A stretch of 64,000 bases of DNA. It comes from Anoxybacteroides tepidamans. Lineage in GTDB: Bacteria > Bacillota > Bacilli > Bacillales > Anoxybacillaceae. The position numbers and the translations under genes are program-made. The notes below the pieces were generated by a model. The model was not told where the DNA came from. It worked only from the letters and a program-made list of their open reading frames with translations, and did no database searches. Below, one piece after another: positions 1 through 64,000 of this stretch (positions within the stretch are counted from its first letter, which is position 1; every line of letters begins with the position of its first letter). The stretch is taken from contig NZ_JACHEP010000001.1 of assembly GCF_014201465.1 (NCBI RefSeq), forward strand, positions 414,833-478,832, written 5' to 3'.

Positions 1-95
1 TCGGGGAGTTGCAGGTCACCATTCTGAGCGTAGGAGAAACCATTGCCGATGAGGTGTTTGAGATTCCTAGAAATGTGAAGCTGATCGAGCCATAA
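1..95 (+). CDS. 3' end of an unidentified gene (partial)
   Basis: An open frame enters from the window edge (frame 3) and runs 30 codons to a TAA at 93-95. The visible residues end in the acidic and hydrophobic segment ADEVFEIPRNVKLIEP. I do not recognise the family from this short tail. It is followed by decayed DNA, so this gene may be the last intact one before a degraded region. The start lies outside the window. Confidence 0.5.
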   Translation, partial: GELQVTILSVGETIADEVFEIPRNVKLIEP

Positions 96-250
96 TTCAG
101 AGAAACTTCATTGTTCAGCTGTTTTTAAATACAACAGGCTAAAGCTTATTTGAATTTTGTAACAGTGGACATAGTGGGGAAGTTGATCATATCTATAGTT
201 ATAGATGATGACAGAAAAAAGTGGCATGCAAGATGTATGATCATATACCC

Positions 251-652
251 TTGGCTAGTCTGTATAGCATCGTCGTTTTGTGAGTGGTCTGTTTTGCTTT
301 TGTGTTTCAGTGTCACATTACAGGTATGGCCGATATGGTGGCTGCTATGGGGATTGGCATGACCGACGAGCTAGGTATAGGCATGGTTTTGGGCATCATC
401 CAAGGAAATTATTTTTTTCAGGCAACGGTCTTAGTTAGGCATATTGGCTGGTATTATCTTCGGTTTTTTGTGAGGAATTTCATTTGGACTGGCGGCCATA
501 GTGGATTGGGATCTCAGCTGGTGTTATCGGTGGAATGATGGGAGCGATGACTCGTGCCATGATCCCTGCTGAACATGACACTGTCTATGATTAAAATTAT
601 CTTTGTGTTGTCAATGGGTATGTATGTTATTATCTATTTGCTGCTTCACTAG
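251..652 (+). pseudogene. Decayed small Gly/Met-rich membrane protein gene
   Basis: Three frames can be stitched into one membrane protein. From about 251 the frame reads LASLYSIVVL, meets an in-frame TGA at 281-283, and resumes with VVCFAFVFQCHITGMADM and a Gly/Met-rich helix. A shift near 430 restores LGILAGIIFGFF. Another near 500-520 restores AGVIGGMMGAMTRAMIPAEH. A last one near 580 gives LSMIKIIFVLSMGMYVIIYLLLH ending at TAG 650-652. At least one nonsense and three frameshift changes are needed, so I call a pseudogene. The intact ancestor was probably a multi-helix integral membrane protein of about 130 residues with glycine-zipper helices; its function is unknown to me. Confidence 0.6.
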
Positions 653-676
653 GAAGCCGATCTCCATCAGAATAGA

Positions 677-1065
677 TCAGAACATATGAGATGGATCAAA
701 ATGATGTTGCCCAAATCTTCTCTGCTCTTTATCATTGTCTGTTTTTTTATTCATGTCTACCAACGCTGGAGCGAATAGGGGCAAAGAAAGAAGTAGATGA
801 AGCACCACATCCTTCTCACAGCATGGTGGAAGAGGAAAGTCTATAAAATTGCGTCGGATCTCCACCTCCCCAAAGATCGTCTGGATTCGTACCGTTCGTT
901 TATCTTTTAGGTCATAGCGTTTTTTTTATCTCGTTGCTTGGCTTGCTCTTCATCCAGCCATTCCAATACCTGTTGTAGCATTTCTCCATACGTTTTTTGC
1001 AACATCGAAAACAATTCCGCTTCTAGCTCTTTTAATGTTTGCCCACCTGTGATAAACTGTTGCAT
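677..1065 (-). pseudogene. UPF0236/ISLre2-type transposase remnant
   Basis: The ATG at 1065 opens a frame beginning MQQFITGGQTLKELEAEL, typical of UPF0236 (ISLre2 family) transposase N-termini. It stops after 52 codons (907) because an 8-A run near 925 has put it out of frame. In the next frame the family sequence continues as YDLKDKRTVRIQTIFGEVEIRRNF to about 830. Beyond that the similarity I recognise ends, and an unrelated-looking tail runs to a stop at 677. Full-length members are over 400 residues, so this is a 5' fragment with a frameshift. It lies just downstream of glpP, where glpFKD would be expected. Confidence 0.65.
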
Positions 1066-1126
1066 AGGACTCTCTTCCCTCCTTTGTGGTTAGGTGGCAC
1101 TTATCACCATACAGGAAGAGAGTCCT
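1066..1126. repeat. 13-bp perfect inverted repeat upstream of the transposase remnant
   Basis: AGGACTCTCTTCC (1066-1078) is repeated exactly in inverse at 1114-1126, 35 bp apart and immediately outside the transposase start codon. On the plus strand it is followed by TTTTT, so it could act as a terminator shielding the transposase from outside transcription. It may belong to the IS end. Confidence 0.6.
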
Positions 1127-1251
1127 TTTTGCATCTTTTTTGCTCATCCTCCTTCTGTTCAAGAAACCTCCCCCTTGAACCATACGAAAGAGGACTTACC
1201 TTCCTCCGACTTTTACTCATACATTTATTTGTGCCGCGATATCTAGCATGG

Positions 1252-1815
1252 CTAGCGCGCGTTTTGATAATGTTCCCACAGCTCTTTTTTCGATGTTGTA
1301 ATCGCGCTCGCTCCAGCTGCTAGCGCGCGTTCAACATCATCGACCGTACGAACAAGCCCTCCAGCAAAAATCGGAACACCTGTCCGTTCCTTCACTTCCC
1401 GGATGACATGCGGCATCGCCCCCGGCATCACTTCAATAAAATCCGGCTTCGTCTTTTCAATGAGCTGATAGCTCTTTTCAAGCGCATGCGAGTCTAAAAG
1501 GAAAATGCGTTGGATCGCCAACACCTTTTTTTGCTTCGCCTTGACGATCACGCTTCCTCTTGTTGAAATCAACCCACACGGCTTGAATTCTTGACATAAA
1601 TATTCCGCCGCATACTCATCGTGACTCAATCCTTGGATTAAATCCGCATGGACGATCAAGCTTTTTCCGCATTGGCGCGCGTAATGGAACACGCTTTTCA
1701 GCTGCGAAAGATGTAGCTCTAACAACACCGCGAGTCCGTATGAACTAGTTAAAAACGTTTCAAAGTCTTTCATTGTTTTGATAGCAGGAATGATTTTTTG
1801 CTGATGAATCGTCAA
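1252..1815 (-). CDS. glpP: Glycerol uptake operon antiterminator GlpP
   Basis: GlpP is a cytoplasmic RNA-binding regulator. With glycerol-3-phosphate it promotes read-through of leader terminators of glp genes in Bacillus. The 187-residue length fits the family, and so do the TIM-barrel-like segments PDFIEVMPGAMP and PIFAGGLVRT near the C-terminus. The start is the TTG at 1813-1815, preceded by GAGGAGAG at good spacing, giving a protein that begins MTIHQQK. The glpF/glpK/glpD genes that usually follow are absent; IS remnant and decayed DNA occupy that side. A 54-codon ORF sits directly upstream and ends inside the glpP ribosome-binding site. Confidence 0.9.
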   Translation of the reverse strand: MTIHQQKIIPAIKTMKDFETFLTSSYGLAVLLELHLSQLKSVFHYARQCGKSLIVHADLIQGLSHDEYAAEYLCQEFKPCGLISTRGSVIVKAKQKKVLAIQRIFLLDSHALEKSYQLIEKTKPDFIEVMPGAMPHVIREVKERTGVPIFAGGLVRTVDDVERALAAGASAITTSKKELWEHYQNAR

Positions 1816-1827
1816 AAATATCTCTCC

Positions 1828-1992
1828 TCATCCATTATTCTTCACAACATCGACTGTTGCCAAACAAGACGGAGAGATCATCGCCCGCGGCTTGCACGCG
1901 CTTATTTTAATCCCTCGCTTTTGAAATTTCTCAATGACGTGCCGAATGTCCTTCTTTTGGCGATTCACTGCTCCGTGTAAATGGTCTTCCAT
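1828..1992 (-). CDS. Small 54-residue ORF coupled to glpP
   Basis: The ATG at 1992 is preceded by AAAGGTGAG and opens a 54-codon frame beginning MEDHLHGAVNRQKKDIRHVI. Its TGA (1830-1828) overlaps the glpP Shine-Dalgarno, a layout expected of translational coupling. It is rich in basic residues with no membrane segment. I know no family for it. It could be a genuine small protein or a leader peptide; it could also be fortuitous. Support is the RBS and position only. Confidence 0.35.
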   Translation of the reverse strand: MEDHLHGAVNRQKKDIRHVIEKFQKRGIKISACKPRAMISPSCLATVDVVKNNG

Positions 1993-2031
1993 GCCTCTTC
2001 TCACCTTTCTTCTTCACTATTTCAGTTCTCA

Positions 2032-3429
2032 CTAAACGGCTTTAGGAATGAATAATTCCACCGTTGTTCCTGCTCCGACTTCGCTTTCGATGGCAATTTG
2101 CCCACCGTATTTATCGACAATTTCCTTTGCGATTGCAAGCCCAAGCCCTACTCCGCCTTTCTCACGACTTCTTGCCTTATCAACCCGATAAAAGCGTAAA
2201 AACACTTTTTCTAATTCGTCACGCGGAATCCCAATTCCTTGATCGATCACAGAAAGCGAAACATATTTTCCATCTTCCTTTAAACGAATGGTGATCTTTT
2301 TGCTTTGTTGCGAATATTTCACTGCATTATCTAGTAAAATTAACAAAAGCTGTTCCAAATGATGCTTCGCTATTCGGACGAATGCTTTGTCCCTTAACTC
2401 ATCGACCATCATAAACTGAAAGCTCGGATGTAAAACCCGAAAGTTTTTCACGATTTGTTCCGCTGCTTCTTTCGGAGAAATTGGCTGAAGATCTGAAGGC
2501 ACCGTAATCACTTCCGCGTGCGATAAATCCAACAGTTCAAGCGCGAGCTTTTTCAAGCGACCGACTTCTTGTGACGCCGCTTCTAACGATTCTTCTAAAA
2601 TATCGCGATTATTTTTCCCCCATCGTTTTAACAGCGAAAGATGCCCTTCTAAAATCGCAATCGGAGTGCGTAATTCATGGGATGCATCTTCGATAAACTG
2701 CTTCTGTTGATGAAAAGAATGCTCAATTTCGTCCATCATTTCATTAAACATCACCATCAATTCGGACATTTCATCGTTTGAACGCGGAATGTCGATTCGT
2801 TCTTGGAATCCTTTATTTTTAATGTTCATCATCGTTTTCGTTACCGCTTGCAGACGCCCGACGAAATGTTTGGCAATGAACAGTCCAATCAACGCGCTCA
2901 TCATCATCGCAACGACGCCGATCAACGTCATAATGAAAAACAACATCCTCGCCATTCGTTGAAATTTCACGAGATGACGGACCATTTCAATCGTTCCGTT
3001 CATCGACAAAAGATGTAATGGCTTGCGCAAAATAATCGAACGCTCATCATTCACCGAATGATAATCAATTTCTAAATTTTTCGGTCTCTCCGTTGGAAAC
3101 AACGAAACGGAAGCATGGTTCGCAACTGAAACGATGACATTTCCTTTTTCATCAAGAATGCGGATCGCTTGATATTTTTCATTTAATTTTTCAAGCAATG
3201 GTTTACTTTCGCGAATATCTTTCCAAGATAGATTACGTTTCTCTGTGTAATAAGTTTCAATTTCTTCGATCGTTTTTTTCATCGTTTTTTCTTCTTCGTT
3301 CAGCAGCCACTGTTTCACCGTTTCATATTGCAAGTATGTAAACAAAAAGTAAATGACAAAAATCACCGACGCTGAAAGAAACGTAAGCTTCCATTTTAAT
3401 GAGACGTTTTCCAGACGAAAAAGTTTCAT
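2032..3429 (-). CDS. Sensor histidine kinase (OmpR-partner type)
   Basis: This is a membrane histidine kinase of 465 residues, similar in layout to YkoH/ArlS. A first membrane helix lies near residues 15-33, an extracellular sensing region follows to about 160, and the second helix is near 165-185. Then come a HAMP linker, the HisKA box with the phospho-accepting His in ASHELRTP near residue 250, and the ATPase domain with N box (LLDNAVKYS), G1 (DQGIGIP) and G2 (GGVGLGLA). The ATG overlaps the regulator stop by 4 bp (ATGA), so both are translated together. The signal sensed is unknown. Confidence 0.9.
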   Translation of the reverse strand: MKLFRLENVSLKWKLTFLSASVIFVIYFLFTYLQYETVKQWLLNEEEKTMKKTIEEIETYYTEKRNLSWKDIRESKPLLEKLNEKYQAIRILDEKGNVIVSVANHASVSLFPTERPKNLEIDYHSVNDERSIILRKPLHLLSMNGTIEMVRHLVKFQRMARMLFFIMTLIGVVAMMMSALIGLFIAKHFVGRLQAVTKTMMNIKNKGFQERIDIPRSNDEMSELMVMFNEMMDEIEHSFHQQKQFIEDASHELRTPIAILEGHLSLLKRWGKNNRDILEESLEAASQEVGRLKKLALELLDLSHAEVITVPSDLQPISPKEAAEQIVKNFRVLHPSFQFMMVDELRDKAFVRIAKHHLEQLLLILLDNAVKYSQQSKKITIRLKEDGKYVSLSVIDQGIGIPRDELEKVFLRFYRVDKARSREKGGVGLGLAIAKEIVDKYGGQIAIESEVGAGTTVELFIPKAV

Positions 3430-4100
3430 GATCGCATCACATATCCAGCACCACGTACCGTTTGGATATAGCGTTCCTTGTCTGTTTCATCTAACTTATG
3501 ACGTAAATATCGAACGTATACGTCGACGACGTTTGTTTCTACTTCCGTATCAAACCCCCATACTTTATTAAGCAACGCATCTCTTGTAAGAACGATATCA
3601 ACGTTTTGTAAAAACGTTACCAGCAAATCATATTCCCGCTTCGTCAGTTCGACGACTTGTCCTTCTTTTTTCACAACGCGTGCTTTCATATCAACGACAA
3701 GGTCTTTAAATGTTAAGCATTCCTGCTCGGACGAAGGATGAATGCGGCGAAATAGGGCACGAATGCGGGCTAACAATTCCTCAATCGCAAACGGTTTCAC
3801 AATATAGTCGTCTGCGCCGCTATCTAATCCCATCACGCGATCAAATACGCTATCCCTTGCCGTAATCATAATCACTGGGGTTTGCTTGACCGCTCGCAGC
3901 CGACGACATACTTCCATCCCGTTTAGGCTTGGAAGCATTAAATCCAATAAAATGAGCCCCCAATCCTCGGATAAAGCAAGTTCTAGTCCTTCTCTGCCGT
4001 CATGGCACACGCTCACTTCATATCCTTCATGAAGTAAATCGAGTTCAATAAACCGCGCTAAATTGGCTTCATCTTCAATAATTAAAATGCGTTTGTTCAT
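3426..4100 (-). CDS. OmpR-family response regulator
   Basis: The 224-residue protein has a receiver domain (acidic pocket E9/D10, phospho-acceptor D53 in LLDLMLP, Lys in VKPF near 102) and a C-terminal winged-helix DNA-binding domain (ELTKREYDLL ... VDVYVRYLRHKLD ... VRGAGYVMR). It is most like ArlR/YkoG regulators and acts with the kinase encoded immediately downstream. The start ATG at 4100 has an AGGAGGGAAAACA-type RBS. Its target genes cannot be read from sequence; the downstream pair is glpP-proximal but on a separate transcript unit by spacing. Confidence 0.92.
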   Translation of the reverse strand: MNKRILIIEDEANLARFIELDLLHEGYEVSVCHDGREGLELALSEDWGLILLDLMLPSLNGMEVCRRLRAVKQTPVIMITARDSVFDRVMGLDSGADDYIVKPFAIEELLARIRALFRRIHPSSEQECLTFKDLVVDMKARVVKKEGQVVELTKREYDLLVTFLQNVDIVLTRDALLNKVWGFDTEVETNVVDVYVRYLRHKLDETDKERYIQTVRGAGYVMRS

Positions 4101-4180
4101 TGTTTTCCCTCCTAACCTTTATCATATCAAAAAGAAATGCTAACCGCCCGAAGCAGTCAGCAAATATATTTTCGTATCAG

Positions 4181-4272
4181 GCGTGTTGATTAACCAATAA
4201 AAAGCTAACCTAATGTTTAAACCGGATATATAAACTTATTATACCTTTATAACAATAATGGATAATCAACAC
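4181..4272. repeat. Short repeat with 10-bp inverted ends
   Basis: A 23-bp sequence at 4181-4203 recurs exactly at 36441-36463. Its inner 10 bp GTGTTGATTA (4183-4192) is matched in inverse by TAATCAACAC at 4263-4272, bounding about 90 bp of A+T-rich intergenic DNA. This resembles a tiny non-coding inverted-repeat element or a relic of one. Confidence 0.5.
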
Positions 4273-4289
4273 TTATGTTGTCGTATAAT

Positions 4290-4400
4290 TTATGAATGTT
4301 TGTCAAACAAATCGATAAATGCTTGAACAATTTCGATGAATTGATACGTAAGCAAAGATACGGCTGTTCCTGAGAAAAAAAGTGTAATCACCATCCGCAT
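4290..4400 (-). CDS. 36-residue single-pass membrane peptide
   Basis: The ATG at 4400 has a very strong RBS (GGGAGGAGA, about 7 nt upstream). It encodes 36 residues beginning MRMVITLFFSGTAVSLL, with one hydrophobic helix (about 3-30) and a charged end DLFDKHS. A longer upstream in-frame reading exists, but it lacks an RBS and a plausible sequence. The peptide lies between the two-component regulator and the Hsp20 gene. Function unknown; small membrane peptides like this are common in Bacillaceae. Confidence 0.55.
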   Translation of the reverse strand: MRMVITLFFSGTAVSLLTYQFIEIVQAFIDLFDKHS

Positions 4401-4636
4401 ATGCTCTCCTCCCTTCTTGATGCCGGCCTCTTCTTTGCTGGAAAGGATTGAGCTGTGGATGCACAGAACATACCGATGCATTTCGACGAACGTTGCTACC
4501 GGCTTTTTCGTTAACGTTTCCATCATAATCGATCAATCTTAAAAATAGATGAGATTTCTCTAAAAAAATAACAGTGACCTTTTTCAACGGTGGCACATAC
4601 ATTTAAAGAAGAGAATGAAGAAAGGAGTTGAATACG

Positions 4637-5104
4637 GTGAACGATCATTTGCAGCCGCCTATGAGAAAAAAGGGGAACGAGGAGCCACTGCAGCGTTTAT
4701 GGGAGATGGTGGACCAATTTTTTGACGAACGGCCGCTCAAAAAAATGTTTGAAACGCTCGATGAATATTTTCATGAAACGTTTTCGCGCTCGTATATTCC
4801 AATCAATATCCATGAAACAGCTACCGAATACGTCATTACCGCCCACCTTCCAAACGTCAACCGCCATCAAGTTCAACTTGAATTTGATGACAGCATGTTA
4901 CATCTCACCATTCAAAATAATGAAGTGATCGAGTCGACAGATGAGCAAAACAACGTGTATAAAAAACGGCGCATGTATCAAAACATGACGCGGACGATTC
5001 CGCTTCCTTACCCCGTAACAGAAAAAGAAATTAAAGCATCGTTGGAAAATAACGAACTGATCATTCGTCTGCCGCAAAAGAAAAAATTTATTAATATTGA
5101 TTAA
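4637..5104 (+). CDS. Hsp20/alpha-crystallin small heat-shock protein
   Basis: This is a 155-residue small heat-shock or coat-associated protein. The alpha-crystallin domain spans about residues 55-140 (PINIHETATEYVITAHLPNV, then the characteristic RTIPLPYPV and IKASLENNELIIRLP). Such proteins hold unfolded clients; in B. subtilis relatives include YocM and the coat protein CotM. I chose the GTG at 4637 because AAAGGAG ends 9 nt before it; the TTG at 4628 abuts the RBS. A SigE-like CATACATT lies about 40 bp upstream, which hints at sporulation expression but is weak evidence. Confidence 0.85.
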   Translation: MNDHLQPPMRKKGNEEPLQRLWEMVDQFFDERPLKKMFETLDEYFHETFSRSYIPINIHETATEYVITAHLPNVNRHQVQLEFDDSMLHLTIQNNEVIESTDEQNNVYKKRRMYQNMTRTIPLPYPVTEKEIKASLENNELIIRLPQKKKFINID

Positions 5105-5131
5105 AAAAGGTGCATGCATGCGCCTTTTTTT
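5103..5131 (+). terminator. Intrinsic terminator after the hsp20 gene
   Basis: GGTGCA pairs with TGCGCC around a TGCA loop, extended by an A-run before and a T-run after, directly after the stop codon. It can work on both strands. Confidence 0.75.
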
Positions 5132-5288
5132 ACAAACTTTTATCCTTTTTCATCTGTTGGATTTCATGATTGAGAGGGATTAACCATACATACTTTTTAT
5201 CTGGTTGATGAATTCTATGACCATCAGAGATAATGCCGCGAAAGTCGTCGCGACATTCAAAGTATTTTTCATATGGAGGCGAATGATC

Positions 5289-5543
5289 ATGGAAACAACG
5301 TTAGCGAATTTGCGGGAAGTGCTGTCGAATTATTTGGACTACCATACGGCCATCCCGCGGCACATTTATCAAAAATTGCATGAAAAACCGTATGAAAGCG
5401 AAGAAGCGTTCGTCCGCGATTTATCACCACAAGAAATTGCCTTTTTAAATCGCATCTTGCCACGTGAAATCCACTATGCGATGAACGAACGGGATGCGGT
5501 ACGCATCCATCATTTAAACGAAGTGTATGAACTATTATTTTAA
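5289..5543 (+). CDS. csgA: Forespore-specific small protein CsgA
   Basis: The 84-residue product matches B. subtilis CsgA (82 residues), a SigG-dependent sporulation protein. Conserved features include LREVLSNYL near the start, the central FVRDLSPQEIAFLN and the end LNEVYELLF. The ATG at 5289 is 9 nt after GGAGG (5275-5279); the ATG two codons earlier is too close. A hairpin terminator follows. Its molecular role in spores is not established. Confidence 0.8.
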   Translation: METTLANLREVLSNYLDYHTAIPRHIYQKLHEKPYESEEAFVRDLSPQEIAFLNRILPREIHYAMNERDAVRIHHLNEVYELLF

Positions 5544-5549
5544 TACGAA

Positions 5550-5580
5550 AAGGTGTCCTCCACTGTTTCGGACACCTTCT
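5550..5580. terminator. Bidirectional terminator between csgA and yppG
   Basis: AAGGTGTCC (5550-5558) pairs with GGACACCTT (5570-5578). A-rich and T-rich flanks allow use by both convergent genes. Confidence 0.75.
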
Positions 5581-5915
5581 TACTTTTTAAACGTACTGAT
5601 TAACCCTTTCAGCACACCGTTGGCTTGGTTGATCGTATTAATCATTTGCCCCATCGTGTTCATCATTTTATTAATATCGTACGTTCCATCCGAATTTTTA
5701 AATTGCGACATGAGCGATTGAATGGCAGGTGTCGGCGGCTTCAACATCGGGTTTGACTTCGGGTATGGCGTCGGGTATGAAGCTCCTGTGTACTGCCCAA
5801 CCGGCCAATACGAATACGCCTGATGATACAAGTGCGGATTCCATCCCCCATAATGCGGTGAATGAGAAAACGGCGGCGGAAAGGAAACGCGATATGGATA
5901 CGGATATCGATACAT
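5580..5915 (-). CDS. yppG: YppG-like spore-coat-type protein
   Basis: The protein has 111 residues. The N-terminal half is Tyr/Pro/His-rich (MYRYPYPYRVSFPPPF ...), and the C-terminal half (about 65-111) carries the conserved YppG module SLMSQFKNSDGTYDINKMM ... GLISTFKK. The ATG at 5915 follows GTGGGGGATG. YppG proteins are small, conserved in spore formers and probably associated with the coat; the function is not established. Its neighbours yppF and yppE keep the B. subtilis order, though strands alternate here. Confidence 0.75.
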   Translation of the reverse strand: MYRYPYPYRVSFPPPFSHSPHYGGWNPHLYHQAYSYWPVGQYTGASYPTPYPKSNPMLKPPTPAIQSLMSQFKNSDGTYDINKMMNTMGQMINTINQANGVLKGLISTFKK

Positions 5916-6085
5916 ACACCATCCCCCACTTTCTAGGCTACCATTAGTATATGTGCCATATAAGCAGAAGGTGAACAGAGGCATGTCATAAGTTGTCGGA
6001 AGTTTCAATTTTTTGAATTTACGCAAATGATCGATTTTCATGATAAGATGAATAAAAAACAAGATGGATGAAGGGGGCATGCACG

Positions 6086-6286
6086 ATGAACGCAACAGAG
6101 TTAAAAAACAAATTTATCGCCATGAAAAACTATGAACCGTCCGACTTAAATGAACTGCTCGATTTTGCGCGCCAAGTATATTTGCGCGGCGAAATCACGA
6201 TTGTCCAATATCGCGACATCACCCGTGAACTGGAAATAGCGGGCGCTTACAAGCCGGAACAAAAAAACGAATATGTGGGTTTATAA
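6086..6286 (+). CDS. yppF: YppF-like protein
   Basis: The 66-residue protein begins MNATELKNKFIAMKNYEP and contains LLDFARQVYLRGEITIVQYRDITRELE, the YppF pattern (B. subtilis 62 residues). It is predicted helical and cytoplasmic. The ATG at 6086 is 8 nt after AAGGGGG; an upstream ATG sits inside the RBS and was not used. Function unknown. Confidence 0.75.
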   Translation: MNATELKNKFIAMKNYEPSDLNELLDFARQVYLRGEITIVQYRDITRELEIAGAYKPEQKNEYVGL

Positions 6287-6287
6287 T

Positions 6288-6313
6288 CGGGAGCAGCTTT
6301 CTCCCGTTTTTTT
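6288..6313 (+). terminator. Terminator of yppF
   Basis: CGGGAG (6288-6293) pairs with CTCCCG (6301-6306), followed by seven Ts. Confidence 0.8.
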
Positions 6314-6364
6314 ACGTATATTTATCGTTCATTGAAACAAAGTAATGAACAAGGGGGTGGCATC

Positions 6365-6535
6365 ATGAGCAGAGGCGTTCATTTTCATCATAAGTTAAAA
6401 GGACACGAGCACGAACCGCCAAAACACGGCAAAAACGTCCCGCCGAAACAGACCGAACGAGTCGAATACGAAATCGGAACGGTAGCGACAGAAGAAGGTG
6501 GCCCTGTTTCAATCAAAGTCGAGAAAAATGAATAA
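6365..6535 (+). CDS. Small His/Lys-rich hypothetical protein
   Basis: The ATG at 6365 follows AAGGGGGTG and encodes 56 residues. The N-terminal half is His/Pro/Lys-rich (GVHFHHKLKGHEHEPPKHG). The C-terminal half is acidic (RVEYEIGTVATEEGG ... SIKVEKNE). There are no membrane segments. The His cluster could bind metal, but that is inference. A terminator follows. I do not recognise the family. Confidence 0.6.
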   Translation: MSRGVHFHHKLKGHEHEPPKHGKNVPPKQTERVEYEIGTVATEEGGPVSIKVEKNE

Positions 6536-6540
6536 ATATA

Positions 6541-6580
6541 AAAACGGCTTCCCTCCACGTTATCGGGACAGCCGTTTTTC
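6541..6580. terminator. Bidirectional terminator between the His-rich gene and yppE
   Basis: AAAACGGC (6541-6548) pairs with GCCGTTTTT (6571-6579). The yppE stop codon (6560-6562) lies in the loop. Confidence 0.7.
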
Positions 6581-6943
6581 ATTGTTCCCTTTTTTTAATC
6601 GATCGCTTACAAGCAAAAGCGTGTATTCGATTGATTGATGAAACTGCTTCATTCGCTGGCGCTTTGCAGCAGGATAAAACGCTTCAATGGCGATTTTTTC
6701 AATGTTTTCGGCCAGCGCCTCCATTTGTTGCGGATGAACATACTTCGGCCCGGCGGAGCGGATCCACGCCAGTGCCTCTTTTTTCCATTCATCCGCCGTC
6801 TGTTTAACTTCATCCGCAAATGGCTTGACCGTTTTAAAAAAATCCGGCTGTCCGCCATCCCAGTCCGTTTGTTCGGCAATTTGCAAAATGTCGTCATTAT
6901 ATTTCAGCAATTGCTTCGTAAGTTTCTCTAGCTGTTCGTACAT
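6560..6943 (-). CDS. yppE: YppE (DUF1798) family protein
   Basis: The 127-residue helical protein matches YppE/DUF1798 (about 123 residues) through MYEQLEKLTKQLL, the Trp-containing WKKEALAWIRS and KYVHPQQMEALAENI. The fold is an all-helix bundle; the biological role is unknown. The ATG at 6943 follows AAAGGAGAG. A longer in-frame reading upstream has no RBS. The gene is convergent with the His-rich gene and 28 bp from the next minus-strand gene. Confidence 0.8.
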   Translation of the reverse strand: MYEQLEKLTKQLLKYNDDILQIAEQTDWDGGQPDFFKTVKPFADEVKQTADEWKKEALAWIRSAGPKYVHPQQMEALAENIEKIAIEAFYPAAKRQRMKQFHQSIEYTLLLVSDRLKKGNNEKRLSR

Positions 6944-6971
6944 ACTATGTCCTCTCTCCTTTTGAAAGCCA

Positions 6972-7205
6972 TTATACAAAATGCAATTTCGACGGCACAA
7001 ATATTTTTTCTTCATCTTCTTCATCCATTCGCTGCTCAACGTGCCCGATTTGTTTTTCTAACTCCTGCATTTGTGCTTGTTGGAAATCGCATCGCTCTTG
7101 TATGAGATCATTGATGACATGTTCCATTTTCGCTTCGACTTGTTCCATAAGTTCTAACATTTCCCCTAGCTGCTTCTCCACTTCCTCTTTTTTTACCCAC
7201 CGCAT
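6972..7205 (-). CDS. Small coiled-coil protein (possibly YppD)
   Basis: The best start is the third of three consecutive ATGs (7205), 7 nt from GGAGG, giving 77 residues. Nearly all of it is predicted coiled coil (KKEEVEKQLGEMLELMEQVEAKM, then LEKQIGHVEQRMDEEDEE), ending IFVPSKLHFV. Its position between yppE and recU corresponds to yppD in B. subtilis, but I cannot confirm homology by eye. It is divergent from recU and no function is assigned. Confidence 0.6.
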   Translation of the reverse strand: MRWVKKEEVEKQLGEMLELMEQVEAKMEHVINDLIQERCDFQQAQMQELEKQIGHVEQRMDEEDEEKIFVPSKLHFV

Positions 7206-7368
7206 CATCATTCCTCCCATCACCCGTTTGCCTTTAAACATTCGCCATTTATTTCTTGCTCCCTTCACACTTGACAAAACTAGAGCCATTTCGACAAAGA
7301 AAGTGGTCTTTTTCGTTTCTTCGTACAATTTTGACATTTTCTTTATACACCCTATTCTTTCTTTCCTA

Positions 7369-7377
7369 TGGTATAAT
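7369..7377 (+). promoter_or_regulatory. Extended -10 promoter of recU-ponA
   Basis: TGGTATAAT is a consensus -10 with the extended TG motif, 29 bp before the recU start. No good -35 lies at 17 bp, as is usual for extended -10 promoters. Confidence 0.6.
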
Positions 7378-7405
7378 AAAAAACATTCAAAAGGAGATGA
7401 GGCAT

Positions 7406-8005
7406 ATGGTGTTAAACTATCCGGGGGGAAAACGATTCAAAGTGAAGGAAGATCACGAACGTATCCATCGCTTTCATCCGAATTACGGAAACCGTGGAAT
7501 GACGTTAGAAGAAGACTTAAATGCAACGAATGAATATTACCGCGAACACGGCATTGCGGTCATTCATAAAAAGCCGACGCCGATTCAAATCGTCCGCGTC
7601 GACTATCCGAAACGAAGCGCCGCTGTCATTAAAGAGGCGTATTTTAAACAAACGTCAACGACCGACTATAACGGCGTATACCGTGGCAAATACATCGATT
7701 TCGAAGCGAAAGAAACGCAAAGCACGACATCATTTCCTTTGAAAAATTTTCATGAGCATCAAATTCAGCATATGAAACAAGTGATCGAACACGGGGGAAT
7801 TTGTTTTGTCATTTTGCGCTTTTCCTCTCTTGATGAAGTATATTTATTAGACGCTTCGCATTTACTTATTTTCTGGGAGCGTCAGCAATCCGGGGGGCGA
7901 AAATCGATGACAAAACAAGAAATCGAACGATACGGCCATTACATTTCACTTGGCTACCAACCGCGAATTGATTATATTAAAGTAGTAGAATCCATCTACT
8001 TTTAA
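7406..8005 (+). CDS. recU: Holliday junction resolvase RecU
   Basis: RecU resolves Holliday junctions in recombination repair and chromosome segregation. The 199-residue protein has the family signatures [23 protein letters not shown] and [14 protein letters not shown]. The nuclease core [13 protein letters not shown] supplies the catalytic Asp, Glu and Lys of the PD-(D/E)xK fold, and the end is [14 protein letters not shown]. The ATG at 7406 has AAGGAGATGAGG just upstream. ponA starts 17 bp after the stop, the conserved recU-ponA operon. Confidence 0.97.
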
Positions 8006-8022
8006 AGAAAGGTAGGATTTTT

Positions 8023-10683
8023 ATGTCTGGTGACTATCGTTCTCGCGCAGAACGGAAACAAGCAGCGAAACAAGCAAAACCTAAAAAAGCAAAAAAGCGA
8101 AAAACGAGTTCTTTTTTTAAAATGATCGCACTTACTCTTGTGATATTGATGATGATTGGCGTGATCAGTGGAATCGCTGTGTTCGCCTACTTTGTCAAAG
8201 GCGCTCCACCGCTTGATGAAACAAAAATTAAAGACCCGTTATCATCTACCGTTTATGATATGAATGGTCGTAAAATTGCCGAGTTAGGCGGGCAAAAACG
8301 AACGTATATTTCTTACTCAGACATTCCGAAAATGCTTGAGCAGGCTGTACTAGCGACCGAAGATGCCCGTTTTTACCAGCATCATGGCATCGATTTTATT
8401 CGCCTTGGCGGAGCGATTGTCGCTAACTTCAGAGAAGGGTTCGGAGCGGAAGGTGGAAGTACAATCACCCAACAAGTAGTAAAACTCACCTTCTTATCGC
8501 GTGAAAAAACGCTGAAGCGGAAAGTACAAGAATTATGGCTCGCACTTCGCCTTGAACAAAAATATTCAAAACATGAAATTTTAGAGATGTATTTAAATAA
8601 AGTTTATTACTCTAATAACGTGTATGGTGTTGCCAAAGCAGCTGAATTTTATTTTGGAAAAACGAATTTAAAAGACTTAACGCTTCCAGAAGCAGCGCTA
8701 CTTGCTGGAATGCCGCAAAGCCCAAATAACTATAACCCATATGAATACCCAGAAGCAGCGAAGAAACGACGCGATCTCGTCTTATCGCTAATGGAAAAGC
8801 ACGGTTTTATTACAAAAGAAGAAGCGGAAAAAGCGAAAAAAGTGACCATTCAATCGATGTTAGTGGACCGGAAAAAACATAACGGATCGTCGTCTATCCC
8901 ATACGATTCATTTATCGATGAAGTCATTAAAGAAGTGACAGATCAAGCAAATGTCAACGTGTATGAAGACGGGTTAAAAATTTATACGACGCTTGATCCA
9001 GATGCGCAAAGCTACGTCGAAGATTTACTAAATTCAAACGAGCTATTTACGGATAAAAAAGATTTGCAAGCGGCGATCGCTTTGATCGACACAAAAACGG
9101 GCGAAATTCGTGCGCTTGGCGGCGGACGGAATCAAGACGGTGTTACATTCGGCTTTAACTATGCAACACAGCGTGTCGGACAGCCGGGCTCGACGATCAA
9201 ACCGATCTTAGATTATGGGCCAGCAATTGAGTATTTACAATGGTCGACCGCTCATCAACTCGTGGACGAACCGTATCAATATTCAAACGGAACGCCAATT
9301 AAAAACTGGAACGGTACGTACGAAGGCCCGATGACGATGCGAATGGCGCTCGCGAGATCGCGCAACATTCCGGCGTTAAAAGCATTGCAAGCGGTCGGAT
9401 TAAATCGCGCGAAACAATTTGCCAACAAGCTCGGCATGGGTTTTGACAACATTTATGAGTCTTACGCCGTTGGCGGTCTTGAAAAAGGCGTATCACCATT
9501 GCAAATGGCCGGTGCATATAGCGCCTTTGGCAACAATGGAGTGTACATTAAACCACATGCCGTGACGAAAATCGTCTTCCCGGACAATACCGAAATGGAT
9601 TTAACACCAAAACCGAAAGTGGCGATGAAAGATTATACGGCTTATATGATTACGGATATGTTAAAATCGGTTGTTCAATACGGTACTGGTACGCTTGCGA
9701 ACGTTCCAGGCTTGCATGTAGCCGGAAAAACAGGGACGACAAACTATCCGGAAGATGTGGCACGCAAGTACGGCCTTCCTAGCAATGCCGTACCGGACAG
9801 CTGGTTTGTCGGTTATACGCCAAATTACACCGCAGCCGTATGGACCGGCTTCAGCAAGCGAAGCAGCACAGCAAATTTATCCGTATATGAACAAAAACTG
9901 CCGCGTTTATTGTTCAAAAAAGTGATAGCGCATGTCGACGACGGCGGAAAAGATTTTCCAATGCCAAAAAGCGTCGTGAAGCTGCCGATTAAAAAAGGAT
10001 CCAATCCGCCGCAACTCGCTGGAAAATATACGCCAAAAGACGAAATTGTCTACGAATGTTTCGTCAGAGGAAGCGAGCCGACCGAAACCGCAAAAGACGA
10101 ACAGCCGCCGGCGCCGACAAATATACAAGCAACATACGATCAAATAGCCGATGCCATTTCGCTTTCTTGGAAATATGGTAGCGACATCGAAAACGTGGCG
10201 TTTGAAGTACGCATGAAAAACGACAAAGGCGAGGTGAACGTTCTTTCAACGACCGATTTGTCATTAACAATCAGCCATCCAACCTCTGGGGCTCTTTACA
10301 CGTTTGAAGTGTATACCGTAAGCAAAGACGGACAAGTAAAAAGCGAGCCGGCGACAACCACCTTGCAAGTACCAAGCAGCGAGCAAAGCGAACCACAAAC
10401 GCCAACGTCCGACCAAAATGGAAACAATAACAGTGGGACGCCGAACGGAACAAACGATAGCAATAATAACGGAAACAATGAACAAAATAACAGCGGCGAC
10501 AATTCCGATAATAACACGACACCAACGCCGCCGGCGCCAAACCCAACGAATCCGCCGGCGCCAAACAACGGCGCCGGAAACGGTTCAACAGGAACGAACT
10601 CAACAAACAGCCTAAGGAATGCAACGAAAACTAATTCGCTCAAAAAAATCGGCGCCGGATCCACCACTCTTTCCGTCCCATAA
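8023..10683 (+). CDS. ponA: Class A penicillin-binding protein PonA
   Basis: This is a bifunctional peptidoglycan glycosyltransferase/transpeptidase of 886 residues. A Lys/Arg-rich cytoplasmic tail (1-34) precedes one membrane anchor (about 35-57). The GT51 domain has the catalytic Glu in ATEDARFY and GGSTITQQ. The transpeptidase domain has the active Ser in GSTIKPI (near 390), SRN and KTGTTN. A fibronectin-III-like module follows near 685-785, then an Asn/Pro/Gly-rich low-complexity tail to the end, as in B. subtilis PBP1. It is co-transcribed with recU. Confidence 0.97.
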   Translation: MSGDYRSRAERKQAAKQAKPKKAKKRKTSSFFKMIALTLVILMMIGVISGIAVFAYFVKGAPPLDETKIKDPLSSTVYDMNGRKIAELGGQKRTYISYSDIPKMLEQAVLATEDARFYQHHGIDFIRLGGAIVANFREGFGAEGGSTITQQVVKLTFLSREKTLKRKVQELWLALRLEQKYSKHEILEMYLNKVYYSNNVYGVAKAAEFYFGKTNLKDLTLPEAALLAGMPQSPNNYNPYEYPEAAKKRRDLVLSLMEKHGFITKEEAEKAKKVTIQSMLVDRKKHNGSSSIPYDSFIDEVIKEVTDQANVNVYEDGLKIYTTLDPDAQSYVEDLLNSNELFTDKKDLQAAIALIDTKTGEIRALGGGRNQDGVTFGFNYATQRVGQPGSTIKPILDYGPAIEYLQWSTAHQLVDEPYQYSNGTPIKNWNGTYEGPMTMRMALARSRNIPALKALQAVGLNRAKQFANKLGMGFDNIYESYAVGGLEKGVSPLQMAGAYSAFGNNGVYIKPHAVTKIVFPDNTEMDLTPKPKVAMKDYTAYMITDMLKSVVQYGTGTLANVPGLHVAGKTGTTNYPEDVARKYGLPSNAVPDSWFVGYTPNYTAAVWTGFSKRSSTANLSVYEQKLPRLLFKKVIAHVDDGGKDFPMPKSVVKLPIKKGSNPPQLAGKYTPKDEIVYECFVRGSEPTETAKDEQPPAPTNIQATYDQIADAISLSWKYGSDIENVAFEVRMKNDKGEVNVLSTTDLSLTISHPTSGALYTFEVYTVSKDGQVKSEPATTTLQVPSSEQSEPQTPTSDQNGNNNSGTPNGTNDSNNNGNNEQNNSGDNSDNNTTPTPPAPNPTNPPAPNNGAGNGSTGTNSTNSLRNATKTNSLKKIGAGSTTLSVP

Positions 10684-10686
10684 ACT

Positions 10687-10721
10687 AAAAGGGATGTCTC
10701 AATGAGAAGACATCCCTTTTT
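10687..10721. terminator. Terminator of recU-ponA, shared with ypoC
   Basis: AAAAGGGATGTCT pairs with AGACATCCCTTTT across a short loop, with a T-run after. The convergent ypoC stop lies inside it. Confidence 0.85.
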
Positions 10722-11217
10722 TCATCATGGCTAGCTGTTTGTAAAAAAGTTTTGTCACTTCCTCAAACAATTCGCTTAACTGAATAAATGAATGGTACAC
10801 ATCACAGCGGGAGAAAATGAATTGAAGTCGTTCAACGCAATTGATTGGCTTCAACGCTAGCGCTTCGATTTCTTTTTCCCAAGTGCGCACGTTTTGCGTC
10901 CTCTTTCCGTTCAGCCAAAATAAGCACACAATCAAATATGACAATCCACGAATCATCGGCTCCCGTGCCGCAGCTCGGTTTCTTTTCGCAAAGCATGCTT
11001 CGAGCTGTTCTTTTTCGTCGTTCCATAACTCGAGCACCGCCGGAATTGACTGTTCGATCTGTTCCCACGGTAGAGGGGTACTGCTGACGATATCGTAATA
11101 AAAATACACTGTTTTCATTTGATATGGAAATGGTACATCGCTCGTTTTTTCAATTGTATCCCCTTCGCGAAAAAAGGGTGGATGAACGAATTCAGTCGGT
11201 ACTCGCAACGCTCTCAC
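10699..11217 (-). CDS. ypoC: YpoC family protein
   Basis: The gene is the conserved partner downstream of nth in Bacillaceae and encodes about 172 residues. Notable segments are PFPYQMKTVYFYYDI, the hydrophobic GLSYLIVCLFWLNGK and a helical C-terminus. Start is GTG (11217) or the TTG 9 nt later; both lie inside the 3' end of nth, which supplies the RBS (GGGGTGAG), so translation is coupled. Function unknown. Confidence 0.8.
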   Translation of the reverse strand: MRALRVPTEFVHPPFFREGDTIEKTSDVPFPYQMKTVYFYYDIVSSTPLPWEQIEQSIPAVLELWNDEKEQLEACFAKRNRAAAREPMIRGLSYLIVCLFWLNGKRTQNVRTWEKEIEALALKPINCVERLQFIFSRCDVYHSFIQLSELFEEVTKLFYKQLAMMKKGMSSH

Positions 11218-11863
11218 CCCGTTGTTTCATTCGTTTTTTCCCTTCACGGCACAAATCGAGAAGCGGGCAAACGTCGCATTTCGGCGCTTGCGCTTTACAA
11301 TGATAGCGCCCGAAAAAAATCATGCGGTGATGCGTAATTGACCATTCTTCTTTCGGAATTTTCCGCATGAGCGTTTCCTCAACTTCCAACACGGAATCTT
11401 TCCAGCGGCAAAAGCCGAGACGCTTACTGACCCGTTCGACGTGCGTATCTACGGCAATCGCCGGAACGCCAAATGCGACCGATACGACGACATTTGCTGT
11501 TTTGCGGCCGACACCCGGCAATTTCATCAGTTCATCGCGGTCGTTCGGCACTTGTCCGTTATATTGTTCGATTAACATCGCACATAACTTTTGGATGTTT
11601 TTCGCCTTATTTCGGTACAGCCCGATCGAGCGGATATCTTGCTGGAGTTCTTCGAGCGGAACGGATACATAGTCTTCTGGTGTTTTATATTTTTCGAACA
11701 GCTGCTTCGTGACTTTATTGACGAGCGCATCGGTGCATTGTGCCGATAAAACAACGGCAATTAGCAGTTCAAACGGGTTGCGGTGCACAAGCTCGCAATG
11801 AGCGGCAGGAAACATTTCTCCCATTTTATCTAAACATTCACGAATTTGTTGGCGAGTAAGCAA
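11192..11863 (-). CDS. nth: Endonuclease III
   Basis: Nth is a DNA glycosylase/AP lyase that removes oxidised pyrimidines. The 223-residue protein has the helix-hairpin-helix LPGVGRKTANVV with the catalytic Lys in VVLSAQCTDALVNKVT-type context and the Asp in AVDTHVERVSKRLG. The four-Cys iron-sulfur loop is at the C-terminus (CKAQAPKCDVCPLLDLC). The start is a TTG at 11863 with GGGGG 6 nt upstream. It follows dnaD after 53 bp containing a hairpin, and overlaps ypoC. Confidence 0.95.
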   Translation of the reverse strand: MLTRQQIRECLDKMGEMFPAAHCELVHRNPFELLIAVVLSAQCTDALVNKVTKQLFEKYKTPEDYVSVPLEELQQDIRSIGLYRNKAKNIQKLCAMLIEQYNGQVPNDRDELMKLPGVGRKTANVVVSVAFGVPAIAVDTHVERVSKRLGFCRWKDSVLEVEETLMRKIPKEEWSITHHRMIFFGRYHCKAQAPKCDVCPLLDLCREGKKRMKQRGESVASTD

Positions 11864-11891
11864 ACGAATCCCCCTTTCATTTCATGCATAG

Positions 11892-11915
11892 AAAAACGAG
11901 AGACAACGCCTCTCG
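11892..11915 (-). terminator. Hairpin between dnaD and nth
   Basis: CGAGAG (11910-11915, read on the minus strand) pairs with CTCTCG (11897-11902) and is followed by TTTTT. It is probably a weak terminator or attenuator reducing nth-ypoC expression. Confidence 0.5.
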
Positions 11916-11916
11916 C

Positions 11917-12618
11917 TTACGACTCGAGCCAATTATAAAACGTAACCGTTTGCTTGTATTCCGTTTGTGATGCCGGTGCTTGTTTCAGCTGATGCTTGCG
12001 AAATTTTTTGCCATAATCTTTCGCCTGCTCAATCGTGCGGATTCCGTTCTTTTTCCATTCGAATAAAATGCGGTCGATGTAGCGGAAGTTTAATTTTCCT
12101 GACAACACTGCTTCACGGAGCGCCGCCTTAATGATCGCTGGCTCGTGTTCATCTTGGTCGACCCACATCGTTAGCGTCTCGCATTCAAACGGCGAAAGCG
12201 GACGCCCAAATTCTTGTTCAAACATCGTATACAAACTTTGTTCCTCCTCTTGCCGCTCCATTCGCTCTTCATTCGCCGATTGAACAAACAAGTAATACAC
12301 AAGCTTTTCCCAAAGCGGCTTGAGCGAATATTTTTCAATGCGAACCGCTTGTTCGTCCACCTGTTCTTCAATCGAAACAAATCCCTTTTGCAACAGCTTC
12401 CGCAACGTTTCCATGCATTGCGACGGCGTTAACGTCATTTTTTCTGCGAGCTCCGCCGGAGTCGGAAACCAAATCCCTTCTTCAATAAATGAATGAAGAT
12501 GCAAAAGCAACATAAACTCTACTTCCGTTAAGCCGAGACGCTTATAATGATGTAAAAGCAATTTCGGAATCGCAACGCTTCCTTGGGCCAGCCATTCTGC
12601 CATTTTTCCTTTATCCAT
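11917..12618 (-). CDS. dnaD: Primosomal protein DnaD
   Basis: DnaD acts with DnaB, DnaI and PriA to load helicase at oriC and stalled forks. The 233-residue protein has an N-terminal winged-helix domain (GLTEVEFMLLLHLHSF ... MTLTPSQCMETLRKLLQKGFVSI) and the C-terminal DnaD domain with FEQEFGRPLSPFECETL ... IIKAALREAV and the YIDRILFEWKKNGI motif. The start is the ATG at 12618 following GAGGTGTG. It is part of the asnS-dnaD-nth-ypoC series. Confidence 0.95.
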   Translation of the reverse strand: MDKGKMAEWLAQGSVAIPKLLLHHYKRLGLTEVEFMLLLHLHSFIEEGIWFPTPAELAEKMTLTPSQCMETLRKLLQKGFVSIEEQVDEQAVRIEKYSLKPLWEKLVYYLFVQSANEERMERQEEEQSLYTMFEQEFGRPLSPFECETLTMWVDQDEHEPAIIKAALREAVLSGKLNFRYIDRILFEWKKNGIRTIEQAKDYGKKFRKHQLKQAPASQTEYKQTVTFYNWLES

Positions 12619-12654
12619 CGGAACACACCTCAATTTATAGTATAGCACAACCAA

Positions 12655-12683
12655 GATAAGAAAACCCCCGAAAAATAGGGGGA
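12655..12683 (-). terminator. Terminator between asnS and dnaD
   Basis: On the minus strand CCCCC, an 8-nt loop and GGGGG (12665-12682) are followed by TTTT. Confidence 0.75.
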
Positions 12684-12699
12684 TGAAAAATATTTGGCA

Positions 12700-12846
12700 A
12701 AATTGGAGCGCCCTCAGCTTTTCTTTATTGTCTAGCTCCGGCGACTAGCTCGCTTGTGTGAAATAGCCTTCTCCCTCTGGGGCAACCTCCCTGCGGCCGA
12801 AGAGCGTTTCACTTCAAAAGCTGTACACGCGCCGCCTCTGCTTTTC
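12700..12846. repeat. Bacillaceae dispersed intergenic repeat (bcr-like)
   Basis: This G+C-rich non-coding segment carries blocks I recognise from interspersed repeats of Bacillus/Geobacillus genomes: GTCTAGCTCCGGCG at one end and AAAAGCAGAGGCGGCG (minus strand) at the other. Internal pairings include CAGCTTTT (12715-12722) with AAAAGCTG (12816-12823), and GTGAAA (12758-12763) with TTTCAC (12807-12812), giving one long folded structure. It fills the 3' region of asnS. A short relative begins near 62921. Confidence 0.55.
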
Positions 12847-14139
12847 TTATGGATAAAGGCGATTTAACAAGCGCGGGAATGGGATTGTTTCGCGAACGTG
12901 TTCAACGCCGCAAATCCAAGCGACGGTGCGCTCCAATCCTAATCCGAATCCAGAATGTGGAACAGAACCGTATTGGCGCAATTCTAAATACCATTTATAC
13001 GCATCAAGCGGCAAATTGTGTTCTTCCAAGCGTTGTTTTAGCAGTTCGTAATCGTGGATGCGCTCAGAGCCGCCAATAATTTCGCCATATCCTTCCGGCG
13101 CAATTAAGTCAGCGCAAAGCACAACATTCGGACGGTTCGGATCTGGCTGCATGTAAAACGGCTTTAAGACGGTCGGATAGTGCGTAATAAACACCGGTTT
13201 GTCAAAGCTTTCGGCAATCGCCGTTTCATGCGGCGCTCCGAAATCATCGCCCCACTGGATGTCATCGAATCCTTTCTTGTGAAGAAGCTGAATCGCCTCA
13301 TCGTATGTGATGCGCGGAAATGGTGCTTGAATGTTCGCTAGTTTTGACGTATCGCGATCGAGCGTTTTTAATTCAAGCGAGCAGTTTTTCAAGACAGATT
13401 GAACGATATATGACACATATTGTTCTTGTACTTTTAAGTTGTCTTCAAACTCGTAAAACGCCATTTCTGGCTCGATCATCCAAAATTCGATTAAATGGCG
13501 GCGGGTTTTCGACTTTTCGGCACGGAACGTCGGACCAAACGAGAACACTTTGCCAAGCGCCATGGCCGCTGCTTCCATATAAAGCTGACCGCTTTGGGAA
13601 AGATACGCATCTTCATCGAAATATTTCGTATGGAACAATTCCGTCGTTCCTTCTGGTGCGCTGCCTGTTAAAATCGGCGGGTCGATTTTCACAAACCCAT
13701 TGTTGTTGAAAAATTCGTATGTCGCGCGAATGATTTCGTTGCGAATTTTCATGATCGCATGTTGGCGTTTCGAGCGCAGCCATAAATGGCGGTGATCCAT
13801 TAAAAATTCGACACCATGCTCTTTCGGCGTAATCGGATAATCAACGGCTTCATGAATGATTTCTAAATTCGTGACCGCGAGCTCATAACCGAACGGAGAA
13901 CGCTCATCAACACGAACCATCCCCGTTACATATAAAGACGTTTCTTGCGTCATTGATTTCGCGATTTTGAATACATCTTCCGATACTTGCGATTTTTCGA
14001 CGACTCCTTGAATGAAGCCTGTCCCGTCGCGCAATTGCAAAAAGGCGATCTTTCCGCTCGAGCGCTTATTCGCCAGCCAAGCGCCGATCGTCACCTCTTT
14101 CCCTACATATTTGCTTACTTCTGCAATCGTTGTCTTCAC
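12847..14139 (-). CDS. asnS: Asparaginyl-tRNA synthetase
   Basis: This is a class IIb aminoacyl-tRNA synthetase charging tRNA-Asn, 430 residues. An N-terminal OB fold ([24 protein letters not shown]) binds the anticodon. The catalytic domain follows with motif 2 ([23 protein letters not shown]) and motif 3 ([15 protein letters not shown]). The start is GTG at 14139, 8 nt after GGAGGG. No T-box leader is visible upstream; a plain promoter lies 50-80 bp away. In B. subtilis it follows aspB; here an island separates them. Confidence 0.97.
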
Positions 14140-14189
14140 CTGTAGGTCCCTCCAAAACTTGTTCGAAAAACTATGTATGCATAATTTAC

Positions 14190-14218
14190 ATTATACCTTT
14201 CGACAAAAAATCAAGCAA
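14190..14218 (-). promoter_or_regulatory. Vegetative promoter of asnS
   Basis: On the minus strand TTGCTT and TATAAT are 17 bp apart, about 50 bp before the asnS start. Confidence 0.6.
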
Positions 14219-14320
14219 GATGAAAGAAAAACGAAGGAGAGCGCCTAATTTTGCGCATGTAAAAATAGGTTTTATATTAGTTATTTGTCCGAAACATTTT
14301 TTCGGTCATTCTCATTTAAT

Positions 14321-14345
14321 ACAATAGGTGCGAAAGCATAAAATA
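14321..14345 (+). promoter_or_regulatory. Possible SigK-type promoter
   Basis: CATAAAATA (14337-14345) matches the SigK -10 pattern CATA-N3-TA. An AC lies 14 bp upstream, shorter than the usual 16. The gene start is 20 bp downstream, behind GGAAGG. Confidence 0.4.
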
Positions 14346-14365
14346 TATGAAAGGAAGGTAATATT

Positions 14366-14824
14366 ATGGCTTGCTTATGTAATGGAGGATTATTTCCTCG
14401 TTTGTTTAGCACACAATTTACAGCAGTTGCTAATAATGTCACTATCCCAACAACAGCTGGTACCACTACAGTGCTTACTCTTCCGCCGATCGCTACGCTT
14501 AGCAGTGATAAAGTGAAATTAGATTCCATGGTTGAATTAGCAATTGTATCGTTAACAGCTCTTAACATAACAAATGCTAGTTACGTTCTACAGCGATCTA
14601 CAAATGGAGGAGCATTCGTTGATTTGGCTCAGCTTGATATAGACTCTCCATTAACTGCTGCTGCTACAACTACTTTATATCCGAACCTTACTTGGGTAGA
14701 CATTCCAGGCGTTGGAACACAAATTTACCGTATCGTTATTGTAATTGGAACTTTACCTGTTGGTATTACTTCTATTACTGCAGAAACTCGCTCATTAAAC
14801 GCTCTTGTCGTTCGAGAAGCATAA
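14366..14824 (+). CDS. Beta-rich surface/exosporium-like protein
   Basis: The 152-residue protein begins with a Cys-containing tip (MACLCNGGLFP). It continues as Thr/Val/Ile-rich beta strands (VTIPTTAGTTTVLTLPPIATLSS, then VDIPGVGTQIYRIVIVIGTLPVG) with no signal peptide. The pattern resembles jelly-roll exosporium proteins such as the BclA tail and ExsF, but I cannot prove homology. AGGAAGG precedes the ATG; a SigK-like promoter and a terminator frame it. It belongs to an accessory island between asnS and aspB. Confidence 0.7.
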   Translation: MACLCNGGLFPRLFSTQFTAVANNVTIPTTAGTTTVLTLPPIATLSSDKVKLDSMVELAIVSLTALNITNASYVLQRSTNGGAFVDLAQLDIDSPLTAAATTTLYPNLTWVDIPGVGTQIYRIVIVIGTLPVGITSITAETRSLNALVVREA

Positions 14825-14833
14825 ATAAACAAC

Positions 14834-14872
14834 GGCTGACTCAAACAGTGCAGAATAGATATTGAGTCAGCC
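14834..14872 (+). terminator. Terminator of the beta-rich protein gene
   Basis: GGCTGACTCAA (14834-14844) pairs with TTGAGTCAGCC (14862-14872), followed by a T-rich tract. Confidence 0.75.
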
Positions 14873-15006
14873 TTCCTTAATTTATGATTTTACATTCACT
14901 AACGTTCAATTCATTCTACTATTCAGTTTTCCCATTCTTAGCAAATCCATCTCTCTCGGCATACTGTATACTTTCCCCCATCTAATTTTTTATCGGATCA
15001 TTTGAA

Positions 15007-15588
15007 TCACGCATGAATGACAATATTGTTTAAAGCCCGAATCCCATTTGTGAATTGTTTACAATAAAAAAACCCTTCCACCTTATAAGTCGTTTGTTCT
15101 TCTCTAATATCAAATTTTAGCTGAAAGTTGGAAAAAGATAATTTCTGTTTAGGTTCGATTTGTGAAATATGGACAGGCTTTAACCAAAATTCTCCTTTAT
15201 CCTCCACAATTTTATTCGCATCCTCATTCATATATTGCCACGATTCCATCACTAATGGATTCAAACGGCGATCATATTGCACATCTTCTCCAAGCTTTGC
15301 CGATAACATGGCACGTTCTTTTGGTGCCACTTTCAGACATATGAAAGGATTTTCAAGAGGAACCGCCCCGGCATTGTGAATGACAAAGTTACCGATGACA
15401 GTCCCCTTCCGCTCTGCGGTTTTCGGCAATAATAACGAATACGTAAAATAGGAAATGACATTTACATGATGAATATCTTTCTCCTGTTCTTTAGCGTTTT
15501 TTATTTCGTTCAATGTTTGCTTGATTGCCTGAATGTCATGCTCCAGCGCACGAATTTTTTTTTCCACTTGCAAAAGCAGATCGCTCAT
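15007..15588 (-). CDS. Coiled-coil plus beta-domain hypothetical protein
   Basis: The protein has 193 residues. An N-terminal coiled coil (MSDLLLQVEKKIRALEHDI ... IKNAKEQEK, about 1-40) precedes a beta-rich domain (FTYSLLLPKTAERKG, VIGNFVIHNAGAVPLENPFICLKV, KLSFSNFQLKFDI) and the end ALNNIVIHA. There is no signal peptide or membrane helix. The ATG at 15588 follows AAGGAGGG. I do not recognise the family. The layout of trimerising coil plus beta head suggests a structural or surface protein. It is downstream of the Cys-rich protein, with a terminator between them. Confidence 0.65.
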   Translation of the reverse strand: MSDLLLQVEKKIRALEHDIQAIKQTLNEIKNAKEQEKDIHHVNVISYFTYSLLLPKTAERKGTVIGNFVIHNAGAVPLENPFICLKVAPKERAMLSAKLGEDVQYDRRLNPLVMESWQYMNEDANKIVEDKGEFWLKPVHISQIEPKQKLSFSNFQLKFDIREEQTTYKVEGFFYCKQFTNGIRALNNIVIHA

Positions 15589-15639
15589 CTTTTCCCTCCT
15601 TGTGAAAATAAAGATTTCTTTCATGTTAATATGTATGAA

Positions 15640-15666
15640 AAAAAGAGGGCGAAATCCCTCTTTTTC
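15640..15666 (-). terminator. Terminator of the Cys-rich protein gene
   Basis: GAGGG and CCCTC (15645-15660) form a stem flanked by A- and T-runs. It sits just downstream of the stop at 15696. Confidence 0.7.
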
Positions 15667-15695
15667 AAAATGGTAGGAGTTGAAACTCGCTTATT

Positions 15696-16334
15696 TTACA
15701 TAATCGGAAAAACTGCTGGACATTGCGGCGGAAATACATCGACTGGACATTCTTCTTCGCAAATAACTTTTGGACGAGGTTGGCAAAACTTCGCAGCTAC
15801 TTCTAAAATGACTTCAAATGTTACGACAATACTTTGACAAACTCTTACAAAAACTGTCGCAGTAATGGTCCCATTTTCATTTAGTGTAAATGAACTCACT
15901 CGGCAACTGTTAAAAGCATTTTGTGTTTGATTACAACATACTGTTGTACCATCTGGTGCGCAAAGAATCACTTCTTCGCTTATTGTAATCAATGCTGGAT
16001 TACTTGATACAGTCACTTGTGCGCCAGCTGCGTTTGTGCCCGTCACTTCTAAAATAACTTGAATGGTTTTACTTAATGTAACAGCTTGAAGTGTAACGGC
16101 TTGATCTCCCACCATACATTCGATATCACGACGTAGACCGTCTTCCACACATTCTAATAGGGTCATGGAACAATTGACTTGTGAGATTGTTACACCAGTA
16201 AGAGCACCAGTAGGGAACGTGAATGTGATATCTCGTGTGAGTGACACAACATTTGTTGTCCAGTCGTATACTTTACAAACTTGAATACACTCAGGACTAA
16301 ACTCTTGGGCAAATTGCTCTAAATTGATTGCCAT
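15696..16334 (-). CDS. Cys-rich spore-surface-type protein
   Basis: The 212-residue protein has about 14 cysteines, beginning MAINLEQFAQEFSPECIQVCK and ending CQPRPKVICEEECPVDVFPPQCPAV. Between lie alternating beta strands (TFTFPTGALTGVTIS, IQVILEVTGTNAAGAQVTVSS, VVTFEVILEVAAKFC). It has no signal peptide. Cys-rich beta proteins of this style occur in spore crust, exosporium and appendages, but I assign no family. The ATG at 16334 follows AAAGGAG. A SigK-type promoter lies 38-64 bp upstream, supporting late mother-cell expression. Confidence 0.7.
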   Translation of the reverse strand: MAINLEQFAQEFSPECIQVCKVYDWTTNVVSLTRDITFTFPTGALTGVTISQVNCSMTLLECVEDGLRRDIECMVGDQAVTLQAVTLSKTIQVILEVTGTNAAGAQVTVSSNPALITISEEVILCAPDGTTVCCNQTQNAFNSCRVSSFTLNENGTITATVFVRVCQSIVVTFEVILEVAAKFCQPRPKVICEEECPVDVFPPQCPAVFPIM

Positions 16335-16371
16335 CGAGTAATCTCCTTTCATGAATTTTTTCAGGCTACTC

Positions 16372-16398
16372 TATACTATGTAAATGACTTACATGCGT
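16372..16398 (-). promoter_or_regulatory. Candidate SigK promoter of the Cys-rich gene
   Basis: On the minus strand AC (16398-16397), 16 bp, then CATAGTATA (16380-16372) fits the SigK consensus AC-N16-CATA-N3-TA. It lies about 40 bp before the ATG. Confidence 0.6.
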
Positions 16399-16483
16399 GA
16401 CAAAATGAGTGCCCAAAATTCCAACATATATAAATGCAATTTGGTACTTTAACGTTTTCGTCTTTTATGGAGTAATCGGTATG

Positions 16484-16617
16484 TTTCGACTGTCGGGTGA
16501 CCGAACAACACCGCTTCCAGACAAACATATTTGTCTGTGAAGCGGTTCGTTGTTCGGTCCTCTGTCACGCGAAGTCGTGACGAAGGCCAGTCACAGACTT
16601 GCCTCCGACAGTCGAAA
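16484..16617. repeat. Multi-armed palindromic intergenic element A
   Basis: A 13-bp perfect outer stem (16484-16496 with 16605-16617) encloses one long arm. That arm has 11 bp at 16499-16509 with 16549-16559, then 7 bp at 16511-16517 with 16539-16545, then 7 bp at 16519-16525 with 16530-16536. A second arm pairs GTCACG (16564-16569) with CGTGAC (16576-16581). No ORF is present. The rest of the 16353-16730 gap holds the two flanking promoters. Confidence 0.7.
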
Positions 16618-16714
16618 AAATAGGGAGTCTACTTTTTCGTCAGCCATAAGTTAAACCTCCCAGTTGTATTTATATAGTCAAACTATGTTTATGTAAACCT
16701 TCATCACGATCTTG

Positions 16715-16722
16715 CATACAAT
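16715..16722 (+). promoter_or_regulatory. SigE-type -10 element before the coiled-coil gene
   Basis: CATACAAT equals the SigE -10 consensus. No convincing -35 is visible at 14-15 bp. If used, transcription would begin near 16729, so the protein start must be downstream of 16731. Confidence 0.4.
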
Positions 16723-16775
16723 TGTAAAGAGTGGGTATTATTAAAAAAATTTCTAAAAAGGTGGTGAGCGAGATA

Positions 16776-18464
16776 GTGAACCAAGGGCGTAGAAGCATTC
16801 AGCTGGAGCAAAAAATTATTCACCTTAAATCAGAAGTAGAAAAATACAAAACAATGCTCGCTTCGTTTCAATCGGATCAACAATCGAACCATCTTAAAGA
16901 ACAAATGGAGCAGTTAACAGCCGAAAATACCCAACTTAAAGAAACTTGCGACCATTATAAAGAAACCATTTCCACACAAACTCATGAAATAAATCGCTTA
17001 TCAGCAGAGTTAGAAGAAGTGAAAAAAGACAACCGTTTATTACATGATGAAGCTCAAAAATTGAAAAATGAAAATTTTGTTCTTCACAAAAAGATTGAAA
17101 CAAATGAAGAAAAAATCCAATCTTTATTAAGCAGTGCATCTACCTACAAACAAAGACAGACGGAACTTGAAAAAGAAAAAGAAGTTATCGAAGAAAAAAT
17201 GCAGTCATTAGAGAAAGAAATGGCTTCTCATCATGCACTACTAAAAAACTATCTGTTTCTTCAATCATTATTAACATCTTGGATAGAAAGGATCAAGATC
17301 ATGGAAAAAGATTATGATTTTTTGAAAAAAAACAGTGATAAAATGTTTAAGGATTTTGAGGAATTGAAAGAAGGATTATTCACGCAAAAACAAGAAACTG
17401 AAGATTTAAAAGAAGAAGTCCGCTCGTTAGAAAAAAAGCTTTATGTCATCGAAAAAATGCTATCGGAGTTAGACAAAGAGCAACAAAAAGATATGGTCGT
17501 CCTGCAAAAACAAATTTTACATCAGCACGTTGAAATTGAATCCCTCCTTGAAAAAACTTCTCACTTCACAAATGAAATTGAAAAAATATTAAATCAAATG
17601 GCCGATTTAACCGAACGGACCGAAAAGAAAAAAGAAGATTTATTAAATCCAGAAATGAACGAAATGAAAGAAATGTTATCACAGGTAATTCAACTGCTAA
17701 CGTCCCAGCAAAAGCCCTTCTTGGCAGAAGAAAAGCGAGAAACCATTTCGCCGCCAAAAGCGAACACAATATCACCTGCCAACAGCTTTCTAAAACTACA
17801 GGAATTCATTGATGAAAAACAACAATCAATCATCGTATCCCCAGCTAAAAAGAAAAATCAATCCCATTCGCAAATGTCTAATATATATCCTCAAAAAACA
17901 AGCCAGATTAAGCATGTGCAAATCGAAAATCAGCCTTTTCAAAGCTCCCGACCTCCATTGCGACATAAGTCACCGGGAGAGGATGATGACAAATTACCCA
18001 ATTCAATAATTCCTGCCGTTCTATACACAACTGATTCAGATGACGTGGCAGACACGTATTCGTTCAACGATTCCGATGCATCGATCCATGCTTTCATTGC
18101 TTCAACAGAAGAACCGCCAGTAATGATGGAACATCATATGGAGAATACCGAATGTGAGCCGTCAATGCTGCCTCAAGAAATAGCAGAAGCAGAACTTCAC
18201 CGTGAAATCACTTTAACTATAGGCAATGTACAAAACACAACGGTTACCGCGCTAGATGCTTTTCTCCATAACGATAATTCAACAGGCGAAGAAAAAGCCG
18301 ATTCAGTACCGATTCAAGCAGCCGACGACACACAACCGTACTCTTATGCGTCGCATGCAGTACGAACAAACGAATCCGTTTTTGATCGAGCCGATGAAAA
18401 GTATGCCGAAAGCAAAAAATGGCGATTGTTCTCTTTGTTCAAAAAAGCAAAAGCAGTGAAATAA
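16776..18464 (+). CDS. Long coiled-coil protein with basic C-terminus
   Basis: The protein has 562 residues. Heptad-rich coiled coil covers about residues 1-320 (LEQKIIHLKSEVEKYK ... ENTQLKETCDHYKETI ... LEKKLYVIEKMLSELDKEQ). An acidic, Ser/Gln-rich, probably disordered region follows, with a short basic amphipathic end WRLFSLFKKAKAVK. It lacks a signal peptide or membrane helix. I chose GTG 16776 because AAGGTGGTGA lies 8 nt upstream; a GTG at 16731 would add a basic amphipathic stretch but has no RBS. The layout suggests a scaffold or morphogenetic protein. Family unknown. Confidence 0.7.
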   Translation: MNQGRRSIQLEQKIIHLKSEVEKYKTMLASFQSDQQSNHLKEQMEQLTAENTQLKETCDHYKETISTQTHEINRLSAELEEVKKDNRLLHDEAQKLKNENFVLHKKIETNEEKIQSLLSSASTYKQRQTELEKEKEVIEEKMQSLEKEMASHHALLKNYLFLQSLLTSWIERIKIMEKDYDFLKKNSDKMFKDFEELKEGLFTQKQETEDLKEEVRSLEKKLYVIEKMLSELDKEQQKDMVVLQKQILHQHVEIESLLEKTSHFTNEIEKILNQMADLTERTEKKKEDLLNPEMNEMKEMLSQVIQLLTSQQKPFLAEEKRETISPPKANTISPANSFLKLQEFIDEKQQSIIVSPAKKKNQSHSQMSNIYPQKTSQIKHVQIENQPFQSSRPPLRHKSPGEDDDKLPNSIIPAVLYTTDSDDVADTYSFNDSDASIHAFIASTEEPPVMMEHHMENTECEPSMLPQEIAEAELHREITLTIGNVQNTTVTALDAFLHNDNSTGEEKADSVPIQAADDTQPYSYASHAVRTNESVFDRADEKYAESKKWRLFSLFKKAKAVK

Positions 18465-18465
18465 C

Positions 18466-18498
18466 AAAGAAAGAGGGGATTGCCTTCCCCTCCTTCTT
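18466..18498. terminator. Terminator between the coiled-coil gene and aspB
   Basis: AGAGGGG and CCCCTC pair around ATTGCCTT, with A-rich and T-rich flanks. The genes converge here. Confidence 0.65.
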
Positions 18499-18517
18499 GC
18501 CCTATCTTGTTCAAGAT

Positions 18518-19708
18518 CTATTTCATTTTCTGCTCCATAAACTGTTTGATCCGCTCGATAGCTTTTTCCAATACGTCAAGTGATGTCGCATACGATAAGC
18601 GAACATTGTCAGGAGCGCCGAATCCTGAGCCTGGCACGAGGGCAACTTTCGCTTCCTCTAAAAGTGCCTCAACGAATTCATCAACGCTGCTATAGCTGGC
18701 CATCAACGCTGCTTGACGGGCGTTCGGGAACAAATAAAACGCTCCTTGCGGCTTGACGCACGTAAAACCCGGAATTTGAATTAATTTTTCGTAAATAATA
18801 TTCAGGCGCTCTTCAAACGCTTGCCGCATTTGTTTAACCGGCTCTTGTGGCCCGTTGTATGCCGCAATCGCCGCATATTGAGCGATCGATGTCGGGTTCG
18901 ATGTGCTATGGCTTGCAAGGTCGGTCATCGCCTGAACGATTTCTTTATTTCCTGCCGCATATCCGATACGCCAGCCAGTCATCGAATGCGATTTCGACAC
19001 ACCGTTAATGATGATCGTTTGCGCTTTTAACTCTGGTGAAAGCTGCGCGATCGATACATGCTTATTGTCCCCATACACAAGTTTTTCGTAAATCTCGTCA
19101 GATACGATTAAAATATCGTGCTCTAAGCAAATGTCACCGAGCGCTTTCAGCTCGTCTTCTGTGTAAATCATGCCGGTCGGGTTGCTCGGCGAGTTGATGA
19201 TGACTGCTTTCGTCCGCTCTGTGATAGCGGATTTCAGCTGTTCTGGCGTGATTTTAAATTCGTTTTCCTCCAATCCTTCCACATAAACCGGCACACCTCC
19301 AGCTAACTTCACTTGTTCTGGGTAGCTGACCCAATACGGCGTCGGGATAATGACTTCATCTCCTTCATCTAAAATCACTTGAAACAATGTGTAAAGCGCA
19401 TGTTTCGCCCCGACACATACAATAATTTCCGACGGTTCGTAATGAAGATTTTGATCTTGTTGAAATTTTTTCACAATTTCCGATTTTAAGCTTGCCAATC
19501 CACCGGACGGCGTATATTTCGTATGGCCTTCGTTCATTGATTTGACCGCCGCATCGATAATATGCTGCGGCGTGTTAAAATCAGGCTCGCCTGCTCCTAA
19601 GCCGATCACATCATGACCTGCTGCTTTTAATTCTTTTGCTTTCGCGGTGATCGCCAACGTCGTCGAAGGTGTGAGCGACGACACTCGTTTTGCTAATTTC
19701 ATCATCAT
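18518..19708 (-). CDS. aspB: Aspartate aminotransferase
   Basis: This is a PLP-dependent class I (Ib) aminotransferase, 396 residues, interconverting aspartate/2-oxoglutarate and oxaloacetate/glutamate. It shows GLGAGEPDFNTP at the N-terminus, SPSNPTGMIY, the Asp/Tyr pair in VSDEIYEKLVY, the PLP Lys in NGVSKSHSMTGWRIGY and the substrate-binding Arg in VRLSYATS. The first of three tandem ATG/AAA codons is used; GGGGGA precedes. ypmB lies 11 bp upstream, the conserved ypmA-ypmB-aspB unit. Confidence 0.95.
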   Translation of the reverse strand: MMMKLAKRVSSLTPSTTLAITAKAKELKAAGHDVIGLGAGEPDFNTPQHIIDAAVKSMNEGHTKYTPSGGLASLKSEIVKKFQQDQNLHYEPSEIIVCVGAKHALYTLFQVILDEGDEVIIPTPYWVSYPEQVKLAGGVPVYVEGLEENEFKITPEQLKSAITERTKAVIINSPSNPTGMIYTEDELKALGDICLEHDILIVSDEIYEKLVYGDNKHVSIAQLSPELKAQTIIINGVSKSHSMTGWRIGYAAGNKEIVQAMTDLASHSTSNPTSIAQYAAIAAYNGPQEPVKQMRQAFEERLNIIYEKLIQIPGFTCVKPQGAFYLFPNARQAALMASYSSVDEFVEALLEEAKVALVPGSGFGAPDNVRLSYATSLDVLEKAIERIKQFMEQKMK

Positions 19709-19719
19709 GTCCCCCTTAA

Positions 19720-20196
19720 TTATTGTTCGAAGCTATATCTTTTCAAAAAAGCACCGTCTTCAAAGCTGATGTAATAAAACGAATAGCGGTTGTCTTGATC
19801 GATATACGTCAGCTCCCAAAGAGGTACTCCTTTTTCCATCCCTAGTTTTGTGGAAACGATTTCTTTCGGATTCCGTTCCGCTTTAAGTTTTTCAATCGCC
19901 TGTTGCTTCGTTATTCCGCTTTTGGCCCGTTTGACAACAATATGTTCTCCTTTTTCCGGAACCCATGCGATTTTTTTCGTTCCTTTACGGTCCGTGCCTA
20001 CCAGTACGACATACGTTTTTTCGCCGTAGTATGTATACGTATCATCGATATACGCAAACGATACTTTTTGAGCGGCTCGTTCTCTCGCTTTTTCTATGAG
20101 CGACTGTTTCGGATCCATCGCCGCACGGTAAACGCTCACCGTCAGCCAAATGACGATACATAAAAAAACAAAAAACAAAATACTCCATTTTTTCAT
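19720..20196 (-). CDS. ypmB: YpmB, PepSY-like membrane-anchored protein
   Basis: The 158-residue protein has an N-terminal signal anchor (about residues 4-22) and an extracytoplasmic domain of the DUF5590/PepSY-like type. That domain has ITKQQAIEKLKAERNPKEIVSTKLGMEKGVPLWELTYID and a final YYISFEDG. Its role is unknown; it is conserved next to aspB. It starts 12 bp after ypmA. Confidence 0.85.
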   Translation of the reverse strand: MKKWSILFFVFLCIVIWLTVSVYRAAMDPKQSLIEKARERAAQKVSFAYIDDTYTYYGEKTYVVLVGTDRKGTKKIAWVPEKGEHIVVKRAKSGITKQQAIEKLKAERNPKEIVSTKLGMEKGVPLWELTYIDQDNRYSFYYISFEDGAFLKRYSFEQ

Positions 20197-20208
20197 ATAG
20201 ATCCCATC

Positions 20209-20379
20209 TTATGTACGGTAAATTGTAAAAATCGCTGTATTTTGATCTTTTTCATCGAGCGCCAAACCAAACATTAAATCGTTCTTTTTTAACGTCCGAT
20301 TCAAACAATCGACAATTTTATATAAATCGGGTGAGTGCTGAATTTTGACAGTTGCTAACACTTCGATTTTACTCTCCAT
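20209..20379 (-). CDS. ypmA: YpmA
   Basis: The 56-residue protein is nearly identical in length and pattern to B. subtilis YpmA: MESKIEVLATVKIQHSPDLY ... VDCLNRTLKKNDLMFGLALD ... AIFTIYRT. The ATG at 20379 follows GAGGGGGAAA. Cytoplasmic; function unknown. It leads the ypmA-ypmB-aspB series. Confidence 0.9.
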   Translation of the reverse strand: MESKIEVLATVKIQHSPDLYKIVDCLNRTLKKNDLMFGLALDEKDQNTAIFTIYRT

Positions 20380-20536
20380 CTCACAGTTTCCCCCTCTATG
20401 CCACAAATTTTGTTACTTATAGGAATACGGCCAAGCAGCCACACTATACATACAACAAGCTTCTGTTGTATCTTCTCATTATTATAACAGGTTCGTTGTA
20501 CAATTTCATAAAAAATTTCCCCACCTACATCTGATG

Positions 20537-20565
20537 AACCTGCAACATATGCGTTGCAGGTTTTT
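20537..20565 (+). terminator. Strong hairpin with plus-strand T-run
   Basis: AACCTGCAAC (20537-20546) pairs with GTTGCAGGTT (20553-20562), followed by TTTT on the plus strand only. Neighbouring genes are all on the minus strand, so its role is unclear. It could block antisense transcription. Confidence 0.5.
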
Positions 20566-20602
20566 AGCAGCAAGCATGCTAATTGAATGAATGGTATGCG
20601 CT

Positions 20603-21391
20603 TTATAACGTAATGGCTTCATATCTTGACAAATCGCATTTCAACATTACGATGCCTGTCTGATGCACTTGATAAATGTCGATCCAACGTTGATAAAGCT
20701 TTTCTAACAAACGCTGGTTAGGCTGGACTCCTTGTTTATGAAAAATAATGGCTACTTGTGGGTCGATTCGCTTTAAAAGCGATGCGCTTAAATGATCGCT
20801 CCTTGCGAATTGGGCCACTTTTAAAACGTCCACATCTTTCAGATCCATGTTCATCAGCTTATGTTTTACGGATTCATCATCGCTCGCCATATACAATAAA
20901 CAAAGCCGTCCGTATCGAAACCGAATCGTTAAGCGACCGCCATCGGCTGCCAGAACATCCGCGAACAAATGCGGAAAAAGTGCATGATGTTCCCCATCTT
21001 TCCAAACGGATGTTACCCCTTCCGTTTTCACGCCAGCAATGACGCGTTGAGCGTGATATCGCCGTCGATACAAAGCAAAAGAAGACGCAAAATCGTGATG
21101 AACGTCTGTCAATAAAATCGTGTCAATGCGCCCAATGTAAAGGCGCTCAAGCCACGTTCGAACTTGCTTTTCGCTCCCTTTTCCCCCTGTATTCACAAGT
21201 ACCGTTTGTCCTGCCGCGTTTTTCATTAGCATCGCTTCTCCGTTTGCCAGCGGAAGACAAACGACCGCTATTTCCTCGTCTTCAAGGCGCAAATCGATTT
21301 TTTTCACCGCTTGATCGAACGGTTCTTCCGCGAAAATTCCTAACGAAAAAGACATGAGAAACGATAAAAAAAGTTTCAACGACGCCATCAC
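20603..21391 (-). CDS. Secreted MBL-fold protein resembling ComEC C-terminus
   Basis: The 262-residue protein has a signal peptide (about 1-21, SLGIFAEE). Its body resembles the metallo-beta-lactamase-like domain at the C-terminus of ComEC: VVCLPLANGEAMLMKN, a VNTGGKG turn, IDTILLTDVHHD, LCLLYMASDD, VAQFARSDHLSASLLKRIDPQVAIIF. The usual HxHxDH metal motif is altered to TDVHHD, so activity is doubtful. It lies between dinG and ypmA, a place with no counterpart in B. subtilis. Function unknown. Confidence 0.7.
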   Translation of the reverse strand: MMASLKLFLSFLMSFSLGIFAEEPFDQAVKKIDLRLEDEEIAVVCLPLANGEAMLMKNAAGQTVLVNTGGKGSEKQVRTWLERLYIGRIDTILLTDVHHDFASSFALYRRRYHAQRVIAGVKTEGVTSVWKDGEHHALFPHLFADVLAADGGRLTIRFRYGRLCLLYMASDDESVKHKLMNMDLKDVDVLKVAQFARSDHLSASLLKRIDPQVAIIFHKQGVQPNQRLLEKLYQRWIDIYQVHQTGIVMLKCDLSRYEAITL

Positions 21392-21438
21392 CTACCCGAT
21401 TATTCTATGTATAGATTGCGTCGTTTCTCGTTCAATTA

Positions 21439-24234
21439 TCAAACTTTTTGCAGCAACTTTTCAAGTGGTTCTTCGTAAACTGGCACGGGCGGAAGCGATG
21501 ATAAAAAATATTTTCCGTAAGAAGCCGTCACAAGCCGCCGGTCAAAGACGAACAACACTCCTTTGTCCTCCTTTGTGCGAATCAGCCGGCCAAATCCTTG
21601 CTTAAAGCGAATGACCGCCTGCGGCAACGATAAATCGTAAAACGGATGGCCGCCTTTTGCGCGAATATATTCACTTTTTGCTTCCATCACTGGGTCATCC
21701 GGCGGCGCAAACGGCAAACGAACGATCACGACAAACGACAACTGTTCCCCAAGAAGATCGATTCCTTCCCAAAAGCTGCTCGTACCAAATAGCATCGCTT
21801 GTTCAAACTGCTGAAACGCCTTCGTCAATTTCGCGGCGCTCCCCCCTTGCATTCCTTGCGCCAAAAGCACGAGCGTTTCATCGTCGTTTTTTTCCTTCAC
21901 GATCGACGCTGTCATTCGTAAAAGCTCATGCGACGTAAATAAGACGAGCATCTTTCCTTTTAGGCGCTCAGCCATTTTTAACAATTGCATCGCCACCGCC
22001 TGCGCATACTCTTCAAGCGAAACGTCCGAAATCGCCGGCAAATCGCTCGGAATCATAATTTTTGCTTGTTGTTCATAGTGAAATGGCGACGGAATGACGC
22101 GGCACATCGGATAAAAATCTTCAAGACCAAGCCTTGAGAGCGGATATGCAAACGATCCGTTCATCGTCAATGTTGCCGATGTCAAAATGACGCTTTTTTT
22201 CTTGGCAAATAACTGCTCGGCAAAAAATGAATCCAACTCAATCGGCTGCGAATAAACGGCTGTAGCGTTTGCCGCGCCTTTCACATCGACTTCGATCCAG
22301 CGGACGACCATCGGATCATCACTTTCAAACAAATGCCGCAAAACATTCATCATTTGCGAAAGCATCGCCACATCCGCGAAAAACGAGAGGGAAGAAAGCG
22401 ATGGCTTCCGCATTTTTAGTTCGGCCACTTTATGAACAAGCTCAGACGTGCGATGGCAAAGCCGCCATAACAATTCACGAATCGCCTCCCAGCTTCTACC
22501 GTGTTCTTTTTCCGGCTGAAATCGATAGCGAAACCGCATCACATTCGGATTCGTTTGTTTCACCAACGCATAGCGGCGAATCATGCGAAACCATTCATCG
22601 CACTCAAGCTGGATGTCACCTAACAACGACTGAAAATGAAACACGTACGAAACGGCCGTGTCCGCTTGTTTTTCCAACCATTTTTTCAATTGAAACAACG
22701 ATCCGTCTCCATCAGCGTTTCCGATTCGCGTTAACAGTAAGCGAATCGTCACGTAATCGATATGCTGCCCGAAATATTGTGAAGCGACATCCTCTAAATG
22801 GTGGGCTTCGTCAACAATGAGCTGCTCATACGAAGGAAGAAGCGGAACGTCGGCTGTCAAGTCTTGCATTAGAAACGCATGATTCGTAATGACAATGTCT
22901 GCTTCGTTCGCCCGCTTGCGAGCACGCAAGAAAAAGTCGTACTCTACTTCTTCTTTTCCTTCATCCATATGTAGCGTCGGCCAAAGCAACTGTCCCCCTG
23001 AAGATAGCTGCAGTTCATCGACATCGCCTGTTTCTGTTTCCGTCAGCCACACAAGCAGCTGGCATTTTGTTAACACGACATCGTACGTTTTGTTTTGTTC
23101 GTGGAGAAATTGTACAAACTTTTCAAGCGAAAGATAGTTTCGTTTTCCTTTTAACAGCGCGATGCGAAACGAAAATGGAACAATTGTTTGCAGAAGTGGA
23201 ACGTCGCGTTCAATGAGCTGTTGCTGTAGCTGCAACGTATAGGTGCTAATCACAACCGGTTTTTGCTGCTTACGGGCAAAATAGAGACTCGGGATAAAAT
23301 ACGCAAGCGATTTCCCCATTCCCGTTCCTGCTTCGATTAACGCGTGCTGGGACGTTTCAAGCGCTTCATGAACAATCTCCATCATCTCCCATTGTCCTTT
23401 TCGATGTTCATAATGACGAAACGGAAGCGCAGAAGCATTCGCGATCCATTCGGAAAAGGACGCGGTGTTCTCCTGTTTTTTTTGGGCAACGTCGGCCGGC
23501 TTTTTTAACGCCACTCCGCGATAATACACATACCGATCATCATGCAATGACGTCATTTTTTTAGCGATGATGGCGTCGATAATAGGGTGAACGTCGCTTT
23601 TCATATCGCGCGACAATCGCTGCAATTGTTGCAGCGTCACGAGCGGCAGCGATTTTAGTTTGTCAAGCAAAATCAACCATAATTTCGCGGTGACCTCGGC
23701 GTCACTATCCGCTTGATGCGGATTTTCATGTGCAATTAGCAGCGTTTGCGCAAGATCGTTTAATTTGTAGCTCTCAAGCGTCGGAAATAAGATGCGCGAC
23801 ATTTCGACTGTATCAATCATCGGCGGCGCAGGAAAAGAAATACCCGCCATGTTTAGTTCTTCTTGTAAAAACGGCCAGTCAAACGCGACGTTATGCGCGA
23901 CAAAATACGACTGTTTTATCCTCTCGGCGATTTCCGAAGCCAACTGAGAAAAAACAGGCGCGCCACTAACCGCTTGTTCGTCAATTTGCGTTAACTGCTG
24001 AATAAATGGCGGGATGTCGCGCTCAGGGTTGATGAAGCTTGAAAATCGTTCTGTTATTTTCCCTTCTTCAATAATGACCATGCCGATTTGAATGATTCGG
24101 TCGCCTTTTTTCGGCGCATTTCCTGTTGTTTCTAAGTCAATGACGACAAACCGTTCGCCCATTGTTTCACGAAACTCGCGCAAGGAAGCCCCTGCCGAAA
24201 GAGTGGGAAGAATTGTGCCTTGCGCCTTACGCAA
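21439..24234 (-). CDS. dinG: DinG-family helicase/exonuclease
   Basis: DinG here is an N-terminal DEDD 3'-5' exonuclease (FVVIDLETTG, then FVAHNVAFD and DSDAEVTAKLW) fused to an XPD-like helicase. Helicase motifs are Walker A EAGTGMGKSLAY, the DEAH box VDEAHHLEDV and VI GFGRLIRT. No four-Cys iron-sulfur cluster is obvious, as in B. subtilis DinG. The family start is the Met at 24162 (MGERF). The TTG at 24234 has an excellent AAGGAGGGA RBS and adds 24 residues encoded by IS-derived sequence. I annotate that start; 24162 is the alternative. Confidence 0.93.
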   Translation of the reverse strand: MRKAQGTILPTLSAGASLREFRETMGERFVVIDLETTGNAPKKGDRIIQIGMVIIEEGKITERFSSFINPERDIPPFIQQLTQIDEQAVSGAPVFSQLASEIAERIKQSYFVAHNVAFDWPFLQEELNMAGISFPAPPMIDTVEMSRILFPTLESYKLNDLAQTLLIAHENPHQADSDAEVTAKLWLILLDKLKSLPLVTLQQLQRLSRDMKSDVHPIIDAIIAKKMTSLHDDRYVYYRGVALKKPADVAQKKQENTASFSEWIANASALPFRHYEHRKGQWEMMEIVHEALETSQHALIEAGTGMGKSLAYFIPSLYFARKQQKPVVISTYTLQLQQQLIERDVPLLQTIVPFSFRIALLKGKRNYLSLEKFVQFLHEQNKTYDVVLTKCQLLVWLTETETGDVDELQLSSGGQLLWPTLHMDEGKEEVEYDFFLRARKRANEADIVITNHAFLMQDLTADVPLLPSYEQLIVDEAHHLEDVASQYFGQHIDYVTIRLLLTRIGNADGDGSLFQLKKWLEKQADTAVSYVFHFQSLLGDIQLECDEWFRMIRRYALVKQTNPNVMRFRYRFQPEKEHGRSWEAIRELLWRLCHRTSELVHKVAELKMRKPSLSSLSFFADVAMLSQMMNVLRHLFESDDPMVVRWIEVDVKGAANATAVYSQPIELDSFFAEQLFAKKKSVILTSATLTMNGSFAYPLSRLGLEDFYPMCRVIPSPFHYEQQAKIMIPSDLPAISDVSLEEYAQAVAMQLLKMAERLKGKMLVLFTSHELLRMTASIVKEKNDDETLVLLAQGMQGGSAAKLTKAFQQFEQAMLFGTSSFWEGIDLLGEQLSFVVIVRLPFAPPDDPVMEAKSEYIRAKGGHPFYDLSLPQAVIRFKQGFGRLIRTKEDKGVLFVFDRRLVTASYGKYFLSSLPPVPVYEEPLEKLLQKV

Positions 24235-24322
24235 GTTTCATTCCCTCCTTTCGATACGTGTATCCATCCAATCGTTGAATGCGACGAATGTATTTGTAGT
24301 TTGTGTCTAATACAAAAACCAT
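24227..24322 (-). pseudogene. IscB-type ORF remnant
   Basis: The ATG at 24322 begins PMVFVLDTN-type sequence, the hallmark first residues of RRXRR/IscB RNA-guided nucleases. It then jumps to YKYIRRIQRLDGYTYRKEG and stops after 31 residues. All RuvC and HNH domains are missing, so this is an internally deleted copy joining N- and possible C-terminal codons. It overlaps the dinG RBS. Confidence 0.55.
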
Positions 24323-24324
24323 CG

Positions 24325-24566
24325 GGTTCTCCCCTTTCCTCTGCATAAAGCAGGTGATGTTCTCCTCGACCATGTGATCGATGGTTGTCATGTACAAGAC
24401 ACGAATGTGATCCACCACATTTGTCTCATCTTGCACGACAAGAAGGTAGAGCTGGAGAAGCACCACACCGTGTCATGACATCGATAACGTAGACTATGTT
24501 TCAAGGCTTGATCTGGTCAACATGGAGCGTTCAAGCCCACGACTTGAGTCGTTGGGTTGTTGACCT
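24325..24566 (-). ncRNA. HEARO/omega-RNA-like sequence upstream of the IscB remnant
   Basis: On the minus strand a G+C-rich folded segment lies directly before the iscB start. GAGGTCAACA pairs with TGTTGACC, enclosing a hairpin CCCAACGAC-TCAA-GTCGTGGG. These blocks, and the following ATAGTCTACGTTATCGATG and TTCTCCAGCTCTACC stretches, resemble the HEARO RNAs found 5' of iscB in Geobacillus-type genomes (from memory). It is probably non-functional alone but may be transcribed. Confidence 0.6.
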
Positions 24567-24583
24567 CAAATTGCGTAATAAGA

Positions 24584-24611
24584 GGGGCGTTCTCATTGGA
24601 GAAACAGCCCC
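24584..24611 (-). terminator. Terminator of panBCD
   Basis: On the minus strand GGGGC-TGTTTCTC pairs with GAGAACGCCCC, followed by TCTTATT, just after the panD stop. Confidence 0.7.
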
Positions 24612-24619
24612 TTTCCCTC

Positions 24620-25003
24620 TTATAAAATCGTATGCGCTGGCTCTTCGGCAATCAGCTGCTTAATGCGGTTGTTTTCGTCCATAATGGCAACTTTCGGACG
24701 ATGTTCCGCGATTTTTTCTTCCGGAACGAGCGCATAAGAAATAACGATAATAATGTCATCTTTTTGTACGAGGCGTGCAGCCGCACCATTTAAGCAAAAC
24801 ACGCCGCTGCCACGCTCACCTGGAATAATATATGTTTCAAAACGTGCCCCATTATTGTTGTTGACGATTTGCACTTTTTCGTTCGCCACCATGCCGACCG
24901 CGTCTAAAATATCGGCATCAATCGTAATACTGCCGACATAATTTAAATTTGCTTCCGTCACACGGGCACGGTGAATTTTCGCGTTCATTAATGTACGGAA
25001 CAT
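24620..25003 (-). CDS. panD: Aspartate 1-decarboxylase proenzyme
   Basis: PanD makes beta-alanine from aspartate for pantothenate synthesis. The 127-residue proenzyme self-cleaves before Ser in [12 protein letters not shown] to form the pyruvoyl cofactor. Other family marks are [46 protein letters not shown]. The ATG at 25003 follows AAGGGGGAGC. It is the last gene of panBCD. Confidence 0.97.
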
Positions 25004-25019
25004 AATGCTCCCCCTTTTT

Positions 25020-25871
25020 TCATGATTCCACGTCAAAAGTTATATTATCAATGAGCCTTGCTTTTGTAAACCGGACAGCAATGGCAATAATGATTTTGCC
25101 AGCCAACGTGTCAAGCGGCTTTAATTCTGGGTACGAGTAAACTTCGACGTAATCGATCACGCCGTGCGTATATGTTTTCAAATGATCTTCGATAAGCGCG
25201 CGCACCGCTCGTGGGTCACGCAATCCGTTTTCGATCGCGGCTTTCGCTTTTTTTAGCGCCGCATACAACGCCGGTGCTTCTTTTCGCTCTTCCTCTGATA
25301 AATAGACGTTGCGTGAACTTTTCGCCAATCCATCCGCTTCGCGAACAGTCGGAACAGCCACAAGTTCGATCGGAAAATGGAAGTCGCGAATTAAACCGTC
25401 CACCACCGCCACTTGTTGGGCGTCTTTCATGCCGAAATACGCCCGCGTCGGCATGACGATATGAAACAATTTCGTCAACACCGTTGCTACTCCGTCAAAA
25501 TGTCCCGGCCTTGATTTTCCGCATAGCACGTCGACACGCTCTTTCACCACGACTTGCACGCTTAACGGCCGCGGATACATTTCCGCAACGGCCGGATAAA
25601 ACAGCACATCGACACCCGCATCTTTGGCGATTTGTTCATCACGCACAATGTCGCGCGGGTAGCGGTCAAAATCTTCGTTCGGGCCGAATTGCAACGGATT
25701 GACAAACACACTCAAGACGACAATATCGTTTTCTTTTCGTGCTTCTTTTAATAACGTCACATGCCCTTCATGCAAGTAGCCCATTGTCGGTACAAAGCCG
25801 ATCGTTTTCCCTTGTTTCCGATACTCGATCATTTTTTGCTGCATCTCTTTAATCGTAGTCACGACAATCAT
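25020..25871 (-). CDS. panC: Pantothenate synthetase
   Basis: PanC joins pantoate and beta-alanine using ATP. The 283-residue enzyme has [19 protein letters not shown] (HxGH nucleotide-binding motif), [27 protein letters not shown] and SSRNVYLS. The ATG at 25871 follows GGAGGAAAACAGC and overlaps the panB stop by 4 bp, so translation is coupled. Confidence 0.97.
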
Positions 25872-26707
25872 TGCTGTTTTCCTCCATATAAAGCAACCCA
25901 TTCTTCTTCTTTCATCGTAAACATGTGCGCGCTTTCTGGAAACTGGCGAAGCTTCACCTCAGTGACATAGCTGATGAGCGCGTTGTGAATGACTTCTTGC
26001 ACGTTCGCATATGTTTTCACAAACTTCGGCACACGCCCGACCCCATAGCCAAGCACATCGTGATACACAAGCACTTGACCGTCCACTTCATCGCCGGCGC
26101 CGATGCCGATCGTCGGAATGGTCAACTGCTTCGTAATTTCCGCGGCAATTTGTTTTGGTACGCACTCGAGCACAAGCGCGATCGCTCCGGCTTGCTCGCA
26201 CAATTTTGCGTCGTTTAATAATTTGCGAGCGCTTTCAGCGTCTTTTCCTTGCACTTTATAGCCGCCGAGCACACCAACTGATTGCGGAGTTAACCCTAAG
26301 TGAGCGACCACCGGAACTCCCGCCTGCGTCAAGGCGCGAATGACATCAATAACTTGATCGGCTCCTTCCACTTTCACCGCATTGGCGCCCGACTGCTGCA
26401 TGATGCGCTGCGCATTGCGAAGCGCGTCTTCTTTCGACAAATGGTATGACATAAACGGCATATCGGTTACAATAAACGTATTCATCGCGCCGCGGCGCAC
26501 CGCTTTTGTATGATGAATCATATCGTCGACCGTCACCGGAATCGTGGAATCGTAGCCTAACACGACCATGCCGAGCGAATCGCCGACAAGAATCATATCG
26601 ACTCCCGCTGCTTCCGCTAACTTCGCTGACGGAAAGTCGTATGCCGTCAACATCACAATCGGTTCCTTCGTTTCTTTCATTTTCAAAAAATCAGTTTTTG
26701 TTTTCAT
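25868..26707 (-). CDS. panB: Ketopantoate hydroxymethyltransferase
   Basis: PanB transfers a hydroxymethyl group from methylene-THF to 2-oxoisovalerate, the first pantothenate step. The 279-residue protein shows [60 protein letters not shown] and [16 protein letters not shown]. The ATG at 26707 follows GAGGAGGG. The leader contains a terminator, so expression is probably attenuated. Confidence 0.97.
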
Positions 26708-26751
26708 TCGTTTCCCTCCTCTTTGTGCGCAGAGGAGATGAATCTCCGAAT

Positions 26752-26890
26752 AAAAAAACCTTCTTTCCCTACCTTGAGAAAGAAGGACGTTTATGTATCG
26801 GTCGAGTTCATCCCTCTGTCCCAGTCCTTCAGCGGATCAAGGCAGATCATTTTCATTCTCGTTCATTATGGTGCAGTTCTTAAAGAAAGA
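26752..26890 (-). promoter_or_regulatory. panBCD leader: terminator and possible pan-motif RNA
   Basis: Between birA and panB the minus strand has a non-coding leader ending in a strong terminator. CCTTCTTTC pairs with GAAAGAAGG (26759-26786), then seven Ts, 45 bp before the panB ATG. Upstream lie stems with unpaired A-rich bulges, including GGAC-TGGGACAGAGGGATGAACTC. A structured pan RNA motif is known upstream of panB in Bacillales, and I suspect it here. No T-box sequence is present. Confidence 0.5.
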
Positions 26891-26940
26891 TACTGCCCTT
26901 ACATAACCATCTGTATTTTAACAAAATTCTAACATTTTTT

Positions 26941-27918
26941 CTAGAAGGAAATATCAGCGGAATGAATATAATGAACGACGCCATCAGCATCTTCAAGCAT
27001 CAATACCCCTTCTTCCGTAATGCCGCGCGCCACGCCGCGAATCGTTCCGTTTAACATTCGCGCCGTAATTTCTTTGCCGATGCTGATCGCATATCCTTCC
27101 CATAACAGTTTAATCGGCAAAAAGCCGTGTTGTAAATATTGACGATATAACGTTTCCATTTTTGTCAATATTTCTTGAATCAGTTTCGCGCGCTTTATTT
27201 TTTCACCTTTCTCAATGGCTAGCGACGTGGCAATATCGCGCAGTTCTTCTGGAAACTGATCGCGTTCGTGGTTGACGTTCAACCCCATGCCGATAATGAC
27301 CGAATGAACACGGTCCGGATCGGCTTGCAGCTCAGTTAAAATGCCGACACATTTTTTTCCGTTGATTAAAATATCGTTCGGCCATTTAATATCCGGAACG
27401 AGCCCTGTCACTTCTTGAATCGCCTGCGCAATCGCCACTGCCGTCAAGAGCGTCAGCTGCGGCGTTTTTTGCGGCGGGATCGGCGGACGCAAAATCAAGC
27501 TCATCCAAACACCCGTTCCTTTCGGAGAAAACCATTTTCGATCCATCCGCCCGCGCCCGGCCGTTTGCAGTTCGGAAACGACAAGCGTTCCTTCTGCCGC
27601 TCCTTCCTGCGCAAGCTGATGAGCGATTTTTTGCGTCGATGTCACTTCTTCTTCGTAATGAATCACTTGTCCAAGTACTTCCGTTTTTAAACCGAGGCGA
27701 ATTTCGTTTGCCGTAATTTTATCAGGTGTACTGACGATGCGGTATCCGAGCCGGCGCACCGCTTCTAGTTCAAATCCTTCCTTGCGCAAATCTTCAATAT
27801 GTTTCCATACCGCTGTTCGGGAACAGCCGAGAATATCGCTAATTTTTTGCCCGGAAATAAAATCGCCTTTTGCTTCGGAAAATAATTCTAACAATTTTTT
27901 CCGTGTGTCTGATTGCAT
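26941..27918 (-). CDS. birA: Biotin-protein ligase / biotin repressor BirA
   Basis: BirA biotinylates carboxylase carriers and represses biotin genes. The 325-residue protein has an N-terminal winged helix (FISGQKISDILGCSRTAVWKHIEDLRKEGFE), the ligase core (EVTSTQKIAHQLAQEG, AGRGRMDRKWFSPKGTGVWMS, KWPNDILINGKKCVGIL) and a C-terminal SH3-like domain. The ATG at 27918 follows GGGGTGG and overlaps the cca end by 31 bp. Confidence 0.96.
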   Translation of the reverse strand: MQSDTRKKLLELFSEAKGDFISGQKISDILGCSRTAVWKHIEDLRKEGFELEAVRRLGYRIVSTPDKITANEIRLGLKTEVLGQVIHYEEEVTSTQKIAHQLAQEGAAEGTLVVSELQTAGRGRMDRKWFSPKGTGVWMSLILRPPIPPQKTPQLTLLTAVAIAQAIQEVTGLVPDIKWPNDILINGKKCVGILTELQADPDRVHSVIIGMGLNVNHERDQFPEELRDIATSLAIEKGEKIKRAKLIQEILTKMETLYRQYLQHGFLPIKLLWEGYAISIGKEITARMLNGTIRGVARGITEEGVLMLEDADGVVHYIHSADISF

Positions 27919-29105
27919 AGAATGAGCCACCCCTTTATCCGCTCCTTCTCATTTTCTACGAGGCCGTGAAGAACCGCCTGTTCCACTTTTTGCAACGTAT
28001 CCGCAAGCCACGGTCCGCCCGGGCGCTGATACCATTCGATTAAATCTTTTCCGGTAATTGCGAGTTCATTTCGCTCTTGAATCGGCAGCTTGGCAAACAG
28101 CTCACGAAGCCGGCGGCGATTGTCTTCTCCATCTTCTCCGTTGATCAGCGAGCGTACTGTTTCAGCCGCATAAGCGTAAGTTGCGCCAGCTTCATACATC
28201 CGCTCTCTCGTCCAATCGCACCGCGAACGAACGACGGATAGAAAACGCAAAATCGTTTGCACATCTTTGATCAATCGGTTCGGCAATTTCCAGCGGCGCA
28301 AAAAAACGGATACCTCTTGTTGTACATGAAGCAAATAGCAAAGCAAACTCCATCGTTCCAGCGGCGCAGACAGCTTCGTCCAATCATATTTGGCCAGCTG
28401 CATAAGTTCCTCTTGCTTGTCGCTAAATCCCGGCAAATACGTAAACAGCCCAGTCTCCACCAATAGCGAAAAGGCTTTTTGTGCAAACGGTCCTTCCATT
28501 AATTTCTCAAACTCGCCCGTTATTCGCTCCACCGAAATATAAGAAAGAAGGGAAGCGTGTTCGATAATCGCCTGCTTCGTTTCTGCACTCAGCGCAAATC
28601 CGAGCTGGCTGACGAAGCGGATGGCACGCATCATGCGGAGCGCATCTTCGGAAAAGCGTGCTTTCGCGTCGCCGACAGTGCGAATGATCCGTTCAGCGAT
28701 CGCTTGTTGTCCGCCAAACAGGTCGATCAATTGCCCTGTTTCATCCATCGCGATTGCATTCATCGTAAAGTCGCGCCGCTCGAGATCTTTACGAAGCGAG
28801 CGGACAAATGTGACCGACTCCGGCCGGCGATATTTTTCATACGTTCCTTCCGTCCGAAATGTCGTCACTTCATATGGCGTTCCATCATGAAGCACAACGA
28901 CCGTGCCATGTTTCAGCCCGACAGGAACCGTTTTCGGAAATATCGCCATCACTTCTTCCGGCAACGCCGATGTCGCGATGTCAACATCACCGATCGGCCG
29001 GTTTAGCAAATGGTCACGAACCGCTCCTCCGACAAAATAGGCTTCATATCCGTGCTGCTTCAACGTGCGAATGAGGCCGAGCGCGCGGCGAAACGGCTCT
29101 TTCAT
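27888..29105 (-). CDS. cca: CCA-adding tRNA nucleotidyltransferase
   Basis: This class II CCA enzyme of 405 residues adds or repairs the tRNA 3' CCA. It has [23 protein letters not shown] (GG and metal-binding DxD), [38 protein letters not shown] and [11 protein letters not shown]. It overlaps bshA by 4 bp (ATGA) and birA at the other end, giving a tightly coupled bshA-cca-birA run. Confidence 0.96.
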
Positions 29106-30238
29106 CGCTTCACCCCTTTCATCAACGAAAAATAAATGTTTTCGTATTGCTTGACGATTTGTTGCGAATGAAATTTGTCGTAAACGGTTTTTAACGCCTG
29201 TTCAGCCATGTATGTATGAAGTTCGTCATTTTTCAACATTCGCAACGTTTTTTCGGCGACTTCTTCGATATGGCCAAGCTCGCACAGAAACCCCGTTTTT
29301 CCATCTTCAATCACTTCCGGAATGCCGCCGATGTTCGTGCCAACGCACGGAACGCCGCACGCCATCGCTTCAAGCAACACAAGGCCGAAGCTTTCTTTTT
29401 CCGATAGCAGCCATTTCACATCGCTAATTGAATACAGTTCTTCGAGATTTTCTTGTTTTCCTAAACAACGAACGTCGTCCGTTAGTCCCAACTGCTTGAC
29501 AAGCCGACACACTACCGTCATTTCCGGTCCGTCGCCGACAAGCAGCAGCTTCGCTGGAATTTGGCTGCGAACAAACGAAAACGCGCGAACGACATCCGGC
29601 ACGCGTTTGACTTTGCGAAAGTTGGAAACATGGATGATCACTTTTTCGTGATCGCCTATACCATACTCATCTTTTAAATGATGGACATTTTTTTTCCGAT
29701 ATACACGTTCATCGACAAAATTGTAAACGGTATGAATCTCTTTTTGCACATCGAGAAGTTCGTACGTTTGCTTGACGAGCGCATTCGATACAGCGGTGAC
29801 GACATCGGATTGTTCAATGCCGAATTTAATCATATCGCTTAACGACGGATCATAACCGAGAACGGTAATATCCGTCCCGTGTAGTGTCGTTACAATTTTC
29901 ACATCATGGTCGACCATTTGCTTGGCGAGCACTGCGCAAACAGCGTGCGGAATCGCATAATGAACGTGCAGCACATCGAGCTTCTCCCGATTTGTCACTT
30001 CCGCGATTTTGCTTGCAAGCGCAAGATCATACGGCGGATATTGAAAAACAGAATATTGGTTGACCGTCACTTCATGGTAATAAATGTTGCAATATACTTT
30101 ATTTAGGCGAAACGGCATGCTTGAAGAAATAAAGTGAATTTCGTGCCCTTTTTCTGCTAGTAGTTTTCCTAATTCGGTGGCGACAACGCCAGAGCCGCCG
30201 ACCGTTGGATAACAAACGATGCCTATTTTCAATCTCAT
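29102..30238 (-). CDS. bshA: Bacillithiol GlcNAc-malate synthase BshA
   Basis: BshA, a GT4 glycosyltransferase, makes GlcNAc-malate, the first bacillithiol intermediate. The 378-residue protein begins [24 protein letters not shown]. It shows [33 protein letters not shown] and [32 protein letters not shown]. The family start is the ATG at 30238; the frame stays open to a GTG at 30343 inside transposon sequence. The RBS is weak (AGAGAAACT), possibly because the insertion replaced the original one. Confidence 0.93.
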
Positions 30239-30239
30239 A

Positions 30240-31640
30240 GTTTCTCTGCTACTCAAAACATGGACAAATATACCCATTTTTGAGAACGTTCCTTCTTCAT
30301 CGTGCCCGATTTCGCAAAACGCTACTCTCGTTTGGTTTAGCACTCCAAAGGCGTTACTTCCCGACTAGCCATCGGTACAATCGCTTCAACATGCGACATC
30401 GTATGTCATCGCACGTGCCAGATTGATCGCCGCGTTTTGATCGCGGTCGATTTCACAGCCGCATTGTTCACAACGGAATACACGTTCCGATAACTTCAAA
30501 TGTACTTTTGTCCCACCGCATTGGCTACACATCTTGCTTGATGGATAAAAACGAGGGGCAACCCGTAGTTCAATGCCATGTTGTTTACATTTCCATTCCA
30601 ACTTCTTTCGGAATAAATGAAACGACTGCTTTTGAATGTGTTTCGCGAGATGTTTGTTTTTCATCATCCCTTTGACGTTTAGATCTTCCATCGTAATAAA
30701 CGAAGGTTTGGTTTTCACGACTTCGTTGATCACTTTATTGAGGTAGTCTTGGCGTATGCAACATAAGCGATGATGAAGCTTTTGTACCTTGGCGATTTGT
30801 TTGCGGATATTTCGTCCAAACGTAGCAGGTTTTCCTCCCTTCTGCTTATGCATGTGTATTTTTCGTGATAACTTTCTTTGTTCACGCTTTAGGCGTTTCT
30901 CTAGCTTTTTGATTTTTGCAGTCTCATTGATATTAGAAAAGACCATGCCGTTGCTACAAACAGCGAAATGTTTTAATCCGACATCTATGCCGATTCCAGC
31001 ACCTTTGTTCGTTTCACATATTGGTTCATGTTCATCGACTAATACCGATACGTAATACCGCCCTGCTTTGAACGAAACGGTTCCGCTTCGCACGTTCGCT
31101 TTCGGTGGAATGTAGCCAAACTCTTTTACCCGCACCCAGCCAAGCGTTGGAATTTTCACGCGATGTCTTTCCACTTGCCAATCTGTTTTGTTGTTTTTCG
31201 GAAAATATGCTTTCACATCTTGGTCTTTCTTCCGTTTAAACCTCGGAAAACCTGCTTTTTTCCTAAAAAATTTTTCAAACGCTTGACTAGCGTTCATGAT
31301 CGATTGCTTGACCGCTTTCGATGATACGTCTTTGATCCATTTGTACATGGGGTTGTTCCGAATAAAGTCGTTGTTGAGCCATTTGGAAAAGTCTATCCCT
31401 GACATAAATGACTGTCCTTGTTCGTATCGCTCTTTATTATGAGAGATGAAAAAGTTGTACACAAACCGACAAACACCAAGCGTTTGGTGAATTTTTCGTT
31501 TCTGTTCAGCATTCGGTTTAATCTCCGTTTTGTATGTTTTTAACAACATCCTCTCCCCCTTGAATGTTGTTCTGTTTTTCGCTTATGCACCAGTCTTTTC
31601 TTTGTATACGCATTTTATCACTTATGAACATCATGTGTGC
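30240..31640 (-). mobile_element. IS200/IS605-group element carrying only tnpB
   Basis: A single tnpB with flanking non-coding ends interrupts the usually contiguous bshB1-bshA pair. Right-end hairpins read on the minus strand include CCGA-TGGCTAG-TCGG, AACGC...GCGTT, and CTCAAAAATGG...CCATGTTTTGAG just before the bshA ATG; they could form the guide-RNA scaffold and end palindrome. No tnpA is present, so movement would need a transposase in trans. Exact ends are approximate. Confidence 0.7.
30386..31549 (-). CDS. tnpB: TnpB RNA-guided nuclease (OrfB)
   Basis: The 387-residue protein is a full-length TnpB. It begins MLLKTYKTEIKPNAEQKRKI, has RuvC-I Asp in GIGIDVGLKHFAV and the RuvC-II Glu in ITMEDLNVKGM. 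The zinc ribbon is CSQCGGTKVHLKLSERVFRCEQCG, and the RuvC-III Asp is in IDRDQNAAINLARA. TnpB uses a guide RNA from the element's right end to cut target DNA. All catalytic residues are present, so it appears intact. The ATG follows GGGGGAGAGG. Confidence 0.93.
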   Translation of the reverse strand: MLLKTYKTEIKPNAEQKRKIHQTLGVCRFVYNFFISHNKERYEQGQSFMSGIDFSKWLNNDFIRNNPMYKWIKDVSSKAVKQSIMNASQAFEKFFRKKAGFPRFKRKKDQDVKAYFPKNNKTDWQVERHRVKIPTLGWVRVKEFGYIPPKANVRSGTVSFKAGRYYVSVLVDEHEPICETNKGAGIGIDVGLKHFAVCSNGMVFSNINETAKIKKLEKRLKREQRKLSRKIHMHKQKGGKPATFGRNIRKQIAKVQKLHHRLCCIRQDYLNKVINEVVKTKPSFITMEDLNVKGMMKNKHLAKHIQKQSFHLFRKKLEWKCKQHGIELRVAPRFYPSSKMCSQCGGTKVHLKLSERVFRCEQCGCEIDRDQNAAINLARAMTYDVAC

Positions 31641-31654
31641 ATTTTTAAAAACAA

Positions 31655-32365
31655 TTAAACAACTCCTACTAAATCATGTGAAATAATGAGCGGCTGTTTC
31701 GTTATAAATCCTTCGGCAAACTCGACACCGACTTGTTTTCCCCATAACCGCTCCCTGCTTTCGACCGTTTCGATATATCCGTTCGTTAACGGTGTATCGA
31801 CCGATTGCGCCGTCTTTTCGAATTGGCTTTCATACGCGCGCAAGCTTGCAAGCTTCGTTTCAATCGTGCCGCTAATATCAACGACAAAATGCGGACGATC
31901 GTACGCATTAATCATGTAATAATAAAGCGACCGCACACGGTGGGCAGAATATCCACCTGCTTCATAGCGATGAATGCCTGCTGAAAACACTGCTTCTTCG
32001 ACAAGAAATGCGCAATTCGCATGGTCCGGATGACGGTCGACCCAATACGGCGCAAAAACAATGCGCGGGCGGTATTGGCGAATGACCGTGGCAATTTGCC
32101 GGAGCGCTTCTTCTGTTTTATACAAGCCGCGGTCTGGGAGGCGAAGATTAAGCCGTGTTTTCACTCCTAACAGTTGAGCAGCACGTTCGGCCTCTTGTTG
32201 CCGAATATCAACCGTGCCGTTTGACGACAACTCGGCTAACGTTAAGTCGCAAATGCCAATTTGATAGCCTTGTTTCGTATATTTAGCGATCGTTCCGCCC
32301 ATACCGATTTCGACATCGTCCGGATGGGCGCCGAATGCTAACATGTGCAGCTGTTCATGATCCAT
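31655..32365 (-). CDS. bshB1: Bacillithiol deacetylase BshB1
   Basis: BshB1 removes acetyl from GlcNAc-malate. The 236-residue LmbE-family zinc enzyme has [17 protein letters not shown] (zinc ligands His, Asp, Asp) and [13 protein letters not shown] (His). The ATG at 32365 follows AAGGTGAGC, overlaps the mgsA end by 11 bp, and gives the family N-terminus. The transposon lies 106 bp after its stop. Confidence 0.93.
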
Positions 32366-32777
32366 GCTGCTCACCTTGTCTTTCGTGAACGATGTTTCGC
32401 CATGCCAAGTCACCGCGCTCAAGCCCTTTAATTAAAATTTCCGCCGTGCCCATATTCGTCGCCAGCGGCACAGCGTACACATCACATAAGCGCATCAGAG
32501 CGCTGATATCTGGCTCATGAGGCTGCGCGGTTAACGGATCGCGGAAAAAGATGATCATATCCATTTCATTGCGCGCAATCATTGCACCAATTTCTTGGTC
32601 CCCTCCTAACGGACCGGAGCGAAATCGATGGACGCGCAAACCCGTCGCCTCTTCAATACGCAAGCCGGTCGTTCCAGTTGCATACAGCTCATGCTGGGCT
32701 AAAATTGGCTGGTACGCCGTCACAAATTGAATCATATCCGCTTTCTTTTTATCGTGTGCAATCAAAGCAATTTTCAC
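32355..32777 (-). CDS. mgsA: Methylglyoxal synthase
   Basis: MgsA converts dihydroxyacetone phosphate to methylglyoxal plus phosphate. The 140-residue protein has [31 protein letters not shown], the catalytic Asp in [30 protein letters not shown] and [11 protein letters not shown]. It sits between dapB and bshB1, as in B. subtilis. Confidence 0.97.
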
Positions 32778-32790
32778 ACGAACACCCCCG

Positions 32791-33594
32791 CTATTCGATA
32801 ATATGCTCTAATCCATAAACAAGTGTGCGCAGCTTCATGACCGTTTCCACGGACAGCTTTACGCCGGACATGAACGATCCACGATGGAATGAATCGTGGC
32901 GAATTGTTAACGCTTGTCCATTCCCGCCAAAAATAACCTCTTGATGCGCCACAAATCCCGGCAGGCGCACGCTATGAATCGGAATGCCGTCATATGTCGC
33001 TCCGCGCGCTCCTTCGAGCGTTTCTTTTTCATCCGGATGTCCTTGTTTTTTCGACGGTCTCACCGCTGAAATAAGCTGCGCCGTTTTGACAGCCGTTCCC
33101 GATGGCGCGTCTAATTTTTGGTCGTGGTGAAGTTCAATAATTTCCACATCGGTAAAATATTTTGCCGCCATTTGCGCGAATTTCATCATTAAAATCGCCC
33201 CAACGGCAAAGTTCGGCGCAATGATCGCTCCGATTTCTTTTTCTTCGGCGAGCTTCGTCAACCGTTCAATGTCATCCGGCGTAAATCCCGTCGTTCCAAC
33301 AACCGGGCGGACACCGTAGCGCAAAGCGATTTCAGTATGATGTTTGCCAGCTTCCGGCGTCGTTAAATCAATGAGGACATCCGGCTTCGTTTCTCGAAAA
33401 CAACGTTCGATATCAGTATAAATCGGCGCATGAATCCAAGAGAAATGATCAACATCCGCCAAATCTTTTCCATCATTTATGCGGTCGATCACCGCCACAA
33501 GCTGAAAATGTTCGGTATGATGAACGAGCGATACCGCCTCCCGTCCCATTCGTCCGCGCGGTCCCGCGACAGCTACTTTAATCGTTTCCATCAT
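32791..33594 (-). CDS. dapB: 4-hydroxy-tetrahydrodipicolinate reductase
   Basis: DapB catalyses the NAD(P)H step of lysine/diaminopimelate synthesis. The protein has about 267 residues. It shows the nucleotide-binding [36 protein letters not shown], the catalytic region [19 protein letters not shown] and [23 protein letters not shown]. One of two tandem ATGs (33594/33591) starts it, overlapping the ypjD stop; AAGGAAGGA precedes. Confidence 0.97.
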
Positions 33595-33926
33595 TCTTGT
33601 CCTTCCTTTCTCGTCCAACGGTTTTGATCACGTGTGCGAAACTTTTCCATCACGAAATCGTGGGCTTTTTGCAAATCAATATGAAGCGAATTGGCAAAAC
33701 AAATGAGAACAAACAATAAATCACCTAGTTCTTCTTCGATCGTTTTTTCTTTTTCTGTTTTCTTTTTCGGCTTTTCCCCGTAATAATGGTTCACTTCCCG
33801 CGCCAATTCGCCCAATTCTTCTGTCAGTCTTGCGAGCATCGCCAGCGGGCTGAAATACCCTTCTTTAAATTGGCTAATGTACGCATCGACTTCTTCTTGC
33901 AGTTGTTTCACCGTTTTTTCTGCCAC
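33591..33926 (-). CDS. ypjD: YpjD, MazG-like nucleotide pyrophosphohydrolase
   Basis: The 111-residue all-alpha NTP pyrophosphatase has the MazG metal motif: [15 protein letters not shown] followed by [19 protein letters not shown]. It probably hydrolyses non-canonical or excess nucleotides; the substrate is not known. It leads ypjD-dapB-mgsA-bshB1. Confidence 0.92.
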
Positions 33927-34061
33927 AACATGTCACCTCTCATGCTTTCATGTTAGCTAAAAGCCGCTATTTTGACAAATATTTTATGCCGCATTGCTCA
34001 AATGGACAACTTCCTCTATAATTAAGGGCACCGACTATTATTGATTGCGCGGAGGTGTAGT

Positions 34062-34937
34062 ATGGTTTTTGGGCTTAAAATCAAAAATATTTTTTTTATT
34101 TTGCTTGGTGCCGCAATTTTTGCATTCGGACTCGTTCATTTTAATATGCAAAACAATTTGGCGGAAGGCGGATTTACAGGAATTACGCTTCTTCTTTACT
34201 TTTTGTTCGAAATTGACCCGTCGATTACGAACTTAGTGCTCAACATTCCGCTCTTTTTTCTTGGCTGGAAACTGCTCGGTCGCCAGTCTTTTTTATATAC
34301 GATTATCGGAACGGTCGGTTTATCGCTGTTTCTTTGGATTTTCCAGCGCTATGCGATTCATATGCCGCTAAAGCATGATTTAACGCTTGCTGCGTTGTTT
34401 GCGGGCGTGTTTGTCGGAATCGGACTCGGCATTATTTTCCGTTACGGCGGCACGACCGGCGGCGTCGACATTATCGCCCGTCTTGTTTACAAATATAAAG
34501 GAATCAGCATGGGGAAAACGATGTTTGCGTTTGACGCAGTCGTGATTACGCTTTCACTTCTTTTATACCTTTCATATCGGGAAGCAATGTATACGCTTGT
34601 CGCTGTCTTTGTCGCTGCCCGCGTCATCGATTTTATGCAAGAAGGCGGATATGCAGCAAAAGGGGCGACGATTATTTCCGAAAAAAGCGAAGAAATTGCC
34701 AATAAAATTTTAACGGAAATGGAGCGTGGCGTCACGGTACTAAAAGGACGCGGTTCGTATACAAAACGCGAGCGCGACGTGCTTTATTGCGTTGTGGCGA
34801 AAAACGAATTGCCGCGCTTGAAAAATGTCATTATTTCCGTCGACCCGCATGCCTTCGTCGCCGTCACTGACGTCCATGACGTGCTTGGCGAAGGTTTTAC
34901 CCTTGACGAAAACAAACAGCCGATCGATCGATCATGA
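34062..34937 (+). CDS. ypjC: YitT-family membrane protein YpjC
   Basis: The 291-residue protein has about five or six membrane helices (residues 8-175) with the YitT signatures NNLAEGGFTGI and FRYGGTTGGVDIIARL. A cytoplasmic DUF2179 domain follows (ATIISEKSEEIANKILTEMERGVTVLKGRGSYTKRERDVLYCVV). The ATG at 34062 follows GGAGGTG. It is the only plus-strand gene in the neighbourhood. Possible transporter; substrate unknown. Confidence 0.9.
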   Translation: MVFGLKIKNIFFILLGAAIFAFGLVHFNMQNNLAEGGFTGITLLLYFLFEIDPSITNLVLNIPLFFLGWKLLGRQSFLYTIIGTVGLSLFLWIFQRYAIHMPLKHDLTLAALFAGVFVGIGLGIIFRYGGTTGGVDIIARLVYKYKGISMGKTMFAFDAVVITLSLLLYLSYREAMYTLVAVFVAARVIDFMQEGGYAAKGATIISEKSEEIANKILTEMERGVTVLKGRGSYTKRERDVLYCVVAKNELPRLKNVIISVDPHAFVAVTDVHDVLGEGFTLDENKQPIDRS

Positions 34938-34972
34938 TGAAAGGGCTGAGTGGTGCAATCATCAGCCCTTTC
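34938..34972. terminator. Bidirectional terminator between ypjC and ypjB
   Basis: GAAAGGGCTGA and TCAGCCCTTTC form a perfect 11-bp stem with T-rich flanks. Confidence 0.85.
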
Positions 34973-35756
34973 ATTGTTTTTCGTGTGAACGAGTTTTTTG
35001 TTTTTCACCACGATATTTTCGCCAGCCGACATAAATCAATGTTGCCACGATCATGCCCCCTGTTGAAATCATCACCCACCATAATGATGGATCAGCTTCG
35101 TCTTTTTTCACATGGTCAAAGAGCGCCTGCATATCTTCTTTCATCTGCGCTAGCACTTGCACTTTCTCGGCTTGGGTTAAAGCTTGAAATTGGGGCGTTT
35201 GCAGTTGTGCAATATCCGCATCTGCCTTTTTCGCCCAATCCGGTTTTACATCAATTTTTACGCTCGGTTCAATGATTTCGTATTGGTGTAAAAACTTCGC
35301 GAGCGCTATTTGAAACTGACGGCTGTTTCCTTGTTTCACCGTTTTTTCGACTTGGTGAAATGCTTCCATCACTGACTGCTCCATCTCGGTCCAAAGCGGC
35401 TGATAATTCGAATGAACTGCATCAATGACAAGCCGAAACTGTGCCACTTGATCAATGCGCTCCTCAGCCGGCAATGTCGAGGCGGTAATCGTTTTTAACG
35501 CTTTTTCGTGCGTCACTGTAATCGCGCGAAGCTCATCCATCGATTGGAGTCGCTCTCGCGCGTTCAATTTGAAAAATTCATTTGCAAAATAGTCCAACAC
35601 TTCTTTCGCTTCTTCAAATCGTTTGTTTTTCGCAAGCTGCAACGCTTCATCGGAAATCTTATCGAGCCGCTGCCACCCATCATGATATGTAGCGTATACG
35701 GCCGATGGAAATACATAAACGATTATAATAATCAATAAAACCGCTATTTGCCTCAT
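34971..35756 (-). CDS. ypjB: Sporulation protein YpjB
   Basis: The 261-residue protein has a signal peptide (MRQIAVLLIIIIVYVFPSAVYA), a helical extracytoplasmic domain (residues about 25-215) and a C-terminal membrane helix (WWVMISTGGMIVATLIYVGW) with a basic cytoplasmic tail. This matches the YpjB family, whose mutants in B. subtilis affect sporulation. The ATG at 35756 follows GGAGGAGGG. Confidence 0.88.
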   Translation of the reverse strand: MRQIAVLLIIIIVYVFPSAVYATYHDGWQRLDKISDEALQLAKNKRFEEAKEVLDYFANEFFKLNARERLQSMDELRAITVTHEKALKTITASTLPAEERIDQVAQFRLVIDAVHSNYQPLWTEMEQSVMEAFHQVEKTVKQGNSRQFQIALAKFLHQYEIIEPSVKIDVKPDWAKKADADIAQLQTPQFQALTQAEKVQVLAQMKEDMQALFDHVKKDEADPSLWWVMISTGGMIVATLIYVGWRKYRGEKQKTRSHEKQ

Positions 35757-35815
35757 TCTTGTCCCTCCTCCACTAACTACTACCAATGTATGAGGAGATG
35801 GACAAGGTTAGACCA

Positions 35816-36409
35816 TCATTTCAACGGAATTTGCAGCCGGTTTGCTTTGACGCACAAAACATAAGCAATCATGATGGAAGCGATGCTTAGCCAAAACGTA
35901 AAATAGCCGATTTGCGGAACGTATTGGTCGAGCATGCTGTAGCGCGGCATCATGCGAAATACGTAATCAATGACATCGTTATGCAACGTCCAAACAGCCG
36001 CAAGCGCTAAATGCCAGCCTTTCATGCGATAAAACGGGGTATATAGCAACCCTTCAATCGCCATGGCGCTATGAGAGAGAATTAACATCCATCCCACCCA
36101 GTCAAGCGTGCCTGTTACTTTCCAAACTAATAAGTTCATTACAACGGCCCAAATTCCGTATTTAAACAATGTGACCACCGCCAATGCTTCCAGTAGCGGC
36201 CAATTTCTGTTCAATAAAAAGGCGATCAAAACAAATACAAAAAATAAACTAGCCGTTGGACTGTCAGGTACAAACAATAAAAATTTAGCTGGCGTTTCTG
36301 CAAGTTGCTGACCGTACCATATGTATCCGTAAATCGTACCAGCGATGTTCGCAACAAGCAACATCCAAAGGACGGAACGGTGAGCAAGCAAAGAAAATAT
36401 CCACTTCAT
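35816..36409 (-). CDS. ypjA: YpjA, DUF1405 membrane protein
   Basis: The 197-residue integral membrane protein has about six helices. It shows NIAGTIYGYIWYGQQLAETPAKFLLFVPDSPTAS, the DUF1405 signature, and LHNDVIDYVFRMMPRY. The ATG at 36409 follows AGTAGGTG. It lies downstream of qcrABC, separated by a terminator and a structured element. Function unknown. Confidence 0.88.
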   Translation of the reverse strand: MKWIFSLLAHRSVLWMLLVANIAGTIYGYIWYGQQLAETPAKFLLFVPDSPTASLFFVFVLIAFLLNRNWPLLEALAVVTLFKYGIWAVVMNLLVWKVTGTLDWVGWMLILSHSAMAIEGLLYTPFYRMKGWHLALAAVWTLHNDVIDYVFRMMPRYSMLDQYVPQIGYFTFWLSIASIMIAYVLCVKANRLQIPLK

Positions 36410-36440
36410 ATGGCACCTACTTTCTATATTCTGTAAACAA

Positions 36441-36463
36441 GCGTGTTGATTAACCAATAAAAA
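36441..36463. repeat. Second copy of the 23-bp repeat
   Basis: This is identical to 4181-4203. A 13-bp core TTAACCAATAAAA recurs at 62942-62954. It adjoins the multi-armed element B. Confidence 0.7.
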
Positions 36464-36486
36464 CAAGTTGACATCACTCTTTTCCT

Positions 36487-36627
36487 AGCTTTTCTGCCGT
36501 TGTCAGCAAACGAACTGTTTGCCGACTGGGCATGCTGTACGCGTGCCCTCCTCGAACGATGAACGCTTTGCGGGAAAATTATATTTGCCCGCCGGCGTTC
36601 TTGTTCGAGGGAAAAGGCAGAAAAGCT
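36487..36627. repeat. Multi-armed palindromic intergenic element B
   Basis: A 12-bp perfect outer stem (36487-36498 with 36616-36627) encloses three arms. Arm 1 pairs 36502-36511 with 36517-36526. Arm 2 pairs 36528-36535 with 36541-36548. Arm 3 is composite: 36550-36557 with 36603-36610, 36561-36566 with 36595-36600, and 36570-36574 with 36588-36592. This cloverleaf-like layout fills most of the 36410-36730 gap, which contains no ORF. Confidence 0.75.
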
Positions 36628-36684
36628 TGTGTTCAGCCATATGATTCTATGTTTTTTAGTAAAATAAACACTCGTGTTCTGTAA

Positions 36685-36717
36685 AGAAAAAAGCTGACTA
36701 ACAGTAGCCAGCTTTTT
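36685..36717. terminator. Terminator of qcrABC
   Basis: AAAAAGCTG-CT and AG-CAGCTTTTT form a stem with one mismatch, just after the qcrC stop. Both flanks are T/A-rich. Confidence 0.8.
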
Positions 36718-36730
36718 CCTGTTGCGTTGC

Positions 36731-37498
36731 TTATTTCGCATTTAATCCAGCGATAAATTCGGAAAGCTTTTTCAACTCTTCGTCTGTACCTTTGAAAACG
36801 CCTGGTGGCATGTTGCCTTTACCTTCTTTCGCGATCTTCGCTATTTCTTCCGCACTTAAACCTGTGCCGACAAGGGACGGTGCAGCCGGTCCGCCCGATA
36901 AGTTTTCGCCATGACACGTAATACATGTATTTGCTTGCGCAATTTTATAGCCTTCCGCATTTTTGTCAATTTCGACTTGAGCGCGAATTTTTCCTTGCTC
37001 AGCTGCTTTTTTCCAGTCGTGTGTCACAACCGATTCCCAAGTTAAGAAAATCATCGCCGCAAGCGTCAATAGCATCATGCCAACTGCCACCGGACGCTTC
37101 GTTGGACGGCGCTCCGGCCCGCGATCTAAAAACGGTGCAAGCAGTAACGCTCCGAACGCTAGCCCCGGCATGACGATCGCCCCGATCACCGTATAAGGAC
37201 CAGAAGCGTACGAATATTTCAGCAATTGGTATAAAAATAAGAAATACCAGTCTGGAAGCGGAATATACGACGTATCTGTTGGATCAGCAACACGCTCTAA
37301 CGGAGATGGATGCGCAACAGTTAAAGACAGGAAACCGACTAAAAAGACGGAACCAACCATCCATTCCTTCAGCAAGAAGTTCGGCCAAAACGCTTCTGTT
37401 TTCCCTGGATATTCCGAATAATCCTTCGGGATATTCGGCTTTCTCACAGCAGAAACGCGGGAATCGCCGACGAATTTCATCCCTTTTCCGCGATGCAT
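36731..37498 (-). CDS. qcrC: Menaquinol:cytochrome c reductase cytochrome b/c subunit
   Basis: QcrC (255 residues) fuses a subunit-IV-like membrane domain, with three helices and the PDWYFLFLYQLL motif near the quinol site, to a C-terminal cytochrome c domain. Heme is held by CITCH with an axial Met in NMPPGVF. The ATG at 37498 follows GGAGGGAAACGTG. It is the last gene of qcrABC, the bc complex passing electrons from menaquinol. Confidence 0.96.
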   Translation of the reverse strand: MHRGKGMKFVGDSRVSAVRKPNIPKDYSEYPGKTEAFWPNFLLKEWMVGSVFLVGFLSLTVAHPSPLERVADPTDTSYIPLPDWYFLFLYQLLKYSYASGPYTVIGAIVMPGLAFGALLLAPFLDRGPERRPTKRPVAVGMMLLTLAAMIFLTWESVVTHDWKKAAEQGKIRAQVEIDKNAEGYKIAQANTCITCHGENLSGGPAAPSLVGTGLSAEEIAKIAKEGKGNMPPGVFKGTDEELKKLSEFIAGLNAK

Positions 37499-37551
37499 AT
37501 CACGTTTCCCTCCTTTGTCTCATAGACTAAACAAACAACGATCCGTACATT

Positions 37552-38226
37552 TTACAGTGGACCAGAAATACCTTGTTTGCGAATCATTAAAAAGTGCGCT
37601 GCCATTAAGCCAAGCAATGCACCTGGCAAGAAGAAGACGTGAATCGCAAAGAAGCGCGTTAACGTTTGGGCACCGACGATTTCTTGGTGACCCGCTAACA
37701 AAGTTTTCACCGCTGTACCAATGACAGGAGTTGCTTCTGCAATTTGCAAACCTACTTTTGTCGCGAATAGCGCTTTCATATCCCAAGGCAATAAATACCC
37801 TGTAAATCCAAGTCCCATCATGACCATGAAAATTAATACACCGACGATCCAGTTTAATTCACGCGGTTTTTTGTATGCCCCTTGAAAAAAGACGCGTAAC
37901 GTATGTAAAAACATCATGACAATGACAAGACTTGCTCCCCAGTGGTGCATACCGCGCACAATTTGACCGAAAGCGACTTCGTTTTGTAAGTAATATACCG
38001 ATTCCCAAGCATTTTTTATATCCGGAACGTAGTACATCGTTAAAAACATTCCAGACAAAATTTGAATGACGGTGACAAAGAACGTTAATCCACCAAAACA
38101 ATAAACGAACGCAGAAAAATGGTGCGCCGGGTTCACATGTTCCGGAACTTCATGGTCAGCGATATCTCGCCACAAAGGCGTAATATCTAGACGTTCGTCC
38201 ACCCAGTCATAAATCTTATTTAACAC
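37552..38226 (-). CDS. qcrB: Cytochrome b subunit of the bc complex
   Basis: The 224-residue cytochrome b6-type protein has four membrane helices and paired heme-ligand His (VRGMHHWGASLVIVMMFLHTLRVFF and FFAIHVFFLPGALLGLMAAHFLMIRKQGISGPL). It also has the conserved Cys in HFSAFVYCFGG for the extra covalent heme. Length equals that of B. subtilis QcrB. It lies 3 bp from qcrA. Confidence 0.97.
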   Translation of the reverse strand: MLNKIYDWVDERLDITPLWRDIADHEVPEHVNPAHHFSAFVYCFGGLTFFVTVIQILSGMFLTMYYVPDIKNAWESVYYLQNEVAFGQIVRGMHHWGASLVIVMMFLHTLRVFFQGAYKKPRELNWIVGVLIFMVMMGLGFTGYLLPWDMKALFATKVGLQIAEATPVIGTAVKTLLAGHQEIVGAQTLTRFFAIHVFFLPGALLGLMAAHFLMIRKQGISGPL

Positions 38227-38229
38227 GTA

Positions 38230-38742
38230 TTACACCTCCCCTCGTGGTTTCGCTTTACCTAAATATAACTTTCCATCTTTTACTTTGTACTCGTAACGAT
38301 GCAATGGAGCAGGTGGCGGCGTTCCCGGAATGTTTGTGCCATCTTTTGTGTAGCGGCCGAAATGGCATGGACAGAAAAACTGGTTTGGGTGCGCTTTATC
38401 GCCATTCCAGTTGACGGTACAGCCGAGATGTGTACAGATTGGCGATAATGCGATAACCTCGCCTTTCTCATCTTTGTACACCCATGCCGATTTTGGCTCT
38501 TCTGACTCATACCAAGCGTCTTTGACTTTCACTTTAAAGTCGAAGCGTTGCGGCTCTGTCGTGAGGTCCTTCACTTGCGCAACCGGCACCATTTCTGTCC
38601 CTGCTTCTTCTTTTAAGATTGGGTCTAACGCAAAACGAACCATCGGCATGAGAATTCCTGCGGCCATAAATCCGCCTACACCCGTTAACGTGTAGTTTAA
38701 AAATTGACGTCTCGATACACGGTGTTTGTTTTCGCTCATCAT
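38230..38742 (-). CDS. qcrA: Rieske iron-sulfur subunit QcrA
   Basis: The 170-residue protein has a twin-Arg-like start (HRVSRRQFLNYTLTGVGGF, membrane anchor) and a Rieske domain. Its 2Fe-2S ligands are in CTHLGC and CPCHFG, with PGTPPPAP following. Two tandem ATGs follow a G-rich RBS; the second (38739) is equally likely. First gene of qcrABC. Confidence 0.97.
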   Translation of the reverse strand: MMSENKHRVSRRQFLNYTLTGVGGFMAAGILMPMVRFALDPILKEEAGTEMVPVAQVKDLTTEPQRFDFKVKVKDAWYESEEPKSAWVYKDEKGEVIALSPICTHLGCTVNWNGDKAHPNQFFCPCHFGRYTKDGTNIPGTPPPAPLHRYEYKVKDGKLYLGKAKPRGEV

Positions 38743-38885
38743 TTTCCCCCCTCTATAACAAAGTTAAGTCCATCCGGACGCAATCGTATAACACATATAA
38801 AACTAGGACATTCTAATGATAGCTCAAGATGAGGACAAGGTCAATATAGTCGTCAATGAAAACGCTAACATCCAAACGATATTCG

Positions 38886-39341
38886 CTACGTCCATTGTGA
38901 GATGAAAGCGTTTAATAGCTTGGTCGTTTGTTCTTGAACAATTTGACGCTTGTAAGCCTCGTCCATATGTTCAAACGGAACAGCTGGAAACGAAAAAAGC
39001 GTTCCAGAAAGCTGTTGCTCGATTTCTTTCCATTGGCGGTCGCTCGTCACATAAAAAACATGATCCATCCCGCTTTCTTTTAGCTCGTTCGTCCAATCGT
39101 TCAATCGTTTTGTGCATTCACTAATCGGTTCTGTCACAAAGTATGTAAACGGCGGAAGTAAAAAAAGGCGCCCTTTTAACTGCCGTTCGATTTCGTTTGT
39201 CAACAATTGAACGAACTCTCCACCGGAAACCGCTGCTTTCGCCCCGCTTGATAGCGTAAGCGGCATTAGAGGAATAACAACTGTGTCAATATATTGCTTT
39301 TCTTTTTCATACATTTCAACGTCGTATACCGTCCATTTCAC
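38886..39341 (-). CDS. ypiF: YpiF, DUF2487 family protein
   Basis: The 151-residue cytoplasmic protein matches the position and pattern of YpiF (MKWTVYDVEMYEKEKQYIDTVVIPLMPLTL ... FSFPAVPFEHMDEAYKRQIV). Function unknown. It lies between ypiB and qcrA, as in B. subtilis. An intrinsic terminator precedes it after ypiB. Confidence 0.85.
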   Translation of the reverse strand: MKWTVYDVEMYEKEKQYIDTVVIPLMPLTLSSGAKAAVSGGEFVQLLTNEIERQLKGRLFLLPPFTYFVTEPISECTKRLNDWTNELKESGMDHVFYVTSDRQWKEIEQQLSGTLFSFPAVPFEHMDEAYKRQIVQEQTTKLLNAFISQWT

Positions 39342-39401
39342 GATTTATTCTCCTCTCTTTTTCGATATTTCTTTATCAACATACCACACTTGCGTAAAAA
39401 A

Positions 39402-39425
39402 GAAAAACCTTGCTTTCCGCAAGGT
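39402..39425 (-). terminator. Terminator after ypiB
   Basis: On the minus strand ACCTTGC, a 5-nt loop and GCAAGGT are followed by TTTTCTTTTTT. Confidence 0.8.
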
Positions 39426-39959
39426 TTACAGCCGCCTTAATTGTTCGGTCAGCCGCTTAAATTCTTGTTCGTCTTGACGGTCTAACGCCTCATCAATAAG
39501 TTTCATCAGCCGCTCTTTTTGAAAATCGTGTAGCGATTTTTCTAAAAACTGTTCCGCCAATATTTTGTCTTTTTCGTTTACTTGCAAATGTTTCGGGGCG
39601 TACGGATTTTCCTCTAACACGGCAACATATTGTGGTGAATGAAAAGAAGCTCGGAAGTTGAGTTGAATGTAAATATCTTCGTCGCGGTTGAGGCGAATAT
39701 CGTGAAACGACTTTTCCGCATCCGTTGTCATCACACTTTCTTTATAAAATCGGAACGGTACGTCATCGACGCAATGGGTCGACATCACCATCCCGCGCGG
39801 ACAATATTGCGCGTTTTCAACGAAATGAACTTTTTGCATTAATTGATCGTGGCTCATTAAATAGTTTAAAATCCACACGCACTCGCGTCTTTTTAATTGG
39901 TAATGGCTTAAAAACCAGCGAATAAACTCTTTTTTTTCATTCACCGATACTGTCATCAT
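39426..39959 (-). CDS. ypiB: YpiB (UPF0302) family protein
   Basis: The 177-residue protein has [37 protein letters not shown], typical of UPF0302, and the C-terminal IDEP-type module ([24 protein letters not shown]). It is soluble; function unknown. It follows ypiA, 54 bp away. Confidence 0.9.
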
Positions 39960-40013
39960 TCTCTCTCCCCTTTATCGTTTTCCAAGAAAGAGGTGATGTT
40001 CACCGCAAGTCCC

Positions 40014-41273
40014 TTACTCTTCTTCTAATTGCAGCAGTATTTGCGCAGCCTCTGTATGAGCAGGATCAAGGCGCACGAGCTCTTGAAACATCGCCTTCGC
40101 ACGTTCGCGATCTCCTTCTTCAATGAGAAAATATCCATATTCTTCAAGAAAATCAACGTCATTGTTAAAGAAAGTATATGCCTCTTGGTAATGATTTAAT
40201 GCATCGGAATACATCTCGAGCTTATGTTTCGCACGGGCAAGATACCATTCAAATTGCGGATCATATTCCCCTTGTTTCATCGCATATTCAAGGCAATCAA
40301 CGACTTCGTCATATTGCTCGTTATGCATAAGCACCCCCGCTAACGCTAAAAGTGCTTCGACATAGCCTGAGTCGATATCGACCGCCTTTCGCAAATACGT
40401 TTCCGCTTCCTCTTGCTCGCCGAGTTTTAACGCAATTTTTCCAGCGTATAGCAATAACTCTTTGTTCCATTCGTCGACAAGCAAACCTTCTTTCGCAATG
40501 TCATAGCTTTTTTTCGTATCGCCTTCATGTTCGTACGCTTTCGCTAAATACAAATAAAGCGGTATATAATCGCGATCTAACTCTTTTAGCTGCGTGAGCT
40601 TTTCAATTGCCGTTTGATAATATTCCGCCTGAAACGCGGTAAAGCCGTAGCCGAACAACGTGTGGCTGTCGATTTTCTTTTGCACCGTTTGCTCATAATA
40701 CGGAAGCGCTTGTTCGAACTCCCCTAACAAACTAAGCGCTTCAGCCAATCGCTCCGGGATAAACGTGCCGGCAACCGTCGTTTCGTGTTCGAGCACTTTT
40801 TCATAAAACGAAATGCTTTTCGCGTACTGTCCGTTCGCAAAATAAAGTTCAGCGAGTGCAAATTGAACGATCGGCTCATTCGGCAGCTTTTCGTGCGCTT
40901 TTAACAACTTTTGCTCGCTTACTTCATCGAGCCCTTGCATTTGGTAAAGATCCGCTGCGAGCAGGCATGCCCGCGGAAAAAGTGGGTCTTCTTCGTGAAT
41001 GTCCGTTAAAATTTCCAGCGCTTTTTCTTCTTCATCTAGTTCAATATAAATTTCTGCTAAAAATAACAATACGTCACCTTCATCAGGGTAGCGAAGCGAA
41101 AGCTCTTCGACAATCGCGCACGCTTCATCAAGCATTCCCCATGAAAACAACTGGTCAGCCAGCATATATTTTTCTTCATCGCTCGCTTCCGCTTTCACTT
41201 TTGGAATGAGAGCAAGCGCACGTTCGACGTCGCCGTTTTCGACAAGCTGAACGATTTGTTCGATTCGACTCAT
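40014..41273 (-). CDS. ypiA: YpiA, TPR-repeat protein
   Basis: The 419-residue protein is almost entirely tetratricopeptide repeats (for example FLAEIYIELDEEEKALEIL, FALAELYFANGQYAKSISFYEKVLE, LYLYLAKAYEHEGDTKKSY, AALALAGVLM-type units). It is probably an interaction scaffold. It matches YpiA next to the aro operon in B. subtilis. The ATG follows GGAAGTGTGAAAG. Confidence 0.9.
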   Translation of the reverse strand: MSRIEQIVQLVENGDVERALALIPKVKAEASDEEKYMLADQLFSWGMLDEACAIVEELSLRYPDEGDVLLFLAEIYIELDEEEKALEILTDIHEEDPLFPRACLLAADLYQMQGLDEVSEQKLLKAHEKLPNEPIVQFALAELYFANGQYAKSISFYEKVLEHETTVAGTFIPERLAEALSLLGEFEQALPYYEQTVQKKIDSHTLFGYGFTAFQAEYYQTAIEKLTQLKELDRDYIPLYLYLAKAYEHEGDTKKSYDIAKEGLLVDEWNKELLLYAGKIALKLGEQEEAETYLRKAVDIDSGYVEALLALAGVLMHNEQYDEVVDCLEYAMKQGEYDPQFEWYLARAKHKLEMYSDALNHYQEAYTFFNNDVDFLEEYGYFLIEEGDRERAKAMFQELVRLDPAHTEAAQILLQLEEE

Positions 41274-41286
41274 CTTTCACACTTCC

Positions 41287-42186
41287 TTATGCAAAATATG
41301 TGGAAAACATTCCCGGCGCATAAATCGTCCGCTCTTTGCCAAAACCGGGATAGAAAAACAATTGATCGTTTGCTTTGACCACTCTTCCATTATGAACGGT
41401 AATCATCGGAACATGTTTATCATAATCGACAATAACCGTTTCGGCAACTAAGCCGCTCAACAATGGACGCGCATACAAGTTATAATCTACTTCGCCGCCA
41501 ATGCGAACATCTCCTTTTTGCGGGTAAATGCCGATTTTTTTTAATACATCTAACGATAGCGGCGTGCGCTCTTTCAACGAAACCGGTATAAACGGAATAC
41601 GATGAGCGGACAAGACGTTTCTCCAACGCTCTTCCATTCGCTTAGACGGTTTTTCCATCCAATATGGAACGAGCGGAAGCGGATATGAAGCAAACGTTTC
41701 ATACATCCAGCTCCACGCCACGTCTTCCAACGGTTCATTTCCGTGCAGTTCGAGAAAAATAACGGGAATTTTGAGCCGTTTACACGCTCTGACAAACGAC
41801 GGAGTAAGGGTACGGAGAGGTATTTTCACGCCGATGAAATAATCAATGGGACTGTTAAGCAAATATTTGCGCAATTGCTGCAACGCTTTTGACAGCTGCT
41901 TTTCGTACAACACACTGCACACTGCAAGCAATGCGGTACATCCTTTTGTAAGAAAATGTTGCTGCATATATTGTTTAAATTCCAAAAAAGTGCGAGGCTC
42001 GTCGAAAGAAAAGTCGAGCATGACATGCCCAGGTGTCAATAAAAATTCACCGACCGGCATGCGCATCCATCGAGACGAATTCATTTTCTCGCTGATGTAA
42101 TCGATGCGATTTCCGTCAACAACGAACGAACAACGCTCGAGTTTCCCGTTTTTCACAACATGCGCTTCATCGATAATATATGGCAC
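41287..42186 (-). CDS. Amidohydrolase-like protein lacking the metal motif
   Basis: The 299-residue protein opens like an amidohydrolase (IIDEAHVVKNGKLERCSFVVDGNRIDYIS, then LLTPGHVMLDFSF). Where metal-dependent members have a His-x-His, it has DFSF. The middle (CTALLAVCSVLYEKQL, PIDYFIGVKIPLRTLTP) and the end (VRIGGEVDYNLYARP, VITVHNGRVVKANDQLFFYPGFGKE) fit the fold, including the C-terminal beta sandwich. It is probably not a classical hydrolase. It lies between aroA and ypiA; no B. subtilis counterpart is known to me. Confidence 0.7.
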   Translation of the reverse strand: MPYIIDEAHVVKNGKLERCSFVVDGNRIDYISEKMNSSRWMRMPVGEFLLTPGHVMLDFSFDEPRTFLEFKQYMQQHFLTKGCTALLAVCSVLYEKQLSKALQQLRKYLLNSPIDYFIGVKIPLRTLTPSFVRACKRLKIPVIFLELHGNEPLEDVAWSWMYETFASYPLPLVPYWMEKPSKRMEERWRNVLSAHRIPFIPVSLKERTPLSLDVLKKIGIYPQKGDVRIGGEVDYNLYARPLLSGLVAETVIVDYDKHVPMITVHNGRVVKANDQLFFYPGFGKERTIYAPGMFSTYFA

Positions 42187-42252
42187 GTTTCCATTCCCCC
42201 TTTAAGACAAGCTATGAGGGAATGGAGGGGAGTATGAACGTTTTTTTGAAAA

Positions 42253-42280
42253 AAAGAGGCCAAAACGACCTCTTCATTAG
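42253..42280 (-). terminator. Terminator of the aro-trp supraoperon
   Basis: On the minus strand AGAGG, TCGTTTTGG and CCTCT are followed by seven Ts, overlapping the aroA stop. Confidence 0.75.
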
Positions 42281-43569
42281 CTTGAAAGCAGTAATTGTAA
42301 ATGGTCAAAAAATGTCGGGTACGATACGGCGATCGCTTCCGAGCGATGAAGCGACATCGTTCCTTCGGTGATGCAAGCAGCGATCGCCAGCATCATGCCG
42401 ATGCGGTGGTCGCCGTGGCTATCGACCGTTATGTTAGTTGCTGTTAGCGTCGTTTTGCCGCGGATAATCATGCCGTCATCCGTCGCCTCAATATCAGCGC
42501 CAAGCTTTCTTAATTCGGATACGACCGTATCGATGCGGTTCGTTTCTTTCACTTTCAGTTCGCTCGCATCTTTAATGACCGTCGTCCCTTCCGCTTGGGT
42601 CGCCAATAGCGCAATGATCGGAATTTCGTCGATTAAGCGCGGAATAAGGGCTCCACCGATTTCCGTTGCTTTCAAGTTCGACGTACGAATCGTTAAGTCG
42701 CCAATCGGTTCTGTTTCTTCGTTGCGGACGTTTTCAATCGAAAGCTCCGCTCCCATTTGCTCGAGCACGTCAATAATGCCCGTTCTCGTTGGATTTAGCC
42801 CAACGTTTTTTAAGACGATTTCGCTATTTGGTACAATCGCACCAGCAACTAAGAAAAAGGCAGCGGACGAAATATCGCCAGGGACGTACACATCTGTTCC
42901 TTTTAGCTTTTGTTTGCCGCTTACCGACACGGTCAATCCGTCGACAACCACTTCGCCGCCAAATAAACGTACCATCCGTTCCGTATGGTCGCGCGATTTT
43001 GCCGGTTCGGTCACCGTTGTTGTCCCTTCTGCTTGCAGCCCTGCCAATAAAATCGCTGATTTCACTTGCGCGCTGGCAACTTTTGATTCGTATTGAATCG
43101 AGCGCAAATTGCCGCCGCGAATCGCAAGCGGCGTAAAGTTGCCGCCAGCTCGTCCATCAATATGCGCTCCCATCATCGTTAACGGCTTTGTCACCCGCGC
43201 CATCGGCCGTTTCGCAATCGACGCATCGCCAATTAAGCATGCATGAAACGGACATCCCGCTAAAATGCCGAGCAACAATCTCGTCGTTGTCCCAGAGTTG
43301 CCGACGTTTAAAATGTCGGTCGGCTCTTGTAGCCCGTCGATTCCTTTTCCTTCGACGACGACGTCTGTGCCGTTTTGCGTAATAGCTACTCCCATTTTGC
43401 GAAAGCAATCAATCGTGCTTAAACAATCTTCCCCCGGCAAAAAGTTCGCAATCGTCGTCGTCCCTTCCGCAATCGCCCCAAGCATAACCGCCCGATGGGA
43501 AATCGATTTATCGCCGGGAACGTGAATCGTTCCTCGCAGCGACGAAACGTTCGTTTGTAACGGCTGCAT
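42277..43569 (-). CDS. aroA: 3-phosphoshikimate 1-carboxyvinyltransferase (EPSP synthase)
   Basis: This is the sixth shikimate step, joining PEP and shikimate-3-phosphate. The 430-residue enzyme shows [89 protein letters not shown] and [15 protein letters not shown]. Last gene of the supraoperon (called aroE in older B. subtilis naming), 11 bp after tyrA. Confidence 0.97.
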
Positions 43570-43580
43570 ATGGCTCCTCC

Positions 43581-44693
43581 TTATCCTTCATATGTTTCGT
43601 AATTCGTATGCTTCCTAATGCATTCTTTCGCTCTTTGGCGGTCTTCTTCGCTTTGGAAACTTAAGCGCAATACGCCGTAAATTTCTTCGCGCGTTTCAAT
43701 AATACGAATGTTCGTAATGCTGATGCGCTCTTGCGCTAAATAGCCTGTAATTTCGGAAATAACCCCCGGATAATCCGGCACATCGACATATAAATCGTAA
43801 AACGACGGAATCGCTCCTTTCGTCCGTACCGGCAGCCCGTCGCGAAATTGTTTTGCTTCTAAAAAATAGCGGTAAATCGCTTCGCTTTCTTCTTGCTCAA
43901 CAAACGAGCGGATTTTTTTCATTTCTAAAATCCACCGGTCAAATAGCGAAAGAAGCTCATCTTTATTATGTATGAAAATATCGCGCCACATTTCCGGATT
44001 GCTTGACGCGATGCGCGTAATATCGCGAAACCCACCCGCGGCAAGCCGGCTGACAAGCTCGTCTTTCTGCTCGTATTGCTGTGCCTGATGAACGAGGCCC
44101 GCGGCGATAATATGTGGAAAATGGCTAATGACCCCGGTAATCCGATCATGTTCTTTTGGCGAAAGCGTGACAAAATGCGCTTTCGTCCCTTTCAGCCATT
44201 GTTTCAATCGCTCGACTTCGCTTTCCGACACTTCTTCCGTCGGTGTTAAAATATAAAACGCATTTTCAAATAAATGCGCCCTTGCTGCCGCTACCCCGCT
44301 TTTATGAGAGCCGGCCATCGGGTGTCCGCCGATAAACGTAATCCCTTTCTCCAATAGCCGCTTCGCATGGTTGACGATTCGCTGCTTTGTGCTGCCGACA
44401 TCGGTCACAATAACAGACGGCTTCAAGCGGTAGGTAAGCATTTCCGCTAAAATTTTTTCCGTCTGCATGACCGGCGTTGCTAAAATGATGACGTCCGCTT
44501 GCGCCATCCCTTCTTCCATCGAAAAAACAGCGTCATCAATGACCGCAAGCGTCTTCGCAAGCTTCATTTCGTCTTCATTGACATCCAAGCCAAGCACGAC
44601 AGACTCAGGATGCTCTTTTTTTATTGCGAGCGCCATCGAACCGCCAATGAGCCCAAGTCCGACGACAAATACCGTTCCTTCCAACCGTTTCAC
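43581..44693 (-). CDS. tyrA: Prephenate dehydrogenase
   Basis: TyrA oxidises prephenate to 4-hydroxyphenylpyruvate. The 370-residue protein has a Rossmann start ([20 protein letters not shown]), [19 protein letters not shown] and the catalytic-region [17 protein letters not shown]-terminal ACT domain ([31 protein letters not shown]) implies feedback control by tyrosine. The start is GTG 44693 after AGGAGAAG. Confidence 0.96.
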
Positions 44694-44710
44694 CTTCTCC
44701 TATAAAATGC

Positions 44711-44731
44711 GCCCGCCGCGGTCTGCGGCGA
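44711..44731 (-). other. G+C-rich hairpin between hisC and tyrA
   Basis: CGCCGC and GCGGCG pair around a 4-5 nt loop in the 43-bp gap. No T-run follows, so this looks like an mRNA stability or processing element, not a terminator. Confidence 0.45.
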
Positions 44732-44736
44732 GCTTT

Positions 44737-45834
44737 TTAGACGAATTGTTTTTCTTTTAATAGCTGCGTCAATGCCGCAAACACTTGCTCGTTTTGTTCC
44801 TCCGTCCCGACCGTAATGCGCACCGACGTCGGAAATCCGAGCGCATTGCCAGACCGAACGATGATTCCCCGCTCCAGCAAATATTGAAATACTTGATTTC
44901 CTTCGATGCCAAAATCAATTAAAATGAAGTTCGCTTCGGAAGGATAATAGCGCAAACCGTTTTCTTCGCAAAAACGATAAAACGCTGCAAGCCCTTGCTT
45001 ATTTTTCGCGACGCATTGCTTGATGAACGCTTGGTCGCTGAGTGCTACCGCTGCCGCTACTTGGGCAACGCTTGACGTATTGAACGGTTCGCGCGCCGGT
45101 TCGATTTGCTGAATGATCGCCTCGCTCGCAATGCCGTAACCAACGCGCAATCCCGCTAATCCGTATGCTTTGGAAAACGTCCGCAAAATCATGAGATTGT
45201 CATATTCAAATAACAGCGGAACCGTTTGCGGGTAATCATCAGCCGTCGCATATTCATAGTACGCTTCGTCCAATACGACAAGCACGTGCTTTGGAACTTT
45301 TCGCAAAAATTCGGATAACTCCGTTTCATTGACATACGTTCCCGTCGGGTTGTTTGGATTGCACACCCAGACAATACGCGTCTGTTCATCGATCGCTTCG
45401 AGCATTTTCGGCAAATCGTGGCGACCTTCCACGAGCGGAATTTCGCGAATATCCGCCCCTTCAATGACCGCATTATGGCGATATTGCGGAAACGTCGGCG
45501 CCGCCATCACCGTGTTTGTGCCAGCTGATAAAAAAGCGCGACAAATAATTTGGACGACTTCATCCGAGCCGTTTCCGAAAATAAGCTGTGTTTCTTTTAC
45601 TCCAATATGCTGAGCGACTTTTTCGCGGAGTATGCGCGCATATCCGTCCGGATATAATGCAAGCCGGTCGAGTTCGGCTGTGATCGCTTTTTTCACAGCC
45701 GGTGAACAGCCATACGGATTTTCGTTCGACGCAAGCTTAATGACATTCGTCAAGCCGTACTGCCGCTTCACTTCTTCGAGCGATTTTCCAGGCTGGTAAG
45801 GGGGTAGCCCTTGCAATTGATTTTTAATTTTCAT
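44737..45834 (-). CDS. hisC: Histidinol-phosphate aminotransferase
   Basis: HisC serves histidine synthesis and also the aromatic aminotransferase step in Bacillus. The 365-residue PLP enzyme shows [55 protein letters not shown], the PLP Lys in [18 protein letters not shown], and [18 protein letters not shown]. The ATG at 45834 follows GGGTGAGG, next to the trpA stop. Confidence 0.96.
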
Positions 45835-45863
45835 GTCCTCACCCCATTGCGAAAATTGGCGCC

Positions 45864-46661
45864 TCATTTACCTAATGGTGCAACTAACATTTGCGCATAG
45901 CGGCGAAACTCGTTGAGCGCTTCTTGTTTCGTTTCTTCTTGCAAAAGCCGGTCGGCAAGCTCTTCCACTTTTTGCACGAGCGCGCTGCCGATGACAACCC
46001 CATCGCAATAGTTTTTCAGCATGCTGACTTGTTCGCTTGTCGAAATGCCGAAGCCGACCGCGACCGGAACGCGGCTATACCGCTTCACTTCTGCTAAAAA
46101 CTGGTCGATCTCAGCTGGCAACGTATCGCGGATGCCAGTCACACCGAGCGATGACACACAGTACAAAAAGCCTTGCGCACACGAAGCGATTTTTTCAATG
46201 CGCTGTTTCGATGTCGGCGCAACTAGCGAAATGAGCGGCAAGCCTGTTTCCGCGCTCAACCGACGAATCGGTTCGCTTTCTTCAAATGGTAAATCAGGAA
46301 TTAAGACGCCGTCCACTCCATTTTTCTTCGCTAAAGCGAAAAAGGATTCTTCTCCTAATTGTAACACAGGATTGTAATACGTAAAGATAATAATAGGAAT
46401 TTTCATGCCTTTTTTTCGCATGACTGCCACTAGCTCCACTGCTTTCGGAAGCGTCATGCGCTGCTGTAGCGCCCGGGCAGACGCGCGCTGAATAATCGGA
46501 CCGTCTGCGAGCGGATCCGAATACGGAACGCCAAGCTCCAATAGATCCGCTCCGGCTTCTTGCAGTGCAAGCGCCAGTTCCACGGTGATATCAGGATGCG
46601 GATCTCCGGCGACAAGAAACGGAATAAACATCGTTTTAGTAATGGCGGACAATTGCAACAT
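45864..46661 (-). CDS. trpA: Tryptophan synthase alpha chain
   Basis: TrpA cleaves indole-3-glycerol phosphate. The 265-residue TIM barrel shows [52 protein letters not shown] (catalytic Glu and Asp), [28 protein letters not shown] and [13 protein letters not shown]. It starts inside the end of trpB (26-bp overlap) after GGGGAGAG. Its N-terminus is slightly short for the family. Confidence 0.97.
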
Positions 46662-47850
46662 CGCTCTCCCCTTTCAGATGGTTCATCATCGCTTGCACAT
46701 CTTTATCGCCGCGGCCCGATAAACAAATGAGCACCGTTTCGTCTTTAGAACGCTGCTTAGCGATTTGAAACGCTTTAGCGAGCGCGTGCGCTGATTCGAT
46801 CGCCGGAATGATTCCTTCTTCTCGGGCAAGCTGTTGAAACGCCTCCAACGCTTCTTCGTCCGTCACACTTTCATACCGAACACGGCCGATGCTCGCTAAA
46901 TACGCGTGCTCCGGTCCGACGCCCGGATAATCAAGCCCGGCGGAAATTGAGTACGGTTCGATAATTTGACCGTATTCATCTTGCAATAAATACGTCATCG
47001 AGCCATGAATGACGCCTTTTGTCCCTTTCGTAATCGTCGCGGCATGATACGGTGTATTAACACCTTTTCCGGCCGCTTCAACCCCGACAAGTTCGACATC
47101 GTCTTCTAAAAATGGATAAAACATACCGATCGCGTTGCTACCGCCGCCGACACACGCCACAACAACGTCTGGCAATTTCCCTTCCCGTTTGATAAACTGC
47201 TCTTTTGCTTCATCGCCGATAATGCGCTGAAATTCGCGCACCATTTTCGGATACGGATGCGGACCGACGACAGAGCCGATCATGTAAAAATGGTCGTCGC
47301 AATGTTGCACCCAATAGCGAATCGCTTCGTTCGTTGCATCCTTTAACGTCCGATTGCCGCTGTAAACCGGCACAACTTCCGCCCCTAATAATTTCATGCG
47401 AAACACATTCAATTCCTGCCGTTTGATATCTTCTTCGCCCATAAACACGATGCATTCCATTCCGAAGCGGGCAGCAACGGTCGCAGCTGCCACTCCGTGT
47501 TGTCCCGCACCCGTTTCGGCGATCAATTTTTTCTTCCCCATCCGCTTTGCCAACAGCGCCTGTCCGATGGCGTTATTAATTTTATGAGCACCGGTATGGT
47601 TTAAATCTTCTCGCTTCAAATAAAGGCGGGCTCCGTTTAATTGTTTCGTCATGTTTGCGGCGAACGTTAGCGCCGTCGGGCGGCCGGAATACTCTTTTAA
47701 AATGTAAACATATTCTGCGCGAAACGACTCATCTGCAAGAGCTTGTTCAAGTGCTCGTTCGATCTCTTCAAGTGGAAGCATTAACGTTTCTGGGACAAAT
47801 TTGCCGCCAAACTCGCCAAATCTTCCATTTTCATTTGGCACATTGTACAT
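46636..47850 (-). CDS. trpB: Tryptophan synthase beta chain
   Basis: TrpB makes tryptophan from indole and serine with PLP. The 404-residue enzyme shows [16 protein letters not shown], the PLP Lys in [61 protein letters not shown] and LSGRGDKDV. The ATG at 47850 follows AAGGTGACC, overlapping the trpF end. Confidence 0.98.
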
Positions 47851-48484
47851 ATCGGGTCACCTTCTTTTCGATTTCGATCATTTTTTCTATGCTTTTTTCG
47901 CCATTCTCTTCAATGCCGCTACTTATATCCAATCCGTGCGGACAGTAAGAAAGAAGTTGTTCAACATTCTCAGGCGTAATTCCTCCTGCGATGAAGCAAG
48001 GTACCGATTGCCGCTCTGCTTCTTCGAGATAAAACGGCACCGCCGCCCAATCAAACGACACTCCCGTTCCGCCCCATGCGCCGCGCACTCGGCTGTCCAC
48101 GACATATCCGTCGGCGACATGCGCGTATTGTTTCATTTTCGTCAGCGCGTCTTCACCATGATGAATCGCCTTCCAGACGGGAAGTCCCGTCGCCTCTTTA
48201 ATTTTCGCCACTTGCTCGACCGACTCATTGCCGTGGCATTGAATCACCGAAAGCGGAACGAGGCGAGTTACTTCGCAAATACGTTCCGTCGTTTCGTTAA
48301 CAAACACACCGACGAGTTTTTTGCCGTGAAGCAGCACCGCTTCAAGCCATTCTTTCACTTGCTGCGCCTCGACTTTCCGCTTACTTTCCGCAAAAATGAG
48401 GCCGAGATAGTCTGCTTGACTGCTAGCTCCTTTTTGTAAATCAGCAAGCGAACGATGGCCGCAATATTTAAGAAGGACGGACAA
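47831..48484 (-). CDS. trpF: Phosphoribosylanthranilate isomerase
   Basis: The 217-residue TIM barrel has the catalytic Cys in [14 protein letters not shown] and Asp in [19 protein letters not shown]. Other marks are [20 protein letters not shown] and [14 protein letters not shown] choose the TTG at 48484 because AAGGGGG lies 7 nt upstream and the family begins there; it overlaps trpC by 17 bp. A longer reading upstream duplicates trpC sequence in another frame. Confidence 0.94.
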
Positions 48485-49244
48485 AATCTTCGACCCCCTT
48501 ATATAAATCGCGCACTGCTTGAGCGACATCGTCCTGCCTCATAAGCGATTCGCCAACTAACACGGCATGCGCCCCATACGCGTGCACCGTCTGCAAATCG
48601 ACGGAAGTGGCAATGCCGCTTTCGCTGACGATCACGCTCGTTTTCGGCACAAACGGCACGACTTCTTTCGTCGTGTCAAGCGACGTCGTAAACGTATGCA
48701 AATTGCGGTTATTAATCCCGATAATGTCCGGCGTAAACAACGCTAAAATGTTTTCTAACGTTTCACGACTGTGCACTTCCACTAAACATTCTAGCCCTTT
48801 TTCATACGCTTCTTCATATAATTCGTATAACGTTTTTGGTGAAAGCGCTTCGCCGATTAATAAAATCGCATCAGCGCCAATTCGGACGCTTTCTTCAATT
48901 TGCAGGCGGTCAATAATAAAGTCTTTGCGCAAAACCGGAACGCCGACCGCTTGTTTAATATCCGTCAAATATTGCCGATGCCCTTGAAAATACACTTCAT
49001 CGGTCAAAACGGAAATCGCATCCGCCCCCGCCTGTTCATACGCTTTTGCGTGATCGACCGGATGAAAATCAGGGCGAATGATTCCTTTTGACGGCGACGC
49101 TTTTTTCACTTCGGCGATGATCCCGACCGAACGCGTTCGATTTTTTAGCGCCGCTGATAGCGAAAAGCGTGGAACATCGCACTTCGGCGGCAGCGTTAAC
49201 GCTTTTATTTCGCTTCGTTTTGTGGCAAGAATTTGCTCAAGCAT
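48468..49244 (-). CDS. trpC: Indole-3-glycerol phosphate synthase
   Basis: The 258-residue TIM barrel shows the catalytic Lys in IAEVKKASPSKGII, AISVLTDEVYFQGHRQYL, VLRKDFIIDRLQIEES, LVEVHSRETLE, IGINNRNLHTF and SESGIATSVDL. The ATG at 49244 follows GAGGTGG and overlaps trpD by 8 bp. Confidence 0.97.
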   Translation of the reverse strand: MLEQILATKRSEIKALTLPPKCDVPRFSLSAALKNRTRSVGIIAEVKKASPSKGIIRPDFHPVDHAKAYEQAGADAISVLTDEVYFQGHRQYLTDIKQAVGVPVLRKDFIIDRLQIEESVRIGADAILLIGEALSPKTLYELYEEAYEKGLECLVEVHSRETLENILALFTPDIIGINNRNLHTFTTSLDTTKEVVPFVPKTSVIVSESGIATSVDLQTVHAYGAHAVLVGESLMRQDDVAQAVRDLYKGVEDFVRPS

Positions 49245-50256
49245 AATGTTCCACCTCTTTCGTTTGCAAACGGCGTAATTGAACAAGCGCCCGCTTTGTC
49301 ATAATCGCTTCTTTCGCCATATCGACTCCTTCACGAATCGATGCTGCCTTTCCAGCTACATAAAGAGCAACTCCGGCATTTAGGCTGACAATATTGATCG
49401 CACTTTCGTTCGCCGCCCCTTCCATCACGGCACGAAGCAGCGCAGCGCTTTGCGCCACCGCATGAACTTGAATGTCTTCTAATGTTCCGCGCGGCAAACC
49501 GCACGCTTCCGGCGTTAAGACGAACCGGCGAATTTGGCCGTCTTTTAATTCGACGACGTCCGTTTCCGTCGTAATGCTACATTCATCTAATCCGTCTCGC
49601 CCCGTCACGAACAAGACATGGGAAGAACCGAGCCGTTTTAACGTTTCGGCCAGCTTTTCTGCATAGCGCGTCGAGTACACACCGATCACTTGCCGCTTGC
49701 AGCGCGCCGGATTGGAAAGCGGTCCAAGCAAATTAAAGACGGTGCGGAAGCCGATTTCTTTACGTGGAATAGCCGCATGTTTCATCGCCGCATGGTATAG
49801 CGGCGCAAATAAAAACGCTAATCCTTTCGTTTGCAGCGCCGCTTTCGCTTCTTCCGGTGTCGCTTGAATCGGAATGTGAAGCGCCTCTAACACATCGGCG
49901 CTGCCACTTTTCGACGATACGGCTCGGTTCCCGTGCTTGGCGACTTTCACACCGAGCGAAGACGCCACAATCGCTGCCGCAGTGGAAATGTTGAACGTCG
50001 CTTTTTCATCGCCCCCTGTCCCGCACGTATCGATAACATCGTCCTCGCAATCGACAGCGAGCATTCGGCTGCGCATACCGCGGGCTAATCCCGTTAATTC
50101 ATCGACCGTTTCGCCGCGCAGACGCAAAATTGATAGGAAGCTCGCAATTTGGCTGGCGGTAACTTCCCCTGACATGATCGCCACCATCGCCTCATACGCT
50201 TCTTGTTCCGTCAACGTCTCTCCCTCAATGCATTTCGCTAGTAGCTGCTTAAACAT
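49237..50256 (-). CDS. trpD: Anthranilate phosphoribosyltransferase
   Basis: The 339-residue protein shows IASFLSILRLRGETVDEL, DTCGTGGDEKATFNIST (PRPP loop), KHGNRAVSSKSGSADVLEALH and RTVFNLLGPLSNPA. The ATG at 50256 follows GGAGGGAG and overlaps the trpE end by 8 bp. Confidence 0.97.
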   Translation of the reverse strand: MFKQLLAKCIEGETLTEQEAYEAMVAIMSGEVTASQIASFLSILRLRGETVDELTGLARGMRSRMLAVDCEDDVIDTCGTGGDEKATFNISTAAAIVASSLGVKVAKHGNRAVSSKSGSADVLEALHIPIQATPEEAKAALQTKGLAFLFAPLYHAAMKHAAIPRKEIGFRTVFNLLGPLSNPARCKRQVIGVYSTRYAEKLAETLKRLGSSHVLFVTGRDGLDECSITTETDVVELKDGQIRRFVLTPEACGLPRGTLEDIQVHAVAQSAALLRAVMEGAANESAINIVSLNAGVALYVAGKAASIREGVDMAKEAIMTKRALVQLRRLQTKEVEHYA

Positions 50257-51772
50257 ATAAACTCCCTCCTTTTGCAAATACCGTTTCCGCTAGTTCAATC
50301 GCTTTAATGAGCGCGCTTGCTTTATTGCGCGTTTCTTTCCACTCCAGTTCCGGCACCGAATCAGCAACAATCCCTGCGCCCGCCTGCACATACGCATATC
50401 CGTCTTTGACCACCGCCGTGCGAATGGCGATGCATGAATCAATGTTTCCGTCAAACCCGATGTAAGCAACCGTGCCGGCATATATCCCTCTTGCCGTTGG
50501 CTCTAGCTCGTTTAAAATTTGCATCGCCCGCACTTTTGGCGCTCCGCTGACCGTTCCTGCCGGAAACGCCGAAAGCAGCGCATCAATTGGATGAACGTCC
50601 TCTTTCAACTCTCCCGTCACTTTCGAAATGAGATGCATCACGTGAGAGAACTTCCCGATTTCTAGTAGCACCGGCGTCTTTACCGTGCCGTATTTCGCCA
50701 CTTTTCCGATATCGTTTCGCGCCAAATCGACGAGCATATAATGCTCTGCCCTCTCTTTCGGGTCATTCAACAGCTCTTCGGCAAGCATGCCGTCTTCCTG
50801 TTCCGTCCGCCCGCGCCGGCGCGTGCCGGCGATCGGATGAATTTCGATTTGCCGGTTTTGTACTTGAACGAGCTTCTCCGGTGAACTTCCGACAATTTCG
50901 GCGTCGCTCGTTTGCAAATAAAACATATATGGCGATGGATTGATTTTCCGAAGCATGCGGTACAATTGAAATCCAGTGATGCGAACCGGAAGGGAAAACC
51001 GCTGTGACAGCACCGCTTGAAAAATATCGCCCGCTGCGATGTACTGTTTGATCGTTTCAACATCTTGCAAAAAAGCAGCTCGATCGTATGTCGATGTCAC
51101 ACGTTCAAACGATACGTGTTTTATTTGTTCCTCTTCAAACAGCGGCAAGAGCGGCTGGCTTCCACTTGTCGCCTTTTTCATCAGCGCTTCAATCGTCTTT
51201 AGCGCTTCTTCGTACTTTTGCCGCTTCGTTTGCTCGTTGTCTTCTTCCTGCAAACGAACGTAATGAAGCAATACGACTTCCCGCTTCAGATGATCAAAGG
51301 CAATCAACGACTGGCAAACGACAAAATGGGCAATTTTCATATTCAGATCACGGTAAGAATGAAAGGGAACTTTTTCAATAGCTGAAATGAAGTCATAGCC
51401 TAAAAATCCGACGGCGCCGCCGACAAACGGAATGTCTGTTTTAATCGGTTTGACTTTCAGCTTTTGCTCGACGTATAAAAACGCCTCTTTCAATGATGAA
51501 GCCGACGCCATTATCGCTCCGTATTCATCAACGACCGAAAACGACTGTCCCGTTTCGCTTTCAATTATCAAAAACGGGGAAAGACCGATAAACGAATAAC
51601 GCGACCATGGCGATTGCTCATCTTTACTTTCTAACAAAAAGCTCGCTTCGCTTTTTAAATTTTCAAACAGTTGCAACGGCTCTAATGCATCTGCAAAAAA
51701 ACGGCGCACAATCGGAATCGTGTGAAACTGATTTGCATCTTCTAAAAACGTAGCCAATGTGCAGTTTTTCAT
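50249..51772 (-). CDS. trpE: Anthranilate synthase component I
   Basis: TrpE converts chorismate and ammonia or glutamine to anthranilate. The 507-residue protein carries the tryptophan-binding N-terminal region (LLESKDEQSPWSRYSFIGLSP) and the chorismate-binding core (SRYDR-type FLQDVETIKQYIAAGDIFQAVLSQRF, PSPYMFYLQ, HPIAGTRRRG, HLISKVTGEL, PAGTVSGAPKVRAMQI). The amidotransferase subunit is not in the operon; in Bacillus the shared PabA/TrpG lies in the folate operon. First gene of the trp segment, behind a TRAP attenuator. Confidence 0.97.
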   Translation of the reverse strand: MKNCTLATFLEDANQFHTIPIVRRFFADALEPLQLFENLKSEASFLLESKDEQSPWSRYSFIGLSPFLIIESETGQSFSVVDEYGAIMASASSLKEAFLYVEQKLKVKPIKTDIPFVGGAVGFLGYDFISAIEKVPFHSYRDLNMKIAHFVVCQSLIAFDHLKREVVLLHYVRLQEEDNEQTKRQKYEEALKTIEALMKKATSGSQPLLPLFEEEQIKHVSFERVTSTYDRAAFLQDVETIKQYIAAGDIFQAVLSQRFSLPVRITGFQLYRMLRKINPSPYMFYLQTSDAEIVGSSPEKLVQVQNRQIEIHPIAGTRRRGRTEQEDGMLAEELLNDPKERAEHYMLVDLARNDIGKVAKYGTVKTPVLLEIGKFSHVMHLISKVTGELKEDVHPIDALLSAFPAGTVSGAPKVRAMQILNELEPTARGIYAGTVAYIGFDGNIDSCIAIRTAVVKDGYAYVQAGAGIVADSVPELEWKETRNKASALIKAIELAETVFAKGGSLYV

Positions 51773-51829
51773 TCTTCTCTCCTCCGTTTGTTCGGATGGA
51801 GAATGAGGGTTTATGAGGCATAAAAAGAG

Positions 51830-51939
51830 GAAAACCCAAAGACGCTACAGCCTTTGGGTAGATTGTTCCATGCGTATACTCCGCTCACCTCAGCTAAACT
51901 CACTCATTCTCATCTACCCTATACTCATTCACTCAACTC
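51830..51939 (-). promoter_or_regulatory. trp leader: TRAP-binding triplets plus terminator
   Basis: On the minus strand twelve GAG/UAG triplets lie between 51939 and 51879, mostly 2-3 nt apart. The terminator ACCCAAAG ... CTTTGGGT plus TTTT (51859-51830) follows. This is the B. subtilis trp design. Tryptophan-bound TRAP wraps the triplets, prevents the antiterminator, and stops transcription before trpE. The TRAP gene (mtrB) is in this window. Confidence 0.93.
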
Positions 51940-51953
51940 ATCACTTAACCTAT

Positions 51954-51983
51954 ATAATATTACAGTTCGCTTTTTCTTGTCAA
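51954..51983 (-). promoter_or_regulatory. Internal trp promoter in the aroH 3' end
   Basis: On the minus strand TTGACA (51983-51978), 18 bp, then TATTAT (51959-51954), about 15 nt before the first TRAP triplet. Confidence 0.75.
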
Positions 51984-52340
51984 TGACAAATCTGGCCGGA
52001 GCTGGACGGCGTTTCGCAAATAAATATGAACTACCTCTTCTTGCGCTTTCGGTGTCTCTGCTGTCATCATGACGCGAATGCAGCGCGGTAAGGAGCCGGG
52101 AACCGGGATTTCCCGCATGCACATCACCGGCACGTACGTCCATCCTTCGATGCGGCGAAGCGCTTGTGCAGGAAACGCAGCGGTCAAATCGTCCGTCACC
52201 GAAATCAAGACGGATACCACATCGCTTGCTTTCACATCATTGGCACGAATCATTTCCCACAGCAGTTCCTCCGTCGCATTTACGATTTCTGCTGCATCAT
52301 TGTTCGTGACCGTCGTCGCTCCTCGAATCCCTCTAATCAT
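51960..52340 (-). CDS. aroH: Chorismate mutase AroH
   Basis: The monofunctional AroH-type mutase (126 residues, trimeric in B. subtilis) turns chorismate into prephenate. It shows [46 protein letters not shown] and the active-site Arg in CIRVMM. The ATG at 52340 overlaps the aroB stop by 8 bp. Confidence 0.96.
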
Positions 52341-53439
52341 GAACTCTTTCTTCCCCTCTTTGCGAAAATTCATATAGCAACGATAACAACTGCTCATCGT
52401 CGATCGTTTCAACTTGCACGTTGCCAATGCCTTTCAAAAGCACCATGCGAACGTTGCCTGTTCTCGCTTTTTTATCCCCTTTCATTTTTTGCAGCAACTG
52501 CTTCGGATCGAGCTGTTTCGGCAGCAAAACAGGAAAACCGTACGATTGAAACCATTTCGTAAAATGTTCACCGGCAAACGACAAGCCGTAAACGCGCTCG
52601 CTGACAAAAACCGCAAATAGCATGCCTAACGCTACTGCATCGCCATGTGTCGTTGCACCATATCCAAGTTCGCTTTCAATTGCGTGCGCGAGCGTATGAC
52701 CGAAATTCAAATGAGCGCGGACCCCAGTTTCCTTTTCATCTTCTAATACGATGCGCGCCTTTACTTCGATCCCTTTTCGGATGCAATATCGCAATTTTTC
52801 CCTTTTTATATCTTCTAAGCTATGAATATTGTTTCTCAACCATTCATAAAAGGCGCGATCGCCGATCAATGCGTGTTTTACCACTTCGGCAAACCCAGAG
52901 CGCAATTCGCGCTCCGGCAGAGACTGCAAAAATTGAATATCGTAAATAACCGCTTCCGGCTGATGGAACGCGCCGATCATATTTTTCCCGAGCGGATGAT
53001 TGATCGCTACTTTTCCGCCGACCGCGCTATCGTGAGCAAGCAATGTCGTCGGCACTTGAATATAGGAGATGCCGCGCATAAACGTTGCCGCCACAAATCC
53101 TGCTAAATCGCCAACGACTCCGCCGCCAAAAGCGATGATGAGCGAATGGCGGTCAAGTCTATACTCAAGCGCCGCCGTTTGGCACGCATAATAATGCTCA
53201 AACGACTTGGCAGCTTCCCCGCTCGGAATGATGTGCGTATAGACGTCATAACTACGACGCAACGAAACGAGAAGCTCCGATAAATACAATTTTTCAATCG
53301 TTTCATCGGTGACGATCAATAGTTTCGTGCCGCTTGAAAAACCTAACTCTGCGAGCAGCTGCGGCAGCGATTCGATCATTCCTTCCCCTAAAAAAAGCGG
53401 ATATTGCTTTGTCGCGGTTTGAATGGTCATTCGCTCCAT
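52333..53439 (-). CDS. aroB: 3-dehydroquinate synthase
   Basis: The 368-residue NAD/zinc enzyme forms dehydroquinate from DAHP. It shows [39 protein letters not shown], a Glu zinc ligand in [13 protein letters not shown], and zinc His in [12 protein letters not shown] and [10 protein letters not shown]. The ATG follows AAGGAG, 2 bp from the aroC stop. Confidence 0.97.
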
Positions 53440-53441
53440 CG

Positions 53442-54605
53442 TTAAAACTCCTTTGCATATCGGCGCATATTTTCGATATTTTCCTTAATCAAGTCCATTC
53501 GGTCTTGGCCGAATTGGTCGACGATCGCTGTGGCAATTTCCCACGCTACAACCGCTTCGGCGACGACGCTCGCTGCTGGAACGGCGCAGCTGTCGGAACG
53601 CTCGATGCTCGCGGCAAACGGCTCTTTCGTGTCAATATCGACGCTCGCAAGCGGCTTATACAGCGTCGGAATCGGCTTCATCACGCCGCGCACGACAATC
53701 GGCATGCCGGTCGTCATCCCGCCTTCAAAGCCGCCGGCGCGATTCGTACGGCGACGGAATCCTTCTTCCTTGCTCCAAATAATTTCATCATGCACTTTAC
53801 TTCCCGGAAGGCGGGCCGCTTCAAAACCGATGCCAAATTCCACTCCTTTGAAAGCGTTAATGCTGACAATCGCCGCCGCAATTTTCGCATCGAGCTTCCG
53901 GTCGTAATGAACATAGCTGCCCACTCCCGCCGGCACGCCTTCGACGATCACTTCGACGATGCCGCCGATCGAATCGCCATTTTCTTTCGCGCGGTCGATC
54001 GCCTCCATCATTTTCACCGCCGCTTCTTCATCAAAACAACGCACCGGAGACTGCTCAGTAACATGTCGCAACTGTTCTAATGATTCATAGGCAAGATTCG
54101 TTGCGCGCACGCCGCCAATTTCAAGCACGTGCCCCGCTACTTGAATGCCAAGCTCGGCTAAAATGCGTTTCGCCACCGCCCCGGCCGCAACGCGCACCGT
54201 CGTTTCGCGAGCGGAAGAGCGCTCCAGCACATTGCGCATATCGCGATGCCCGTATTTAATCGCACCGTTTAAATCGGCATGTCCTGGCCGCGGGCGCGTC
54301 ACTTTCCGCTTCACATCCTCCTCTTCGGTCGGCTCGATCGCCATAATGTTTGTCCAATGTTTCCAATCGCGGTTTTCAACGACAAGCGTAATCGGAGACC
54401 CTAACGTTTGGCCGTGGCGTACCCCGCTTAAAATGTTTACTTCATCTTTTTCAATTTGCATTCTTCTGCCGCGTCCATATCCTTTTTGCCTTCTCGCCAG
54501 CTCTTCATCAATATGTTCTTTTAAAAGCGTCAAGCCGGCCGGAACGCCTTCTAAAATCGTCGTTAGCTGCGGACCATGCGATTCCCCTGCTGTCAAGTAC
54601 CTCAT
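53442..54605 (-). CDS. aroC: Chorismate synthase
   Basis: The FMN-dependent enzyme makes chorismate from EPSP. The 387-residue protein shows [60 protein letters not shown] and [21 protein letters not shown]. The ATG at 54605 follows GGGAGAGAAAAGG. It is first in the supraoperon (aroF in older B. subtilis naming). cheR upstream has its own terminator. Confidence 0.97.
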
Positions 54606-54682
54606 CCTTTTCTCTCCCTTCAACTCTTTAACGCGTTTATGTAACAATATATCATAATTTCATAAAATGAAAAGTGTTTATA

Positions 54683-54714
54683 AAAAAAGAATTCATCATT
54701 TCGATGAACTCTTT
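54683..54714 (-). terminator. Terminator after cheR
   Basis: On the minus strand AGAGTTCATC pairs with GATGAATTCT around GAAAT, followed by TTTTTTT. Confidence 0.8.
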
Positions 54715-54719
54715 CCGAA

Positions 54720-55511
<792 letters not shown>

Positions 55512-55527
55512 TTACATCTCCGTTATA

Positions 55528-55566
55528 AGAAAAGCGACTGACTCACATGTAGAGCCAATCGCTTAT
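55528..55566 (-). terminator. Terminator after ndk
   Basis: On the minus strand AAGCGATTGGCTC pairs with GTGAGTCAGTCGCTT with small mismatches, followed by TT-rich DNA. Confidence 0.65.
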
Positions 55567-55570
55567 TGTA

Positions 55571-56017
55571 TTAATACACCCATTCATGGATCAACTTCGA
55601 ATAATTGACAAGCTCTTCTTCATTGAAGAATAAGTTGATCTCACGCTCTGCGCTTGCTGGTGAGTCAGAACCGTGAATGACGTTTTTGCCAACCGTTACG
55701 CCAAAGTCGCCGCGGATCGTGCCAGGCGCTGCTTCTTGCGGATTCGTTTTGCCCATCATCTGGCGTGCTGTCGCAATGACGTTTTCTCCTTCCCATACCA
55801 TTGCAAATACAGGACCGGATGTGATGAAATCAACTAACTCGCTGAAAAACGGACGCTCTTTATGTTCAGCGTAATGTTGTTCCGCTAATTCACGCGATAC
55901 TTGCATTAATTTTGCGCCAATAAGCTGAAACCCTTTTTTCTCAAAGCGGGCAACAATCTCGCCGATGAGATTGCGTTGAACCCCATCTGGTTTGACCATT
56001 AAAAATGTTCTTTCCAT
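55571..56017 (-). CDS. ndk: Nucleoside diphosphate kinase
   Basis: Ndk equilibrates NTP pools. The 148-residue protein shows [39 protein letters not shown] and the phospho-His in [11 protein letters not shown] 56017 is 8 nt after GGTGGAG; a TTG two codons before is the alternative. Confidence 0.97.
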
Positions 56018-56118
56018 CGCCAATACTCCACCCCTACAAAATTATGTACTAGGAAACACGATTCCCATCAAAATAGTAACATTGTTTTTCATGATTCGCA
56101 ATATAGGTCTGAAAGCGG

Positions 56119-57084
56119 TTAAAACTTTCTTTTGCCGATATATTTCGCTACTTCATACAGCGCCGAGCGCGCTTTATTTTTGGGTAGCGTTTCTAATACG
56201 GCAAACGCTTTTTGCAAATAGCGGTCGCTCATCGCATACGATTGTTCAATCGCCCCTGTTTGTTTAATGAGGGTAATAATTTCGTTCATTTCATCTGCGG
56301 ATGTGTGCGGATGAACGCGGACAATTTTTTCTTTGGCGTGCACATTTTCCATCGCAAACAGCACAGGCAATGTCACGTTTCCTTGCAATAAGTCGCTTCC
56401 GGCCGGCTTGCCGAGCTGCTCTTGTGTGCCGATAAAATCAAGAATATCATCGGTAATTTGAAACGACATTCCGACATAATAGCCAAATAAATAAAGGCGA
56501 TCCGCCACTTCTTTCGGAGCGTTCGCTGCAATCGCACCGAGCTGGCAACTGACGGCAATCAAAAGCGCCGTCTTCCGCTTAATGCGCCGCAAATAGCAGC
56601 GGAGCGTTTGGTCAAAGCGGTATTTATCTTTAATTTGTTCGATTTCCCCGCGGCACACCTCGACAATCGTGCGCGCCAAAATACGATGAGCGAGCGGGTT
56701 GTTAAGGCGTGTCATCCATTCAAGCGAGCGGGCGAAAATGTAGTCTCCCGTATACATCGCAAAGCGGTTGTCCCATTTCGCTTTGATCGTTTCCCGACCG
56801 CGCCGCATTTCCGCATCGTCAATGACATCATCGTGCACGAGTGAGGCCATATGGATAAGCTCTAAAGCGACTGCAACATGTTTTATTCGTTGGATATCAT
56901 ACTCGCCAAATTTTCCAGAAAGCAACACAAATACAGGACGAATCCGCTTTCCGCCTGCCTGCAATAAATGAAGCGCAGCTGAGCTCAACAACGAATAGTC
57001 CGACTGGGTCGCCGCTTCCAATTCTTTTTCCACCAATTGTAAATCAGCATTCAAAAACGAATACATCGCTTTTAACTTCATCAT
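56119..57084 (-). CDS. hepT: Heptaprenyl diphosphate synthase component II
   Basis: HepT is the catalytic subunit making the C35 menaquinone side chain. The 321-residue protein has the first Asp-rich motif LVHDDVIDDAEMRRGRET, GGKRIRPVFV and the second Asp-rich motif FQITDDILDFIG. One of two tandem ATGs (57084/57081) follows AAGGTG. Operon hepS-menG-hepT. Confidence 0.96.
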   Translation of the reverse strand: MMKLKAMYSFLNADLQLVEKELEAATQSDYSLLSSAALHLLQAGGKRIRPVFVLLSGKFGEYDIQRIKHVAVALELIHMASLVHDDVIDDAEMRRGRETIKAKWDNRFAMYTGDYIFARSLEWMTRLNNPLAHRILARTIVEVCRGEIEQIKDKYRFDQTLRCYLRRIKRKTALLIAVSCQLGAIAANAPKEVADRLYLFGYYVGMSFQITDDILDFIGTQEQLGKPAGSDLLQGNVTLPVLFAMENVHAKEKIVRVHPHTSADEMNEIITLIKQTGAIEQSYAMSDRYLQKAFAVLETLPKNKARSALYEVAKYIGKRKF

Positions 57085-57112
57085 GTTCACCTTAATCATC
57101 TTTTGTAATGCG

Positions 57113-57817
57113 TCACGGTTTATACCCTAGATGCATCGCCGCTACACCAAACGTATATGGCTTCACTTCAACGTTAACAAAGCCGGCTGCGCGAAACATT
57201 TGCGCCAGCTCGTCCATCCCCGGAAACTCGCGCGCCGATTCTTGAAGCCATGAGTATTCTTCATAGCTTTTCGCCAAAATTTTTCCAAACAGCGGCATAA
57301 TGAATCGAAAATAAAAATAATACAATTGCCGAAAGCCGATTAGCGTCGGCTGTGACGTCTCTAAACAAACGACTTTCCCGCCCGGTTTTGCGACGCGATG
57401 CATTTCTTTAAGCACCGTCATATAATCCGGCACGTTTCGTAATCCAAATCCGATCGTCACATAGTCAAACGTATTGTCAGGAAACGGAAGTTCCATCGCA
57501 TTTCCATGAATGAGCATAACGTTTTGCAAATGCCGCTCTTTTACTTTTTGCTCGCCAACACGAAGCATATTTTGGCTAAAATCAAGCCCGTACACTTCTC
57601 CTTCAGGACCGACGGCTTCGGCAAGTGCGATCGCCCAGTCCGCTGTACCGCAGCACACATCAAGCGCTTTAGCGCCTTTTTGCACGTTCATCCGTTTCAT
57701 CGTATCTTGGCGCCATTGAATATGACGCTTGAAGCTGATCACCGAATTCATCTTATCGTAATTTTCATAAATTTTTTCGAACACATGATGAACCCGTTCT
57801 TCTTTCGATCGTTGCAT
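57113..57817 (-). CDS. menG: Demethylmenaquinone methyltransferase
   Basis: MenG (UbiE family) methylates demethylmenaquinone with SAM. The 234-residue protein shows [68 protein letters not shown] and [12 protein letters not shown]. The ATG at 57817 follows GAAGGGTAG and lies 4 bp from the hepS end. Confidence 0.96.
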
Positions 57818-57821
57818 CGTT

Positions 57822-58628
57822 CTACCCTTCTTCCACTGTCTTTTTGGCAATGACGGAAAAGCTGCCGATCAATTCGGAAAGGCGCATTTGCAATAGTTCG
57901 TTGCATTCAAGTTCGATGCCCAACAGCTCTTCTTTGCAGTGTTCGATATAGCGATTGCAAATATGGGATAAATAATGCTTTTGCTCTTTTGCCATCGCTT
58001 TATTTTTTTGAAAGACAATGTTCGCCATTTGTTCAAAAAGAACGGACGTCCCTTGTTTCATAAACAGTTCTTTTTCGCGGACAAGACGCTTTAATAGCAA
58101 ATAATAATAAGCAAATTTCGACCACAACGGCAACGAAATATGTTCCCCGATTTTGTAAATTAACGATGACTCAATGACGGCCATACTATGAAACAGCGAT
58201 TCGATCTTCCCGATATCTTTCTGATATAAGCGAATTTTATGCTCGTTAATTTCTTTAATCGCTTCGGCAAATACATGAATCGTCGCAAGATCGCTTCGCT
58301 TCGCCAAATAATCATAATAAAGTCCGCTATATAAATCTCCCGCAAGCACTGTCAACTGCCTCGTCTTTAATTCATCCTCTTCTTGATGCGGAAGCGAATT
58401 CGTCACTTCATCGTGGGTATCAAGGGCGATTTGTACAAGCATCATCGGAACAACATAACCGTCCATCTCTTCAGATGAAAGATGCGCATCTTCAAGCATC
58501 GATAACGACAATAAAATCCGGTCTTCATCGATCGACTGCATCGGTATATGATGCAACAAATACGGATGATGAAGAAAACGCTCGATTTGTTCTTTTAACA
58601 TCGCCATTTTTTTTAAGATATGTTTCAA
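57822..58628 (-). CDS. hepS: Heptaprenyl diphosphate synthase component I
   Basis: HepS is the small regulatory partner of HepT and sets product length. The approximately 268-residue helical protein shows [48 protein letters not shown] and [11 protein letters not shown], typical of the family. Start is TTG 58628 after AAGGGTG, or the GTG three codons earlier. Confidence 0.9.
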
Positions 58629-58731
58629 TCTAATCACCCTTGTTCCCCAAAAGTTTCAAAACATAACGCCTTTAATTATAACATGAAAAACCTTTGTTTC
58701 ATAGAAAAAACGGAAAACTGGAGACATTGGA

Positions 58732-58953
58732 TCATTTTTTCCCTTCCGAATAAATCTCGCCGTGCTGGGTTTGAATGAGCGCTTTTCCCCGCACTTTAAT
58801 TGCCGATGTATGTTCCGTAAATTGAGCGATCAACACTTCGCCTTTGTCAAGCTTTTCCGAATGGTGAAAGCGCGTATCCGCCCCTCTTGTTAATCCGATG
58901 ACATTGACGCCGTCTTCTAACGCTTTAATGACGATATAGTCACTATTATACAT
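58732..58953 (-). CDS. mtrB: TRAP, trp RNA-binding attenuation protein
   Basis: The 73-residue TRAP subunit forms an 11-mer ring that, with tryptophan, binds GAG/UAG triplets in the trp leader. It shows [52 protein letters not shown] with the RNA-contact Lys/Lys/Arg, and [12 protein letters not shown]. It is 17 bp from folE, forming the mtrAB operon. Confidence 0.98.
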
Positions 58954-58970
58954 AAACGTCCCCCTTTTTG

Positions 58971-59537
58971 TTATCCTTTAATAAGCGAAAGCACTTCCGC
59001 GCGTGCGACATGGTCTGTTTCAAATGTTCCGCGAACCGCCATCGTCACTGTTTTGGCGCCTGGCTTTTTCACGCCGCGCATCGTCATGCACATATGCTCA
59101 GCCTCAACGACGACCATCACGCCGTGCGGCTCCAGTGTTTCCACGATCGAGTCGGCAACCGTTGCTGTAATCCGCTCCTGCAGCTGCGGGCGGCGCGCGA
59201 CCGCCTCTACTGCGCGCGCAAGCTTGCTTAATCCCGTCACTTTTCCGCCGCGCGGAATGTACGCAACGTGAGCTACACCGAAAAATGGTACTAAATGATG
59301 CTCGCACATCGAGAAAAATGGAATATCTTTCACTAATACTAGCTCTTCATGTTCTTCGCTAAAAATCGTTTGAAAATGCTCCTTCGGGTCTTCGTTCATC
59401 CCTGAAAATACTTCCGCATACATTTTCGCTACTCGTTTTGGTGTATCGATTAATCCTTCACGATTCGGATCTTCACCAATCGCTTCTAAAATCAAGCGAA
59501 CCGCGTATTCAATTTGCTCATAATTCACATTTAGCAT
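58971..59537 (-). CDS. folE: GTP cyclohydrolase I
   Basis: FolE (MtrA) opens folate synthesis from GTP. The 188-residue protein shows [15 protein letters not shown], zinc ligands in [14 protein letters not shown] and [38 protein letters not shown] and the end TRGTFETD-like [15 protein letters not shown]. The ATG at 59537 follows AGGAGGATATAG. Confidence 0.97.
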
Positions 59538-59636
59538 CGTGCCTATATCCTCCTGCATCCAACAAAATCTCCATTTGTATGTACAAACGGGAGTTCCCGT
59601 AATCCGATTCTAGCATATATGCGAAAAAAAAAGCAA

Positions 59637-59670
59637 AAAAAGAAGGGCAGCGAGTCTAGCTTGCCCTTCT
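59637..59670 (-). terminator. Terminator of hbs
   Basis: On the minus strand AGAAGGGCA pairs with TGCCCTTCT, followed by TTTTTTT. Confidence 0.88.
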
Positions 59671-59693
59671 TTCGAGCTCTTTTTATGTAGCGA

Positions 59694-59966
59694 TTACTTT
59701 ACAGCATCTTTAAGAGCTTTGCCTGGTTTAAATGCAGGAACTTTGCTTGCAGGGATTTCCATTTCTTCCCCCGTTTGTGGGTTGCGTCCTTTGCGTGCTG
59801 CACGCTCGCGCACTTCGAAGTTCCCAAAACCAATTAGTTGAACTTTATCACCATTTTTAAGTGCTTCTGTAATGGATTCAAAAACAGCATCGACTGCTTT
59901 TGTTGCATCTTTTTTAGAAAGGCCGCTAGTTTCTGCAACCGCATTGATTAGTTCTGTTTTGTTCAT
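59694..59966 (-). CDS. hbs: DNA-binding protein HU (HBsu)
   Basis: This is the histone-like HU protein, 90 residues. It shows [30 protein letters not shown]-type helices, [49 protein letters not shown] with the DNA-binding beta arm RNPQTG. The ATG at 59966 follows GGGAGGAGGTGA; a longer reading upstream is not family sequence. Confidence 0.97.
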
Positions 59967-60266
59967 GCCATTCACCTCCTCCCAAGGACGAATCAACATA
60001 CTTATTTCATTTCTTCACCATTTTTCCTATTTCTATACATATTCAAGCGATATTAAATTGTCGACATGCCTATCTTAAACGATTCATCGGCATAATTCAA
60101 CATCTTTTCAGCAAATCAATGCAATTTAGTCACATTTCACCAAAGAAACTAAGTTTTGCTGATAAAAGATTATCATATGTCTTACATGTTCGCAAGAAGA
60201 AATCCTTGTTTTTCAAGGCTTTTATCTATTTTTCTCGAAAAATAGTCGTCTGCTCCCATGACAAGC
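59967..60266 (-). other. 300-bp gap between spoIVA and hbs
   Basis: The gap is A+T-rich and non-coding. On the minus strand TCGACA, 17 bp and TATGTA near 60033-60061 could be an hbs promoter. A palindrome CTATTTTTCGAGAAAAATAG lies near 60230-60250. I see no further feature. Confidence 0.35.
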
Positions 60267-60290
60267 AAAAAAGACCCCGAATCGGAGTCC
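60267..60290 (-). terminator. Terminator of spoIVA
   Basis: On the minus strand GACTCC and GGGGTC pair around GATTC, followed by TTTTTT, just after the spoIVA stop. Confidence 0.75.
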
Positions 60291-60294
60291 GCAG

Positions 60295-61773
60295 TTATAA
60301 AATAATGGCGATTAATCCTCCCGAACCTTCGTTAATGATGCGCTCGAGCGTTTCTTTCAATTTATAGCGGGCGTTTTCCGGCATCAGAGCAAGTTTCGCT
60401 TGAATGCCTTCGCGCACGATCGAGCTAAGCGAGCGGCCAAAAATATCGGAATTCCAAATCGAAAGCGGATCATCTTCAAAATCTTGCATGAGATAGCGGA
60501 CAAGCTCTTCACTTTGCTTTTCCGTTCCGATAATTGGCGCAAATTCAGATTCGACATCGACTTTAATCATATGGATGGACGGTGCTACTGCTTTTAACCG
60601 CACGCCAAACCGCGAGCCTTGGCGAATGATTTCCGGTTCATCTAAGCTCATATCGGAAAGCGCCGGAGCCGCAATGCCGTAACCTGTCTGTTTCACCATT
60701 TTGAGCGCATCAGCAATTTGATCATATTCCGCTTTCGCATGGGCAAAGTCTTGCATGAGCTGAAGCAAATGGTCTTTGCCACGAATTTCGACACCGACGA
60801 CTTCTTTTAAAATTTGATCATACAAATCATCCGGCGCATATAAATCGATTTCCGCTACCCCTTGCCCCATTTCGATGCCAGCAAGGCTTGCTTTTTCGAT
60901 AAAATCATATTCGCCAAATTGCTGGACGACGCGGTCGACGTCGCGAAGCCGTTTAATATCTTTCACCGTATCTTTTACCGCTTCTTGATAGCTTTCACGA
61001 AGCCAATGATCTTCACGAAGAACCATCACCCAGCTCGGTAAATTGACATTCACCTCTAACACCGGAAATTCATATAATGCCTCACGAAGTACGTTGTAAA
61101 CATCCGTTTCACGCATGCTTTCCACGCTCATCGCCAGCACCGGAATGTCGTACTTTTCGCACAATTGCTGGCGAAGCGCCTCCGTTTCCGGATGATGTGG
61201 GCGGACGGTATTGATGATCATAATAAATGGTTTCCCGACTTCTTTTAACTCTTGAATGACCCGTTCTTCTGCGTCGACGTAGTTTTGCCGCGGAATTTCG
61301 CCAATCGTCCCGTCTGTCGTGATAACGACACCGATTGTCGAATGTTCTTGAATGACTTTTCGCGTGCCGATTTCCGCCGCTTCTTGAAACGGAATCGGCT
61401 CTTCATACCATGGCGTGTGAACCATGCGCGGGCCGTTTTCGTCTTCGTATCCTTTTGCGCCCAGCACCGCGTAGCCAACGCAATCGACGAGGCGAATGTT
61501 CACTTCCAATCCGTCATCGACTTTTACTTTGACAGCTTGGTTTGGCACAAATTTTGGCTCTGTTGTCATAATCGTTTTGCCGGCGGCGCTCTGCGGCAAT
61601 TCATCTTGCGCACGCGCCTTATCCGCTTCATTTCCGATATTTGGAATAACGACAAGTTCCATAAATTTTTTTATAAACGTGGATTTTCCGGTTCGAACAG
61701 CACCGACTACGCCTAAATAAATATCGCCGCCCGTTCGTTCTGCGATATCTTTAAAAATGTCGACTTTTTCCAA
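60295..61773 (-). CDS. spoIVA: Spore coat morphogenetic ATPase SpoIVA
   Basis: SpoIVA polymerises around the forespore, using ATP, to build the coat basement layer. The 492-residue protein is very close to the B. subtilis one. It has Walker A VGAVRTGKSTFIKKFMELV, QSAAGKTIMTTEPKFVPNQA, RLVDCVGYAV, VESMRETDVYNVLREALYEFPVLEVNVNLPSW and the conserved C-terminus LKETLERIINEGSGGLIAIIL. The start is the TTG at 61773 after GGAGGGGAG, giving the family start (M/L)EKVDIFKD. Confidence 0.97.
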   Translation of the reverse strand: MEKVDIFKDIAERTGGDIYLGVVGAVRTGKSTFIKKFMELVVIPNIGNEADKARAQDELPQSAAGKTIMTTEPKFVPNQAVKVKVDDGLEVNIRLVDCVGYAVLGAKGYEDENGPRMVHTPWYEEPIPFQEAAEIGTRKVIQEHSTIGVVITTDGTIGEIPRQNYVDAEERVIQELKEVGKPFIMIINTVRPHHPETEALRQQLCEKYDIPVLAMSVESMRETDVYNVLREALYEFPVLEVNVNLPSWVMVLREDHWLRESYQEAVKDTVKDIKRLRDVDRVVQQFGEYDFIEKASLAGIEMGQGVAEIDLYAPDDLYDQILKEVVGVEIRGKDHLLQLMQDFAHAKAEYDQIADALKMVKQTGYGIAAPALSDMSLDEPEIIRQGSRFGVRLKAVAPSIHMIKVDVESEFAPIIGTEKQSEELVRYLMQDFEDDPLSIWNSDIFGRSLSSIVREGIQAKLALMPENARYKLKETLERIINEGSGGLIAIIL

Positions 61774-61928
61774 ATGACTCCCCTCCAGTCTTTGAGTCGT
61801 TGAGGCCAGTTGACCCATGCGAATATTGTAGGACACTATATGAATATGATGTTGTCCTATTCATTTATGACTAAAACAAGAAAAAAATCCCTTCTCTAGA
61901 ATATATTCATGAGAGAAGAGATCATAAC

Positions 61929-62648
61929 TTATTTCGTTAAAAAAACCGGTTCATTATGCGCATCGACTGTATACGGAAGGGAGTAAGCAGGAACAAACAG
62001 TGAATCTTTCACTAATAGATCACGAATATCATCACCCGGCTTGTACGAATGTTTCGTTTTTTTCAATGCTTCATATAAATCGATACGGTAATCGACATAA
62101 ACGTCCCCGTTATAATCAATGACAAACGGCAAGTTGTTCCCGGAAAACGGACTTATGGCATAGGGTGGTTCTTTATATCCTAGCTTTTTATAATCGAGCG
62201 TAAAAATTCCTTTGGCAATCATTTTTTTAAACGGCGGATATCCGTACGAGTCGCGATACATTTTTAAGCGCAAGTTGATATCGCGAATTTGTTCCGCTAT
62301 GCGTAAATCAAGCAGTTTAACGGTCGGGTTCGTTTCGGCATTAACGATGACGTATTGAAAAACACCCCCGCTTTCAAAGGCGTTGCCCGGCGGCTCTTGC
62401 ATATAGCGCGGGATCAGCCTTTGAAAATCGATCGGATATTTTTGATAAATGGGCGTTTTCATATCGCGCGTTTTGATCGGCAACAATCCTCCGGTCGCTT
62501 TGCGATATTGATTGACCGCCTCTTGCACGCTGGCCACTTGGTCTTTATACGGAATTTGATTTTGCTTTAATCGCTCGTCCGGATACAAACATCCAGACAA
62601 CAACAACATAATCACGCTAGCGACAACCCATCGAAAAGCACGTTTCAT
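61929..62648 (-). CDS. yphF: Lipoprotein YphF
   Basis: The 239-residue protein has a lipoprotein signal ending LLLSGCLYPDERL (lipobox Cys near 20). The extracytoplasmic domain shows VQEAVNQYRKATGGLLPIKTRDM and FVIDYNGDVYVDYRIDLYEAL. It matches YphF in the spoIVA-yphF-yphE-gpsA order. Function unknown. Confidence 0.85.
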   Translation of the reverse strand: MKRAFRWVVASVIMLLLSGCLYPDERLKQNQIPYKDQVASVQEAVNQYRKATGGLLPIKTRDMKTPIYQKYPIDFQRLIPRYMQEPPGNAFESGGVFQYVIVNAETNPTVKLLDLRIAEQIRDINLRLKMYRDSYGYPPFKKMIAKGIFTLDYKKLGYKEPPYAISPFSGNNLPFVIDYNGDVYVDYRIDLYEALKKTKHSYKPGDDIRDLLVKDSLFVPAYSLPYTVDAHNEPVFLTK

Positions 62649-62674
62649 ATAAACTCCATCCTTTTACTTGTCCA

Positions 62675-62878
62675 TTATTGTGGCGTTGGTCCGCTAAAAA
62701 CAACGAAAATAATGATGATTCCGGCTAAAATCATTAGTATATACGCAATGAATGCTAGCACCACTTTAACGATTTTGTTTTTTGCTTTATAGCGGCTAAA
62801 ATAAATCGAAAAAACAGAAATAAACATAAATGCCATCGAAGTCAGTGCAATCCACATTTTCGCTAACGCTGGCGACAT
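62675..62878 (-). CDS. yphE: YphE, DUF2768 membrane protein
   Basis: The 67-residue protein has two membrane helices (about 8-27 and 36-60: MAFMFISVFSIYFSRYK and VLAFIAYILMILAGIIIIFVVF). The ATG at 62878 follows a run of nine Gs and GAGAA that serves as RBS. Conserved with yphF; function unknown. Confidence 0.85.
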   Translation of the reverse strand: MSPALAKMWIALTSMAFMFISVFSIYFSRYKAKNKIVKVVLAFIAYILMILAGIIIIFVVFSGPTPQ

Positions 62879-62920
62879 TTCTCCCCCCCCCTTTTTCGAC
62901 AATTATTATACAAGATACCT

Positions 62921-62954
62921 ACGAAAAGCGGAAGCGAGCGCTTAACCAATAAAA
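62921..62954. repeat. Fragment of dispersed repeats
   Basis: CGAAAAGCGGAAGCGAGCGC resembles the end of the bcr-like repeat. It is joined directly to TTAACCAATAAAA, the core of the 23-bp repeat at 4181 and 36441. Confidence 0.45.
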
Positions 62955-62983
62955 TAGCTGTAAAAAGACTTAAATTTTATACT

Positions 62984-63024
62984 TGCAAAAAAAACTGAAG
63001 TAAAGCGGGGCTCTTTACTTCAGT
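62984..63024 (-). terminator. Terminator of gpsA
   Basis: ACTGAAGTAAAG and CTTTACTTCAGT form a perfect 12-bp stem (62994-63024). It is followed on the minus strand by TTTTTTTT. Confidence 0.88.
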
Positions 63025-63112
63025 AAACTAGATACCCTTTGTCCGGAAGTTCAAGTCTATGATTGTTCGCCATATTGTATGCACGGACAAAGCCCACTGC
63101 ATCGTCGAATGC

Positions 63113-64000
63113 CTATTTTCCTAAAATATTGACCAAATCTTCCATTTCATGCGTTTTGACGCGCGCCATGAGAGAGTCTGCCCCTTCTTTCGGGTCTTTG
63201 CCGTTAAACAATACATCATAAAGCACTTCCGTAATCGGCATTTTCACACCGAGTTTTTGCGCGAGCTGATAGGCGGCTTTTGTCGTTCGCACTCCTTCGA
63301 CAACCATCCCCATACTCTCTAGCACTTCGTCAAGCGGCTTCCCCTTTCCAAGCAAATGTCCCGCCCGCCAGTTACGCGAATGAACGCTCGTGCACGTGAC
63401 GATTAAATCGCCGATTCCTGTCAATCCAGAAAACGTGAGAGGATTGGCGCCGAGTGTGCAGCCTAACCGCGCAATTTCAGCAAGCCCTCTTGTCATGAGA
63501 GCCGCTTTCGCGTTATCGCCATAGCCTAATCCATCGGTAATACCTGCGGCAAGGGCGATAATGTTTTTGAGCGCCCCACCGATTTCAACACCGATTAAAT
63601 CCGGATTCGTATAGACGCGGAAGTATTGCGAGTTCATAAATAAATCTTGGATGCGTTCCGCCGCTTTCATATTTTTTGAAGAAACGGTTACTGTCGTCGG
63701 ATGGCGCAAACTCACTTCTTCGGCATGGCTCGGTCCTGATAAAATAACAACATCTTGTAAAAGCGAACCCATTTCTTCTTCAATAATTTCCGAAATGCGC
63801 TTATGCGTATCCGGCTCGATTCCTTTGCTGACGCTGACGATCGTAATCGGCTGTCGAATGCATTCGCGCACCTTTTTCAGCACGTCGCGAATCGCTTTCG
63901 TCGGTACGGCAAGCACGACCGTTTCGATTGATTCCAGCGCCCCGCAAAGGGACAAATAACCAACGATCGCTTCAGGCAGCTGAATTCCCGGCAAATACTT
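63113..64000 (-). CDS. gpsA: Glycerol-3-phosphate dehydrogenase [NAD(P)+] (partial)
   Basis: GpsA reduces dihydroxyacetone phosphate for phospholipid synthesis. The visible C-terminal 295 residues include [45 protein letters not shown], the catalytic Lys in [45 protein letters not shown] and [13 protein letters not shown]. The N-terminal Rossmann motif lies beyond the window edge. Its terminator is about 90 bp downstream. Confidence 0.96.

Follow-up and report, generated by a model that had tools for sequence, protein, structure and literature searches.

Between asnS and aspB, the genome of Anoxybacteroides tepidamans, a heat-loving spore former, carries four genes, here called p1 to p4, which raise the question of what they build. 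They lie in a stretch of 64,000 nucleotides (contig NZ_JACHEP010000001.1, positions 414,833 to 478,832), referred to as the window, and an original prediction had described them as an accessory island for a spore surface made by the mother cell. To our knowledge, outer spore proteins are little known outside B. subtilis and B. cereus. Our comparative sequence analysis lends good support to a spore-surface role for the cassette, and the four genes most likely build part of the outermost spore surface.

Four genes between asnS and aspB

Four ORFs (14366-18464) are present between asnS and aspB in the window (Table 1). An ORF check bore out the predicted 562 residues of p4 and 14 cysteines of p3, and the N-termini, read by eye, are consistent with the predicted lack of a secretion signal. 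We chose the starts of p2, p3, and p4 by Shine-Dalgarno-like sites and ortholog alignment, which gives proteins of 193, 212, and 562 aa, compared to 205, 218, and 577 aa for the longest ORFs. Since all finite dN/dS values were below 1 for p1 to p4 (against seven orthologs, or six for p4; p1 maximum, 0.81), we conclude that these are real genes.

The genes had also been predicted to be missing from this junction elsewhere, which holds among relatives in a check of 24 genomes (21 family members without p1, plus G041, G046, and G063 from other families). In 23 of these, asnS was reached from aspB across gaps of 18-837 bp, and in G003, asnS did not lie within 1.5 kb. When compared by blastn with carriers that have the unit elsewhere, homology stops close to the cassette borders. 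The left edge falls at 14280 (Parageobacillus caldoxylosilyticus, locus L129; G023, locus L007) or at 14261-14278 in three others, and the right edge at 18494 (G023, locus L099), while other loci lose the match inside p4, at 17327-18056. A search of the cassette edges for a repeat pair or terminal repeats found none.

Table 1. Features of the cassette, in window coordinates
Feature	Position	Strand	Basis
Cassette, rough span over which the DNA matches carriers of the unit at another site	14280..18494		blastn edges
Conserved block ahead of p1, CGAAACATTTTT...TCATTTAATACAATAG, candidate promoter	14290..14327	+	by eye, 11 upstream regions
p1, 152 aa, begins MACLCNGG, candidate surface head	14366..14824	+	ORF, AlphaFold, Foldseek, homologs
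p2, 193 aa, short N-terminal coil, remainder beta-like by reading, p3 partner	15007..15588	-	ORF, gene neighborhood
Terminator-like hairpin and T run between p3 and p2	15640..15665	-	by eye in 8/10 upstream regions
p3, candidate anchor, 212 aa with 14 Cys, morphogenetic spore coat protein of the BMQ_0737 family	15696..16334	-	NF052457.1
Sigma-K-like promoter of p3, AC - 16 nt - CATAGTATA	16372..16398	-	strict pattern in orthologs
p3-p4 intergenic insertion with palindromic MITE-like repeat	16437..16689		alignment gap
Sigma-E/K-type -10, CATACAAT, ahead of p4	16715..16722	+	CATA[CT]AAT in orthologs
p4, 562 aa coiled coil, candidate tether or scaffold	16776..18464	+	ORF, homologs

p3 belongs to a spore coat family and is paired with p2

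p3 is the only one of the four proteins that matches a named family above the cut-off in Pfam, NCBIfam, or PHROGs. Its match to NF052457.1 (E 2.5e-48; 164.9 bits, cut-off 71; positions 2-198 of 199) assigns it to the family of BMQ_0737 from Bacillus (Priestia) megaterium, which it also resembles in being rich in cysteine, and in B. megaterium spores, BMQ_0737 is reported to lie in the outermost layers (PMC4656864). The set had been presented as undescribed, which must be narrowed, as p3 falls in a described family and the p2-p3 pair is widespread in Bacillales, but no description of the four-gene combination was found in the literature searched (titles and starts of abstracts). The island p3 differs from BMQ_0737 in being joined to p1 and p4. 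In the p3 tree, island p3 and the long-branched G063 form a group (99/97) distinct from the spoVA-side and Ena-fusion groups. The p3 structure model is poor (pLDDT 66.1), with no PDB match at E 0.001 and a fold too uncertain to place, and a PDB sequence search likewise gave no meaningful match.

p2 matched no curated family in Pfam or NCBIfam, and its profile found no meaningful PDB match, the weak ones being mostly to coiled-coil constructs over the p2 N-terminus. p2-type genes nearly always adjoin a BMQ_0737-family member, with a p3-family place within 3 kb of 85 of 88 p2 places, and in 76 of these, p3 is upstream and shares the strand of p2. Since seven other p2-p3 loci have no p1-like neighbor in the stretch read, p1 is dispensable for the pair. 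Other members of the p3 family are adjoined by BclB-related and Ena-domain genes, and elsewhere in this genome, an Ena domain, as in S-ENA, is fused to a BMQ_0737 domain. On plasmid pMGMM7 of Lysinibacillus fusiformis, a divergent long coil occupies what is, by position, the p4 slot, the p3 and p2 homologs follow it in the order seen here, and the neighboring head gene encodes a Cys-tipped BclB-related protein (TIGR03721, 2.1e-42) in place of p1. Among plasmids, p2 and p3 were each found in four records, the identical four and all distant, and p1 in none.

p4 matched no curated family in Pfam, NCBIfam, or PHROGs. It has an N-terminal LEQKIIHLKSEVEKY box, which resembles the box of coils at other BMQ_0737 loci, and an aromatic/basic C-terminal tail, WRLFSLFKKAKAVK.

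p1 is a predicted jelly roll with a cysteine tip

p1 consists of an N-terminal C-x-C tip and a GLFPxLFFTQ segment conserved among its island orthologs, followed by a jelly roll whose predicted fold class is TNF/C1q-like (AlphaFold pLDDT 85.1, with the first 11 residues forming a free, low-confidence part). It matched no family in Pfam (none up to E 10), NCBIfam, or PHROGs, and PDB sequence searches with p1 and its profile gave no meaningful match. Foldseek matches of p1 include RANKL (3urf; TM 0.62/0.60) and, with a weak fit, the exosporium protein BxpB/ExsF (8d02, from anthrax; E 1.4e-3; TM 0.51/0.52). The matches are of mixed kinds, and most of the TNF-like ones rank below phage tail proteins and a birnavirus capsid protein, and the best three viral structure matches are collagen-like proteins.

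The phage tail matches, together with the presence of the unit at different sites in different genomes, are what would be expected if the cassette were not a spore system but had been left behind by a phage or another mobile element. We consider this highly improbable, as p3 is of a spore coat family, the cassette edges lack a repeat pair, and in PHROGs, p1 had no match and p2, p3, and p4 had none below E 0.01. In addition, viral contigs contained no p1 relative (two p1 alignments used), and neither p1 nor p3 was found in 50,697 phage records. p1 resembles phage and virus proteins in fold, but these searches found no phage relatives by sequence.

The relatives of p1 point to the spore surface. 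Collagen-like proteins of other Firmicutes (G052, Clostridium akagii, and C. bowmanii) carry a p1-like domain as their C-terminal head, an arrangement that recalls BclA/BclB-type exosporium proteins, although p1 itself has no G-X-Y repeats. Across 21 loci of the order, 8 of 22 matching ORFs are collagen-like with a p1-type head, and the remaining 14 have no collagen repeat but all carry at least two cysteines near the N-terminus (first 60 residues, by eye). Cysteine is absent from the p1 body in all 12 island orthologs aligned, and therefore the tip, which is reduced to a single cysteine in one ortholog (L009), would pair with a partner, in the simplest case p3, or with the other members of its trimer, and not with the body of a neighboring p1 in a disulfide-linked fiber.

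A fiber could form by other means, with p1 trimers stacking through the hydrophobic GLFPxLFFTQ segment in the manner of F-ENA hooks and p3 serving as the base. The conservation of this segment and the free N-terminal residues of the model fit such a subunit, and there is a precedent in F-ENA, whose trimers polymerize by stacking through an N-terminal hook (PMC11952670). According to the same source, S-ENA and F-ENA are spore-surface beta proteins with N-terminal connectors, as p1 may be, but p1 lacks the M-P hook motif given there. We regard a new fiber as unlikely, since p1 has no match to DUF4183 or to the Ena family, and two DUF4183 and two Ena-domain matches are already present elsewhere in the genome. 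The family tests do not support p1 or p3 as an S/L-ENA subunit (PF13157 absent from matches up to E 10) or p1 as an F-ENA subunit (PF13799, DUF4183, absent).

Candidate sporulation promoters precede p3 and p4

To define a strict sigma-K-like pattern, we used AC-N15..17-CATANNNTA, which we take to be the consensus. This pattern lies ahead of p3 in 11 of 11 cases (the window and ten named loci), compared to 0.14 expected in shuffles, and was absent ahead of p1 (0/11), p2 (0/10), and p4 (0/10). Ahead of p4, CATA[CT]AAT was found in 10 of 10 upstream regions (L129 not used; 0.24 expected in shuffles), a pattern picked after the sequences were viewed. In three rows (p2 of L130 and p4 of L130 and L133), the upstream stretch is shifted because the start used is not the exact start codon. 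Of the SigK/SigE elements originally predicted before three genes, those of p3 and, with a post hoc pattern, p4 stand, while the third does not. A spore-surface role with assembly by the mother cell, as first proposed, is favored by the sigma-K-like site before p3, the NF052457 match, the collagen-head relatives of p1, and the BclB-related and Ena-domain neighbors of the p3 family, but the lack of a strict sigma-K site before p1 and p2 counts against it.

The cassette appears to move between genera as a unit

The set or its remains occur in 20 of 41 family genomes, and its four slots recur in G063, a member of another family. Non-pathogenic carriers include Geobacillus thermodenitrificans and P. 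caldoxylosilyticus. The asnS-aspB location applies to this window but is merely one of several homes, and we dropped it as a defining feature because 14 of the 20 carrier genomes have the unit away from aspB. Related bacteria thus appear to swap the four genes as a unit; joint distribution is borne out, since the four travel together and were not seen to be distributed independently, although p1-like genes and p2-p3 pairs can also be found without each other.

Between the window and P. caldoxylosilyticus, dS is 0.28, 0.45, and 0.45 for p1, p2, and p3, compared to 1.97 for aspB. Such low values were seen only against Parageobacillus and A. vitaminiphilus, and against Geobacillus, island dS is not clearly under that of aspB (e.g., 1.55 for p3 and 1.48 for aspB in G009). 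For p2 and p3 combined, grouping with the own genus is rejected (p-AU 3.4e-15, in a test run after the dS values had been viewed), while the aspB tree recovers it (84/99). Together, the trees and synonymous divergence indicate that the cassette was transferred between genera.

Within the cassette, p1 has a dN/dS of 0.57-0.81 compared to 0.13-0.18 for p2 and p3 in the same three pairs, and against G005, its value is not high (0.21). This turnover could reflect relaxed constraint if the four proteins were cross-linked structural filler in an ordinary coat or crust patch, with p1 unexposed. Broken or decayed copies in G001, G007, G013, and G027 are expected of dispensable genes, and the annotation of p3 is that of a morphogenetic coat protein. 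On the other hand, p1 has relatives that form the heads of collagen-like proteins, and intact copies of the unit occupy several chromosomal locations, and we hold an ordinary patch to be quite unlikely.

A proposed head-and-dock model

We think it probable that the genes form a horizontally exchanged cassette for the outermost mother-cell-made spore layer, in which p3 and p2 dock the fast-changing head p1. In this model, p3 and its partner p2 would form a disulfide-rich docking layer on the coat, p4 may act as a coiled-coil tether or scaffold, and p1, presumably a trimer, would be the exposed, fast-evolving jelly-roll head, attached through its Cys tip, most simply to p3. We infer these head-on-anchor mechanics, including the trimer state and surface exposure of p1, its bond to p3, and the roles of p2 and p4, from the features described above.

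More tentatively, and with somewhat more doubt than confidence, BMQ_0737 and its partner may be a general Bacillales docking platform for interchangeable heads (p1-type jelly rolls, BclB-type proteins, or Ena fibers via the fused Ena domain), with thermophilic Bacillales swapping whole head-and-dock cassettes between genera. If so, such swaps would alter the spore surface much like capsule or O-antigen switching, and the dock-and-head cassette would be a case of a horizontally exchanged spore-surface trait. Spore-surface diversification would also become testable in non-pathogenic thermophiles, which are relevant to food spoilage and biotechnology, if a two-gene dock that takes swappable heads is widespread. 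The coat receptor of S-ENA is described as unidentified (PMC12921279), and on this reading, the Ena-BMQ_0737 fusion would be what anchors S-ENA to the coat of these species.

A repeat-bearing insertion between p3 and p4

The insertion between p3 and p4 is missing from the aligned P. caldoxylosilyticus, G023, and P. thermantarcticus sequences. Its MITE-like repeat has imperfect inverted ends (16427-16453 and 16650-16676) and recurs across the genome, with near-full copies numbering at least 40.

Layout and candidate promoters of the cassette

Four genes had been predicted between asnS and aspB, and this was borne out, with p1-p4 placed at 14366-18464 of the window and their start codons set from ribosome-binding sites and orthologs. 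The inserted MITE-like repeat has at least 40 near-full-length copies in this genome at 92-100% identity (40 of 83 candidates scored). An element that looks similar lies in the asnS-aspB gap of another genome in the comparison set (G040). The hairpin between p3 and p2, followed by CATACATA in most rows as judged by eye, may set the p3:p2 ratio.

Features of the cassette and of the Ena-BMQ_0737 locus (fetched locus L145; all other coordinates are of the window)
Feature	Coordinates	Strand	Remark
asnS	12847-14139		flank of cassette
p1	14366-14824	+	
p2	15007-15588	-	
Terminator-like hairpin between p3 and p2	15640-15665		seen by eye in 8/10 printed orthologs
p3	15696-16334	-	
Inserted palindromic MITE-like repeat	16427-16689		inverted ends imperfect
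p4	16776-18464	+	
aspB	18518-19708		flank of cassette
Ena gene divergent to the fusion	L145:5140-5550	-	Ena 1.5e-23
Ena-BMQ_0737 fusion gene	L145:5951-6913	+	contig C10; PF13157 2.2e-21; BMQ_0737 domain 154.9 bits

The original prediction also put candidate SigK/SigE elements before three of the genes, which held in part. Using what we take to be the sigma-K consensus, a strict site was found before p3 in 11/11 orthologs (0.14 expected from dinucleotide shuffling) and CATA[CT]AAT, a pattern picked by eye, before p4 in 10/10 (0.24 expected), counts that are non-independent because the orthologs are related. The strict pattern was absent before p1 (0/11), p2 (0/10) and p4 (0/10), and a relaxed form precedes p1 in 4/11 orthologs (0.17 expected).

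Divergence and distribution of the cassette

Synonymous divergence from the window (dS by Nei-Gojobori, with high values rough, six island values not finite and p4 of the P. caldoxylosilyticus locus left out) was low for the cassette in three comparisons. For P. caldoxylosilyticus we obtained 0.28 for p1, 0.45 for p2 and 0.45 for p3, against 1.97 for aspB; for A. vitaminiphilus 0.39, 0.53, 0.74 and 1.35 for p1-p4, against 1.92 for asnS and 3.39 for aspB; and for P. thermantarcticus 0.53, 0.88, 0.68 and 1.22, against 1.38 for aspB. The order was reversed for G005, a genome of the same genus (p1 1.44, p2 2.23, p3 1.69, p4 4.07; asnS 0.96, aspB 0.98), and the low-dS signal was absent from the Geobacillus comparisons (G009: p1 3.27, p3 1.55, aspB 1.48). 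In a p2+p3 analysis of 16 genomes, performed after the dS values were known, a grouping of the three own-genus genomes was rejected (p-AU 3.4e-15), and the aspB tree of the same 16 placed these three together (84/99, not starred). Taken with the low dS values, this points to transfer of the cassette between genera. The dN/dS of p1 in the three low-dS pairs was 0.78, 0.81 and 0.57, compared to 0.177-0.180 for p2 and 0.134-0.184 for p3, and 0.21 for p1 against G005; the high p1 values fit an exposed, changing head, though 150 codons are few.

Among 41 genomes searched in the family (own, same genus and same family), p1 and p4 occur in the same 20, the p4 matches all being strong (no weaker than E 8.1e-26), and island-type p2 and p3 in 19 of these. 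The exception is G001 (L154), where genes read as transposases occupy the place of the missing p2 and p3; what is left of p1 is N-terminal and what is left of p4 is C-terminal. Damaged cassettes are also present in G007 (decayed), G013 (p1 split) and G027 (p4 interrupted).

The unit adjoins aspB in 6 of the 20 carriers (G000, G001, G005, G006, G016, G019), lies on the same contig as aspB but more than 400 kb away in 6, and has aspB on another contig in 8, a count limited by draft contig breaks. Three named Anoxybacillus loci have asnS and aspB as flanks of the unit: L130 and L131 with all four genes, and L142 (Anoxybacillus sp. J5B_2022) with their remains. Neither flank was found within the stretch examined in the other named carriers. 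Of 24 genomes lacking the unit here, 23 have asnS and aspB 18-837 bp apart, with gaps of 18-246 bp in 19 of the 23; in the remaining genome asnS was not reached. DNA homology to the window starts at 14261-14280, with unmatched flanks, in P. caldoxylosilyticus, G023, P. thermantarcticus, G. thermodenitrificans and G013; the flanks also match in A. vitaminiphilus and an Anoxybacillus sp., where the unit's location is that of the window. We looked for a repeat pair at the cassette edges and found none.

p3 is a BMQ_0737-family coat protein paired with p2

p3 belongs to the BMQ_0737 family of morphogenetic spore coat proteins (NF052457, E 2.5e-48, 164.9 bits, cut-off 71), and a passage of PMC4656864 groups the B. 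megaterium BMQ_0737 protein with CotX among the outermost proteins. With a single query per search, and at that sensitivity, p2 matched in 72 of 101 genomes and p3 in 71, all among the 72. A p3-family place lies within 3 kb of 85 of the 88 p2 places, upstream on the same strand at 76, and none does at the remaining 3; G069 has two p3 copies at its locus and its p2 match on a different contig.

This genome has a paralogous set (coil, BMQ_0737, p2-type) that adjoins what we read, from sequence, as spoVA genes, and a third BMQ_0737 copy fused behind an Ena domain and divergent from an Ena gene. In the p3-family tree (34 rows), the island proteins and G063, a genome of another family, form one group (99/97) separate from the spoVA-side and Ena-fusion groups, with G063 a long branch, a program warning of long-branch joins and weak deep forks. 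G063 repeats the order p4-slot (a coiled-coil gene assigned to p4's place by position), p3, p2, p1. The Lysinibacillus fusiformis locus has, next to its p4-slot, p3 and p2 genes, a BclB-related protein with a Cys tip (TIGR03721, 2.1e-42). At seven other p3-family loci (G046, G091, G077, G094, G075, G069, G097), no p1-like neighbor occurs in the stretch read.

The Lysinibacillus spore-coat locus also appears on CP031730.1 (L204), a plasmid recorded as Stenotrophomonas; a mislabelled record or a mixed sample is the probable explanation. The next gene past the p4-slot coil in G046 encodes a small protein with a JAB domain (PF14464, 2.2e-21; L147:4157-4561), G091 and G077 carry similar-looking small proteins (among L148:4014-4430 and L149:4174-4566), and an annotated M67 metallopeptidase adjoins a Cytobacillus plasmid locus.

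p1 resembles the terminal domains of collagen-like proteins

Neither p1, p2 nor p4 exceeded the cut-off of any curated family or matched PHROG below E 0.01. The p1 structure was predicted well (pLDDT 85.1, pTM 0.78), and its PDB matches include TNF/C1q-type jelly rolls, with TM scores of 0.62/0.60 to RANKL (3urf), 0.58/0.64 to a TNF-like lectin (9ib7) and 0.51/0.52 to BxpB (8d02); by E-value, however, the capsid protein of a birnavirus and tail proteins of phages outrank most matches of this type. In a viral structure library the best three matches were cedratvirus collagen-like proteins (TM 0.74-0.80, aligned part not given), in agreement with the p1-like domains that end collagen-like proteins of G052, Clostridium akagii and C. 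bowmanii.

p1-like matches at E 1e-6 occur in 36 of 397 genomes sampled from the order; G063 and G106 have nine apiece, those of G063 being one inside the p2-p3 module and the rest on other contigs. Among 22 p1-matching ORFs in fetched loci L211-L231, 8 have collagen repeats and 14 lack them, and each of the 14 carries two or more Cys close to the N-terminus, as judged by eye within the first 60 residues printed. Across 12 aligned orthologs of the island protein, Cys is confined to the tip, which is C-x-C in 11 and a single Cys in L009.

p4 and a candidate docking arrangement

Family searches with p4 returned generic coiled coils. Its N-terminal box, LxQKIIHxKSExxKY, is common to p4, the spoVA-side coil and spoVA-side p2 proteins, and was found in 33 distinct ORFs of 2540 scanned, from loci mostly fetched for these genes, and in 1 of 144 ORFs of the window. 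The C-terminal tail of the p4 orthologs is aromatic and basic (for example WRLFSLFKKAKAVK), and p4-slot proteins from other families end loosely alike, as judged by eye without a control.

In the most economical reading, p3 with p2 would form a candidate dock, p4 a candidate tether and p1 a candidate head. The family of p3 is already known, as are systems of this general type, with outer spore proteins, ENA and BclA-type heads; open-licence literature, searched by title and abstract start, yielded no account of the four-gene unit, of its passing from genus to genus or of differing head genes at BMQ_0737 loci. It is unlikely that p1 instead builds a fiber via hook docking, the mode of fiber building given for F-ENA in PMC11952670.

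For S-ENA, PMC12921279 describes anchoring by Ena1C and calls the coat receptor unidentified; the Ena-BMQ_0737 fusion of this genome is a candidate link of S-ENA to the coat. G010 has a similar fusion, and a protein annotated as S-Ena on a plasmid of Priestia megaterium matches 89% of the fusion's length. This organism may carry F-ENA besides S-ENA, with two divergent DUF4183 (F-ENA type) matches on contig C19 at 35984-36202 (-) and 36730-36975 (+).
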